Source: Bolinopsis microptera
Lineage: Eukaryota; Ctenophora; Tentaculata; Lobata; Bolinopsidae
Reading direction: 5' to 3'
NCBI RefSeq assembly: GCF_026151205.1
Contig: NC_087074.1
Coordinates: forward strand, 21,220,424 to 21,284,423
Length of the DNA: 64,000 bases
Part shown: piece after piece, positions 1-64,000 of the stretch
Numbering within the stretch: the first letter of the stretch is position 1
Layout of the letters: each line of letters begins with the position of its first letter
The notes under the pieces: generated by a model
What the model was told of the DNA's origin: nothing
Seen by the model: only the letters and a program-made list of their open reading frames with translations
Databases searched by the model: none
Translations under genes and position numbers: made by a program

Positions 1-403
1 CAAATTATTATTGTACACCTTCCCATTACAGGTAAACATGCGGAACACCCCAGAGAAGAAACACTGGAGTTTTCGTTTGAACAAGGGTAATAGTACACGG
101 AGTAATGGACTTCCTGACACCTAGTCAAGGTGTTCAATACGAGCGCTGTTATTCTCCCGAGAGGCTCTCCTTAAAGGAGCACATATCATTGGCTCCCCCC
201 TGTGGCTCCGCTCCTGTCAAAGGAGGTGGATAAGAGAGACTTTGATAATCAACGAGTCTGTTTTCAGCACCGAGCTAGGTTGGTTTATGTAAATTATAAT
301 AATTCTCACGGTATCACGTCTGAAACATTTTGATCGTGCTAAAGCTTGTTCTTTATTATCCTGACACCGTTCTCACGTGACCAACTGCCGATCTTGACCC
401 CTG
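1..403. other. No gene recognised
   Basis: No open frame with splice signals or a recognisable domain was found here. It is probably intron or upstream sequence of the plus-strand VPS13-like gene that follows. Confidence 0.4.
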
Positions 404-836
404 TTGTTTTCCCAGTTCTCCCGGAATCGTGCTCCCGAACCGACAGTCCAGGCTGTGGGACCTGCAGCTGACAACCGTCATCGTCCTGGCCGACAACAGT
501 TTCTATACCCCACCAAAACTTATCGTCACTTTCTGAGGATGTTCAGGTGTTTTAACTTGCGTCTTTTCAGGGGCTCAATCCACCTTCGTTTAAACTCTAT
601 TACATTTTTATTTCTCCTACCCTTATTCCTACCGTACCCCTCAAATCCACCTCCACATTCAGATGTTCCCTGCACCTGCGGAAGTCCTGACACAGCCCCT
701 GTCAAGAGTAGATGTGGGGCCTGGTCCTGTGGAGCTGAGACACGATCTGGCAGCAGCAGTGAGTCTGAGGATGGGGCCCTGCAGGAGTCTACGACATTAA
801 AAGAGAGGAGCCCTGGCAATATGAGAAATTCACTGT
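404..836 (+). CDS. Possible exon(s) of the VPS13-like gene
   Basis: The frame is open from a CCCAG acceptor-like site at about 415 to a TGA at 836. It contains a Ser/Glu-rich stretch (SGSSSESEDGALQES). I do not recognise a domain. The only support is position upstream of better VPS13-like exons on the same strand, plus splice-like borders at about 415 and about 662. It could equally be non-coding sequence with a chance open frame. Confidence 0.2.
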
Positions 837-964
837 GACCAATTCTCATAGGGCTTAACATTTGCCCTTTTGAAATCTACAATTTTTAGATTATGTCTTG
901 CTTTAGAAATTCAGTTAACAGATACCGTAACCGACAAAAAATGCATTTATTAATGAACAAAAAT

Positions 965-1203
965 TCCCAAATTGTTCTCACTCACCGTCCCTCACTACCC
1001 TCAGCCTCCCTGACCCTCCTCATCTACCCCTCCTCAGTCGTCACGCTGAGCTTCAGTTTAGAGGATTCTGAACACAAACTAAGTTACCAGGACGCTCTGC
1101 TCTTCTACAACATTGTGGATCTGTTAAGAGACTACTACACACTGCTGTGGTTATTGGCCACTGATCTGGATACCCCGCTCACCGTAACGAGTTGTTATTT
1201 GTA
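965..1203 (+). CDS. Possible VPS13-family exon
   Basis: The frame encodes a stretch around VVTLSFSLEDSEHKLSYQDA followed by LLFYNIVDLL. This looks like the alternating beta-strand/short-helix text of the extended VPS13 lipid-transfer rod, and it reaches a stop at 1203. Hydrophobic and charged residues alternate as in a real protein. The family assignment rests mainly on the stronger VPS13-like exons downstream at 2.7-3.1 kb and 13.9-14.5 kb on the same strand. Exon borders are not certain. Confidence 0.35.
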
Positions 1204-2690
1204 ATTAAGATGATAACAGAATACTTACATAATAATTAATTTATAAATAATCTCAGTGCTTTCCTGGATCGGTGTCTGGCAGTTTTATTAATATAGGTTA
1301 GAAATTGTTATATTACTTCTACACGCAAGATTTGATTATTCTCGTTATCTGTATTGATCTTGTAAGTAGACAATTAGTATAAATATCTCCGGGGGAATTC
1401 GACGCGGGATCAATTATCACTCAGCCCGCCCAGCTGTAGATAAAACATCTGAAGTGATTCATCCCGCCCCAAATTTGTATAAACACGCCCCTTTTTTTAG
1501 CGTAACTGATGTTTATCCTTCAATTCTCCGACTTACAATAATCAATGATACTGCTGATTAGAACTCGATTAATAGTAGAACAGTTAGACGCGCGATCACG
1601 TGGGCGCGTCAAGTGCGTAACCACTGCCACCAATAGCATACGCCGAGTCTAATTACCAAGTGGAACACGAAAGCGCACCACGTGATATAAACCTCGTAAC
1701 CCGGCCACTTCTTTTACACGCAAATCCTGGAACGGTGCCAAAGCGCTAATTCTTGGAATTTCTCCAACGGCGTGGCTGAGAAGTTGGCCACATAGCCAGC
1801 ACCCTTGTCCGTGCCCTAAAATAGTATGGTTTTTGCTTGCGTCTCCTTCCAGCTCTGTTCCTGCTAACGTCAAGCTATTGCACTCCACTATATCGGTTTG
1901 ACATTCAGATTGATGAACTGCTTTCCCAATCGTGTTCCGGACAGTACGAGTTTAGAGTCAACACCTGGCTCTAAACAAATTTAATTCTTGGCTTCAGTCA
2001 TCCAGATTGGCCTCTGACTTCAATGACTTTGACCAAATTCCTGTTCAATCAACTCTCTTCTAAAGTATAAATCCATTGTCGAAATCGCCGGTGATAATTA
2101 TAAATCCATAAACACTTCACGCTCAGGGCTAAATAAATGTAACCCTCAGCGGCGCTTCGGGATTACTTATTAACACAAATACTCGTGCGCTGGCGCGCAC
2201 TCGTATGTGTTTATCAGATCAATCCCCTAGCGCGGGATGATCTGTTATTTAAACCCTTTGCGTGGCGGGTTTATGTTATTGTACTACGTGTCATTCCTTC
2301 CCAATTTCCATCAGACCATATGGTTACGATTGATGAGGTTTTGCCATAGGAACAAGTGAAGAGTCATCAGATACCCCCGACTACAAGGTTAACCTTGTAG
2401 GAGTTGAATGTGAGTATTCTACATTACAGCCCTCTAGGTCGCGGATAGAATATTGGCATTGTCGTATCTGAATCGCCAACTAGCTGCTAAGTGCTTCTCA
2501 ACTGTCAGTTTAGATTTGCTAAACTCGTGAATAATAGTCAAGGTGACCTGGAGGTGGCATCTTTGCACGGTAGTCCTAATACACTAAATTACTATGCGCG
2601 AAACGGCTTACCAACCAACACAAATGTTAAACTAATTCTTCGAAAAGTTCTAAACAGTAACCAATAACCACAGTAACCACAGTAACCCAA
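1204..2690. other. No gene recognised (probably intronic)
   Basis: Only short open frames without domain content are present. GC-rich dinucleotide clusters occur near 1590 and 2190 (GCGCTGGCGCGCAC). I see no RNA gene or repeat I can name. Confidence 0.4.
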
Positions 2691-2699
2691 CCCCGCCCC

Positions 2700-3085
2700 C
2701 AGGGAAGTGTAACCATGTCGTCTGTGTGTGATAGACTACAACGGGACAAGACATCCCTCTCCTCCAGAGTACTGCTACAGGACGTACATATGGGTACGAT
2801 TATGAATGCCTCTCCTCTCTCTCCAATACGCTTGGTGTCGACTACTACAACTCGTAAGATTCTTCCATTCACTAGGAGATCTAGGCAGGGGTTTATGTTC
2901 TTAATTTTAAGTAGCACCATTTATCTTGCTTGTTTGCAACATAATAGAAAGTGAGGAGCATTATAAATTTCAATTATCAAGCTCCACATAATGGAATAAC
3001 TATAATGTATTAATTTCAGGTACGTTTCCGGGTGGGAGCCGCTAGTTGAACCTGGAAAGTGGACTTACATTACGTCTCCACTCCT
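2700..3085 (+). CDS. VPS13: VPS13-family exon pair with WEPLVEP motif
   Basis: VPS13 proteins are large bridge-like lipid-transfer proteins acting at membrane contact sites. Two exons are visible. The first (about 2713-2852) ends in LGVDYYNS at a GTAAGA donor. The second starts at 3020 after TTTCAG and reads YVSGWEPLVEPGKWTYIT across the junction. A YYN...WEPL(I/V)EP block is characteristic of VPS13 middle regions, where each repeat starts. The first exon appears in two adjacent frames: SSVCDRLQRDKTSL early and GYDYECLSSLSNTL later. This fits one single-base error in the assembly. Which VPS13 paralogue (A/C or D) this is cannot be told. Downstream sequence quickly becomes low quality. Confidence 0.6.
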
Positions 3086-3099
3086 CATACTCAACTATT

Positions 3100-6000
3100 A
3101 AAGTACGTTAACTTGAAATTTGTTATAAAAGAAATATTGAACATCAATCAAACTTCCTTAATGGTTTTTTTTAAAAATTTTAAAGTTAAGGGGGAAATAT
3201 ATTTACTTAAAAGTGTTTTTAAAACCCTAACCCACCCCCGGAAACGGGGAGGGGACCCGCGTCTGCCCTAAAACCAAAACCTAACACCTCTTTCCAACAA
3301 GCTAGTTTAACCAAGGGGAGAGACTGAAACCTTGCTGACCCGAAAAAGTCAGTTTTGGAAAACCGAAAAAGGGGCCCCGAAAACCTTTCATCCCCTTCCT
3401 AAACCCAAAAACCCAACTGGGCACTTAGGGTTAGTTTTTTTTTGGGAAACACACAGAACCAAAAAAAAATTGTGATTTTTATGACCTTTTTTACGAGGGG
3501 ACCTAAGTTTCACGTATTGGGACAATGGAACAATAATCCGCCTAAGTCAAGAAAGCACTTTTTAAATTTTTTCTGCAAAAAATTGTTCACCCCAAGATAA
3601 CCCAAAACCCCTTTTTTTTTTCGGGTTTTCCCACGAGAGACGGAACACATCCACTGAACCCCCCCAACCCCCCTTTCTCCTCTGTTCGCCCCCCGATGTG
3701 GGGTTGTCAAAATGGGTGTCTGGGGCACGGAAACGAGGCCATTTTTCTTTTTCCCAGGAGGGTGGCAAAAGGTTACAGCAAACACAAGGTCTCTAAACCT
3801 CTCCAGAGCCGGGAGTGGAAACCCAGGATTATAGACTGTTTTTTACCCTTTTATCATGACTTTTCATTTTTCAATTTTTTCCCAAATTGGGGTATTTTTT
3901 TTTCCCGGGACTTATTAAAAATTTTGTCCTTCTAATTTAAATAAAATTTTAAATATCAATAAAGGCAATTCTTGTTCAGATCGCTGAGGGTTTCTGTGGG
4001 GAACGGGGAGGAGAGGACCAACTTTTCATAGACAAAGTTGGTCGTTTTCTTAAGCCCCCCGGTTTTTACAGGCGCCGGGTACGGGGGGGGGACCAATCAA
4101 CTCTATCGGGAAATTGTTTTAACGATCTCATCCAAAGGGGAGGGTGCTAGGAAGTGTACAGGGTTTTCACTCGGGACTCCCCCACTGAAAAAACGGGACA
4201 GATTTTCCCCTGTGGGGGTGTTGTTAGAAAACCCCCCAACCTCTCTTCCACTCCCTCTCAGCTCCTCCCTTTCTCTCTGCGGGGGAAAAGGGGCTTATTC
4301 CTGTTGAAAAGGGTTTCGATGGTATCAGGTGAAATCATCGGGGAAATGTAAAGTTACGGTTTTAAAAAAATTTGTTTCCCTGTAAACTTTTAAAAATAAA
4401 CTATAACTTTAATTATCTTTTTTTACTGTTTTTTTAGGATTGTCCCCAGCTAGGGGGGACATGTCTCGAAATTTTTGAAATGGAAAACCTCCCTTAAAAT
4501 TGAACGACCTTTACGAGTTTTTCTTTTTGCCACATATCAGTGAGTAACACAGGGAGCAGTGCCCTCACCCTTATTCAGTCATTACATCCCAATTTAACCG
4601 TTTTTAAAACTTTATCCGCGTAGAAAGGTCTAGTTTACAGCCACCCCTAGGGGTTTTTTAAACCCCCACCTAAATTTCCAGGGTGATAAGTTTGTAAAAT
4701 AGTAGCAGGAAGAGCGGGGCCCAATTTTCCCAAAGGGGGGAAACTCCCTTTCCAGACATGTGATCCCTTAAAACCCCGGTCCGGTTTCTGTAACGGGCCC
4801 TCCCGTCACCCTCATTTAAACAAGCTACCGTGGAGACACTGAAAAACGGGGGAAATTTCTTATTTTTGGGAAAATATTTCTTTTTTAAAAATTGATGAAC
4901 GCCCAAAAAAGCAAAAAATCTACGAATTAAATCAAAATAGACCCACACTAAAAAACAAGATGTGACTTTCCCGGGGCGAACTTTTAAAAAACACCCTTTT
5001 TTCGGTATCACCCCTTTAAATGTTTTTAAACGGGGGGATCTTATTTTATAAACTTTCGTGTGTTTAGGCAAGTTCAAATTAGCTGCGCCTTACCATGTTT
5101 TTTTTTTAAAATTTTAGTGAAACTTTTTAATGAAAGTCGGTGGTTTATGCTTATACCCTAAATAAACAACCCGTCTTCAACTTTTTAAAAGTCTCTGTGC
5201 GCTTTTTTTTTTTATTAATCTGAGAAAGAACTACCTTAAAAATTTATTTCATTCTCGGTTGAAATGAGACCAATTCAGTTCTCATAAAATATGGGAAAAA
5301 ATCGAATAATTTAAATATCAAATACAATACAAATTTTTTTTAAAAAAAAAACTCAGGGACGTAATAAAAACAAATTAAGCCCTAAAACTTTCAACCCCAC
5401 TTGGACGGGCTTTTTTGCAAGTAGGAACAGTTAAGCACGACTCTATTTGTCAGTACTCTAATAATGCCGTCGACCCTCCCTGAAGAACCCCCAAGGGTAC
5501 CCCTATTTTATGACAAAAAAAAAATTTAAAATCATCAATTTTTTTTAAAATCATTTGCAAAAAAAATTCGTGAAATCGAAATCAAAAACCAGCAATTTAG
5601 AACACTTTTTTAAATCTTAAGACGTACTGTCCCCAATCTTTTCTTTATCCAGGATATACAAATTTAAAAGCTGTGCTCAGGAAATCAGGGGGCCCTACTT
5701 TTAAGTTTTTAAAATTCTTTTCTTAGGTCTATCTTTGTAGCTGTGACTGAGTAAGTAACAGGTTTTTGGGCCATTTGGGGCTCTTGGGGGGGGGGGGGGG
5801 GGGGGGGGGGGTTTTGGGGGGGGGGGGGGGGCTCTGTTTGGGGGGGGGGGGGGGGGCTCTGTGGGGGGGGGGGAGCTTTTGTGGGGGGGGGGCTTGGGGG
5901 GGGGGGGGGGCTCTTGGGGGGGGAGGGGGCCTTTTGGGGGGGGGGGTCTGTGGGTACTTTTTGCGATGTTAGGTGGAATATGAAGACCGTTTCCCCTGAT

Positions 6001-6520
6001 GAAAAACACTACAGCGGCTATCTCCCCCCACCAGGGTCTTTTGCAAGGGCCCTTTAAATTTAAACCCTTCTTTGATCTTCTAAAAAAGTATTTCCCGGGA
6101 AAAAATGGGATTGGTCAGACAATTTTAACATTTTTTATTATAGGCCCAAAGTGATAACTGTAATAGCAAAGTGTAAATTAAAACAACTTTGTATTTTTTT
6201 CTGTTGGTTATGCCTTAACCCCGGGGAACTCACGGATATTATTATTCCTTGCGGGCCTTTTCGGGGGCTTCTAAAAAACTAGTGGTTCTTTACGGACCAG
6301 CTTCCCGTTGGGATCACACCTGAAAACCCGATTTGATTAAAAATTGGGCACGTGTTAAATTTTAACCCCCCGTCATTTTCAAATTCAAATTTTTTGACAT
6401 TAAAATTATATCTACGTTTTTAAAATTTTTTTAAAATAAACTTACCCAGTAAACTAAAAAAAAATTTAATTTTCAGATTATTAATTTTTTTGTAATATAA
6501 AGACATCATAAAAAAAGGGA
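3100..6520. other. Low-quality homopolymer-rich block, no readable genes
   Basis: This stretch is dominated by runs of T, A, C and G of 5-30 bases. Open frames are short and of extreme composition. Between 5786 and 5946 G-runs dominate, giving spurious poly-glycine (plus) and poly-proline (minus) frames. Any VPS13 exons between 3.1 kb and 13.9 kb may be hidden here. I read this as uncorrected long-read consensus rather than biology. Confidence 0.6.
5786..5946. repeat. Poly-G low-complexity tract
   Basis: Runs of up to about 30 G are interrupted by short TTTT/CTCT spacers. It is a likely sequencing or assembly artefact, or a collapsed simple repeat. Confidence 0.85.
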
Positions 6521-6960
6521 AACGGAATATATTTTTTGCTATTACTTCTGTAAAAATTTGTACTGTGGAAAAAAAGAAAATTTCTTTATATCGTGCACGT
6601 TCGCTGTATTTTACACCTTTTTCAAGTTCCCTACAGGGAAAAAATTTTAATATCTTTGGTAAGGGAGTTTAAACAGTAAAAGATTTTTCCGTCCCCCAAT
6701 TTTTTCCGTACCCAATTTACCGAAAATTTCCCAAATTTTCCCTTCCCCAATTTACCATTCCCCCAAAATTTTCCATACTCCAATTTACCGTACCCCAATT
6801 TTACCGTACTGCATTTTAGTCACCCGCATTTATTAACTGTGTCTCACCCGACAGTTTTCAGTTTTTTTGTATTGAATAGATTTATGATTAAATTGTTTTG
6901 ATTGGAGACTTCCCCAGAATTAAACTCGGCACCAAATTTTTGTAAAGTTGTGTAACTTAC

Positions 6961-8051
6961 CTATTGAAGACACTGAGGTGGAGGTCCGTTAGTCGGGACT
7001 ACAACAAACTCTGACAGATTCCCTCGTGGCACCCTTGTGGATATGGTCTGATAGACAAGTGATCTTTATCTCTATATCGAGGTCAACTGCAGTACTGGCT
7101 CAGTCTGAACGTTTCCCCATGTTGAGTCGAGAGTGGTGCATTCTGAGATTATGATACATAAATTATCTACATTATAGTTTATACGCTAGTTTATGTCAAT
7201 ATAATTCTGTACTAGACTGAAGTTTTTCATGAATTTTGCCAATAAATAAATTACATTTAAACAATATTTCCCACCGCACCGTTGTCAATGTGTACAACTT
7301 GATACATTTCACTACAGTCAACAGAACAAAAGTCAACAGAACGATCCCAGCTCCCACTAAAATGTATTTTTCGACCTGGTCTTACTACTCCGCGACAGTA
7401 AACTGTGGAACCTGCTGTACCTCCGACTGCCAGATCCAGTCTGCATCACTTGATATTGCAGCTATTTGACCAAAGCGATTGGCACCGTGGTCAGCCTATC
7501 TTAAAAGCAATCTGCCAGTTATCTGAACTATCTTGAATCCTGGCAGCTCCCATCCTTCTTCCTCCACCGATGAGCATTTCCAGTTAGTGTCTGTCACGAA
7601 GATTGTCTCTCCTTCCTCGTTCTGTAGTGATGCTAATATACCATAATTATTAAGACCTGGGTCACTGCCTTTCAATGCTATCACCCTCAATGCTTCTGAT
7701 GTCTGGAACGCTGTCGATCGATTCCAAATTCTAAGGGTACCGTCTTGTTGTTCATGTTGAACTCCATCAAGATACACCTTCAGGACATCGTCACAAGTAG
7801 CTATCAGGGTCACTTTCCCTATTAAGTGTTATGATAATTAATAACTAATAATATTAGTTGTAATCAAGTAACTAATCTAAACGTGCAGCTAATTTGTGAG
7901 TAAATGTTTTTGTTGTGACACCTCCTTGTATTGGATATCACTGTTGTAAAGTAAGAACTGTTAACAACTATAATAATAATGGGTACTAACCTTTATTGGC
8001 ATTGGTAGTCAGTAAGCAGAGAGTCAGTACCAGTAGAAGTATAGATAACAT
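6961..8051 (-). pseudogene. Decayed tandem copy of signal peptide / lectin-like / sushi gene (copy A)
   Basis: Three exons are homologous to copy B. The signal-peptide exon is 7991-8051 (MLSILLLVLTLCLLTTNANK, GTTAGT donor). The beta-sandwich exon is 7376-7818. The sushi exon is 6961-7142. Compared with copy B, the middle exon has several indels: its frame breaks after WELPGF, and the C-terminal DADWIW/VYCR-like part is disrupted. Its 3' donor is altered (GTCGAA in place of GTAATT). The sushi exon is 4 nt shorter and out of frame. The surrounding DNA (6530-8200 against 8330-13750) is also duplicated, so this is a segmental tandem duplication. The lower end borders the low-quality block, so some breaks may be consensus errors and not true decay. 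Confidence 0.6.
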
Positions 8052-8329
8052 CACATAGTCGAACTTGTTTACATCGCTTATCTACAGCAGATAAGAATTA
8101 AATCAAAAGTCAATCAATGTTTGATGTATTATTTGCAACAAATACTGTGAAATAGAAGCCAATAAAATCGAAGCCAATGTATAGTTAAAAACAAATCGGG
8201 TATTCAAGCAAACGTCTAAATGGTACTGTGGCTCTTGAGTTAAAACTTTCGAAGAGTAATTAATTTAATTTGAATCAATACAAACAATAAAGTTTTTGTA
8301 AAGTTGTAAAGCATTCAGTATACTCTGGG

Positions 8330-8610
8330 CGGAATGTATTACAGTTATTTACTTCTGTATTATAGTACTGTGAGAAAGAAGAGATTTCTTTATATCGTGC
8401 ACAGTTCGCTGTATTTTACACCTTTTTCAAGTTCATACAGGGGAAATATATAATATCTAGGTAAGGTAGTAAAACAGTAAAAGATTTACCGTACCCCGAT
8501 TTACCGTACCCTGAGTTACCGTACTCCAATTTACCGTACTCCAATTTACCGTACCCCTATGTACCTTACCCGATTTACCGTACTCCAATTTACCGTACCT
8601 CTTCCCCCAG
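8330..8610. repeat. Short tandem repeat ATTTACCGTACYCCA, duplicated at 6670-6830
   Basis: Degenerate 13-15-bp units around TTTACCGTAC recur at 8488-8603, and again in corrupted form at 6690-6830. This is part of the segmental duplication that created copies A and B. Confidence 0.6.
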
Positions 8611-8783
8611 AATTGTTTTAATTTGTTCAAACGTTTAGTTTACCGCTTATAAACTAGAATTTCTAGCCGTTTACTTGGACAGTTTTCAGTTTGTTGTATT
8701 GAATAGATTTATGATTGAATTGATTGATTGGGGAGTTCCCCAATATTAAACTCAGCACTAACGCCATAAGTTGTGTTACTTAC

Positions 8784-8969
8784 CTATTGAAGAGCACTGG
8801 GGAGGAGGTCCGTTAGTCGGGACTACAGCACCGCTCTGACAAGTTCCCTTGCTGGCACCCTTGTGGATATGGTCTGCTAGACAAGTGAACTTTATCTCTA
8901 TATCGAGGTCAACTGGCAGTACTGGCTCAGTCTGAACGTTTCCCCATGTTGAGTCGAGAGTGGTGCATT
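8784..8969 (-). CDS. Sushi/CCP exon of copy B
   Basis: A phase 1-1 exon of 186 nt with a TTTCAG acceptor and a GTAAGT donor. Four cysteines are spaced as in a complement-control-protein repeat, with the Trp after the first Cys (STWG). Confidence 0.7.
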
Positions 8970-11900
8970 CTGAAATTATGATACATAAATTATGTATCAT
9001 AGCATTAATAGTGTTAGCTACAGCTAACACTATTAATGCTAAGTACCAAACAAGAAGTGGGAGGTGGATCGTTGGTATACCGTTAAATCGATTTAACACC
9101 GCAATTCCAGTCGCAAGCCTGGGACCACTACTAGCATTGTCACAACATCTACAAAGCTGCCATATAGCCTGACTGACAATTTTCTCGACTGACTGACAAT
9201 GTTTCTTCTTTTCCCCATTTAGAATACAGAGATTAGTACATTTTAGCTTATGAATAATATTATATTTTTACCTATAGTTTACCTAGATTACATTATACGC
9301 TAGTTTATGTCAATATAATTATGTACTAGACTGAAGTTTTTCATGAATTTTGCCAATAAATAAAGTACATTTAAACAATATTTCCCACCGCACCGCTTGT
9401 CAATGTGTACAATTTGATACATTTCAGTACAGTCATAGTAAGGGGAAAAGTGGTCGATTTAAGGGTTCCGTTGGATTTGAATGTTCACAAGGATTTCTCA
9501 ACGGAATATAGTAGTTAAGACCCCTACGAACATAATTAGACTTGTTGCCAATTTTGTATCTCAACAGAAACACCACTTTTACCACTTTTTACCACCTTTG
9601 TACCACCTGTCTGGTTTGCCAAATATCTTTAGTTGTGAACGTCGTAAAAGGCTTGCAAATTAACCTAGAATGTTTATCTTATCAAGGAGTAAAACTTTTG
9701 TGTGAAAAAATTTTACATTGGACAATCAGCTAATTGTATAATTACCAATTAGTTAATCACCAAAAAATTTTGAAAATTTTTTAATGGCTCAAAATGATTG
9801 AAATCGTTTGAAACACGGAGAAATGTAGTTTTTAGAAAAACTTCAAAAAATTTTCACTTAAAAATTTTTTTTCGAGACTTAGAAAAAAGGTTTGAAAATT
9901 TAAAAATATTTTTATTCCGCCAAAGTGATCGAATTGCATGAAACGTGGATAAAAATGCTTTGCAAAAAAACTTCGAAGTTTTTTGAGTTTGGGGAATACT
10001 AAAATCATCAAATATTTGAAGTTGGGTCATAAATCTCGACATTTTTATAATTGGGAATGTTACGGAAAGGGCCGAACCTAAAAAAGGTTTAACCCACAAA
10101 TTAGAGTTTCTAACAAATTACAATACAGTTTATAAAAATTCCACAAAAGAAACAGACAAAAGGCCATTTAAGATCGAACCTTTTTTTACCTCGTACTACT
10201 TTTTTTATTGATTTCAATGATCAATAACCCTGTACCGTCAATTTTGCCAATCAACCGGGTATCGAAGTACCGGACCTTATTTTCCCTAAATTAACCCCGT
10301 TTTTGCAAAAAAATGCGATTTTCCAGGGGGATCTTTTAACTGTGCCTTTTTGTCATCTCGCAACTCGCAAGAGCCCGGGATTATAGGGGGGGAAAAAGGG
10401 AAGCAGTGTAAATTTCCTTTATCACCACTTGGCTTTTTTTATTTTGAATGCGCATGCCGCTTCGTTTGCTATGCCAGATACCTCGAATAACCCCCATATT
10501 TCATTGCCAGGGTCGGGATAGAGCTGGAGATTCATTGAAAAGTTGCTAGAAATAGCTAGATTTAGAGTAAAACTGGTGGTAGCTGGGTGGTGCTAGCATG
10601 GATGTAGCAGAGACGTAGCTACACGGGGTTTCATTGGAGTTGGTTATTTTAATGGCCAAAGAGTGCCGGAACTAAAGTTACTTAAGATTGCAGTTGAGGG
10701 GCAGTTGTAAACCACGGTGTAGTCAGGGACACAGAGCTACAGTGCAGGAGTAGCTGCAAGTGCAACAAGAACATTGCAAGTGATACAGTATGCAACAGTA
10801 AAACGCCGAAGAAGGAGATAAGATTGTGGCTGCAGAGGAGGAGAGGAGCTGGAACCTGATTTTGTTTGGGTTGAAAGAAGAGTAGGAAGAAGAGTTTCCG
10901 CTCTGGTCACTGCATTTTTGGAAGAGGTGGGGTGAGAACTTATTTTCAAGCGACAAGGGTGGGCCTGGAAGCAACCAGGACACTATCCGACCCATTAAAA
11001 ACACCTCCCGGCTTAACAGCCTTTCATCAGAATCGTGAAAACAGAGAGACGACCCCCCCCTTTTTTGATTGTTTATCAAAGTGGTCTCTTTAGCCCCCTC
11101 TTCTTTAGGCTTAGGGTTTGTGATCAAACTCTTCGCCTCGCTTTTTTCCCAACGGATTTTTTCCAGGGACAGATTAACTTTTTTTGGTCTCAACCAGCCT
11201 TAGTTTTTTGTTTTTTTTAGTAGTACGTTTTGCTACCCCCATTTTAGCACCACCCACTTCCATCAGTTCACCTAAAATCTACTTCGCGGCGTTTTACGTT
11301 TAGACGTATCACTTGCAGTTCTATTGCCTTGCAGTACTCCCGCCCGTAGTCTGTGTCCCTGACACCCGGGTTTCCTGCCCCTCAACGCAACTTAAGTAAC
11401 TTTAGTTCCGGCACTCTTTTGGGCCCTAAAATAACCAACTCCAAGAAACCCCGTGTAGCTAGTTTTTGCTACATCCATCTAGGCACCACCCAGCTACCAC
11501 CAGTTTACTCTAAATCTAGCTATTTCTAGCAACTTTTCAATGCTATCTCCAGCTCATATCCCGACCCTGGCAATGACATATGGGGGTTATTCGAGGTATC
11601 TGGCATAGCAAACGAAGCGGCATGCGCATTCACAATACAAAAAAGCCACAGTGGGGGCACAGTGGATGATGGAAGGTATATTTAGCACTCGCTTCCTATA
11701 CCCCCCTATTATATCCGGGCCTCTTGCGAGTTGCGAGAGTGACAAAAAGTGCTACATCCATGCTAGCACCACCCAGCTACCACCAGTTTACTCTAAATCT
11801 AGCTATTTCTAGCAACTTTTCAAAGCTATTCTCCAGCTCTATCCGACCCTGGCAATGACATATGGGGGTTATTCGAGTATCTGGCATAGCAAAACGAAGC

Positions 11901-13693
11901 GGCATGCGCATTCCACAATACAAAAAAAGCCACAGTGGATGATGGAAGGTATATTTACACTCGCTTCCTATACCCCCCTATAATACCGGGCCTCTTGCGA
12001 GTTGCGAGAGTGACAAAAAGTGCACAGTTAAAAGAAACCCCTGTGAGAAATCGCATTTCTTGCACAACTGGGTCTAATTATAGAGGTAAATAAGAGGTCC
12101 GGTACATTCAGATACCCGGTATAGATTGGCAAGATTGACGGTACAGAGGTTTTGATCATTGAAATCAATAAAATGATAGTACAGCAGGTAAAATCGGTTC
12201 GATCTTAAATGGTCCTTTTGTGCTTTTCTTTATGTGGAATTTGATAAAGCTGTATTGTAATTAGTTATGAAACTCTAATATTGTGTGGTTAACCTTTTTC
12301 AGGTTCAGCCCTTTCCGCTAAGCTATTCCTAATTACTAAAATATGTCGAGATTTACTGAACTCCAACTTCAAATATTGATGATTTTAGTATTCCCCTATC
12401 TCAAAATCTTCGAAGTTTTTCTGCAAAGCATTTATATCCACGTTTCATGCAATTCGATCACTTTTGGCGGAAAAAAATAATTTTTAAATTTTCAAGACCT
12501 TTTTCTAAGTCTCGAAAAAAATTTTTAAGTGAAAATTTTTTGAAGTTTTTCTAAAAACTACATTCTCCGTGTTTCAAACGATTTCAATCATTTTGAGCCA
12601 ATAAAAAATTTTTCACTTTTTTTGGTGATTAACTAATTGGGTAATTATCCAATTAGCTGATTTGTCCAATGTAAAAATTTTCACACAAAAGTTTTACTCC
12701 TTGATAAGATAAACATTCTAGGTTAATTTGCAGCCTTTTACGACGTTCACAACTAAAGATATTTGGCAAACCAGACAGGTGTACAAAGGTGGTAAAAAGT
12801 GGTAAAAGTGGTGTTTCTGTTGAGATACAAAATTGGCAACAAGTCTAATTATGTTCGTAGGGGTCTTAACTACCATATTCCGTTGAGAAATCCTTGTGAA
12901 CATTCAAATCCAACGGAATGCCACTTTTCCCCTTACTATCAACAAAACAAAAGTCAACAGAACGATGCCAACTCTCACTAAAATATATTTTCTGTTAAAA
13001 TATTAAAATTACCTGGTCTTACTACTCCGCGACAGTAAGCTGTGGAACCTGCTGTACCTCCGACTGCCCAGATCCAGTCTGCATCACGTGATATTGAAGC
13101 TATTCGACCCCAGGGACCACCTGACTTATAAGCAATATAAGCACTCTGCCAGTTATTTGAACTATCTTGAAATCCTGGCAGCTCCCATCCTTCTTCCTCG
13201 ACCGATGAGCATTTCCAGTTAGTATCTGTCACGAATATTGTCTCTCCTTCCTCGTTCTGTAGTGATGCTAATATTCCACGATTACCACCACCTGGGTCAC
13301 TGCCTTTCAATGCTATCACCCTCAATGCTTCTGATGTCTGGAACGCTGTCGGTTGATCCCAGTTTTCAAGGGTACCGTCTTGTTGTTCATGTTGAACTCC
13401 ATCAAGATACACTTCCAAGACATTGTCACAAGTAGCTATCAGAGTCACTTTCCCTATTAAGTGTTATGACTTATGATAATTAATAACTAATAATATTAGT
13501 TGTAATCAAGTAACTAATCTAAACGTGCAGCTAATTTGAGAGTAAATGTTTTTGTTGTGACACCTCCTTGTATTGGATATCACTGTTGTAAAGTAAGAAC
13601 TGTTAACAACTATAATAATAATGGGTACTAACCTTTATTGGCATTGGTAGTCAGTAAGCAGAGAGTCAGTACCAGTAGAAGTATAGATAACAT
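8784..13693 (-). CDS. Secreted lectin-like/sushi protein gene, copy B (3 visible exons)
   Basis: Exons are 13633-13693, 13013-13453 and 8784-8969, all minus strand. Exon 1 encodes a clean signal peptide. Exon 2 (phase 1 in, phase 1 out) encodes a beta-sandwich module with YLDGVQ, TDTNWKC, EEGWELPGF, WGRIASI, DADWIW and AYCRGVV motifs. This is the layout of galactose-binding-like sandwich modules of extracellular invertebrate proteins. Exon 3 is a phase 1-1 sushi/CCP module with cysteines in CTTLDSTWG, IKFTC, SKGTC and PPPQC. Splice sites and phases match and no stop interrupts them, so this copy could be functional. The last intron holds a 3.5-kb foldback element. Further 3' exons, if any, were not found. 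The product is probably secreted or a membrane ectodomain; its ligand is unknown. It lies antisense within the VPS13-like locus. Confidence 0.65.
8978..9040. repeat. Two adjacent perfect hairpins
   Basis: 8978-9000 is an 11+1+11 palindrome (ATGATACATAA arm). 9001-9040 is a 19+2+19 palindrome (arm AGCATTAATAGTGTTAGCT). They overlap the 5' side of the sushi acceptor of copy B. The second hairpin is absent from the equivalent place in copy A. Confidence 0.85.
9436..12938. mobile_element. Foldback (long inverted-repeat) transposon, 3-bp target duplication
   Basis: The ends are TAGTAAGGGGAAAAGTGG and its reverse complement. The two arms remain alignable inward to about 10.8 kb and about 11.3 kb, giving arms of roughly 1.4 kb around a spacer of a few hundred bases. 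Direct TCA repeats flank the ends (9433-9435 and 12939-12941). Copy A of the tandem gene supplies the empty site (CAGTCAACAGAAC), which confirms both insertion and target duplication. No transposase frame is visible, so it is non-autonomous. It sits in the intron between the lectin-like and sushi exons of copy B. Confidence 0.8.
11468..12021. repeat. Direct duplication inside the right arm of the foldback element
   Basis: Two copies of a roughly 275-bp unit (11468-11750 and 11751-12021) begin GCTACATCCAT and end GACAAAAAGT. The left arm has a single counterpart at about 10.37-10.61 kb. Confidence 0.75.
13013..13453 (-). CDS. Lectin-like beta-sandwich exon of copy B
   Basis: A phase 1-1 exon of 441 nt. 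Motifs are VTLIATCDN, YLDGVQ, NWKCSS, GWELPGF, PWGRI, WIW and YCR. The composition and Trp/Gly pattern resemble the galactose-binding-like N-terminal sandwich seen in glycosidases and in many cnidarian or molluscan secreted proteins. The ligand cannot be inferred. Confidence 0.6.
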
Positions 13694-13917
13694 CACATAG
13701 TCGAACTTGTTTACATCGCTTATCTACAGCAGATAAGAATTAAAATTCAAACAACTGATTGGATCAAAGCACAAAAACTTCTTCCAAACTCGATATATTG
13801 GGCCATTTTACTTCCCAGCCGATTATCTAGACCGTTAGATATCTCCAACGAAAGATTAAAACTGAAATTCATTGCACCCCCTCAAAAACCAAAAAAAATT
13901 AACACACTGCCTTGCAG

Positions 13918-14190
13918 GTGGTGTGATCCAGCACTCCAAATCCCTCTCATTCTACGACATAAACCCCTCTACAGACATCTTCTGCGCATTCCAACTAGAC
14001 GGTTTTCCCCCCAGTTCTACAAGCTCCAGTTCCCTTATCTCGGCACTTCAACTTCCCGTAAAACCTTCATGACAAGCGATGAGAAGGATCGGAAGTTGCC
14101 CATACACGTGAGATGTGAGATAGTCAGCAAGTTCTGCTGGAAGATTGTGCTGTATGTGAAGTTTGTGGTGGTTAACCTTACTGTCTTACC
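13918..14190 (+). CDS. VPS13: VPS13-family SHR-BD region exon
   Basis: After a TTGCAG acceptor the frame reads SLSFYDINPSTDIFCAFQLD, then ISALQLPVK. In the adjacent frame it continues DEKDRKLPIHVRCEIVSKFC and WKIVLYVKFVVVNLTVLPS. The last part matches the VPS13 SHR-BD signature, in which a strand of type (I/V)LY...(V/I)N.T.LP follows a basic conserved strand. The frame change at about 14060-14070 is a single-base shift. It fits the homopolymer errors seen elsewhere in the window, although a pseudogene cannot be excluded. The order relative to the WEPLVEP exon (3 kb) is as in VPS13 proteins. Confidence 0.65.
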
Positions 14191-14331
14191 CTCTCGTATT
14201 CTCTCAACAGAAGTAAGCCATTCATGTTTTACCATGCCTTTTGGTTATTCGGTTTATATCATTTAAAGGATGATAAAAGATGCTCTTTTACCATAATATT
14301 GGGTACCATAACCCAATCTCCCTCAGCTCAG

Positions 14332-14462
14332 GAGAGGTTGCAGCATGTCAGTATGAAGCTCACGAGGCTGCGAGAAGTCTTCCATCCCCTTATGTTTGAT
14401 TACAGCAATGAGGACACAGCCTCAACGCTTGAGCATTACGCATTGGCAAGCAGTATCGCAAG
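14332..14462 (+). CDS. VPS13: VPS13-family exon after SHR-BD (HEAARS...PLMFDYSNED)
   Basis: An acceptor CTCAG at 14327-14331 and a GTATCA donor at 14463 frame the exon. One frame reads QYEAHEAARSL and the adjacent frame reads PLMFDYSNEDTAST. Together these give the VPS13 block E.HE.AR...PL.FxY that follows the SHR-BD core. The two parts are again one base out of phase. Confidence 0.6.
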
Positions 14463-15195
14463 GTATCACGACCCTGTTTTTCAGTCTATATCTCATTTGA
14501 TCACTATATCTTTTATTTATTCGCCTTGGCCTTGTATTACAACTAATTAGAAGACTAGGATTTAACGACTTAATTGCCGAATTTGTATACCAATCTGTAT
14601 GTGATAACTATTAATTTTAGTTTTTTTAGTTTAGTTTTTTAACTATTAATTTGTTTTTTTCATTCAAAAACCCCACTTATCCAGGAAACCTCACGGGTGC
14701 TGGTATCGACCTTGCTAAGCCTCGGGGTGGCCTCTCAAGTGTGCCCAGGGGAAGGGGGCCTACAAAGTAAGCACTACTAATTCTGTCTTTTTGGGTTTGA
14801 AGATTTCGCACCTTTAATTTGGGGCCTTCGATTTGCTAGCCCTTAAAATTTAATCTAATGAACAATCTGTTTTTCCCGATAATATCAATTTTGCAAATAA
14901 TCCCTTTACTTCGTTGGCACACCTAAGGCCTCCCAACATTTCTGAGTAAATACTTATTTCCAAAACACGAAGTGATAAAACCATGATGCGGGTGTACCCT
15001 AATTACAGGTTCAGGGGGAGCGGGTTTTTCCCCTCTAACACCCAACAGGGGAGGATAGTACAATACCACAGAGAACCACTCTTCACAAGGGCCCCCTTTT
15101 AACCCCTCAGTGGTACCAAGTAAACAACCAACCTCATGTGAGTCTGATTTTTTGGGGGGTTTATTTTTCCGTTTTTGCCCCCTCCTCCCTCGGCC

Positions 15196-15265
15196 CCCCC
15201 CCCCCCCCCCCCTCCCCCCCCCCCCCCCCCCCCTCCCCCCCCTCCCCATTGGTCACCCGGGGCCC

Positions 15266-15318
<53 letters not shown>
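15196..15318. repeat. Poly-C low-complexity tract
   Basis: Nearly uninterrupted C with a few T/G interruptions. It generates poly-proline frames in all three plus frames and so is not evidence of coding. Confidence 0.85.
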
Positions 15319-17737
15319 TTTCAAATATCATTAGGGGAGTTTGGTTTTAAGGGGTAGGAAGTTAAAAAGAATGGCCATAAGGGTAAATTAAACAATTTTG
15401 AAACTTTTTTTTTTTTTAATGATAACAATTTTTCTTGATTGAAACGTAGGGGGGAGAATTTATCTTCATTGGTTAAGTTAAAGATGCACGAATCCCAAAA
15501 AATTACTGACGAAAAATATGAATAAAAGATCGCAAGAGGTCTTCTCCCTTTAAAGGGTGAACTATGTAGACGCTCCTTCTGGAATCAAGGATAAAAAAGT
15601 CCCGGCGCGGTATGGATACTGCAGAAATTTAGAGCACTGATACTCACCATTTGCTTCGCGTTTTGTCAAGTCTTTTCGTTAAAGAGTTATTTGGCCAGTG
15701 CCATGACAAGGCCATGACTTTGCCTTTCCCAATGACCATTGTCTTTTCGACAAAAACAATGATGGGTTTAAAAAACGGGGTCTAGGATGGGGGAGAAGTC
15801 TATGAAAAAGGTCATAAGAGCGCAACGTAGCTTTCCCCGTTTCTTTCTTAAAGATCCTGGTCGGCTCTCAGATCTGAGCTATGGCCCCAAAATGATGACT
15901 AGGATATGAGTTCATGTGTTGCGCGAAAGCTGCGCTGAATTGGCCTTTAACACCACCCCTACTGTCGTTACCCATCCTATGACTTTAGGGCGGACCTTTC
16001 CCCAAAGAATGGATCTGGCAAGTCGAAAAACAAGTACCGCATGTAACATAAAGCCTTTTTCGTGCTTACACTGAACAAAATTTGTTACAGCCCCCCTCTG
16101 GCATAAGACGGGGGCTAAATCACAAAAATTAACAGGGATCGGATTGAACGGGAAAAAAAACATAAATTTGCAGAGATCGTTGGCTAAGATTATATTTCGT
16201 AAAAGAAAGGAAAAAGGTTTGGGTAAGACGGAAGTTCAACAAGCCTAAACTTCGACTATGTCGAATAGAGTACGGTCCGGCTTTAGTTCGACACGTCAGA
16301 AGTTCGTGTCGAGAGTACTGTCGAACTTAGTAGTGAATCATTTGCCCAGGACCACTGACCATACAAATGCAATTCATAGCCATGACCCGTTATCTCTCAA
16401 CAACAATGAATTTTTAAAATATTTGGGAAGCCCGGGGCCATAGGATTGCAACAGGATCTCCAAGTTTATAATATAATGGCCACACTTTGGCACACCATTG
16501 TTTAGAGTGCCGCCAACGGAACTTTCCCAATCGTTACCCGAGTTACTTTATCTGAGAGCCAACCAGAATCCTCATATTAGGAAAACCTACCTCATAACGA
16601 GGATCGGTTGGCTCTCAAAAATCGCGGCAAAAGCTGTGAGCTATTGCTCCGGAAAAAAAAAAAAAACCACCACCCCCTGGGGGGCCCTCTGTGAGTACCG
16701 TTACGTGTGTCAGGCCTATATACTCACACAAGTTCTAAACATGAGTATGGACCAGAGGGTGTAAAGATAGTGAGCCACAGGAAACACACCTCTACTATTA
16801 ACTTAAACTTAACGTACAAAATAATGGTGGGACCCCCTTTTTTTTTTGCCCTGCATAAAAAAATTTCCCTCTTAAAACCCCAAAGAAAAAAAAAAAATCC
16901 CCCATTCCCCCTTTTTTTAATGTTCAGGTCTCACTTCTTTATGAATAATTTTTACTTAGTTGAAATTATTTTTGATTTTCCTATAAGTAAATAAAACAAA
17001 ATTTGGGGCCGGGGGGGGGGGTTAAACTTTTTAATATATTCCCATTTTTCCACGAACAAACCCCCTCGAAATAGTAAAAAGTCACCAAGCCTTTAAGCCA
17101 GGGACAAAAACTTTTTTTCTTGTGCGAGTAACCCCTTATATCCCCAAGAATATCCTGTTTAAAATTAAACATTTGACTCTTTACAATTGGTCCCTAAATT
17201 TTATACTTTTGTCCCCCCCCAATTTCTAGCCCACAATCCACCAGGGCTGGGAATCCTCAACGGGACCCCAGACAAAGACCGGGTCACTGAGGCTGCTCCA
17301 AACTCTATCACCCCTTTCTCCTGCCTGTAACGATTAGATCGGTCGGTCATTTTTTAAGATTTTTGCTTAAATTTTTAAAAAAAATTAACTATTCCTGTTT
17401 TGTGGTATAATCTTAGTTACCACAGTTACCACGTTACCACTAGTTAACTTTTTTCCCAAATAGTTACCACTTTTTACCACTCACCCCCCTCGCTACTATC
17501 AATATTTTCCTGAGTGGAAATGTGAGGGGGGGTGGTTTCTTTATAAAAAACCCACAAAGCAGTGTTGTATCTATGAGGGGGCCCGGAGGGGGGAAGATAT
17601 TCCTCCAGTGCCTGGGTGTTCCGCGGAGCTCTTATCAGGTCGTTTTTCTCCGACTTCAATGATCTCCCTACCCCTTACCGGTAAGGGAAAATTTTTTAAA
17701 AAATTTTTTAAAAGGAAATTGGTTTAAAAAAGTTTTG

Positions 17738-17739
<2 letters not shown>

Positions 17740-17789
<50 letters not shown>
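17740..17789. repeat. Poly-A tract of about 50 bases
   Basis: A single uninterrupted A-run. It might be a retroposon tail on the plus strand, but the flanks are too poor to test this. Confidence 0.7.
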
Positions 17790-17792
<3 letters not shown>

Positions 17793-20700
17793 GGGGAAAT
17801 GGGAAAAGAAAAAGGGGGTGAATTTTCCCCTTTAAAACCGGTATTTTTTTTTAAAAAATTTAAATGACGGGGGAGCCAAAGGGGGGTAAAACCCCCCCCC
17901 CCCCCCCCCCCCAAAAAAATTTCAAAATTTACCGATTTTCCCCCAAAAGGGGGGCCCCGTAGGGGGGAACCCCCCCCCCCCCGGGGAAAAAGAGAAAAAA
18001 AAGCCAAAAACCCCCACAACCCACGCCAAGGGGGCATGCTTTTAACATCAACCCGACTCCCTTAACTTTTGGGGAAGGCGGGCCCAAACCAGACCAATTA
18101 GGAAAAGGGAGCTTAATGGATGATGTGGGGGCCCCCGAGGAAAGGGGGCCAAAAAGGGGTTGGGGTTTGGGGGGGAAAAGGACAACCGAAGCGCCCCATG
18201 AAAAAACCCCAACCAAAAGAAATCTTACTAACCCCCGCAAAACCCCCTCCTTATTCCCAACGCCCACCGGGGGGGACCTCTATGACCCCCTTTAGGGGGC
18301 CCACAGGGACAAATTACCCAGGGGGCAAAAACAAGGAACCCTTAAAAGGGGGAGACCAAACCCTTTTCCAAAACCCCCCCAAAATTAGGGGGTTAGGCTT
18401 TTAATCAACCCCCTCCGGGAAATTTTTTTTTGGGGGGGGGCGTCTTTTTACCAGCCGGGGGGCGGGCTACGGGTTTTACTCTGGAATCCAGTTAAAAGGA
18501 GGGGGGACGGTTTTTTCACCCGGTAAGAGGGTGGAAACCAAAATTTAGGTGCAGGGAGTTAACTGGGGGTTATGGGCCCGAGGTCCAGGCCTTTTTCCCC
18601 AAAACCCTCCCCCCACATCTTTCTTCAAAAAAACCAAAATTTTTTTAAAGGCTGGGGGAAAAAAAAAAACGCCCAAAAGTTGGGTCCCGAAGCGGAGAAA
18701 TGGGACGAAATTTGGGGGGTACAACCCCAGTTTAAGTAAGTTATTAGAAAGGTTAATTCACACTCTAGTTTTGAGGCCCTAAGGCTCCCAAAAAGGTGGT
18801 TTTTCAACTCTGGTTTTTTTAACTCAAGTCCAACCATAAAATTTAAGAGACTGTCTTGGGAAACCCCTAGGGGAAATACAGGGGGGGGCCCCTTGGGCAA
18901 AAAAATAGGCTTACCGAAATCAGGTTTGAACTTTACCCCACGATTTTTACTTTTCCCAAATTTTTTTGTTTTTTAAATTCCCAAAATAATAAAAAAAAAC
19001 TTTTTCCCCCCCAGGTATGGGAGGGGTTTTTAAAATCCGTGGTTAGTGGGGGATTAGGCAGGAAAGGTTCCCCCCAAAGTCGGTCCCCGTTTAAAAATTT
19101 TTAACTCCCCCATTTTTTAAGTGAGGGAAAGATGTTTAGAGCCGACAAGGGAAACTTAGACCCAGGAGGGGGACTTTTTCTTTTTTTTTTTTGGGCCTTT
19201 TTCCCTTTTCTTCCTTTTTTTTTAAACCTTTTTTCCTTTTTTTTTTTTTTTTTTAAAATTTTTTTTAAAAACATTTTAAAAGAAACCAAAATTTTTTTTT
19301 TTAAAATTCAAATGAATCGGGGGTGGAGGGGTTAAAAATGGGTAGGGGGTTCCAGCATTCCCCTTTGGGAAAACAAGCGGGGGGGGGTACCATAAAAGGT
19401 CCTTAAAAGTTCAAACAGGGGTTTTTGTTTTTCCCAGGGACTTTCTTTTCCGGCCTCTTTTTTCCGTTTTATTTTTTTTACCCCAAATTTTTCCCCCCTT
19501 TTTTTTTTCAATTTTTTTTAAAAAACAATAAAAGGAAGAAACAAAATTTTTTCTTCCTAAGAGTTAAAAAAAGGGCCCGATGGCAGGGGAAAATTTGGAA
19601 TTTCCCAAAAACCCGCAAACCCTCTATTGTGGAAATAACCGCAAAATACGGGGAACGGCATTTGGTTTGGGGGAAAAGCCCCAAAACCGGGGGGCCGTCC
19701 GACTTTCAAAAGGAACTTTAAAAGGGTTTTTAAGGAATTTGTTAGATTTAGGGGAATCTTAACCCCAAAAAAATTTTGGGAAAAAAAGGTTACAATTTTA
19801 TACCGACCCGGGGTTTTTTTTTTAAAAGGTTGACCGTCCCCTCAATGAAATCCGGAAAATCCCCGATGCAGGACAAGATTTCTTTATCTGGAAACTGCCC
19901 TTTTTTGGGGAAACTTTCTTTTGGGGAAAGGGGCCAAAAACCGTTTGGGCGTTTTTTTTTAAAAAAAGGAAATTTAGGGTTTTAAATTTGTTTGTTAAGC
20001 ATTTAAAAATGTTTCGAATAAAGGTTTCCACGAACAACCGGTTTTAATTTTTTTCAAAAAACTTTTAAACCATTTCTATTTAAAATTTTTAAAAAACTCC
20101 TGGTTTCTTCAGAATTAAATTATTTTGGGGCATCCCGTTAAAAAAATTAAGAATCTTTAAATTGCTGGCAAACCGATTTTTTAAAAAATTTTAAATTTTT
20201 TCTTAAATTGAATTTTTAAATTTAAAAAATTTTGGGTAAATTTTTTTTTGAAAAACAACCCCCCCGTTTTTTTTGTTTGACCAAACGGAGCTTATTTAAA
20301 AGACCTTTTATCATTGGGACAAAAAGTTTAATTAAATTTTTTAAATAAATTTTGGTTTTTTTTGAATTTTTTAAATTGAAAAATTTTTTAAATTTGAGGG
20401 GGGACTATAATTTAAAAACCACCCCTTTAATTAAATTCAATAAATTAATAATTTTTATTTTTTAATTTTTGGTAGGTTGATTTTTTAAAAACCTTTTTTC
20501 CCCTTGTTTTTGACTGAATTTTTATTTTATACCCAAAATTTTTTTATAGCTAAATTTTTAATTGTAAAAATCAAATTTTTTAAAAACCAAATTTAAATAA
20601 AATTTTAAAAAATAAATTTGAGCTTTACTTATTTAAAAATTTTTTGGTTTTTATTGTAAAGGGTTTTTATGTTTTTCTAAAAAATAAAATATTTTTTTAT

Positions 20701-21535
20701 TTTTATTTTAGGGTGTAATAAAAAATTTTTGAAAATTAAAAACGAATTATTTTCTTTTTCTTAATATAATAATTTCCAAATTTTGTCCATTTTAAAAAAA
20801 ACTAAGCTTTTATCTTAAATTTTTTAAATTTTTCAATTTATAAAAAAAATTAAATTTTTTATCATACAATGGAAATTTAAAATACGATTAAAGGCCCTTT
20901 ATTAAATTTCTACAAAGTTGGGGGGTTTTTGTAAAAAAAATATTTTTTAAAAAAGGGGGGAAACCTTTTTAAAATTAAAGAACAGGAAAAAACCTGTTCT
21001 TCAAAACAAACCTACCTTTTTTTATCAAAAAAAAATTTTTTTCCCGGGTTTTTTTTTTGGTTTTAAAAGTTTAAGGGGAAAATTGGGCTGTTTACAGGAT
21101 AAAGGGGGGCCAAGAAACGCAAAAAAAACGGTCCATTTTTCGTTTTCAGTCATAACTTCTTTTTTCCCTAACGAACCGTTTGGTTTTAAAATTTTTTACC
21201 TAAAAAGGGGAAAAGGGTTTAAGAAAAGGTCAAGGGGATTCTTTTTTTTTGGGCCTTTATCAAATTTTTAACTTTGGAAACTTAAGGGGGGGCCTGTAAA
21301 AATCAACAAGTTTTGCCCAATTTCCCGGAAAAATGGTCCTTTTTAAAGAACTTTTAGTTTTCAAGGTACTTTGCCTCTCCAACACAAAAAAGTTTCATTT
21401 CATTTAAAAACGTTTTTAAAAATTTTTTAAAAACAATTTAATTTTTTTTTTTTGGGGGTGCTTTTCAAATTTAAAAAATTTTTCAAAAGGGGGGTTTATC
21501 GTTGTGAAAAATGTTACTTACCTTAGTAATGTCAG

Positions 21536-21766
21536 GTTGCTGGCATAATAACACCGGTAACATAGGAGACTTTAACAGAATTGGACAGAAAAACCTGATC
21601 AACAAAGACGATTGTATAAGTTGGTGTAATGAAGAGGAACTTTGTCTAGCAGTACTTATAAGCCCAGCTCATTGGACCAGGAGGCAGTGTTATAGATTAA
21701 AGTACACGGACATTGGTTCCCGGTCGGGCTGGTTTACAGCTTATAAGTCATGTTTTGGGACCAAAG
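21536..21766 (+). CDS. PAN/apple-like exon of the GPCR gene
   Basis: A phase 1-1 exon with an ATGTCAG acceptor and a GTAAGA donor. It encodes a Cys-rich module beginning GCWHNNTGNIG, with DDCISWCNEEELC, CYRL and YKSC. The spacing resembles PAN/apple modules, which bind proteins or sugars. Its membership of the GPCR gene is inferred from strand, phase and order across a 3.4-kb intron. Confidence 0.55.
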
Positions 21767-24700
21767 GTAAGATTCCCAAATTGATCTGTTATTGAGTTGG
21801 TACGTGCTTGGGTTAAATTTGATATAAAACGATATCTGATTGAGATTGTTTGAATTAAGCTATAACACTCCACCAGAATGCACTAGACTGAACCCGAGCT
21901 GGTGAAAGTAACAACCAGTTATTAGCATCTTTATATTACGAATCTTAAGTCTGAAGCTGATTAATCTGTTTGTATGCTTTTTTTTGTTGGGGACCGGCCC
22001 GAAGTACCAGCCAATGTTTACTCAAAAAATAATATATATAATAAGTGTTATCAATTCAAACTCAAAACTCATACAAGATTAGATCTCATTAAAACGATTA
22101 AAATGTATATAATAGAGCTTGTCGAAACAAAACATAGCTGAGCACATATAAAGTTGCCTTTAGCTGAAATTATCATATTAATATGCTTTTAGAGTTGTTA
22201 GAGTGGAAACAGGCGCATAGCTACTGCTAGCTAGCAATTCCAAAATTTTTAAAATTTAACGACTGTTATCAGTCGCATAGCGTCATGCCGTTTTTGCTGG
22301 CGAATTGATGGCAGTGTAACTGAGATGGTATGCAGTGAAATTGATTCTGTGATGGCGTGCTTATGGGACAGAGTTATTATTAGCATTACGGTTGATGTTG
22401 CGCTCTGATTTCCTTAGTCCCGTTATATTGTATAACATAAAGTTAGGCCATTCGTCTGCAATGCCCTCGTTTTGTTGATCAATGAGCATGTTTTTTATGC
22501 ACCTTTTGTAGATGTTAAGGTTGAATAGACTTGGCAAGGAAGTTGCTGCGACACTATATCTGTTTATTGCTAATAGTGGACCTTTGTAGAATACTGAATT
22601 ATTGTAAGGGTGTTTACCGTATTCATCTGACCATAAAGTTGTAAGACTCGAATCCGGATCGGCGACGTTAAATATTGGTGCACTGTTAGGTATTGTTTTC
22701 TTTATAGAGGGAGGCACTAGACTTGGGAAGTTTTTTAGCTTATGTATAAAAACTAATGCGTTCTTCACGATGATACTTTGAACTGTCAATATTTTGTGTA
22801 CATAGAAACCAGACTTGGTACTTGCTGGTGGTGTACCATCTTTGTACCAGTAATTAACAAAACCTGGTAGTATTGCTCTAAGACCCATTTTCTGTTTAAC
22901 AAATAGTGTTTCTATATGGGATTTGGCAGCAAAACCCCAGACGAGGGAGCAGTAATTAAGGTGAGACTGCACAAAGCTGTGATATATTTGTAAACGTGCT
23001 TCCAGAGGCAAATATTTTTTAAGTTTGTACATGACTCCAATGTATCTGGCCATTTTCATTTTCATGGCAGAAATATGTTGCGACCAGTTCAGTTTGTTAT
23101 CTATTATAACACCTAAGAAACGGGCTTCTGTTTTTCTTTCGATTGTGACACCAGAAATTACTACATCGCGATAAATGAGGTTTCTTTGTCGAGAAAAGAT
23201 CATATAATTCGTTTTTTAAAGATTTAGAGCTAATCCGTTGTTATCTACCCATTTAACTAAGACATCGCTAAGAATTTTGAGCTTATCATAAACCTCGTTT
23301 ATATTTTCTCCTGTTAGGAAAATGTTTGCATCATCTGCGTACATGATGAAATTAGCTATTTCTGATATTTGAGGAAGATCGTTTATGTAGATTATAAAAA
23401 GGAGAGGTCCCAAAATTGAACCTTGGGGTACACCGTAAATAATTGGATTGGCTGAGGATTCAGAGGATCCAATTGATACAAACTGGTTTCTGTTCATAAG
23501 ATATGATTTAAACCAGTTTAAAGCTAGACCTCTTATGCCATAGTGCTCGAGCTTATTCAGGAGTATGGAGTGATCCACAAGGTCAAAGGCTTTGCTAAAG
23601 TCAATCAAGAGGAGCAAAGTAACTTGCTTTTTAGACATTGAATTGAGGATTCTGTCTTTAGCATTAAGAAGTGCATGTTCACAAGACCTACCTGGGCGGA
23701 AGCCGTATTGATTTTCACAAAGTATATTGTAGGTATCCAAGAAATTTATGACTCGATTGTGCATAAGCTTTTCGTAGACTTTTGAGAAAGTGGCAAGTAG
23801 AGATATCGGTCTGTAATTTTTGATGTCAGTTTTAGATCCACCTTTATGTACAGGAACTACTTTTGCCGTTTTCAAGGCTTGGGGAAAGACCCCTTGTTCG
23901 AACGAGCTGTTAACAACGTGGGCCAATACAGTGGTAAAATTATGACAGCTGTTGGCAATTTTGAGTGGTTGGATTTTGGTGTCAAGAGTAGCTTTATTCT
24001 TAAATAGGTTAATAACGTCTTGAACTTCGGTAGTTGTGACTGGTTTTATGTAGATACTATTTGGAGAAGGGTTACGTAGTGTCCCCTGGGCCCCACCAGG
24101 ATCGAAAGTGGTCCTACTACTAATTTCAGATTTAATTTTTGGAGCGATGTTTGAGAAGTGATCATTAAATTTTTCTGCTACTGCTGCCGGAGTGCTGACT
24201 TGTCCGTTTTCGTCCGACAGTTTTATCGATGTAGGTTTGGCTGGTTTCCTATTCAGAAGTCCGTTAATCATCTGCCACTGCTTCTTAGAATTATCTTTGT
24301 GTTGTTCAAAGAATTTTTTGTAGTGTATGTTTTTGGCTTTGTCAACGTGTTTGGTGCAAAACTTTTTCAAACGGTCATATTTTAGCTGGTTCCTATCAAC
24401 TGGTTCCTTAACAAAATCATGATATGCCTGATTTTTACGTTCTATAGCTTCTTCAAGCCAGGGCAGTATCCATGGTTTGGGATTAACACGTTCATTTTGT
24501 CTGCGCTCGGACTGTCTTTTTTTCGGGTAGGCAGCGTTATAAATCCTGTTGTAAGCCGAATTTAAACAATCAAACTGCTGGTTAGCATCAGGGGTATTTG
24601 TTAGTATTACAGACCAATTTTCTTCCATTATTAAATCTCTAAATTTATGGTTGTTGGCCTCATTAAAACTACGTACGTTGGTTTGTGTTGGATTTTGATT

Positions 24701-27700
24701 ATAAGATGCGGAAGAGAAGATGCTGTTAGACTCAGTTTATAAACTGACTCTAACAGCACAAATTGATTGTATAAATATAATGGGCATAATTGAATTCTTG
24801 TCAAGGGAGTCTTCAGCTTCACTGTCGTGTTTTTATACCGTAAATCAAAATATAGGACCACCTTGTATTACATTGATTGACGGAGGAGTGCTATCACAAA
24901 ATTCACACTGAAGAGATACATTTCTCTCAGTTCACGTGACGTCACTTAATACCAGACGTGACGTCACTTAATACCAGACGTGACGTCACTTAATACCAGA
25001 CGTGACGTCACTTAATACCAGACGTGACGTCACTTAATACCAGACGTGACGTCACTTAATACCAGACGTGACGTCACTTAATACCAGACGTGACGTCACT
25101 TAATACCAGACGTGACGTCACTTATTAATACCACACAGGTTGGTTACCAGTGCAACCTGATGACGATGCGTACATAGAATAGGACCTGGCTTCAGTACCT
25201 TTACAAGTTAAAACCAACAGCGAGTTGCAGAGTCTAGATAACCTGACAGTGTCCTTCTACTCTGCTTGGAAGTACAATGCAGGAAAAGTATGGATCAACT
25301 TCGGCGAAACTCTAAAATACAAACTCGACTGGTGCAAGCCTTCCTGGTCTAACTTCTCCATAACACCTCCCAGTGATGCAGACAAGATATGGCGTATCAC
25401 CCTCACCAAAAGTGCAGATATCAGGCTTGTGATACACTGTAACGAGGTGGAGGTGCTCAACACTCTGCTCTCAGACACAACGTGTGATTGGCGTAGATGG
25501 AGAAACATCTGGGGTAAAAATGTGACAAAAATAAGCTTCTCCTCCGACACTGCGTCAGATTACTATGGACCAAGTAAATTAAAAGCTTGTATTTTTAACC
25601 AGGCCAATATCAGTATATATATATATATTTTCAATATTGCTAGCATACTGAACACTGATAATGGGATTTCGAGAGTTTCAAGTATTAGATGTCATATTTA
25701 ATCAGAACCAAAGTATGTTCCCCTCTGAGTTCTGACACTGTGTCTAAATAACTACTTTTGATAATTTCAATCGTGCTGCAAAATAATGTCGCTCACAATT
25801 GGTTTTAAGTATCGTTACTAATCAATTAAAAGTGCTTATTGATCACAATTAAAAGTGCTTATTGATCACAATCCATTAATAATTGCAGTTACCTTGTTAT
25901 CTTCTAATTTTAGGTGGACGGTAAATCCATAATTTTCATCAATAATGCGAATAAAAAATCATTTGACATTACATCACTATGTAGATAGTTGCAGTGGACT
26001 AAAGGCTGAGTGGACGAGGACGATCGAAACGACAAGACAGTTCCCAATACTGTCAGGAACCGTGGTGGAAGTGACATGCTCGTACTCTGGAGCTCTCAAC
26101 AAAGGGAGCAGTGAAGTTACATGCTCGTACTCTGGAGCTCTCAACAAAGGGAGCAGTGAAGTTACATGCTCGTACTCTGGAGCTCTCAACAAAGGGAGCA
26201 GTGAAGTGACATGCTCGTACTCTGGAGCTCTCAACAAAGGGAGCAGTGAAGTTACATGCTCGTACTCTGGAGCTCTCAACAAAGGGAGCAGTGAAGTTAC
26301 ATGCTCGTACTCTGGAGCTCTCAACAAAGGGAGCAGTGAAGTGACATGCTCGTACTCTGGAGCTCTCAACAAAGGGAGCAGTGAAGTGACATGCTCATAC
26401 TCTGGAGCTCTCAACAAAGGGAGCAGTGAAGTTACATGCTCGTACTCTGGAGCTCTCAACAAAGGGAGCAGTGAAGTTACATGCTCGTACTCTGGAACTC
26501 TCAACAAAGGGAGCAGTGAAGTTACATGCTCGTACTCTGGAACTCTCAACAAAGGGAGCAGTGAAGTTACATGCTCGTACTCTGGAGCTCTCAACAAAGG
26601 GAGCAGTGAAGTGACATGCTCGTACTCTGGAACTCTCAACAAAGGGAGCAGTGAAGTTACATGCTCGTACTCTGGAGCTTTCAACAAAGGGAGCAGTGAA
26701 GTGACATGCTCGTACTCTGGAGCTCTCAACAAAGGGAGCAGTGAAGTGACATGCTCGTACTCTGGAGCTCTCAACAAAGGGAGCAGTGAAGTGACATGCT
26801 CGTACTCTGAAGCTCTCAACAAAGGGAGCAGTGAAGTGACATGCTCGTACTCTGGAGCTCTCAACAAAGGGAGCAGTGAAGTGACATGCTCGTACTCTGG
26901 AGCTCTCAACAAAGGGAGCAGTGAAGTTACATGCTCGTACTCTGGAGCTCTCAACAAAGGGAGCAGTGAAGTTACATGCTCGTACTCTGGAGCTCTCAAC
27001 AAAGGGAGCAGTGAAGTTACATGCTCGTACTCTGGAGCTCTCAACAAAGGGAGCAGTGAAGTTACATGCTCGTACTCTGGAGCTCTCAACAAAGGGAGCA
27101 GTGAAGTTACATGCTCGTACTCTGGAGCTCTCAACAAAGGGAGCAGTGAAGTTACATGCTCGTACTCTGGAGCTCTCAACAAAGGGAGCAGTGAAGTGAC
27201 ATGCTCGTACTCTGGAGCTCTCAACAAAGGGAGCAGTGAAGTGACATGCACGTCTGGAGACGCTTTTACTCATCTAGCGGAGCCTAGTTGTCCAAAACCA
27301 GGTTAGTTGTCCAAAACCAGGTTAGTTGTCCAAAACCAAGTTAGTTGTCCAAAACCAGGTTACAAGTTTTAGTATGATACCTATGCTTGAGGTTAATACG
27401 ATGCAACAACTTAAACTCGTATATTGAATTTTTGAAGCAAACCCAAAATTGGGTAGATTCAAGAGTGGACCCGGGACCGTCGCAGATGTCCCCTTTTTTT
27501 ACTCATTTCTACTTTTAGAGTGCAAATATGAAATTTTAAAAAGGAGCCAAATATTTTTAGCATTCTGATTATCTAATTTTCAGGTGGTCTGGGACAAGGC
27601 TGTGCTTCTGAAACCTATCGAACGCAGTACGGAACATTCAGCCACGGCTGGCTGGGGCTCGGTAAAAGCTCACAGTACAAGAAATGTCAGTTTGATGACT

Positions 27701-30700
27701 TCACGGCGGTTTTCACTTGCAAGATGAAAAGGAACAAGGAGTTATATGTGGAGAGGACTTACTATTGCAAGAACACTAAAAATACGATAGGAATAGAACA
27801 ACTAGCCAACGATAAGGTTATTTCAGTATTAGTATTTTAGTATGACCCATATCAGTTAAAAAAGTTACACATGGTATCTTATACAACTAGCTTAAACCAT
27901 AGTTAATTTTCCAATTGTTTATGTTGATGGCCGGTCACATAACTACATTCTCCTCAGACTGCCTCGAATGAAGATAAGACGGCACAGATGGAGAAGATGA
28001 CAAATAATGAGGGTATGAACGGTATCGGTGACGTAGAGGCGGTGTCTAATGTTCTAAAATCCATCGTCAAAAGCGGGGAAATCTCCGAGGCAGTGGCCCA
28101 GAGCGTCCTAAACACCGTGTCTAAACTTGTGAAGTCCGACTTTAAAACAGCTGATAACGACACTGAAACCCAGTTCGCCAGCAAGATCTGTGACGGGTAC
28201 ATTGTTTTGATTTGTTTTTGTGAGAATTGTACCATACTTCAAAATTTGTCGACATTCATACATTACTGAATCATTTCTGGAATTTATTTCATCATTTGTA
28301 CATTAAAAGACACAAGCCACAAATCATAACCTATAAATAGATCTAACCGATCAGTTTGGTGACTCAGACTGTTAACGTTGTTAAGCAAACTGTTGTCAAG
28401 AACAAGATTATCAAGTCTCCTCGCATAGCTGTGATCGATGTTAAGAAAGATGCAGATGCTGGTGAACCCAGCAGTAATGGAGTTGTCGCCCTCACCCTTT
28501 CTAAGGCAAGTCGAGGTGGCAAGGACCTTCAAGGTTGCGAAGTAGACTCTGGATCCGGCGATGACGAAGAGGAAAACACGATTCTATTGGTCAGAATTTA
28601 TTTATTAGTACTCGCTTAACAGTACCTATAGAATTCATACAGTAGTTATTAGTATTGCAATGCGTAAATATTATGAATTTAACATCGTATCATTAAAATA
28701 TGTTACTATGAAATTTATTCAGATCGAGACAAAGTCGGGAGAAAAGAACGTAGATGTGGACATGGCCGTGGTCCTCATCACAGACTCGACACTTATGCCC
28801 GACAGGACGACTTCAATCTTGACAAAAGAGGAAGACGAAGACGACAAGGAAGCCGTCACTAAAATCATGGATGACCTGAAGAATGATTTGGAGGACGCAA
28901 CCAAGAAAGATGGCGAGGACACCAAAAAGAGCTTTGTTAACTCATTCATCACTGAGGTCAAAGTTCAAAACGCAGTACCTGATGACTTCAAGCTAAATGT
29001 CTTCATGAAGCCCACCATTAATATAGTGAGTTATTTAAATACGATCATTATACTTAAATTTTAATTTTACACTGTGGCAAATAAGATTCTGGACGATATC
29101 AGACAATTTTCGTCGGAAAGCAAAAAGTAATCGAAATCATGAATGAGACAATTTCTTACGTTTCGCACGTGCAAACTTTATGCGGATGTTGCGTGCGCAT
29201 CTAGTACCACAGTGCTGGCAAGCATAACAGAGATATTTACAGTTTCCACCTCTTTACCCAAAAAATATAAGTATACATCCTATCAGCATTAACGTAAATA
29301 ATTCCTTTTTACTTATATTTTCTAATCCTCTACAACCTTCAGGGCAACACCAGCTCAAGCCTCACCATGGAACCTAACGGTAAAAGAATGCAAGTTTCGT
29401 ACATCTGCGCAAAATACGACCCTGTTAAAGCAAAGTGGAAGGAGGGTTGCGAGACCATCTACAACTCTGCCATGCCATCAGATGGGGTGCTCTGTTTGTG
29501 CAGTCACAACACCAGCTTTGCTGTTCTCATGGTGAGATTCTGTGGAAGGAAATTTATAACCATCATGATACATAACTCGTTTTATTTTATGTAATACTGG
29601 CCTCAAACTCAGAAACTCGTCTTACTTATAGTAATATCTCCCAGCTTGAAACACTCCTTCACCAAATGTTTTCAGTCAGCTTACGAGATTGACCGTGGGT
29701 TTGCCGAAGTACAGAGCTACTTAACGTATGTACTACTCGGAATTTCAATCGTCAGTCTCATCTTAACTCTGGTGTTCCTACTTCCTGCTAAAGCTCTTCG
29801 ATCAACTCGATCCGCTAAGATCAACATCTGTTTCACCACCGCACTTTTGTTGGCGTCATTGATGTTCCTTATCCAAGACGCTTTCATTTCTGCTGATGAT
29901 ACCGGAGTTATAAAACTGGTAAGCTTGAGTTATATTTAGAGGTTAGATGATAACTATAAGTTGTGCTGACAGAATATAATATTATAGGAGTCCAGCTGCT
30001 TACCATAACTCAATAAGATATCCTTTTTAATCCAGTTGTCAGACCTTTTCGAATACTGCCCGACTCATCAGCCACCACCCGTTTCAGAAGTCGACGGGAT
30101 GTGCCGTGTACGCGATGATCCAGCATTACTTATGGCTTGTGGTCTTCGCCTGGATGGTCGTCGAAGGGTTCCTTATGTACCTTTCTCTCGTACAAGTGTT
30201 CGGATCTCATATCTCAAAGTGTATGCTGAAGTTTAACCTCGCGGCATGGGGTATGTTATTATAATATTATTATTCAATCTTATATTTTCTCTATCTGAAC
30301 ACTTGCATAATCTTGGTTATTCGATTGTTTTTTAAATAAGAAGAGTATAATTATATACTCTTATCATACAAATTACCTGACCATATTCTAGGTATCCCTC
30401 TACCGATACCATTCATCGGATATTTCGTCTTCACGAAGCAGCACACCGTAGGTAGCTTCACTTTCACAGAACACGGGTACCTAGCGGACGCTATGTGTTT
30501 TATCCGACCTGAAAGTACATCCTTCTACACTCTCTTCTTAGCCCCCATTGTCTTGGTTATCTTGGTGAACCTTGTATTCTTCGCACTGGTTGCCAAAGTG
30601 ATCAAGAACTCAAACTCATCCGGCAACATCTCTGATCGGGGACAAATTTTAGTGAGTTCTAAGGTTGCTAATATTTAGCGGCTTTCAATATGATCGAAGA

Positions 30701-31389
30701 ATTGTTTAACATCTGGCCTGTTGTCTGGTTTGTTTTACTTTTGATATGCTTCATTTTAATATCGCAAAAATTCTTAAACTAACTTCAGCGGCAGCTTAAA
30801 TCAGCAGTCGGTGTGATGGTCTTGCTTGGAACAGGCTGGTTCTTTGGAATATTCATGTCCCTCCCAGCCCCTCACTTCCAAGTGGGGATGCAGTATCTGT
30901 TCATTCTTCTTAATAGTTCTCAGGTATGCGTGTGTTTTCTACAGCCTTCTTTATCCTTCTTCCGAATTAGATGTTATCTTTAAAGTATCATAATATCGAT
31001 ACCCACTACACAAGTATATCATCATTATGAAAATTAAAGACGAAAAATGGTTAATTGCACTACAAACGGAGATAATTATCCATGTAAACTTTCAGGGCAT
31101 ATTTGTATTCCTGTTCTACATAGTGCTCAACGACCAGGTCACGTCTCACTGGCTGGTTAAGGTTGGGCTCCAAGAGGAGAGGAGGACCTCTACAATATCT
31201 TTCGCCGCCGCTGCCGCCGGTAGATCAGTAGCCCCGTTAACTCAGGCAATGACGATCAGCGCCAGTGCAGTCCCAAACCAAGTTGACAACATTTATGAAA
31301 ACGCCGCCGCCTCCAACGATGATCGAACGTCTGAAAGTGTAAGCAAAAATGAGTTTCCAGCTAATTCAGACGATAATGCAGAAATTTGA
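21536..31389 (+). CDS. Adhesion-type GPCR with repeat-expanded sushi ectodomain
   Basis: Thirteen exons join in phase: 21536-21766, 25196-25573, 25985-27301, 27584-27816, 27958-28196, 28355-28589, 28723-29025, 29343-29531, 29676-29918, 30043-30250, 30392-30651, 30789-30923 and 31096-31389 (TGA). They give about 1,420 residues with no frame break. Ectodomain modules sit on phase 1-1 exons, typical of shuffled extracellular domains. Next come a GAIN region, a GPS motif and seven TM helices with adhesion-family signatures: Trp-rich TM3 with VEGFLMYLSL, GTGWFFG in TM6 and NSSQGIFVF in TM7. The TM3/ECL2 cysteine pair (TGCAV, DAMCFI) is present. Family knowledge: such receptors are cleaved at the GPS and signal through G proteins via a tethered agonist at the plasma membrane. 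The signal peptide and 5' exons are missing, lost in the low-quality block upstream. The ligand is unknown. Confidence 0.85.
22361..24628 (-). mobile_element. 5'-truncated CR1/Jockey-like non-LTR retrotransposon (reverse transcriptase)
   Basis: Two collinear frames, 24628-23216 (470 codons) and 23203-22361 (280 codons), are in the same register, separated by a TAA at 23213-23215. The first carries the reverse transcriptase: NYRPISLL at about residue 271, FRPGRSCEHAL at 310, DFSKAFD at 343, GVPQGSILGPL at 399 and YADD at 430. The second carries the thumb and C-terminal region (LGVIIDNKLNW, LNYCSLVWG). The upstream endonuclease domain is missing, so the copy is 5'-truncated and dead apart from possible trans activity. 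It lies reversed in the first visible intron of the GPCR gene. No clear 3' tail was identified. Confidence 0.85.
24720..24756. repeat. Imperfect hairpin near the retrotransposon 5' junction
   Basis: TGTTAGACTCAGTTTATAAA pairs with the following CTGACTCTAACA with one mismatch. It is a small inverted repeat of unknown role. Confidence 0.6.
24933..25126. repeat. Tandem array, 22-bp unit with perfect CRE palindrome, 9 copies
   Basis: The octamer TGACGTCA, the consensus CREB/ATF site, recurs exactly every 22 bp from 24937 to 25120, nine times. The spacer CTTAATACCAGACG is constant. It lies in the GPCR intron just upstream of exon 25196-25573. The spacing is close to two DNA turns, so all sites face one side. 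Whether it acts as an enhancer is inference; it may be a simple minisatellite. Confidence 0.9.
25196..25573 (+). CDS. Unnamed conserved ectodomain exon of the GPCR gene
   Basis: A phase 1-1 exon of 378 nt (GGCTTCAG acceptor, GTAAAT donor). Motifs are LTVSFYSAWKYNAGKVWINF, WRITLTKSADIRLVIHCNEV, LLSDTTCDWRRW and DTASDYYGPS. This two-Cys module occurs in many invertebrate extracellular proteins but I know no functional name for it. It is intact here. Confidence 0.65.
25824..25869. repeat. 23-bp direct duplication in intron
   Basis: AATTAAAAGTGCTTATTGAT(CAC) occurs twice in tandem, 115-160 bp upstream of the sushi exon acceptor. Confidence 0.85.
25985..27301 (+). CDS. Sushi exon expanded by 26 in-frame 45-bp repeats
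   Basis: A phase 1-1 exon of 1,317 nt, in place of about 200 nt expected for one sushi module. It begins SCSGLKAEWTRTIETTRQFP and ends TSGDAFTHLAEPSCPKP, the two ends of a normal CCP domain. Between them lie 26 copies of a 15-residue unit, EVTCSYSGALNKGSS, one cysteine per unit. Variants are Thr for Ala (units 10, 11, 13), Phe for Leu (unit 14) and Glu for Gly (unit 17), plus silent GTT/GTG changes. No stop or frame break occurs. How such a chain folds is unknown. An uneven pool of added cysteines suggests either a disulfide-stapled stalk or intermolecular bonding. Confidence 0.9.
26068..27237 (+). repeat. Coding minisatellite, 45-bp unit x 26
   Basis: Exact 45-bp periodicity throughout, with sparse substitutions and no length variants. 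All three minus frames and the other plus frames are also largely open because the unit lacks stops; those are shadows. Confidence 0.95.
27284..27361 (+). repeat. 19-bp repeat duplicating the sushi-exon 5' splice site, 4 copies
   Basis: TAGTTGTCCAAAACCAGGT is repeated four times in tandem. Each copy carries an AG|GTTAGT donor-like sequence (the third has AAG|TTAG). Only the first copy keeps the frame; the next would read into a TAG at once. Confidence 0.85.
27584..27816 (+). CDS. Cys-rich module exon of the GPCR gene
   Basis: Phase 1 in, phase 0 out. It contains GQGCASETYRTQYGTFSHGW, KKCQFDDFTAVFTCKMKR and ERTYYCKNT. There are four cysteines; the family is not recognised. It sits between sushi and GAIN, where other adhesion GPCRs often have a hormone-receptor-type module, but I do not see that signature clearly. 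Confidence 0.6.
27958..29531 (+). CDS. GAIN domain and GPS exons of the GPCR gene
   Basis: Four exons (27958-28196, 28355-28589, 28723-29025, 29343-29531). The first has the helical GAIN-A pattern DVEAVSNVLKSIVKSG...EAVAQSVLNTVSKLV. Later ones are beta-rich with an acidic insert (TKEEDEDDKE). The last ends in a GPS motif: W..GC, CLCSHNTSFAVLM. Autoproteolysis would fall between Asn and Thr of H-N-T; the commonest family residue before the Thr is Leu. Confidence 0.8.
29125..29235. repeat. Dispersed repeat fragment in GPCR intron
   Basis: CGCACGTGCAAACTTT ... GTTGCGTGCGCAT is shared with 33345-33385, and CAGTGCTGGC(AAGCA) at about 29211 matches the termini of the element at 34312-34637. It is probably a deleted copy of the same mobile element. 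Confidence 0.6.
29676..31389 (+). CDS. Seven-transmembrane domain and C-terminal tail of the GPCR
   Basis: Exon 29676-29918 holds TM1 (LGISIVSLILTLVFLLP) and TM2 (CFTTALLLASLMFLIQDAF). Exon 30043-30250 holds TM3; its acceptor is the second CAG at 30040-30042, since the first one upstream gives the wrong frame. Exon 30392-30651 holds TM4-TM5. Exons 30789-30923 and 31096-31389 hold TM6-TM7. The tail of about 70 residues is Ala/Ser/Asn-rich and ends in DDNAEI. All seven helices and the TM3-ECL2 disulfide are intact. Confidence 0.85.
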
Positions 31390-31652
31390 CTGTGTTAATG
31401 AATTTTGTAAGTGTAACGAAAGACTGGTTTTATTTGATACTGGTTGTCCCAAAAATGGCGAACAAGTGATCACTGTTGATAACATAAGAACGGTTTGAGA
31501 ACGTTATTAATCATTTATAATTGCTGTAGGGTATGGTCTCCGGAGATCATTGATCATGAACAAACTTTGAGACCTCTCGTTCATTCGATAAAATTGTTCG
31601 CCAATAATGTATCAGTAGCGTAGTTTTTAGATTTTCTTCATTAATTTGTTCA

Positions 31653-31930
31653 TCTTACTATAAATGAAGCGAGACGATATATATGTGGTTATCTGTGCCA
31701 TTTTACCACGGCATCAACTTTAACGCGACTTTCCGCAAAAACCGTAAAAGATATACAACCGAAACTTTTTTGACCGGGTCAAATGCTTTTATGCTTTTCA
31801 AATCAGATTGAAATAATAAAAAATAGGCCGCGGAACCAGGAACAAGAATTTTAGTGCCCAAAATTTGGATCCCCAAGTGGTGTCAAAAACGCGATTTAAA
31901 TAGGTAATAATTATTTCAGTATTTACAGTA
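31653..31930 (+). mobile_element. Helitron-like element, copy 1 (5' end)
   Basis: Starts A|TCTTACTATAAATGAAGCGA and continues with GCGAGACGATATATATG and CGCGACTTTCCGCAAAAACC. The same sequence occurs at 37683 (plus) and 46204 (minus). In all three the first homologous bases are TC preceded by A, as expected for Helitron insertion between A and T. The 3' end was not located. Confidence 0.55.
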
Positions 31931-32706
31931 GTTTCTCTAACTCTTAAATTAGCAGATACAAATGAGTATAACATATAAAAACCAATATCTATTTACAAAC
32001 TACAGATACTACTATACTTGGAAATGTGCCGTCGCTAATTATTGAATTTTATCTTTTTATACATAGCTGATAAGATTTTCAATGCATGTAAAACTATGCA
32101 CTTACTGCAGTACAATATTGTTTCGACTCCAAAGTAGTGTGCTGTTTTTTGCACATGGCCCATGGGGGCCAATCGAAACAAAAATACGATTTAGAACTGG
32201 CAGATGCTGAATCAGCAGATCGAAGAATCTTTAAATTATTTACTATTTTTATCGTATTGCCGTGTAAATTTGATTCTAATGCTAATTCTAATATTTGAAA
32301 ATGCTGTCTTTAAATTTGACCCATTTGGGTCACCCAATAAATTTAGAAAGCGAAAACGTGGTGTCAGTGAAAGTAAAGAATTATTGTCGTCCGGAGGACG
32401 GGTACGCTGCTAGTGTTAGCTAATTTGTCATTGAAAAGCTTAAATTGTGACTCTGAATCCAACAAAATTCTTTTAGTTTTACTCACAGATGACTATTAGT
32501 ATTAAATTCAAATAATTGTAACAGGATATATAATATATATATGAACAGACCTGGAAAAAAAACTGTTTATCGTTCAAGTGCAATGGTGTAAGATAAAGCA
32601 CTAGGGAAGTCGACAAGGGAATTCGACTTCCAATTAAAGCTCAAATAAACTTAATATTTTATAAATACTGATATTTTTACCAAAATACATAGTACAGTAC
32701 AATCTA

Positions 32707-33064
32707 TTTGACCAAAACCCATAATTATGGGTAGAGTGGAGCGCTGTCAGTGTCTCTCTTTCCCAAACAAAAGGCAATGATATCAATTTGAATGACCGTT
32801 ATCAAATACAAAATGAAACCGAGAATGAAATCGGTCGCTCGCTTTTCCCACTCATTCATGGCTTACGAATTGTAATAAGTTTCGATTTATAACATGTAAT
32901 CTATTTCAATTGTAAATGAATGGGGAAAACGAGCGTCCGATTTCATTCTCGGTTTCATTTTGTATTTGATAACGGTCATTCAAATTGATATCATTGCCTT
33001 TTGTTTGGGAAAGAGAGACACTGACAGCGCTCCACTCTACCCATAATTATGGGTTTTGGTCAAA
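32707..33064. mobile_element. Palindromic Tc1/mariner-type MITE, 358 bp
   Basis: The terminal inverted repeats extend about 130 bp inward from TTTGACCAAAACCCATAATT. The element is flanked by TA on both sides (32705-32706, 33065-33066). It has no coding capacity; the TA target duplication points to mobilisation by a Tc1/mariner transposase. Confidence 0.85.
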
Positions 33065-33065
33065 T

Positions 33066-34311
33066 ATCATCTCTTTTTTATTATAAATATAATGTAAGGG
33101 TACTTTACAAAGCCGAAATGTAAACTCATAACTTCATTAATATTATTAAAGAGGTGATTTCAACGATTTCGGAATTTAACCTTTGAAAACATTTCCTTGT
33201 GTTTAGGTAGGCATATCTGTTGATAACTGACTGAATATGACACTTTTTACTCAATCAAGTCGGTATTAAATTCATATATATAATGCCATTTAAATGTCGT
33301 GGGAAAGAATTTATTCGAAATAAGAAATGAGAAAAATTCTCACCTTTCGCACGTGCAAACTTTGAGCGAACGTTGCGTGCGCATCCAATATCAAATCACC
33401 GTAAAATTTTATTATCTTCGTATTTTATATCTAGTTTAATAAGTGTGGAAAGTTTCAGAATATTTCAGGAAGAACTCTCATCACAACGGGACTCCAAAGC
33501 TGATAAAAATCGTGAAAATACCAATTTTCAGTGATTTTAGCAATTTTCTATCATTTTGGGCGTGTCCTCACGTGTGCAACTTTTTTATTTTCAACTTTAA
33601 AACTAGCCTATGACACAATTTAGACCATTAGAAAGCAAAATTGAGCTTCACAACTCAAGGGATGGCTCAACACCAGAGAATACTAGAACGTAAAATTAGC
33701 GTTTTTATAAAATTATTCTTTAAAAAAGCATAAACTTCAATAGCGAATATCTTTATGAAGGAGCAAGCTAGAAAAACTTTCCGGTAGATTTTCAGAATGC
33801 TTAAACAATTATCTAACTTCAATAGTTCCTCAAATTTTGAATAAAATTACTCCTTATTGGCGTAAAATCGATTTTAAAAGTGATTACTTTGTCAAAAATA
33901 AAGTTTTTTAAATGGTTAACTTGATGACGTCATCAAGTGGTGATGATGATGTTAAATTACTTTTTAATGTAATGTAAACTAAATTCTAAACAATTATCTT
34001 CAAGACCTGTGGTCCGAGATGGCTGTATCTTTAAAGCTTCTGAATCTACGGACACCTAAATATAGCCTATAATTGACTGGCAAAGCGTCTATCCCTGAAT
34101 ATATATATGTATGTATCCCGACAATCTGTCGTAAAACAGGGGTTCTAGAAAACTCATTTCCCGATGCTCCTGAAACTTGAAACTTTTTTGCAGTCGATTT
34201 GGTCAACGTCTAGACGCCTTGCAAAGTTTCAGATCTCTAACTCAATTTTAACGTGGTTTTTAAGGCACCTGAATATGGCGATTTCGGGTTTTTTACCGAA
34301 TTTCGTATAAC
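33066..34311. other. No gene recognised; repeat-derived AT-rich sequence
   Basis: Contains the CGCACGTGCAAACTTT / GTTGCGTGCGCAT block (33345-33385) shared with 29150-29195. It may belong to a longer copy of the element that ends at 34637. Confidence 0.4.
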
Positions 34312-34637
34312 AGTGCTGGCGCGTATTTTATGCAAATTTCTTAAAAATCTCCACATAACTATTTCTTATTTCTGTCATCTTTGACATCAAATTAGAATGT
34401 TTTGAACTAAAAATAAATCTGCAAAACGACTTCCGATGAGTCTTAATGCCTGAAAAACTCCTGCCGGAGGCGGCGGCCTTTGGCCGCCGCCTCCGGCCGG
34501 AGTGCACGCTTCGCGTGCACGAAGGAGGCTTCCAACGTGTACCAAAGGGGGTGTAATAGTAAAGGAGTTATAATAGTAAAGGGGGTACATAGTATACCCC
34601 CAATAAAGACAACGCTCGTGCTTGCCAGCACTGTGAT
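34312..34637. mobile_element. Putative TIR element (CAGTGCTGGC ends) with GC-rich hairpins
   Basis: CAGTGCTGGC at 34312 is repeated as its reverse complement at about 34628-34637. Inside are two perfect GC-rich hairpins, 34464-34496 (15+3+15) and 34502-34520 (GTGCACGC TTC GCGTGCAC), in otherwise AT-rich DNA. I could not find a target-site duplication. Confidence 0.5.
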
Positions 34638-34766
34638 TTTGGTAAAGATATCACATTATCAGATCAAGTCCATTTTGTACTAATTATTTATAGTCCCCCG
34701 ATTCCACATCGTTGAGGTATTTTTAGTCATCACCATTATTTAATGACGAAGATCAGGGTCCGTTTA

Positions 34767-36093
34767 TCACCAATTCCTAAGAGCAACATCCCACATCAAA
34801 GCAAGTGCTGTCATGAAGGCCACGTCAATGTCAGGCTCAATTGAGAGGCGGATCAAGCCGTGCTTATTACCGCTCATACGAGCAAACAGCTGATTAGTTT
34901 CGCCATCGTATATATTTACGTTGTTTGTTCGTTCTCGTGTACATGTCACAGAGCATTTCATCATTATTTCCGGCTTAGAATTGCTGAAGAATTATCATTT
35001 GTTTAAAATAGTTTTAATGAAAGATATTACCTAAGCTTGTAAGTGTTTAACTACTTAACCTACCCGAAATCAACAAACTCTCTAATTAATTTGACCGTAA
35101 TTACAAATTAATTATAAGCTAAAATCATCCAATTACTACAGAACACTGTATAGATTTAATTTCTCTCTCGGTACCTGTTATAATCATCAGTGACATGAAC
35201 GTAGCATTTCATGTTCCTGGTAAAATGTCTGAAGGCCATTGTAATCCTCCGTTGATTCATACCCTCACCAGTGGCAGTACAATTCATGTGCCATATGTAT
35301 CGCCAGCCCGTCAAGTATCTCTTTATTTTGCAAAGCTCGTTCCCATATTCATCAAGCATTGCAGATTTTTCCCGCTCGAAGGTGGCTCTCCATGATTTCT
35401 CTGTATCCGATGAAAGTTCCTTGTGGAAATTTGACTAATGAAGAACTTAAATGCACATTAAACACCAAAACCATTATTCACAGTTACTCCGCTCCTACTA
35501 AATCGCTCGCCCAAATTTTAAGAAAATTCTTGTGAAAAAGCCCTTTGGGTATGAGATTGATCTAAATCGGTGTATTTTTGGACGCTGATTCCGAATTACC
35601 CGGACCCCCTATGACGTAGGGTGAAAATGCTTCCCTAGAGAGTTATGGGCAAAAAACCGTTTTGGTCACGTGACAGGCTAGTAAAACATGAATTCGATTG
35701 TTAAGGGCTCGGGTTAGGGTTGTGGTAAGGGTTATGCCCTACTTATGGATAGCTTCGGGGTTATGGTTAGGCCTTGGGATTAGGGTTGGGATTAGGGTTT
35801 ATGTAAAACCGTTTTGTACAGCTGCAAAACCATAAAAACCAAAGTCACGTGAAATTTTTGGGCGAGCGAATTAGTAAAAGCCCGATTACTCAGATATGAT
35901 TTTGATAAAGCATTTTGAAACTCATACTCACTTGAAGAAATAACGTATTTCCATTACCATCAGTGATATTGTAACGGTCAGATCCAATATTGATCTGAAA
36001 TGGTCCTGGCATGCAATATTGGGGCCCGAAGATACATATTTTGTGATTTGGATCCGCTTGCCTCAATGATTGGTGAGTTTTAATCGCAGCCAT
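34767..36093 (-). CDS. LURP-one-related (tubby-like fold) protein, 3 exons, 212 aa
   Basis: Exons are 35932-36093 (ATG at 36093), 35175-35434 and 34767-34983 (TGA). Phases are 0 and 2, and splice sites are GTGAGT/TTAG and GTACCG/TTCAG. Exon 1 has QINIGSDRYNITDGNGNTLF, exon 2 has AMLDEYGNELCKIKRYLTG, and exon 3 has NVNIYDGETNQLFARMSG and the hydrophobic C-terminal helix (DVAFMTALALMWDVAL). This is the LURP-one-related/DUF567 layout: repeated beta-hairpins with D..G...., then a buried C-terminal helix, a fold shared with tubby and phospholipid scramblases. Length fits the family (about 200 aa). It has no frame errors, unlike the neighbouring large genes. The molecular function of animal members is poorly known. 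Confidence 0.75.
35491..35880. mobile_element. MITE family copy 1, TIR TACTAAATCGCTCGCCC
   Basis: Terminal inverted repeats lie at 35496-35512 and about 35859-35876. The interior carries degenerate (TTAGGG)-like text (GGGATTAGGGTTGGGATTAG). The second copy, in inverse orientation, is at 40448-40827. Confidence 0.8.
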
Positions 36094-36601
36094 ATTTAAG
36101 AGCACCTATAAAATCTTAAATCATGTTGAAGAAAATGTGAATAATGAATATTTGTACATTACTGTCATTATGATTTGTTTTTACTCTCGATCATGTAATT
36201 GGTAATTGATACATATGTGTACAATTTGTTAAACCATGACTAATTTCCCGATAGAATTACAGCCAGGATTGCTTTAAACAAGCAGATAACATGAGCAGAT
36301 GTGCTTGTTTTACAATAGAACTAGAAGTTACACTTTAACAGCAGGACTGCAATGTTAATAATCGAGCAGGATTTTCATTTGATAGCAGAGTAGCATAGAG
36401 TATGTAATATCCGGATCGGGAAAAGAGAGCCTTAACCTTGTCGCAATGAACGGGAACACTGCAAATTTTGTCCCATAATAATATTCATAGCTGAGGATTA
36501 TAATACAGAAATCTCTGGATTATACTTATATAGAACATGACAGAGTGTCCGCTAAGCTCTCTTGTTGATCTTATAGTTCTTATAAGATGTGGATACTGGC
36601 G

Positions 36602-36715
36602 GGGAGGTGATAATTGTTTGTTTACATTAATAGTGAGTACATGTTCAGCAGGCTGAGGAGGTGATAATTGTTTGTTTACATTTTAGGTCGAGTACATGTT
36701 CAGCAGGCTGAGGAG
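36602..36715. repeat. 57-bp tandem duplication
   Basis: Two near-identical units begin GAGGTGATAATTGTTTGTTT and end TACATGTTCAGCAGGCTGAG. Confidence 0.85.
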
Positions 36716-37214
36716 ACGCTTGTAACGCCTTCTTGTTACCCCCCTTTGAGGGCCCCGAATTATTTTCTGAACGAAAGCTCAAAAATAACCGAGAAATCGA
36801 CCTTCTTATTAACTTATTTTGAGGACCGTTTCTAACCTAAAATTGCACGAAAAATCGATTTAGCTAGGTTTCAGAACCTATAAACACTTCCTTATCCCTC
36901 AAAATTGATGTTTTATAGTTTAGAATGTGAGCAACAAGCAACATATATTTTGATCCTTCGGTTCTACAGCTCTTGACCTAGGGCTGAAACCGAAAGATCG
37001 AGGCAATCCTCACCTTAACTGATCGAACTTGAACGAAGAGCAGAGTACGACAAAACACAGCAGGTAAGCAACTCATTTTGGTGACTGTTCCTCACCTATA
37101 CAACGTTGCACGAGAAATCGATTTAAGTTGGTTTTACAGCCCAATAACGCTTCCTTATTCCTCAAAATTGTTGTGTTACTCAAACAAAGAACATGTTGAT
37201 TCTGCAACGAAAGA
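36716..37214. other. No gene; diverged repeated segments
   Basis: About 36845-36912 and 37104-37170 share GCACGARAAATCGATTTA and CTTCCTTATYCCTCAAAATTG in the same order and orientation, an old local duplication. The AAGAGAGCCTTAACCTTGTC motif at 36425 recurs at 37634. Confidence 0.5.
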
Positions 37215-37222
37215 ACAAGGAG

Positions 37223-37407
37223 CAGTGGCGTAACGAAGGGCCCCGCTGACCCCGCACAGCGGGGGGGGGGGGCGTCTAAGGGGGGCGCCAAACCGTCGCT
37301 GAATGTGGGACAATTTCGAAAACTTAACTAGCAAAACTGCGCGTTTTGCTCTAGACACTCACTTTTTTAGAGATTTTACCGGCGTATCAGGCAACGTTAC
37401 GCCACTG
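37223..37407. mobile_element. hAT-type MITE, 185 bp, with 8-bp target duplication
   Basis: Ends are CAGTGGCGTAACG and its reverse complement. Perfect 8-bp direct repeats ACAAGGAG flank it (37215-37222 and 37408-37415). It contains a G-run at about 37260. Confidence 0.9.
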
Positions 37408-37682
37408 ACAAGGAGATTGTCTCGTTAACAACTCGAACAGGTTCTATCACAATTTTCAGAGCAGAGCACGATAGCTAAGTCAAAAGAAACACAACAAAGG
37501 TAGGTAACCAACATCATGATAGAACAATCGTACTATCAACTCAATTATATTTATTCTGAACGTACGGGCAGCCTTGCGCTCCGTGTTCACGACCAATTGT
37601 AATAGAAGTGTTCTGTCCCTATAAGGATAAGGAAAAGAGAGCCTTAACCTTGTCGTAATGAACGGGTACAAATTTTGTCCCA

Positions 37683-37931
37683 TCTTACTATATATAAAGC
37701 GAGACGATATATATGTGTTTATCCGTGCCATTTTACTGACACCACGGCATCAACTTTAACGCGACTTTCCGCAAAAACCGTAAAAGATATACAACTGAAA
37801 CTTTTTTGACTGGGTCAAATGCTTTATTGGCCTCCAAATCAGCATGAAAAAATAAGAAATCGGCCAAGGAATAGGAATTTTAGAGCCCAAAATTTGGACC
37901 CCCAAGTGGTGTCAAAAACGCGAATTAAATA
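37683..37931 (+). mobile_element. Helitron-like element, copy 2, interrupted by a mariner
   Basis: A|TCTTACTATATATAAAGCGA start, then the same body as copy 1 until ACGCGAATTAAATA, where the mariner-type element begins. Confidence 0.55.
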
Positions 37932-39259
37932 CAGGGTGGGCCAAAAGTCAGTGTGCAAACGTTGGGTTTTATATTTGAGGGTTGTTGCTTTGCAAATGGT
38001 TTACTGTACCTACTGGTTCGAGGATTCCGTCACCAAAATTTGAAAATTCGAATATTTTAGACCACGCCCATTCAATATTAAAACACTTATATTGTTCTCC
38101 CCGAACATGCTAGATGTCTAATTTTTTCAGAGACGGTAGATTATTAAATGTTGCATCTGATCTGAAAAAATGAGACAAAACGAATTAGAAATGAATGAGT
38201 TATCAAGCATTTATTCTAGCTTGTCAGCTTGATTGATTGGGTGATTATGTGACACGATACCTTAATTGGACTACCTTCAAAATTCCCAGGGGGGATATCT
38301 GATATCACTTACCCCGTACTATGTTTCTAGCGTGCTACTTGAGCCTTAGCAATGATCAGAGAATTTTGGCGGCAAATGAATAGTGAAACAAAACTGTTGC
38401 AAAAGGATAACTTTATTTAAGATATGCACACAATAATTTAAACAATAATAAATCTACAGATAATTCTCAATATGACCACCATTCTTCTCTACAACTAAAT
38501 TGCAGCGCCGTTTCACTGATCGACAAGCCCTAGTGAGGAACTCCGCCGGAACATCTCTGCAGCAGTCTTTAATACGTCTCTTTAATTCAGGGATGTCGTG
38601 AGCAGGACCCTCCTTGTATATCTGATCCATCCCCAGAAGAAGAAGTCTGGAGGTTTCATGTCAGGACTTCGAGGCGGCCAGGGTTCAGCTAGTCCTTCGC
38701 CGATGGTTCTGTTATCAAATTTAGAAGATATCCACTGTCTGGCAGGAAGATAAGGACGAGCACCATTTTGCTGGAACCACCAGTTGTGAGTGTTGGATCC
38801 TCCAGGCGATGGGAAGATGTGGGTAAGGCCGCATCACTCAATTAACCGGCCTCTCCTCAGCATGTTCGCAAGCACAGAAGCAGTTCTCAACGGTTAACGG
38901 GGTCACCTAATCACGTGATCAGGTAAGCCAATCACCTGATCACACGTAATGAATAACCTCGTTAAGGTTCATATCTCGGTCATCTGAGAAGCTAGAACTC
39001 TCATTTTTCCAGGGCAAACGTAATTTAAATGGCCAAACACAATTCAATAAAATTTGGCTCGATCTGACTATCCAAACTATCAATTAAATGCGAAAATGAA
39101 CCTTCTTTTGAAAAAAATGAACACAAATATGTTTCGATTTGACAAATTTCTCGAACCAGTGGTGGTAGTAAGTCATACCAGAACAAATTATTTCAATTGG
39201 GCACTCAGTGACTGAGCTATTCAGGCCAACGTTTGCACACTGACTTTTGGCCCACCCTG
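37932..39259 (-). mobile_element. Degenerate mariner/Tc1-type transposon, 1,328 bp
   Basis: The ends are CAGGGTGGGCCAAAAGTCAG and its inverse, with TA target duplications (37930-37931, 39260-39261). On the minus strand between about 38830 and 38430 are the remains of the C-terminal transposase: WWFQQNGARPYLPARQWI, WPPRSPDMKPPDFF, then (after a frame change) ELKRRIKDCCRDVPAEFL and GGHIEN. The usual catalytic Asp of the QQD motif is Asn here, and the N-terminal part is gone. It is inactive. It is inserted in Helitron-like copy 2. Confidence 0.8.
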
Positions 39260-39565
39260 TATTTTTGGGGACAATTACAAATTATAAAAAAACAAACGGT
39301 AAAGCTAAACTTAAAGGGATCGGTTAAAAGAATTTACAAACGTAACCAAGCATGAACAATATAATGAAATATGAATTACAAAAGTTTACCATGATTGCTC
39401 CTTCATCAAATTAAACTAACCGTGCGCGAGCGTGCACTAAATCACTTTAAGTTTACAGTCGATCTTCGAGATTGTTCTAAAAGGGACCTCGACAGTTAAA
39501 ACCAACTTCAATCGATGTATTTTCGGACGCTGAATCCGAATCACCCCCGGCCCCCATGACATAGG

Positions 39566-40042
39566 TGTTGTGTTTACTTTTAGTTTTAAAGAGTATATTT
39601 TATTGTTAATTAGTGTTATTTGTTTTAGATGTTTTATAGGTATTCATAGTCACAAATCACCTCGCATTATTTTCACATCAAATAACAAGCACTAGCACAA
39701 TCCACTTTCAGCACCAATTCACTTCATATGCACGAAGTCAGCACAGTTCATTTCACCTTGGAGATTCATAACACTAATCACTCGTCATTGTCACGTGTTC
39801 ACTTCACCACGACTTCACAACCATTCAAATAGTATCTTCATGTCCCATGGTCACGAATCATTCGTCACGTCAACGTGTCATGCTATATATAAGTGCCGTT
39901 TTATAATTATTTGAGAGGTCAGGTTCGAGCAGTTCTGTTATATTCTAATGCCTATGTTACTTATATAAATCTTCATTCTACTTTCAAGAATAATACCTCT
40001 TAGTTATATCGTGTTTCCTTTATACAAGAACATCGTAAAACA
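39566..40042. mobile_element. Solo LTR, 477 bp
   Basis: Starts TGTTGTGTTTAC, ends GTAAAACA, with 5-bp direct repeats ATAGG on both sides (39561-39565, 40043-40047). A TATATATAAG box lies at about 39883. TG...CA ends with a 5-bp duplication are the signature of an LTR retrotransposon; no internal domain is present. Confidence 0.8.
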
Positions 40043-40149
40043 ATAGGGTTAAAATGCTCCCCTGACGAGATAATGGCGAAAAACTGTCTCGATCACGTGA
40101 TATATATGACCTTACCTGGGGACCTCAGGCTATCATGTTCATAAACATA

Positions 40150-40175
40150 TTCCGCCGAATAGAGATTCGGCGGAA
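40150..40175. repeat. Perfect hairpin, also present degenerate at about 44490-44505
   Basis: TTCCGCCGAAT AGAG ATTCGGCGGAA. The flanking text (CAGGCTATMATGTTCATAAA ... GAATGACAGGCTRAGCGC) is repeated at 44465-44525, where the left arm has been lost. Confidence 0.8.
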
Positions 40176-40447
40176 TGACAGGCTGAGCGCGGCCCAGTAA
40201 GATATGACCGTATAAGGAAGTTAGTCTAGTCTAACATCTAATTTCTCCTTAGGGTTAGGGTTTCAGTGTATGAATGTAGTTACATTGAAACGTCGAGTAA
40301 ACTCCTTTCCCTAATAAGAGCATTTTCACTTGTCGCAACAACCGGGATAAAGATAATTTTACCCAGAATACACTTTTGTTAAAGATTGGGTTAAGGTTGG
40401 GATCAGATTAGAGGGCTAGGATTTCGAAAAGTCGTTCAGGACCAGCT

Positions 40448-40827
40448 GGCTCTTACTAATTCGCTCGCCCAAAAATTTCACGTGACTTTGGTTTTTATGG
40501 TTTTGCAGCCGTACAAAACGGTTTTACATGAACCCTAATCCCAAACCTAACCCTAAACATAACCCCGAAGCTATCCATAACCCTAACATAACCCTAACGG
40601 CCTAACCCGAGCCCTAAACAATCGAATTCATGTTTTACTAGCCTGTCACGTGAACAAAACGGTGTTTTGCCCATAACTCTCCAGGGAAGCATTTTTACCT
40701 TACGTCATGGGGGGTGATTCGGAATCAGCGTCCAAAAATACACCGATGCAGATCAATTTCATACCCAAAGGGCCTTCTCACAAAAATTTTCTTAACATTT
40801 GGGCGAGCGATTTTATAGTAGGAGCGG
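40448..40827. mobile_element. MITE family copy 2, inverted relative to copy 1
   Basis: Same termini and interior as 35491-35880 in opposite orientation. GACCAGCT direct repeats flank it (40440-40447, 40828-40835), an 8-9-bp target duplication. Internal CCCTAA-like repeats are present. Confidence 0.8.
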
Positions 40828-41010
40828 GACCAGCTAGAGAACAGGTTGAAAAAGTCACGTGACAGTCGAGTGTAGAGCGATTAATCATCATCCAACCATG
40901 CGTGAGCGTCCTTCAGTTATTTTCGTTGCGCGGCGTGACCATCGTGCGGGTTATCGTCTACCATGTCTACAGCTACGTTGCTATTGTGTATTGTAGGTTT
41001 ATAACCTACC

Positions 41011-41718
41011 AGTAGGAAGTGCACGATAAAAATAAACTTGCTTGGATTTTGAAAATTTTTGTACCATTGTTTTCTAGAGAGTGTGAGCTTTCTCACAATA
41101 CCAAATTTGTCATACCTTTTCGGAATAATTAATTAATTTCGCCTATGTGCCATATTTGATGATGCGCGGCTTTTGGAACTTCAGTAAGTGTAAAAGTTTG
41201 TATCACGTTGCGACCCCCACGGTCGTCCTGACGATACAGGGGGAGCCGCGCACTTCGTGCGCGGCAGGTCATACAACGTATGACAAGTAAAAGTCGCGTA
41301 ATTTGACGAAATTCGTTGATTTTTGATACTTCTTAATGCTCGTGCTTCATTTCCTTAATTTAGATCTTGATGAAAATTTCTAAGCACATTCTTTAGGGAA
41401 CATTCTAAATGGCCCCAAAAAATCTAGGAAAAAATTGAAAAAACTGCCGAGTTATGGCAAAAAAAAACTACGTAAAATAACAAATATTAAGAACTTTATA
41501 ATTTTTTAATAATTTCTCATGAAGTTAAAACAATAATTTTTTGCAGCCATCCTTATATACTAATAAACTAACAGATTCTTAAATTTCAGGCTGATTGCTT
41601 ACAATTTGTATTTTTCCGAGCGATAAAACTACATTTAACAAAATACCGCGAAATATCTCCTCGAAAAAGCATAAAAGCGCAGCATTTGAATTTTTCGCCT
41701 CATAGTGCACTTCCTACT
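41011..41718. mobile_element. TIR element of 708 bp with 3-bp target duplication
   Basis: Ends AGTAGGAAGTGCACGAT / ATAGTGCACTTCCTACT; ACC flanks both ends (41008-41010, 41719-41721). Internal perfect hairpin 41245-41265 (GCCGCGCAC TTC GTGCGCGGC). No coding frame. Confidence 0.65.
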
Positions 41719-41721
41719 ACC

Positions 41722-42580
41722 AGGACGCGCGCCGAGTTGGACTCGTCGACGGCGATCCTAATAATTGGAACAAATATTTTACGAGTATCACCCGTTAACG
41801 TTGCTAAGTGCTGCGTTTTTTAGATTAATACATGATATTAATGATTAATTGGCGTTCGGAGGCCGCGCTCAGTAGTAAAATACGCGGGAACCATTTTGAG
41901 CGGGATTTATGTGTTAAATAACAGTTTACAAAAGGTGTGGTGTCAGCATGTCCAGTCACTGTTACCTGTCCAGCTTAACTGTTGCCAGTCTAGTGCCATT
42001 GCTTGTAAATCTTTGTCATACGTTGTATGAATCGCCGTTGCTCTATCCAGAGCCTTTGCGCTTCCAGTGGCGCGCGCCGCCTCACGGCAGTGGCGCGAAA
42101 GCACATGGTTAGGTGAAGAATCGCCGAGCACGAGTGCGCGGCCATGTGCCTACGCGTACTGCGTGACGCGCTTGTTTCCGGCGGTCGCGCGCTACTGCAA
42201 GCGAGAGGGCTCTGGTTAGAGCAAGCTCCCATGTATCGTAGAAACTCTACAGAAAAAGGTTTTTTGCCTTTTATTTATTTGATTCAAACTTACGACTTTA
42301 ATTTTACGTTGATTGACGATGTCAATCCGTCGAGATCGTTGCTCTGCGAAGCAAAGCAACGATCGACGACGATGCGAAGCAAGAATGCTTGTTCGCGCGG
42401 CGCGTCGAAGCGGCGAAGTCCTCCAAATTTTACGAAGCTTTTATTTCATGTTTGGTCCGATTTCACGATTTTAGGAAAGTAAAAGCCGCCGTATTTCTCC
42501 GTTAAACTACAGGTTATACTAATTTAGAGTTTTGATTACTACACGTTGTGATGATGTGATGTCATAAATTTTACTTTACT
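41722..42580. other. No gene recognised; GC-rich island
   Basis: A locally GC- and CpG-rich stretch (about 42030-42420) has open frames on both strands but no domain. A hairpin CGTTGCTCTGCGAAGCAAAG lies near 42338. It may be part of an unidentified mobile element. Confidence 0.4.
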
Positions 42581-42584
42581 TTAC

Positions 42585-43203
42585 TTTAAGAAATCGTCCA
42601 CATGAGAATTCTTCGTTGGGTTGGTACACAACAATTTACTTATCAAGTGGCATCTGAACACAACCGTAAATATAAAGAAGAAGCGCTTCTTTCACTGTTA
42701 TGTCATAAACCATGCCCTGGCAGCATCATTCAGGCCATATACAGGCTTCTTGAGTCTCCAAACCATGTTACTATCAGTTCTCTTCTCTTTTGTGGGTTTA
42801 ACCAATATCAGCCTGTCCAAAGGCTTGGACTCCAAAAAGGCAGCACGTACGTCAATGCAAATAGTTTGTATTCAAACATGTTAGCTAGCATTATGAATGT
42901 TCTTGTGACAGCTACCTGAAGATTGCACTCCTGGAATCCTTTTATCACAAGGCGAGCTTTGGTGCATAAACCCTCTGGTTTCTCCTTTTGGTTTTAAATA
43001 ACCCAACGACATGTAAACACTTCTTGATTTGGAAAACTTCTTCTATCAACTTCTCCGTAGACGTCGAACTTCTGCCATTGTTGCAATTCCTTTTCCATTG
43101 CGATATTTTCTTCATTGGACTTTGGTCTAGCTATGTTTAACCAAATCTCTTCGTCTCCAATTGCATCAACAAATAATCCTGCATCATCATTTTTAGCGGG
43201 CAC
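42585..43203 (-). mobile_element. Ty1/copia-type reverse transcriptase fragment
   Basis: On the minus strand 43203-42994 reads KELQQWQKFDVYGEV and FTCRWVI. After a frame change it reads TKARLVIKGFQE, then IDVRAAFLESKPLDR at about 42858, VWRLKKPVYGLNDAARAWF at about 42760-42705, and a final HVDDF at about 42600. These are the ordered N-terminal blocks of a copia reverse transcriptase, ending at the VDD catalytic motif. At least two frameshifts make it dead. No LTRs are seen around it. Confidence 0.75.
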
Positions 43204-43227
43204 CTCTTTAGTTCGTTACCATTCAAC

Positions 43228-43498
43228 TAATTCTAGGTCAACAATGAAACGTTCACCTGAACTAGGTATCCAGAAGATCATGGGTAAAAACAGTGGTGAA
43301 ACCTGTCGTTTCTGTAACAACTTCGATGATTCTCCTGAACACCAGCTTCTGCTATATCTAGAAGTCCAAGATACCAGTCACCTTCAACTTAAACAAGAAC
43401 TAAATGGAACTGAACCATATTCCTATCTAGAAGAAGTTCTGATATCAACAAAAAGCAGCACCCAAAAAGCATTCATTAGGAGAGTAGAATTTCTTTGA
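43228..43498 (+). mobile_element. C-terminal fragment of a non-LTR retrotransposon (CRFC..SPEH)
   Basis: MKRSPELGIQK then ETCRFCNNFDDSPEHQLLLY and a Lys/Glu-rich tail. A CxxC...H zinc-knuckle-like end of this kind closes the ORF2 of several LINE families. No reverse transcriptase is attached. Confidence 0.5.
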
Positions 43499-44630
43499 AA
43501 ACAAAATGAATCTCTCCAGGACTTAGCCAACTAGAAAGACTATAAAACAAAGACTCTGCAAACATCTCAGAGAAATGATAACACCTTAAAGAATAAAGAG
43601 GGAGGATCCTGGACCCCGAAATCCACCACCTTTCTGTACTTTCCGAGGTACCAATGTGGCAGGAAACCAGTACTCATGCTGCCGCTGAGCTAAAGCAGTA
43701 GAGGAGATGGCGGCTTCTCTGGGATCTAACACATCCTGAAACAGACCAACACTATGTCCCAACGCACTGGTGTTGGGATGTCTGCCCCCGGGGCCTGCCC
43801 GGGTCAATAAAGCAGTCAAGCATCATGTATGTTATGTTGAGCATTCTCAACCAGCAGATGTGGGAACTCCCACAAAAGACCGAAACAGATCTAAAGAAAC
43901 AGTTAGCAAAATCAGAATATAGACTTGAATTTGTTTATATAATTTATAAAGCGTATGTTATTGCCCACGTTAAGGGACCTGTTAATAATTAATTAAATTA
44001 TTAGCTATCTAAGATTTAATAATAATAATAATCACCTGAACTATTGACAACTTTCCAGCGTTCACCTGCCAGTCCTTCTTTTTTAATTAGGCTGCATGAC
44101 ACCCATGTGTCGAATTCAAGTGGTAATTCGAAGTATCTTAAGCAGCAGTAAGTCACTTTATACCTCCACTTAGAACTTAGTCATGAACAATAGAATCATC
44201 AAAAACCAATACAATAAAACATCTTGATCAATAAATGCCTAGCAGCACCAGACAGCGGCCGTGTACCTTTTTCGACTCCACAGAGTCTCTGATGGACTTT
44301 TGTTTACTTTTGTTAATAATTGGACCAACCTTTCTTTCTCGGAATGTATCCTACTGTACTTCATTATAATATTAAGATAAAGCAAATGTGAGATATTACT
44401 ACGAAATAGATTTATACCAAATTGTCCATGATATTAACTAACCATGTTGATGGGGGACACCAGCTCAGGCTATAATGTTCATAAATAGAGATTCGGCGTA
44501 ATGACAGGCTAAGCGCCGCTCAGTAATTACGATGTGGTGACTTTCAAAAATGTCTGTTATCTCAGTGATCTCTATTTGAGACAATAATATGTGAACTTAA
44601 TACTGTCAGATAAAAACATGGTCTTAAACG
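43499..44630. other. No gene recognised
   Basis: Only isolated short frames; includes the GACAGGCTAAGCGCCG repeat relative of 40150-40200. It ends at the assembly gap. Confidence 0.4.
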
Positions 44631-44730
44631 NNNNNNNNNNNNNNNNNNNNNNNNNNNNNNNNNNNNNNNNNNNNNNNNNNNNNNNNNNNNNNNNNNNNNN
44701 NNNNNNNNNNNNNNNNNNNNNNNNNNNNNN
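44631..44730. other. Assembly gap (100 N)
   Basis: Exactly 100 N, a conventional gap of unknown size. Gene continuity across it cannot be assumed. Confidence 0.98.
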
Positions 44731-44969
44731 TTAACAGTTCGGACTGGGTCATATGGGAGGGTCGCTGTGTAGATAGTAGGTAGGAACTGAGGGTGTTTCC
44801 ACTCCTGGCCCTCCTGTGGGGGCCATTACAGTAGGGCCCTGGGCCCACCAGCCGGGCCTATGTTCTCCGCACATGTGATCCATCTTGGGACACAAGGTAT
44901 ATGAGGGTAGGGTTGGGTGCGGCATGGAGTGAGGTGGCATTGTAGCCTGGCATCTTCTTTCTGTTGTAT
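44731..44969 (-). CDS. Proline-rich candidate exon at gap edge
   Basis: After a CCCTCAG acceptor (about 44970) one frame reads MPPHSMPHPTLPSYTLCPKM, HRPGWWAQGPTVMAPTGGPG and VETPSVPTYYLHSDPP. Composition is that of a disordered Pro/Met/Gly region. It may be the far C-terminal part of the SRCAP-like gene or another minus-strand gene; unassigned. Confidence 0.35.
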
Positions 44970-45526
44970 CTGAGGGCAAGATATTGGTTTAACAGGATAG
45001 CTAAATCACCAGTAAAATGAAGGTATGTAAATGAAAATGTAAGTGTAGGGCTGTGGGCAAGGTTAAATAATGGTGAATAAATTAAGTTTAGGGTCGGGGC
45101 TTTCCAAGTATTGTTACCTGGTACTCGTTCTTCCCTCAATCTCCCTCCTGTTGGAAGACAGTAATCTCTCCTTCTTCTCCTTGTTCCCCTGTCCTTCTCT
45201 TAGTAGCCAGCTTCCATAGCAGATTGTGGACACTATACTACCGTCTCATTCAACAAATAGTGTTTGTGTGTTAGGGTTAGGTGTGATAGGGCACTCAGCG
45301 TCAATCCTTTAGAGTAATATGGTTTTAAAGCGCTGTCTCAACTGTGTATCATGACAGTTTTCAGAGCAAGACCCCTTGAGGGTTACTTTGGAATTTCCTC
45401 GCGTTTTAAGTTAAAATTTAGGACAGGAAAACACATAATTAAAAAATAGTACCTCTGTTGTCTGAACTCTAGAAGCAGGTTAAAAAAAGGGGGAGAAAAA
45501 AAAAAAAAAAAAAATAAATATATAAA

Positions 45527-45754
45527 TAATAATAGTACCAGATATCCGCTCAATCTCACTGAACAAATCTGAGAAAGTTAAGGTACAAAACTGGCTAGCC
45601 TCGTCCGCACGGACACTGGCTTTGTGGGTTAGGCTTGTGTTGGGGGGTGCAAGTCCTGGCGGGTCACGGGCGGGGGTCTGTACTGCTTCTTTTCTCTTCT
45701 CTGTAGCCAACCGAGTGTCCTCTCTCACTACACTGGCGGGAAGAGGGGTGTCAG
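45527..45754 (-). CDS. Candidate exon, unassigned
   Basis: An open minus frame ends at a GTACTA donor (about 45526) and reads REDTRLATEKRKEAVQTPAR, DPPGLAPPNTSLTHKASVRA and TLTFSDLFSEIERISG. It is soluble, charged then amphipathic, and plausible coding sequence. The acceptor is uncertain and no family is recognised. Confidence 0.4.
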
Positions 45755-45924
45755 CACTCGTATAAAGAAGTTATATTGAAATGCTACGTTAGTCGAAGCA
45801 GCCATAGCGAACATATGAACTACTGGCCGTGTAACTTATTCCGATGTTCAAAGTATATTACAGTATACTAGCAGAATCCCGTATAACCCTAAAATGGGTC
45901 AAGACTCAAGAGACTAAAATTAAT

Positions 45925-46204
45925 TATTACCTAGTTAATTTCGCGTTTTTGACACGCAACCCTGGGGGTCCAAATTTGAGGGCTTTAAAACTCCTATATC
46001 CTTGGCCAATTTTTTATTTTTCCATGGGCTGATTTGGAGGCCATTAAAGGCATTTGACCCATCAAAAAGTTTCAGTTGTATATCTTTTTTACCGGTTTTT
46101 GCGGAAAGCGTCGCGTTAAAGTAGATGCCGTGTGTGTCATAAAATGTACGGATAAACACATAAATCCATCCATATATATCGTCTCGCTTTATATATATTG
46201 TAGA
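45925..46204 (-). mobile_element. Helitron-like element, copy 3
   Basis: Reverse-orientation copy starting A|TCTACAATATATATAAAGCG at 46204 on the minus strand, with the same GCGAGACGATATATAT and CGCRACGCTTTCCGCAAAAA body as copies 1 and 2. Confidence 0.55.
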
Positions 46205-46512
46205 TACCCATTACATTAATTCATTACATTAACAGGTGATGACAGATTTGTTGAAATTATTAGGCGCCATAGTATGACGTACTAATACCATATACAATTT
46301 ATTGATTTCTTTGATCTCTGAAGCATTCGTTTATTTTGTTCTGAATCTACTTTATCACTTGAAATAGCATCGCTCAGCCTAATTCTATTTTATCTGTACT
46401 TTCTGTATCATATCGCATCGCCACAATTATCAATTTTAGACCGATCACTTATATTATTAACCCGATAGATCGTTTCAATTAGGATGAGCAATGTCGAAAT
46501 ATCTTAACAACC

Positions 46513-48060
46513 AGAGATGATTATCTTAAGAACGAAAGGAAATTTTCGATATGTACTGACATCGGCAAAAACCAACCTACGATTGCTACCAATGAGCGCC
46601 ACAGCACACCTTACATTGACGTATACCCAGACAAGATGAAGCAGGTCCAAGTTTCAGAGATTACCAATAAACGCATTAGACTACGAGGCCGAAGTTCGCA
46701 ATTTACAGAGCTCTCGGGGTTAGACTTAGATGGTATGTGGTCGTAGTTGCACAGCTTTCAATTCACGCACCATCAGTATCGATTGTGTAATCAAGGACAT
46801 GTTAGAAAAGTGCAAGGCCTGCAGCAAAATCTCCTAATAATCGCGAAGGAGAGGTGCGATTTTCTAATCATAATGCAAGAAAAATGCATTGTGATCATTG
46901 GAAGTGAAGAATATGACTAATTTAAATTTGAGGCATTATCTGGCCACTAACAACTAATGCTGAAGCAGGTCACCCAGATACAATGAAGAACAACTACGGG
47001 CCGGATTACAGGGTTCAAACAGAAAATCTGTCTCCCAGAGAATTAATGAATGGTCGAATTAATCAAGACATCGAGAAGCGCACTAATATCTGTCACTATT
47101 TAACTGCTTATCCTAACTTCACGAGAAAAATCGAGAGCTGAATTCCATTTATAGCCTTATCCAGCTATCCCGATTATATTCAAAGAAAATAAAGATGATT
47201 TAGACTCCTGGTGGAAAAACAACGTGAAGTGGGCTTTACATGGAGAAGCACTGAACTCTGACTTTCAGTGAAAAAATGAGACAGTTAGGAACTTGCTTCT
47301 TTCCATTTGGTGCAGGCACGGATAATCAGAAGCCGTTTGTGATCCATCAAGTGGCAGTTTGGGATGGTGTATACGTAGGAAATTGATAAGCAGTCGTAAC
47401 TGAGACAGTTCACCTTCAGAAAAAACAATCGCAAATGTGCTTCCAGCCCCCGATATCATTAGAGGACTACTTAAAGTGAACAGAAACCTCACTAAAGAAC
47501 AGCTAGATGCGTACAATTCAGAGGAAGATTTGGTCACAAGATCAATGGACCCGCTGGAGCGGGGAAAACTGTCATACTCATTACTCATCGCTAAAGCAAT
47601 ACAGTTGGCGAAGTCGGATGAAAACAGAAAAATACTGTTTTTCGTTCGCTAACTCTGAAGCTGAATCAAGAGTTTACGACTGTTTAGAAAAAGCTAATGT
47701 GGCGTCACTCTGTAAAACTGAGAGATAATGAACTTGACTCTACGTTTGATGATATGATGAAAATGATGGAAAGGACAACGTCTCACATTTCTGAAATGAC
47801 AGCTAGCAAATGATTGACAACCAAGTGATTATTATTCAAGGTCTTCTGGATTGTGCCAAAAAAATCAAAAGTCAACGTATACTCCCCCGTTTGATAAGGA
47901 GGATTCCAGAAAACCATTTCATTCACTGGAATTGTGACCTTTTTTATAGAACGAAATTTCAGGCTTCGTTACTTTCCGGGCCGCTCGGCAGTACACAGAC
48001 AGGTTTTCTCTACCGGAAAAGAATGTTATCGAGCAGATAGGGCATCGGCCGTTTCGTCAA
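46513..48060 (+). pseudogene. Decayed ORF with P-loop (GPAGAGKT), SF1-helicase-like
   Basis: Fragments in shifting plus frames: DDYLKNERKFSICTDIG and TPYIDVYPDKMKQVQVSEIT at 46.5-46.7 kb; KDMLEKCKACSKIS at 46.8 kb; NLTKEQLDAYNSEEDLVTR then the Walker A GPAGAGKT (47547-47570); AIQLAKSDENRKILFF and NSEAESRVYDCLEKANV to 47.7 kb. A Q-rich approach strand, P-loop, then K.LFF resembles UvrD/DUF2075-type superfamily 1 helicases, which turn up in large DNA transposons and viruses. There are many stops and frameshifts. Identity is inference from one motif set. Confidence 0.35.
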
Positions 48061-49790
48061 GTCTAAAATCTGGATAAATAACATATGACATGGCACAAGA
48101 CATGAAGAGGACAGGCACATTAAGGTGGCCGAAGGTGCAGACCACCAGTTTAATCCTCCCATTCGTCCTTATCACTCGATTATTTTATCGAAAAAATTAA
48201 GAAACACCCTTCGATAATCAAATACTTTATCAGTAATGAAAACCACATAGAAAAAGAGATATGGGAAAGAGAAATTGGCCTTTTTTCTGGTCACGTGTAT
48301 CGCAATGATAGCCATCGTTGAACAAATACCTGGTCATTACATTCGTGGTCTAAAATCAACAACACTTTTTTAATAAACGTGATTTGAATTTTGTGCACCT
48401 TATTCTCGACCAACAATTGGACAAACTGGCATGAGTAAGGGTTTTTAACGACGGTTTGAGTTAGCTGTGGCTTTTACATTCCTTATTAACTCAGGGAACC
48501 TAACGCTTTATTGAAATTTAGCAGCCTATTGTCATTATTAGAAGGGCTGAAATGAAAATAAATCAATTTATGTGAGGGCTGGGTCTGGGCCTCCAACATA
48601 AAATTGCGATCACAGCTCCGTGATTGCTTCTGGTGAATGGCCAGCAGTTATTGTAGCTACAGCGAATTTCAGCTGAATAAGTCTCTTGAGCATACCCAGC
48701 AGTTTCCTAGGGCCCATGTCCCGGCTAGAGTGTATGTACGGTTTTATTATTCGGCGGCCCTGACTTTAGTCATTTGATGAGGCTGCACATTCATAAGATC
48801 AAGATCTATAGAAGGAACTCCAATGTTATGCTAAAACATACCCATTAAAAACAGTTTTGAATCATAGATAGCATGCTGCTGAAAAAAGGACAATTTTTCC
48901 TCTTTTAGAAGATTCAATATTTTAGTCCTAACATATTATAAGGCCAAGGAAACATAGATTTATCTATTTACTTGAGTCCCGGAGTTCAGATCACGAATGT
49001 TACCTTTTCAATTTCAGGTATATTTTTGAAAATGAATGATTTGAGTACTATTTTGAGGATGCGTTTCTTTAGTCATAAAAAACTTGAGCCTTTTAAACTA
49101 AAAATGGTACATGTCAGAAAGATAAAAAGAACTATATAAGTTCACCAATCAGCTGTTTACCTGGGTGGGAGTTTTTTGAAAGCTGTTAGAGATATGTTCA
49201 GAAATCACTGATGATATACGCAGTTGTAGTCGAGGGGGTTGAAGCGCAGGGTGCCACTTGGAGCTCCTGCACTGTCAGGATAGACTGGACTGATGAAGTG
49301 GCAAACTCCTCCGCAGCGCAACCAGGTGACTTTGTTCGTCTATCTCTGTCCCGACTTCTCCGGTTTTATTCTGATAGGCCTTCGTTTGCTTATCTTCCTG
49401 TCTTTACCTCTGCAGCGGGGAGTTATTAATTATTAAATATTACATAGAAATAACTAATAATACGAGAGCAGGAAGATAATTGCAGAATTAAATCGACTAT
49501 TCATAACTGAGTGTCATAGTGACAGTGTAATCGAATTTGCTCTCGTGGGATAATGATGCAGATGAAAATGACATAAAATCCCAGTTCAGATAACAAGAAT
49601 GGAAAACTAACTTAGGGAATGGTGTAGATGGGTGTTTAACATCAGGTGTTACACTCTCTTAGGAACGAAGGGGACTGGTATCTCTTCCAGAGGAGAGTAC
49701 TCTGCGGTGTGGCTGTTCTGTCTCTCTATTACGCTGATAAGGGGACCTTAAACTGGGTGTTTTAAATCATTTCAGGCAACCTTTTCAAAT
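48061..49790. other. No gene recognised
   Basis: No open frame with domain content. Short minus-strand text such as AEYSPLEEIPVPFVPKR near 49.7 kb could be a terminal exon of the SRCAP-like gene but is unsupported. Confidence 0.35.
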
Positions 49791-49859
49791 CTGAGTAGCA
49801 ACTGCTATCATGTTTTTCTGTTAAAAAAGGCACCAATAAGTGCCCCGAGTAGACTAAAC

Positions 49860-50315
49860 AAATCGTTACCCAAATCGGTTGGAGAAGGAGGTATAATAAC
49901 AGCCTGAGGTGGTGGTAGGGGAGGAGGGGTTCAGGAGGCTCGTCCTTTATCTGTAGGGGCTGGCTGGGGGAATGATCTGGAAGGTCAAGTTCAGGGGATT
50001 ATCGTAACTTCTGGTAACATCGCTATCCGTCATCGTATACTCCGATGAAATACCTGGGGAACAGAGTGGTTACCCGTTGGAAATATATTTATACGTGGCC
50101 CCTTATTTTTAAACACAATGAAAACAATAATGTACGGCCTAAACTGCCTAGGTGCCGGATAAAGATAAAGGGCCTTGGGAGAGGCTAAGAAGTTGAGACA
50201 CTTACTGAGGCTTGTAGGACAGGATCCCAGGTGAGTAGACATCATGATCTTGCGGGTGAGGGGTTGGAGGTCTCCACAGGCATGTCCACGGGCCAACCTC
50301 TTCTTCTGCAAGGTC
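49860..50315 (-). CDS. Candidate C-terminal exons of the SRCAP-like gene
   Basis: Exon 50206-50315 (TTGTAG acceptor, GTAAGT donor) reads LAEEEVGPWTCLWRPPTPHP then QDHDVYSPGIL. A W.PP.PPQD...(I/V)Y block is a known landmark C-terminal to the helicase in Domino/SRCAP/EP400 proteins. The next exon starts at about 50053 and is Pro-rich (IIPPASPYR; PPSPTDLGND in an adjacent frame). Order and strand agree with the remodeller gene ending at 53.8 kb or continuing here. Confidence 0.4.
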
Positions 50316-51199
50316 CTACAAGTGGGAACTGGGGCCAACAGTTTGTTACTTTTTGTTTGTGTACTGCACTGGAGTCGCACAGTTAAATGAATACGAAATT
50401 TGTGATCGCTATAGTATAAATAAGAGAAGGCATTGTAAGTTTTATTAACCAGCAAATAGTACATTCCACACTCACGAAGGTTAAGCGATCTAGATGAAAC
50501 ACCTCTGTACAGGAGTGGACTAGAAAAACAACGGATTTCGGAAAAAAAGTTCGTTCCTTAAATTCTGGCATAAATTTTTTTCGATAAACTGGAAGGTTCA
50601 ACCATCTTGACTTCAACTGCCAGAAGTGAAATTTTTTGGCAAGATTTTCAGTGGGAGGGATCTGGGTACTGAGCCCAGTAGCGGGAATATTCATATCGCA
50701 CATGCAAGTTTAGTCCAACAGAGGCTGGCCTACTAGCCCACATCCTGTAATATATGTGATAGCTGACACAGAACACTCCACTTATATGCGATCTTAAAAC
50801 ATTTCAAATGGATAAAAAATATTTAAAAAATCGACGTTATTCTGAGGGGTTCATTTCAATGAGAAATTTATCATAAAACAATAAATTAGCTGATTTCACA
50901 CATCGTACTAATAAATGAAAATATTCTGACATAAAAATTCCCGTCCCTAAAATTTTAACAACTGCGAAACTTGAGGCGGTTTTCATCTATAATCTAAAAC
51001 AGCTAACAGAGAGTGGAAAATACCAAAGATTAATAAATACAGAATCCTTCCATCTAGGGAAGATACGAGAGAATGAAACCCTATTCTACACATCATGAAT
51101 GCCAGAAGAAGCTGCTGACCATTATAAAGAACTCGGGTCAGGATTGAGACACCACTAACTACTCGGAGGGACATTATTCTACTTTCCGAAGGGAAATGA

Positions 51200-52530
51200 A
51201 ATGGCGGGCCTGAATTAACAGAGATTCATAGCTAGGGGAGGAACGCAGGAGTTCACACCGCACAGAGAACCCAACAGTTTGGAGATTAGAGTGGCAGGCC
51301 AGATCCCGGTTGGAACTGGGAGTTAGGATTTGTGCAAAGGTGAGGATGGTATATGGTGCCTGATTGTTGGACTGATGACACAGTCAGTGTCTGAGGGACC
51401 TGGCCCTGGTTAAATAATGACACCATTTGTTTGGTAAGTTTTAGTTCCACCCTGGGTTAGGTCCACATTCCCGTACTGGTTAAGGATTGTGAGGTTTACA
51501 ACTGGTTGTAGTGCTGGCCCTTATTGTAAAGGTGACTGTTAAAATAAGTCAGGATGGACTGGTTGTGCCCTTGGATTATAGCGAGTGTCCCAACCCAGCC
51601 AGATCTTGAACGCTGGTTTATGGAGACACTGGAGGAGGCTGTTAAGGGGTGTTGTTTGGAACGTACGGGACAGAGTATTCATTTTGTTGGCAGTAGCTCA
51701 TAGAGGTCGGAAGAACTTGGGGAGATTGGAATCAGCCGTGAATGTGTCAGGTAGTTCGGTTTAATAGTCAATGTTAACGTTGCCTTCTGAGAATGTTGTT
51801 CGGACATAGAAGATGAGGCTTGACGCGACACTGTGAGGGCGATTGGGGGTTTGACTGGTCCAGCTGGCTACTGGTTGGAAAGGAATCATAAAGATGCGTG
51901 TTAGGAGCAGTGGATTCCTTTTGAGGGGGGGGCCGTATACGTTCTTTTTTGGGGCCTTTAAAAACAGTAAGACGAGGAGTAAATCCAGCCGAACTACTCT
52001 GATAACAAACTGGTGGCCTACTAGGATTCTCTGGATTATAATGGATATCATTGGTCTAGCTTGAGTCAGGACAGGTATAAGTTCTCTGCCAGGGAATGGC
52101 ATCCTTGGGACAACACAAGAAGGCCCAGGTCGAGCTCAGGTCGAGTTAACTTCGCAGCTTGAGGCTGAGGGCATGCTTGCGCTGTGCTGAGAGCCAACTT
52201 CTTCTATACACTTTAGGCCACTCCAGGTAGCAAACCTCCTCTTTCGCTGCTCTATCTTGGGACTAAACATTAGCATTATTGCCTCTTCTTCTCATAGACA
52301 GAGGCCGGACATATCCGGCATCGGAGGAGTGCTCAGAAGAAGACGGCAGCTCCTCTTCCCTCCGCTGTCTCGGCGCGAACGGCGCTTCATCTTGCATTTC
52401 GTAGTATCACCTGGGGGTCCCGCACATTGAGTAGGTTAGAAGAAGGTCGTCCTGGTATCCTGTTCCTCCCCTGCGCAGGCCTGCATGCGCTGAAGACTCG
52501 TGTCTGTACACGAGGCAGTGTCCTCCTGCA
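51200..52530 (-). CDS. Candidate Ser/Gln/Pro-rich coding region, frame-broken
   Basis: Minus-strand text alternates between frames: PFAPRQRREEELPSSSEHSS near 52.35 kb; SSSAGFTPRLTVFKGPKKER and DSFPTSSQLDQSNPQSPSQC at 51.8-52.0 kb; SLFNQGQVPQTLTVSSVQQS near 51.4 kb. Low-complexity Q/S/P text is typical of remodeller C-termini, but a one-frame reading is impossible as assembled. Confidence 0.3.
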
Positions 52531-52549
52531 ATGAAATAACTTTAGCTAA

Positions 52550-53760
52550 CATATAATTTGTTGTCGGGGCAGTTATCAACTCTTAAAAAAGATGTCCCTG
52601 TGGCAATGGCAGTAAGGCTACGTAGGCGCCACTAGCCAAAAATATTGGTTTTGGTCGCCAAAATCGACTGCAACTTTTTTCCCTAGTAAAATAATCGGTA
52701 GCTCTAAAAAGCTGCTGTGTGGCGTCATCAATGGTTTACAGGCAGTAATTGTCGCAAAATAATTATTTAGATAGGGTATCAGCTAGTACAAGGCCTGTAG
52801 GCAGTACGACCCTATCAATTAGATAGTGATAGTTTTACACGCAAATCAAAAGAGCAATGCAAACATGCCGCGCATGGTCTTCTGGTACGTTGGCGCGCCA
52901 AATGGGAACTTTGTACTTCAAAATTGGCAAAAAGGAAGGACCCAATCCCGCACTTGTCGCGTCATGATGATCTGCAAGATGGCTGTCTGTATAATTGCTC
53001 TGCTATCATAATATACGAACTTAACTCATTTACAACCTACAAAAATTAAGACTTAAAGTGTGGAAGCGAATAATAGGTAGGGCAGCAACATACCCTATAT
53101 TCCTACAAGTATAGTAATGATTATTTAGCAACAACGATGCCCTAGATTGGGACCTAATAGGGGCCACATTTTTAATCCAGCTCCTTTTTTATGGCCCTTC
53201 CAAATGTTGCGCAAAGACTTTAGCCTCAAGTGTACTCATGTGTCGAAATAATAACGTATTTGGCACCACAACAACGTTATCTTTAAGGTTGATTTGCAAC
53301 GTTTTACAAAGTTGAAATTGAGGTGTTTTCATAAAAAATAAATGCATCAAGTTTAGTAGTTACGTGTCAAAACGCGCCAAATTTTCCAATATAATATGAC
53401 ATATGAACCTTGAGTTTCCTGATTGATCTGCAGGCAGAGGCACCTTTCAAAGAACCAATAATATGATACATGTACATGAGGTATATGTACAAATAAACCA
53501 AATGAATAATAAGCGAGACACAACATAAATCATTAAACAAAGTCTTACTTTCCTGTTTTTAAGTAACTCGGAGAAGTTTTCTGCGTTTTCGCAGCCTCCA
53601 AAAAGCGTAGAGCAAATTGTTTCAAGGGGGCGTGAGCTGAGAGTATTAGCCGTTAACATTATACAACTGTAATACAACTACCATACATTATACACACAAT
53701 TAAATCTTCTCGGATGCAAATATATAGCATCCAGTAACGGTAAAGTTTTATTTCCTATTC
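52550..53760. other. No gene recognised
   Basis: AT-rich sequence without domain-bearing frames, between the last confident SRCAP exon and the candidate downstream exons. Confidence 0.4.
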
Positions 53761-53763
53761 CTA

Positions 53764-61015
<7,252 letters not shown>

Positions 61016-61129
61016 CTTTAGGGCCAAAACGTTTTGAGTGACCACATGCCCCTGCTGCTTCAAATTACAGCCACCTGCTGAACTATCAGAGGTTTTCGTG
61101 CTTGGCCTTCTTCTATGACACCACCCTCT

Positions 61130-61245
61130 GGACAGGGGCAAAGCCATTGCTGCTCATGAAAAGGGGTTGAGGAGGTGCTTCCTTTTTTTTTTTACTTTCC
61201 ACTTTAGGCATTACGTGACCAGTGGGGAAACCTTGTTCTAATAGA
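61130..61245 (-). CDS. Candidate upstream exon of the SRCAP-like gene
   Basis: DLLEQGFPTGHVMPKVESKK then KKEAPPQPLFMSSNGFAPVQ on the minus strand, just 5' of the HSA exon. It is basic, Pro/Gln-rich and plausible as N-terminal remodeller sequence. Borders are unknown. Confidence 0.4.
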
Positions 61246-62500
61246 TCGGGAAAGAGCGTCCGTGGGTAGCCGCGCAATTTTATTTTGCTGAAATATAGTT
61301 TTTCGAGGAAAGGGTTTGGATTGGTTTTGTCCAGAGGTTGATGTCCAGCAGGTTTTCCATCATTTATGTAGGAAAAAAAAAGCTCAGCTTAAAATGGTTT
61401 TCTAAGATTATCCTGAAAAAGGTAGTTATTCGTGTCATAAAGGTCCCTGTCATAGCAGCAATTATAAGTTGTTTTAAATTGATAAGTCAAAACTGAAGGC
61501 TAGGATGTTAAGAAACCACGTAAATACAGAGCTAGAGACCTATTTGATTTAATGTACATAACACAGAGTTCAAAACAAAGAATGTCCCCTTCCAAAAATA
61601 ACCTGGTGTTTTTTGGATTTCATTCCTCAGATCATTTACTAGGTTTGTCCCTCTTCATATGCTGGGCCTTTTGGTTGCTGGATTCAGGGTATTGTAGTGA
61701 CATATCGCTTCATAATCTCCTATTCAATAATGCTTCCCTGTAAAAATAAGTTTTAAATTATTTCCCATTTAAAAAAAAATGTTTGCCCACAGACAAGATC
61801 AAGAGAAATTAAGTATAGTCAGATTTTTTTTAATTCTTAGATTTAGAATATGTTGCGTCAGGAAGGGAGGCGGGGGCGAATCATCTGGCAAGGATGATTG
61901 AACATTGACAAATAACACCAGTTTAAGTCCCCTAGCCTGAGAATATATAAGTAACCTCAAATTAAAAAAGGAATCGCAATATTGTAAGCAATGAGGCAAG
62001 AAATTATTTATTTAGCTTAAAACTTGAAAAATCTCTCTCATATAAATATAAATTACACTTCAATTTAAATTAAAAAATTATAAATCAATCACTATAAATT
62101 TGAAAATAATTTCCCCATACAGCCCATTGTCCCACACCAAAAAGAAATATATCCTCATTCTATTAAACAGTTATTTTTTAGTTTTAAAATCAATACACTA
62201 TACTTAGTTGCAACCATTTATAAAAAAAAAGCAAATTGATTTGTGATTTAATAAAAAGATAAAACTAACCAACAAAGCTCAAGAGGGAGGTGGGCACTCT
62301 GGTATTTTTAACCCCACTCAAAAGATCTGTTCTTATATACTGAACCAAAATCCTCCTCAGTCAGGTTTTGGGATTCTAGATAGATCTTCTGTGATAGGTT
62401 GGGCGGGCTGTGGAAGCTAAGGTGGCAAAATGGGTTTGTTGGACGCAGCAAGAGTTTGAAATTCCACCAAATGGGGCTGAAAGGGGTCTGATTTATTTGT
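61246..62500. other. No gene recognised
   Basis: AT-rich, with some homopolymers; no domain-bearing frame. Confidence 0.4.
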
Positions 62501-62502
62501 AG

Positions 62503-63770
62503 CTAAAAAGGTGGGGGATTTTGAGTTTTTGAGGTTGGTAAAAACTGTAAAAAATGTCCCCAGTATTGAAAGGAGAAGGTTTTGCTGAGAGCATTCAATT
62601 TAGGAAAAGTATTATTTTGGCAGTCTTTGAACTGTTGGGGCACCCCTGGTTTTCTGAAAATTTCTGATTGTCCAGAACTTACCAGTAGTTTGGCCCAACC
62701 AAAGAACAGATTAGGTGGGAATAGGGTTTGGCTATCTGAAGAACTGGGGGGCCCCCCGACTGGGGCCCACTGGCCTTGAATTGGGGGTAAACGGAGGGGG
62801 GGAGAGGACGGGGACTGTCCAAAAGTTGTTGTGATGTGGGTTAAAGGGTTTACCAAATGCAGGCTGTCCAAAGCCAGGTTTCCCAAACCCAGGATAGAAA
62901 TTGGTGGGTGCCAAAAAAAAAACAGATTTCCAGAGTTATTCGTGGGAGCCAAAATACATTCCCTGATACCGTGTTCCGCGACAGGGGGTTTGATGTAGCA
63001 GATGTAGCAGAAAGGAAGGGTATTGCTCTGGTTTTTTTGACGCTGGTGTTTGATTCGAAAATGATGGCCTTGAAAAAAGTTGGTGGAGTTCGAAGTTGGT
63101 CCAAAACTATGTGATGCATTTTTATCCAAATGTACTGTTTTTTTACAGACCCAAATCCACCAGAGGTATTTGAACCAAAACACTACTAGTTTTAGCAGGG
63201 GGAACACAGACTTTACTACCAAATGAAGTGGCCCTGAGGGGAAGCTACCAGTTAAAAGGGTTTGGAAACACTGGAAGAGTTGCCAAATACGTTGGAGTTT
63301 GTTTTTGCACTGTGTTTTGGGGGCGTTTGCAGAAACCGAATTTTTTATTTATCGTTTTTCCCCAATTTTCTGACGAATCAAAATTGAGGGATGTCATTTT
63401 TAATCAGCTTATTTGGCGAGCAGAAGTCTATGAAATTCTGCCCCTTTTTTGGCCTTCAACAAGTTTCTCTTGAATGTGCCTGATTGACTGATCCAGAGGT
63501 TCTTGCAGTGTTTTAAAAAAATGGGAAAATCTAGGCTTCATAACAGATAAATCCTTAAGTTTCTGAAAAAAAATTGTTCTATCCCTTTCACTGAATAACA
63601 GGAAAAATGGCCAAACCTTTTTGATGGAAGCCAGTTTTCGAAGTCGTTTTGCAAACTAAATTTCAGCTTTTTCGGATTCTGCTGAAACCAAACTTTTTTT
63701 GCTTCATTTTTTTGCTTCAATTTCTCATCTGGATTCAAATATTGTGAACCGATTTTGGGTCGAAAATCGA
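62503..63770 (-). CDS. Frame-broken FG/Pro-rich coding-like region
   Basis: On the minus strand, three interleaved frames look protein-like: PKIGSQYLNPDEKLKQKNEA and KKVWFQQNPKKLKFSLQNDF (63.75-63.55 kb), SHSFGPTSNSTNFFQGH (63.1 kb), and GFGKPGFGQPAFGKPFNP (62.87 kb). Repeated xFG could mean an FG-nucleoporin-like protein or an unstructured N-terminal part of the SRCAP-like protein. The sequence is too noisy to decide. Confidence 0.3.
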
Positions 63771-64000
63771 CTGAAGGTATTGCCTTGAATCATTTGCATT
63801 TGTGCTAGTAGAATGCGAAAAACTTAACAATTACTACCAAAAAACGGCAAGTTCCTTTGAAGAAAAAAAACTTGCAAACAGTAGTACTCAAATTCCGCAT
63901 GTTTAGAATAGGGGGCAGGGAAACCTTCCTGAACAAACTTAAAATTAAGATCGTGGCTAGTATCAAGCATCATGTTTAGCTCATAATCTTGATTACAAAC

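Follow-up and report, generated by a model that had tools for sequence, protein, structure and literature searches.

How does an exon of a receptor gene come to carry the same 45 bp 26 times over, and what does this do to the domain that the exon encodes? The question is raised by a locus of the ctenophore Bolinopsis microptera, which we analysed within a window of 64,000 nucleotides (the whole stretch of DNA under study, to which all positions refer). Read unit by unit, positions 26068-27237 of the plus strand consist of 26 complete 45-bp units, and a 16-bp partial unit then runs on to 27253; the TRF call covers 26068-27253 with a period of 45, 26.4 copies, 98% matches, 0% indels and a score of 2239. 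Together they bear out the first-pass annotation of this DNA, which had described 26 units that stay in frame, contain a single cysteine apiece and are constant in length, all 26 being 45 bp long. The unit peptide, EVTCSYSGALNKGSS, is exact in 21 of the 26 units, and five of the 45 nucleotide positions vary: position 6, the third base of a valine codon, where the difference is silent (GTT in 15 units, GTG in 11); position 15, with a silent variant in one unit; and positions 23 (G to E, one unit), 25 (A to T, three units) and 28 (L to F, one unit). The cysteine is retained in every unit, both here (26/26) and in a second array at the locus A11 described below (35/35), and exon 4, which carries the array, encodes 29 cysteines in the window, an odd number, and 38 in A11. 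The window array is a real and recent coding minisatellite made of head-to-tail in-frame units. The evidence supports a very recent expansion or homogenisation, the latter of which the annotation had also proposed, although polishing with short reads may by itself make an array uniform.

Relatives of the gene were found by DNA and protein searches of the same genome. An identical 81-residue 7TM exon is present at five loci, E3 matches it at 95%, and eight weaker matches reach 56% at most. The window copy (on C3) has 26 units and A11 (C11:17.33 Mb) has 35, and a single unit is found in each of B11 (C11:17.38 Mb), C11e (C11:20.77 Mb) and D3 (C3:18.90 Mb). Copy-number variation, which had been expected among individuals, is here seen among five near-identical loci of one genome. 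Exons 2-14 are without frameshifts or stops in the window copy, A11 and B11. In D3 a deletion fuses exons 3 and 4 out of frame with loss of part of both, and its exon 14 lies beyond the stretch covered; C11e ends after the first 11 nt of exon 13, and the next 3.6 kb contain no exon 14. Two of the three single-unit relatives are hence damaged copies, an observation that counts against the reading preferred below. E3 gave no DNA match to exons 2-4 in the 9.9 kb covered.

A four-unit protein probe, scored on 150 of 300 candidates, had its strong matches (E 1e-20 or better) confined to the window and A11, all others being at E 2.7e-7 or weaker. A single-domain probe returned at least 156 matches, with 150 of 489 candidates scored, so that the exon-4 family is larger than counted and unit number has been examined in part of it. 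A11 and B11, with 35 units and one, have a coding dS of only 0.009. Of the eight blocks matched between them over the gene region, seven reach 99.1-99.6% identity and the remaining one 98.9%, with 95.8-99.5% in longer gapped alignments across repeats. The match extends over ~16 kb at ~99%, with interruptions, and on the low-coordinate side two matching blocks alone (1097 and 385 bp, ~93%) were found in the stretches compared, which leave out 2.3 kb. A11 and B11 may be tandem paralogues or unpurged alleles. Outside the repeats, two of the three single-unit copies are ~99% identical to the 35-unit copy.

The repeat unit is the Cys2-Cys3 segment of exon 4's own sushi (CCP) domain. The annotation had called the exon a sushi exon, and the assignment holds through its relatives. 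When 39 of the genome's single-unit exons were aligned (39 of 56 rows; 17 were dropped as broken, near-duplicate or redundant, among them L025, which is without the last Cys), six columns proved invariant in 39/39, namely Cys2, Trp9, Cys31, Gly40, Cys46 and Cys60. All 39 are in the single-unit state, and the second and third cysteines lie either 42 or 45 nt apart in each of the 40 members checked. Pfam Sushi (PF00084) matches 22 of the 39 at E up to 1, the best at E 3.2e-08, and the family profile matches multi-domain chains of complement receptor 2 (E 3.2e-28) and factor H (E 1.6e-22) in the PDB. The AlphaFold2 model of the single-unit exon reaches a pLDDT of 88.8, and Foldseek places factor H chains on top with it (prob 0.92-0.99), no E-value being below 0.05. 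The closest single-unit member, L003 (which is B11), has no Pfam match for its exon 4. Because of the alignment, the Pfam matches of the relatives, the profile and the AlphaFold2/Foldseek result, we assign exon 4 to the sushi/CCP domains as a divergent member, whose single-unit form shares with the CCPs of complement receptor 2 and factor H the four conserved cysteines and the tryptophan. It differs from them in that a fragment of a CCP is repeated and the spacing of the domain is broken: the window copy itself is without the four-cysteine CCP spacing, since 26 units part the first Cys2 from the final Cys3. The known variation of CR1, by comparison, adds whole CCP domains. Two Pfam matches of the array exon, KLHL33-BTB and M60-like_N, were rejected as repeat artefacts, being above their cut-offs with no stretch that passes alone.

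The array sits within a gene whose exons 2-14 span 21536-31389, with AG at each start and GT at the end of exons 2-13, and which is open to the stop over 1405 residues without an internal stop (Table 1). Its identity as an adhesion GPCR, already suggested in the first-pass annotation, was confirmed by 7tm_2 matches in three separate window exons and, on the spliced single-unit paralogue B11, by a 7tm_2 match of 133 bits (E 1.2e-38), the best PDB relatives being ADGRG6 (E 3.1e-35), ADGRG2 and ADGRD1. The GPS match scores 20.3 bits on spliced B11, likewise below the cut-off, and a putative cleavable motif, HN/TS, was recognised by reading the sequence. The receptor shares with the ADGRG/ADGRD group the 7TM region and probably the GPS motif in addition to these structural matches, and differs in having PAN-like, unclassified and CCP domains in front, the CCP being the one that carries 26 or 35 repeat units.

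Table 1. Features of the receptor gene in the window, in order of position.
Feature	Positions	Strand	Remarks
Exon 2, PAN-like domain	21536-21766	+	Weak Pfam match, below cut-off
Reverse-transcriptase element, intron before exon 3	21979-24719	-	RVT_1 E 1.5e-33
22-bp intronic minisatellite, 8.7 copies	24934-25124	+	
Exon 3, extracellular domain	25196-25573	+	No Pfam match
Exon 4, array-bearing sushi/CCP exon	25985-27301	+	Phase 1-1; AG/GT borders; one-unit version in paralogues
19-bp minisatellite, 4.1 copies, repeats exon-4 splice-donor sequence	27285-27362	+	
Exon 5, cysteine-containing extracellular segment	27584-27816	+	
Exons 6-8, GAIN-like region by position	27958-28196, 28355-28589, 28723-29025	+	GAIN subdomain A marginal, E 0.25
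Exon 9, putative GPS motif CLCSHNTSFAVLM	29343-29531	+	Pfam GPS E 0.00027, 21.8 bits; cut-off 22.5
Exons 10-14, 7TM, C-tail, stop	29676-29918, 30088-30250, 30392-30651, 30789-30923, 31096-31389	+	

Upstream, the picture is less clean. The start of a signal-peptide exon is present in A11, B11, C11e and D3, and this exon was not found in the window, where the sequence before 21483 is homopolymer-rich. A segment of it, 20335-20824, aligns to the upstream region of A11 with a score of 248, against a best score of 37 in 20 shuffles, the two differing by a net 139 nt in length. Low sequence quality is the probable cause, for which reason the signal-peptide exon of the window copy may be hidden and not lost. 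The reverse-transcriptase element in the intron before exon 3 is flanked by ATGCT, an exact 5-bp repeat (21974-21978 and 24720-24724; 7/8 over 8 bp), and is absent from the four close paralogues compared.

Is the open frame of the array a sign that the repeat is under selection? This had been offered as a likely reason for the conserved phase, and we do not find it supported. The plus frame 25933-27306 is open over 457 aa, and so is a minus-strand frame, 25977-27269, throughout its 430 aa, while a third frame is broken once. A stop-free perfect repeat whose unit is a multiple of three opens automatically, so that an intact frame needs no selection, and of the four variants that the window array shows apart from its valine codon, three alter the amino acid. 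With the array excluded, the window copy and A11 differ by a dS of 0.036 and a dN of 0.010 (dN/dS ~0.28), and for the window copy and E3 over exons 8-12 the values are 0.447 and 0.049. From exon 2 onward the receptor that surrounds the array is intact, and as judged from these coding comparisons it is under constraint. This bears directly on a reading in which the expanded exon is dead weight, being skipped in transcripts or lying in copies that undergo pseudogenisation. Skipping would preserve the frame, because exon 4 is in phase 1-1 and its 1317 nt equal 3 x 439; two of the five close loci, D3 and C11e, carry damage, and a retrotransposon lies within an intron of the window copy. The window copy, A11 and B11 have neither stops nor frameshifts in exons 2-14, which together with the dN/dS ratio between the window copy and A11 speaks against it, and we consider it somewhat unlikely that the exon is no more than such a burden.

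The reading that we prefer, and regard as probable, is that of a young coding minisatellite in a real adhesion-GPCR gene, whose copies on C3 and C11 expanded separately and recently and which the receptor tolerates as a spacer. The valine codon of the unit is informative in this respect. No unit of the window array has GTA (0 of 26), and its boundary codon is GTG; in D3, a relative of the window copy, the valine codon is GTT and the boundary GTG. The A11 array has GTT in 21, GTA in nine and GTG in five of its 35 units and a GTA boundary, like B11 and C11e, and it shows no substitution at all outside the valine codon. The difference in GTA units (0/26 versus 9/35) gives a Fisher p of 0.007, with units counted as independent, which they are not. 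Because the valine codons of the units mostly match the boundary of their own locus, two recent local expansions are favoured over an old shared array, and they are favoured also because, with single units in the nearest relatives on either side, they take two steps, against three or more for an old array with losses. Five units of A11, those with GTG, mismatch its own GTA boundary, an observation that goes against separate expansions.

Alternatively, a single ancestral expansion could have preceded the split between the C3 and C11 copies, with later contraction to one unit in B11, C11e and D3 or with transfer by gene conversion. Minisatellites contract easily, the consensus unit is identical in both arrays, and GTT and GTG units are common to both. 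The identity of the five loci is also mosaic: between the window copy and D3 it is 98.0% over a block of 1.8 kb on the 3' side and 99.6% over 500 nt at exon 2, and 90-95% in the two blocks that lie between these. Such a history would nevertheless require one gain and two or three losses, all of them ending at precisely one unit, instead of two gains; moreover, the flanks of the A11 array are B11-like on both sides and not window-like, its GTA units fit only the C11 boundary, and it has remained without a substitution outside the valine codon despite a W-A11 dS of 0.036 elsewhere. On balance, a shared ancestral array seems unlikely to us.

The ordinary exon suggests how the expansion could have started. 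Its Cys2 and Cys3 codons each close a nearly identical stretch of 12 nt (GAAGTNACATGC), and the two stretches lie 45 nt apart; they match at 11 of 12 positions in B11 (L003), 11 of 12 in D3 (L004) and 10 of 12 in C11e (L002). Slippage or unequal exchange between these near-repeats would yield a first duplication of exactly the observed unit, and further exchange could then both lengthen the array and homogenise it, the reading frame being kept because 45 = 3 x 15. We rejected the microhomology as a sufficient cause, as other family members have such a near-repeat without expansion: 10-11 of 12 nt at the 45-nt spacing, in one case with an exact run of 11 nt. By this comparison across the family, the 12-nt near-repeat is permissive and not sufficient.

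What the array does to the protein can be predicted in outline. A normal CCP is held together by the disulfides Cys1-Cys3 and Cys2-Cys4, and in the expanded exon this core could presumably no longer form as it normally does. The ectodomain would gain ~375 residues in the window copy (25 extra units) or 510 in A11 (34 extra), and the added residues are expected to be neutral and rich in Ser/Gly, with one cysteine in every 15. A receptor would still be made, its ectodomain either lengthened or, through in-frame skipping, lacking exon 4. Most likely, in our analysis, the array is a tolerated spacer that would alter reach and tension on the GAIN/GPS region, and not a new binding module. Such an effect is plausible because lengthened fly CIRL showed a reduced mechanosensory response: an extension of ~2 nm is reported to have blunted the response, and one of ~20 nm to have flattened it (Scholz 2017; PMC5548486).

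A stronger functional claim, made in the first-pass annotation, was that the array might serve as a variable-length, disulfide-linked stalk, weighed here as an adaptation. It would fit with the cysteine that each unit keeps in both arrays, with the conservation of the exons around the array and with the altered mechanical response of fly CIRL upon ectodomain lengthening (PMC5548486). Perfect repeats, however, retain every residue without selection, and the variants outside the valine codon in the window are mostly non-synonymous (3/4), as set out above. The odd number of cysteines in exon 4 of the window copy argues against the stalk as well, as does B11, which is intact and near-identical and has one unit. 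Adaptation of this kind is, in our judgement, decidedly unlikely.

The array could also be imagined as a fold in its own right. AlphaFold2, run on the window exon alone as one sequence, placed a strand every 15 residues (pLDDT 75.5, pTM 0.74), which would correspond to the Cys2-Cys3 segment, multiplied twice in parallel, stacking into a beta-solenoid with 15 residues per turn, i.e. a rigid rod of variable length with a row of cysteines. Foldseek found nothing significant with the array model (best E 0.61), and AlphaFold2 is reported to have turned 32 of 78 random perfect repeats into beta-solenoids (PMC11795689). Since the Foldseek result is insignificant and AlphaFold2 has this documented bias on perfect repeats, we do not rely on the solenoid and have not accepted it as the fold of the array; that it forms is a long shot. 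Were it true, a globular module would have turned into a rod on a mechanosensitive receptor, and the intact sister genes, with their 1, 26 and 35 units, would offer rods of naturally graded length.

At the protein level the genome resembles a ctenophore close to Mnemiopsis: one of its ionotropic glutamate receptors matches ML032222a, a Mnemiopsis protein, at 1e-121, far better than mammalian receptors (2.4e-42). For a second receptor, kainate receptors ranked above ML032222a, which made it uninformative, and an anthozoan GFP-like protein found no match, a blank that by itself says nothing. The B. microptera assembly is described as a wtdbg build with gap-filling by TGS-Gapcloser and Pilon polishing with Illumina reads (PMC10232365, which also names CLR, HiFi and Iso-Seq libraries, not tied to this species in the text available), and the exact copy numbers and the purity of the units are uncertain because of the wtdbg assembly and the short-read polishing. 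That copy number and unit identity differ from those of the animal through assembly or polishing is nevertheless very improbable, for although such a build (PMC10232365), short reads, which are unable to place units of 45 bp and may make them uniform, and an upstream region before 21483 that resembles raw gap-fill (a 490-nt part of it, set against the A11 copy, with the net length difference given above) all point that way, the arrays occur at two loci with different variant sets and clean flanks, 1.2-1.6 kb are easily spanned by long reads, and neither a frameshift nor a stop interrupts exons 2-14 in the window copy, A11 or B11.

The first-pass annotation knew of no comparable receptor, and this stands in part. 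Our literature searches, which included a 2026 review of adhesion GPCRs, brought up no description of a coding repeat within the core of a CCP or the ectodomain of an adhesion GPCR in the text available to them, which is no proof of absence; the available text of PMC12716839 makes no mention of sushi, CCP or tandem repeat, and in that of PMC11797021 'sushi' occurs twice and 'GPCR' four times, while 'adhesion' is absent. What does not stand is novelty of the kind of repeat, as coding repeats of similar size are known in a GPCR. The exon-3 VNTR of DRD4 is likewise a coding minisatellite in a GPCR exon, with a similar unit length (48 bp) and a variable copy number, for which alleles 2R, 4R and 7R are described. 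The DRD4 repeats sit in the third cytoplasmic loop. They differ from the present array in belonging to another receptor family and in lying in no cysteine-bearing extracellular domain core. Repeats of the MUC1/MUC22 type, for which the solenoid bias of AlphaFold2 is discussed, resemble the array as near-perfect tandem coding repeats. To our knowledge, the MUC1 unit contains no cysteine, and we know of no mucin repeats derived from a CCP. The kind of element, a coding VNTR in a receptor, is known; its place and the natural length series are unusual.

It is this series that gives the locus its wider interest. Ectodomain length as a tuner of adhesion-GPCR signalling has been probed with engineered spacers. 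The CIRL constructs of Scholz 2017, which likewise lengthen the ectodomain of an adhesion GPCR, are reported to carry engineered RFP or CD4 Ig spacers in the fly (PMC5548486), whereas the lengthening described here is natural. In one genome of an early-branching animal, receptor genes that are open and nearly identical carry 1, 26 or 35 units. Because the single-unit precursor persists at ~99% identity, the path from a single unit to many can be traced and put to the test in a coding minisatellite caught close to its birth. The smaller repeats of the gene vary as well, the 19-bp minisatellite at the splice donor of exon 4 and the 22-bp intronic minisatellite differing in copy number among the paralogues.

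The reverse-transcriptase element (RVT_1) of the receptor gene is bordered on both sides by an exact 5-bp repeat and was not found in any of the four close paralogues compared, namely A11 (35 units) and the intact single-unit B11, both on C11, and the damaged single-unit C11e and D3; its insertion therefore probably postdates separation of the gene copies. The paralogues also differ in the copy number of a 22-bp intronic minisatellite, whose palindrome is a CRE-like core. Among the donors copied in a second, 19-bp minisatellite, only the first keeps the frame, because the next unit has a TAG in that frame.

Features of the window gene and of damaged or noisy paralogue loci
Feature	Location	Strand	Description
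RVT_1 element	window 21979-24719	minus	intron preceding exon 3
22-bp minisatellite	window 24934-25124		intronic; unit includes palindrome TGACGTCA
19-bp minisatellite	window 27285-27362		copies of exon-4 splice donor
D3 (L051)	C3:18901800-18911700		deletion fusing exon 3 directly with second half of CCP exon
C11e (L050 + L058)	C11:20765600-20777500		ends abruptly 11 nt into exon 13
L006	C3:14575600-14579700		near-copy of D3 junction; noisy, numerous small indels

The fused junction of D3 is out of frame, and L006 is likely either low-quality assembly or a decayed copy. For C11e, exon 14 was not found within 3.6 kb past the break; the distance from this locus to the end of C11 is about 50 kb. 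As the window is the final 64 kb of the chromosome-scale contig C3, which ends at window position 64000, the receptor gene itself is about 33-42 kb from the contig end.

Upstream of exon 2, window 15194-21483 reads as noisy and rich in homopolymers; it resembles gap-fill left unpolished, and the signal-peptide exon may be concealed there. Within it, 20335-20824 aligns with the clean upstream region of A11 with a net length difference of 139 nt. On C11, a block of about 16 kb is present twice in the same orientation, 46-50 kb apart (C11:17326301-17342152 and C11:17374300-17392200; identity about 99%, with interruptions); the two copies are tandem duplicates or else alleles left unpurged.

The CCP exon family is very large, a single-domain probe giving at least 156 matches in the genome, spread over all 13 large contigs. 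Eight CCP modules occur at a single locus (L027), where at least four of them share one open frame of 1251 aa.
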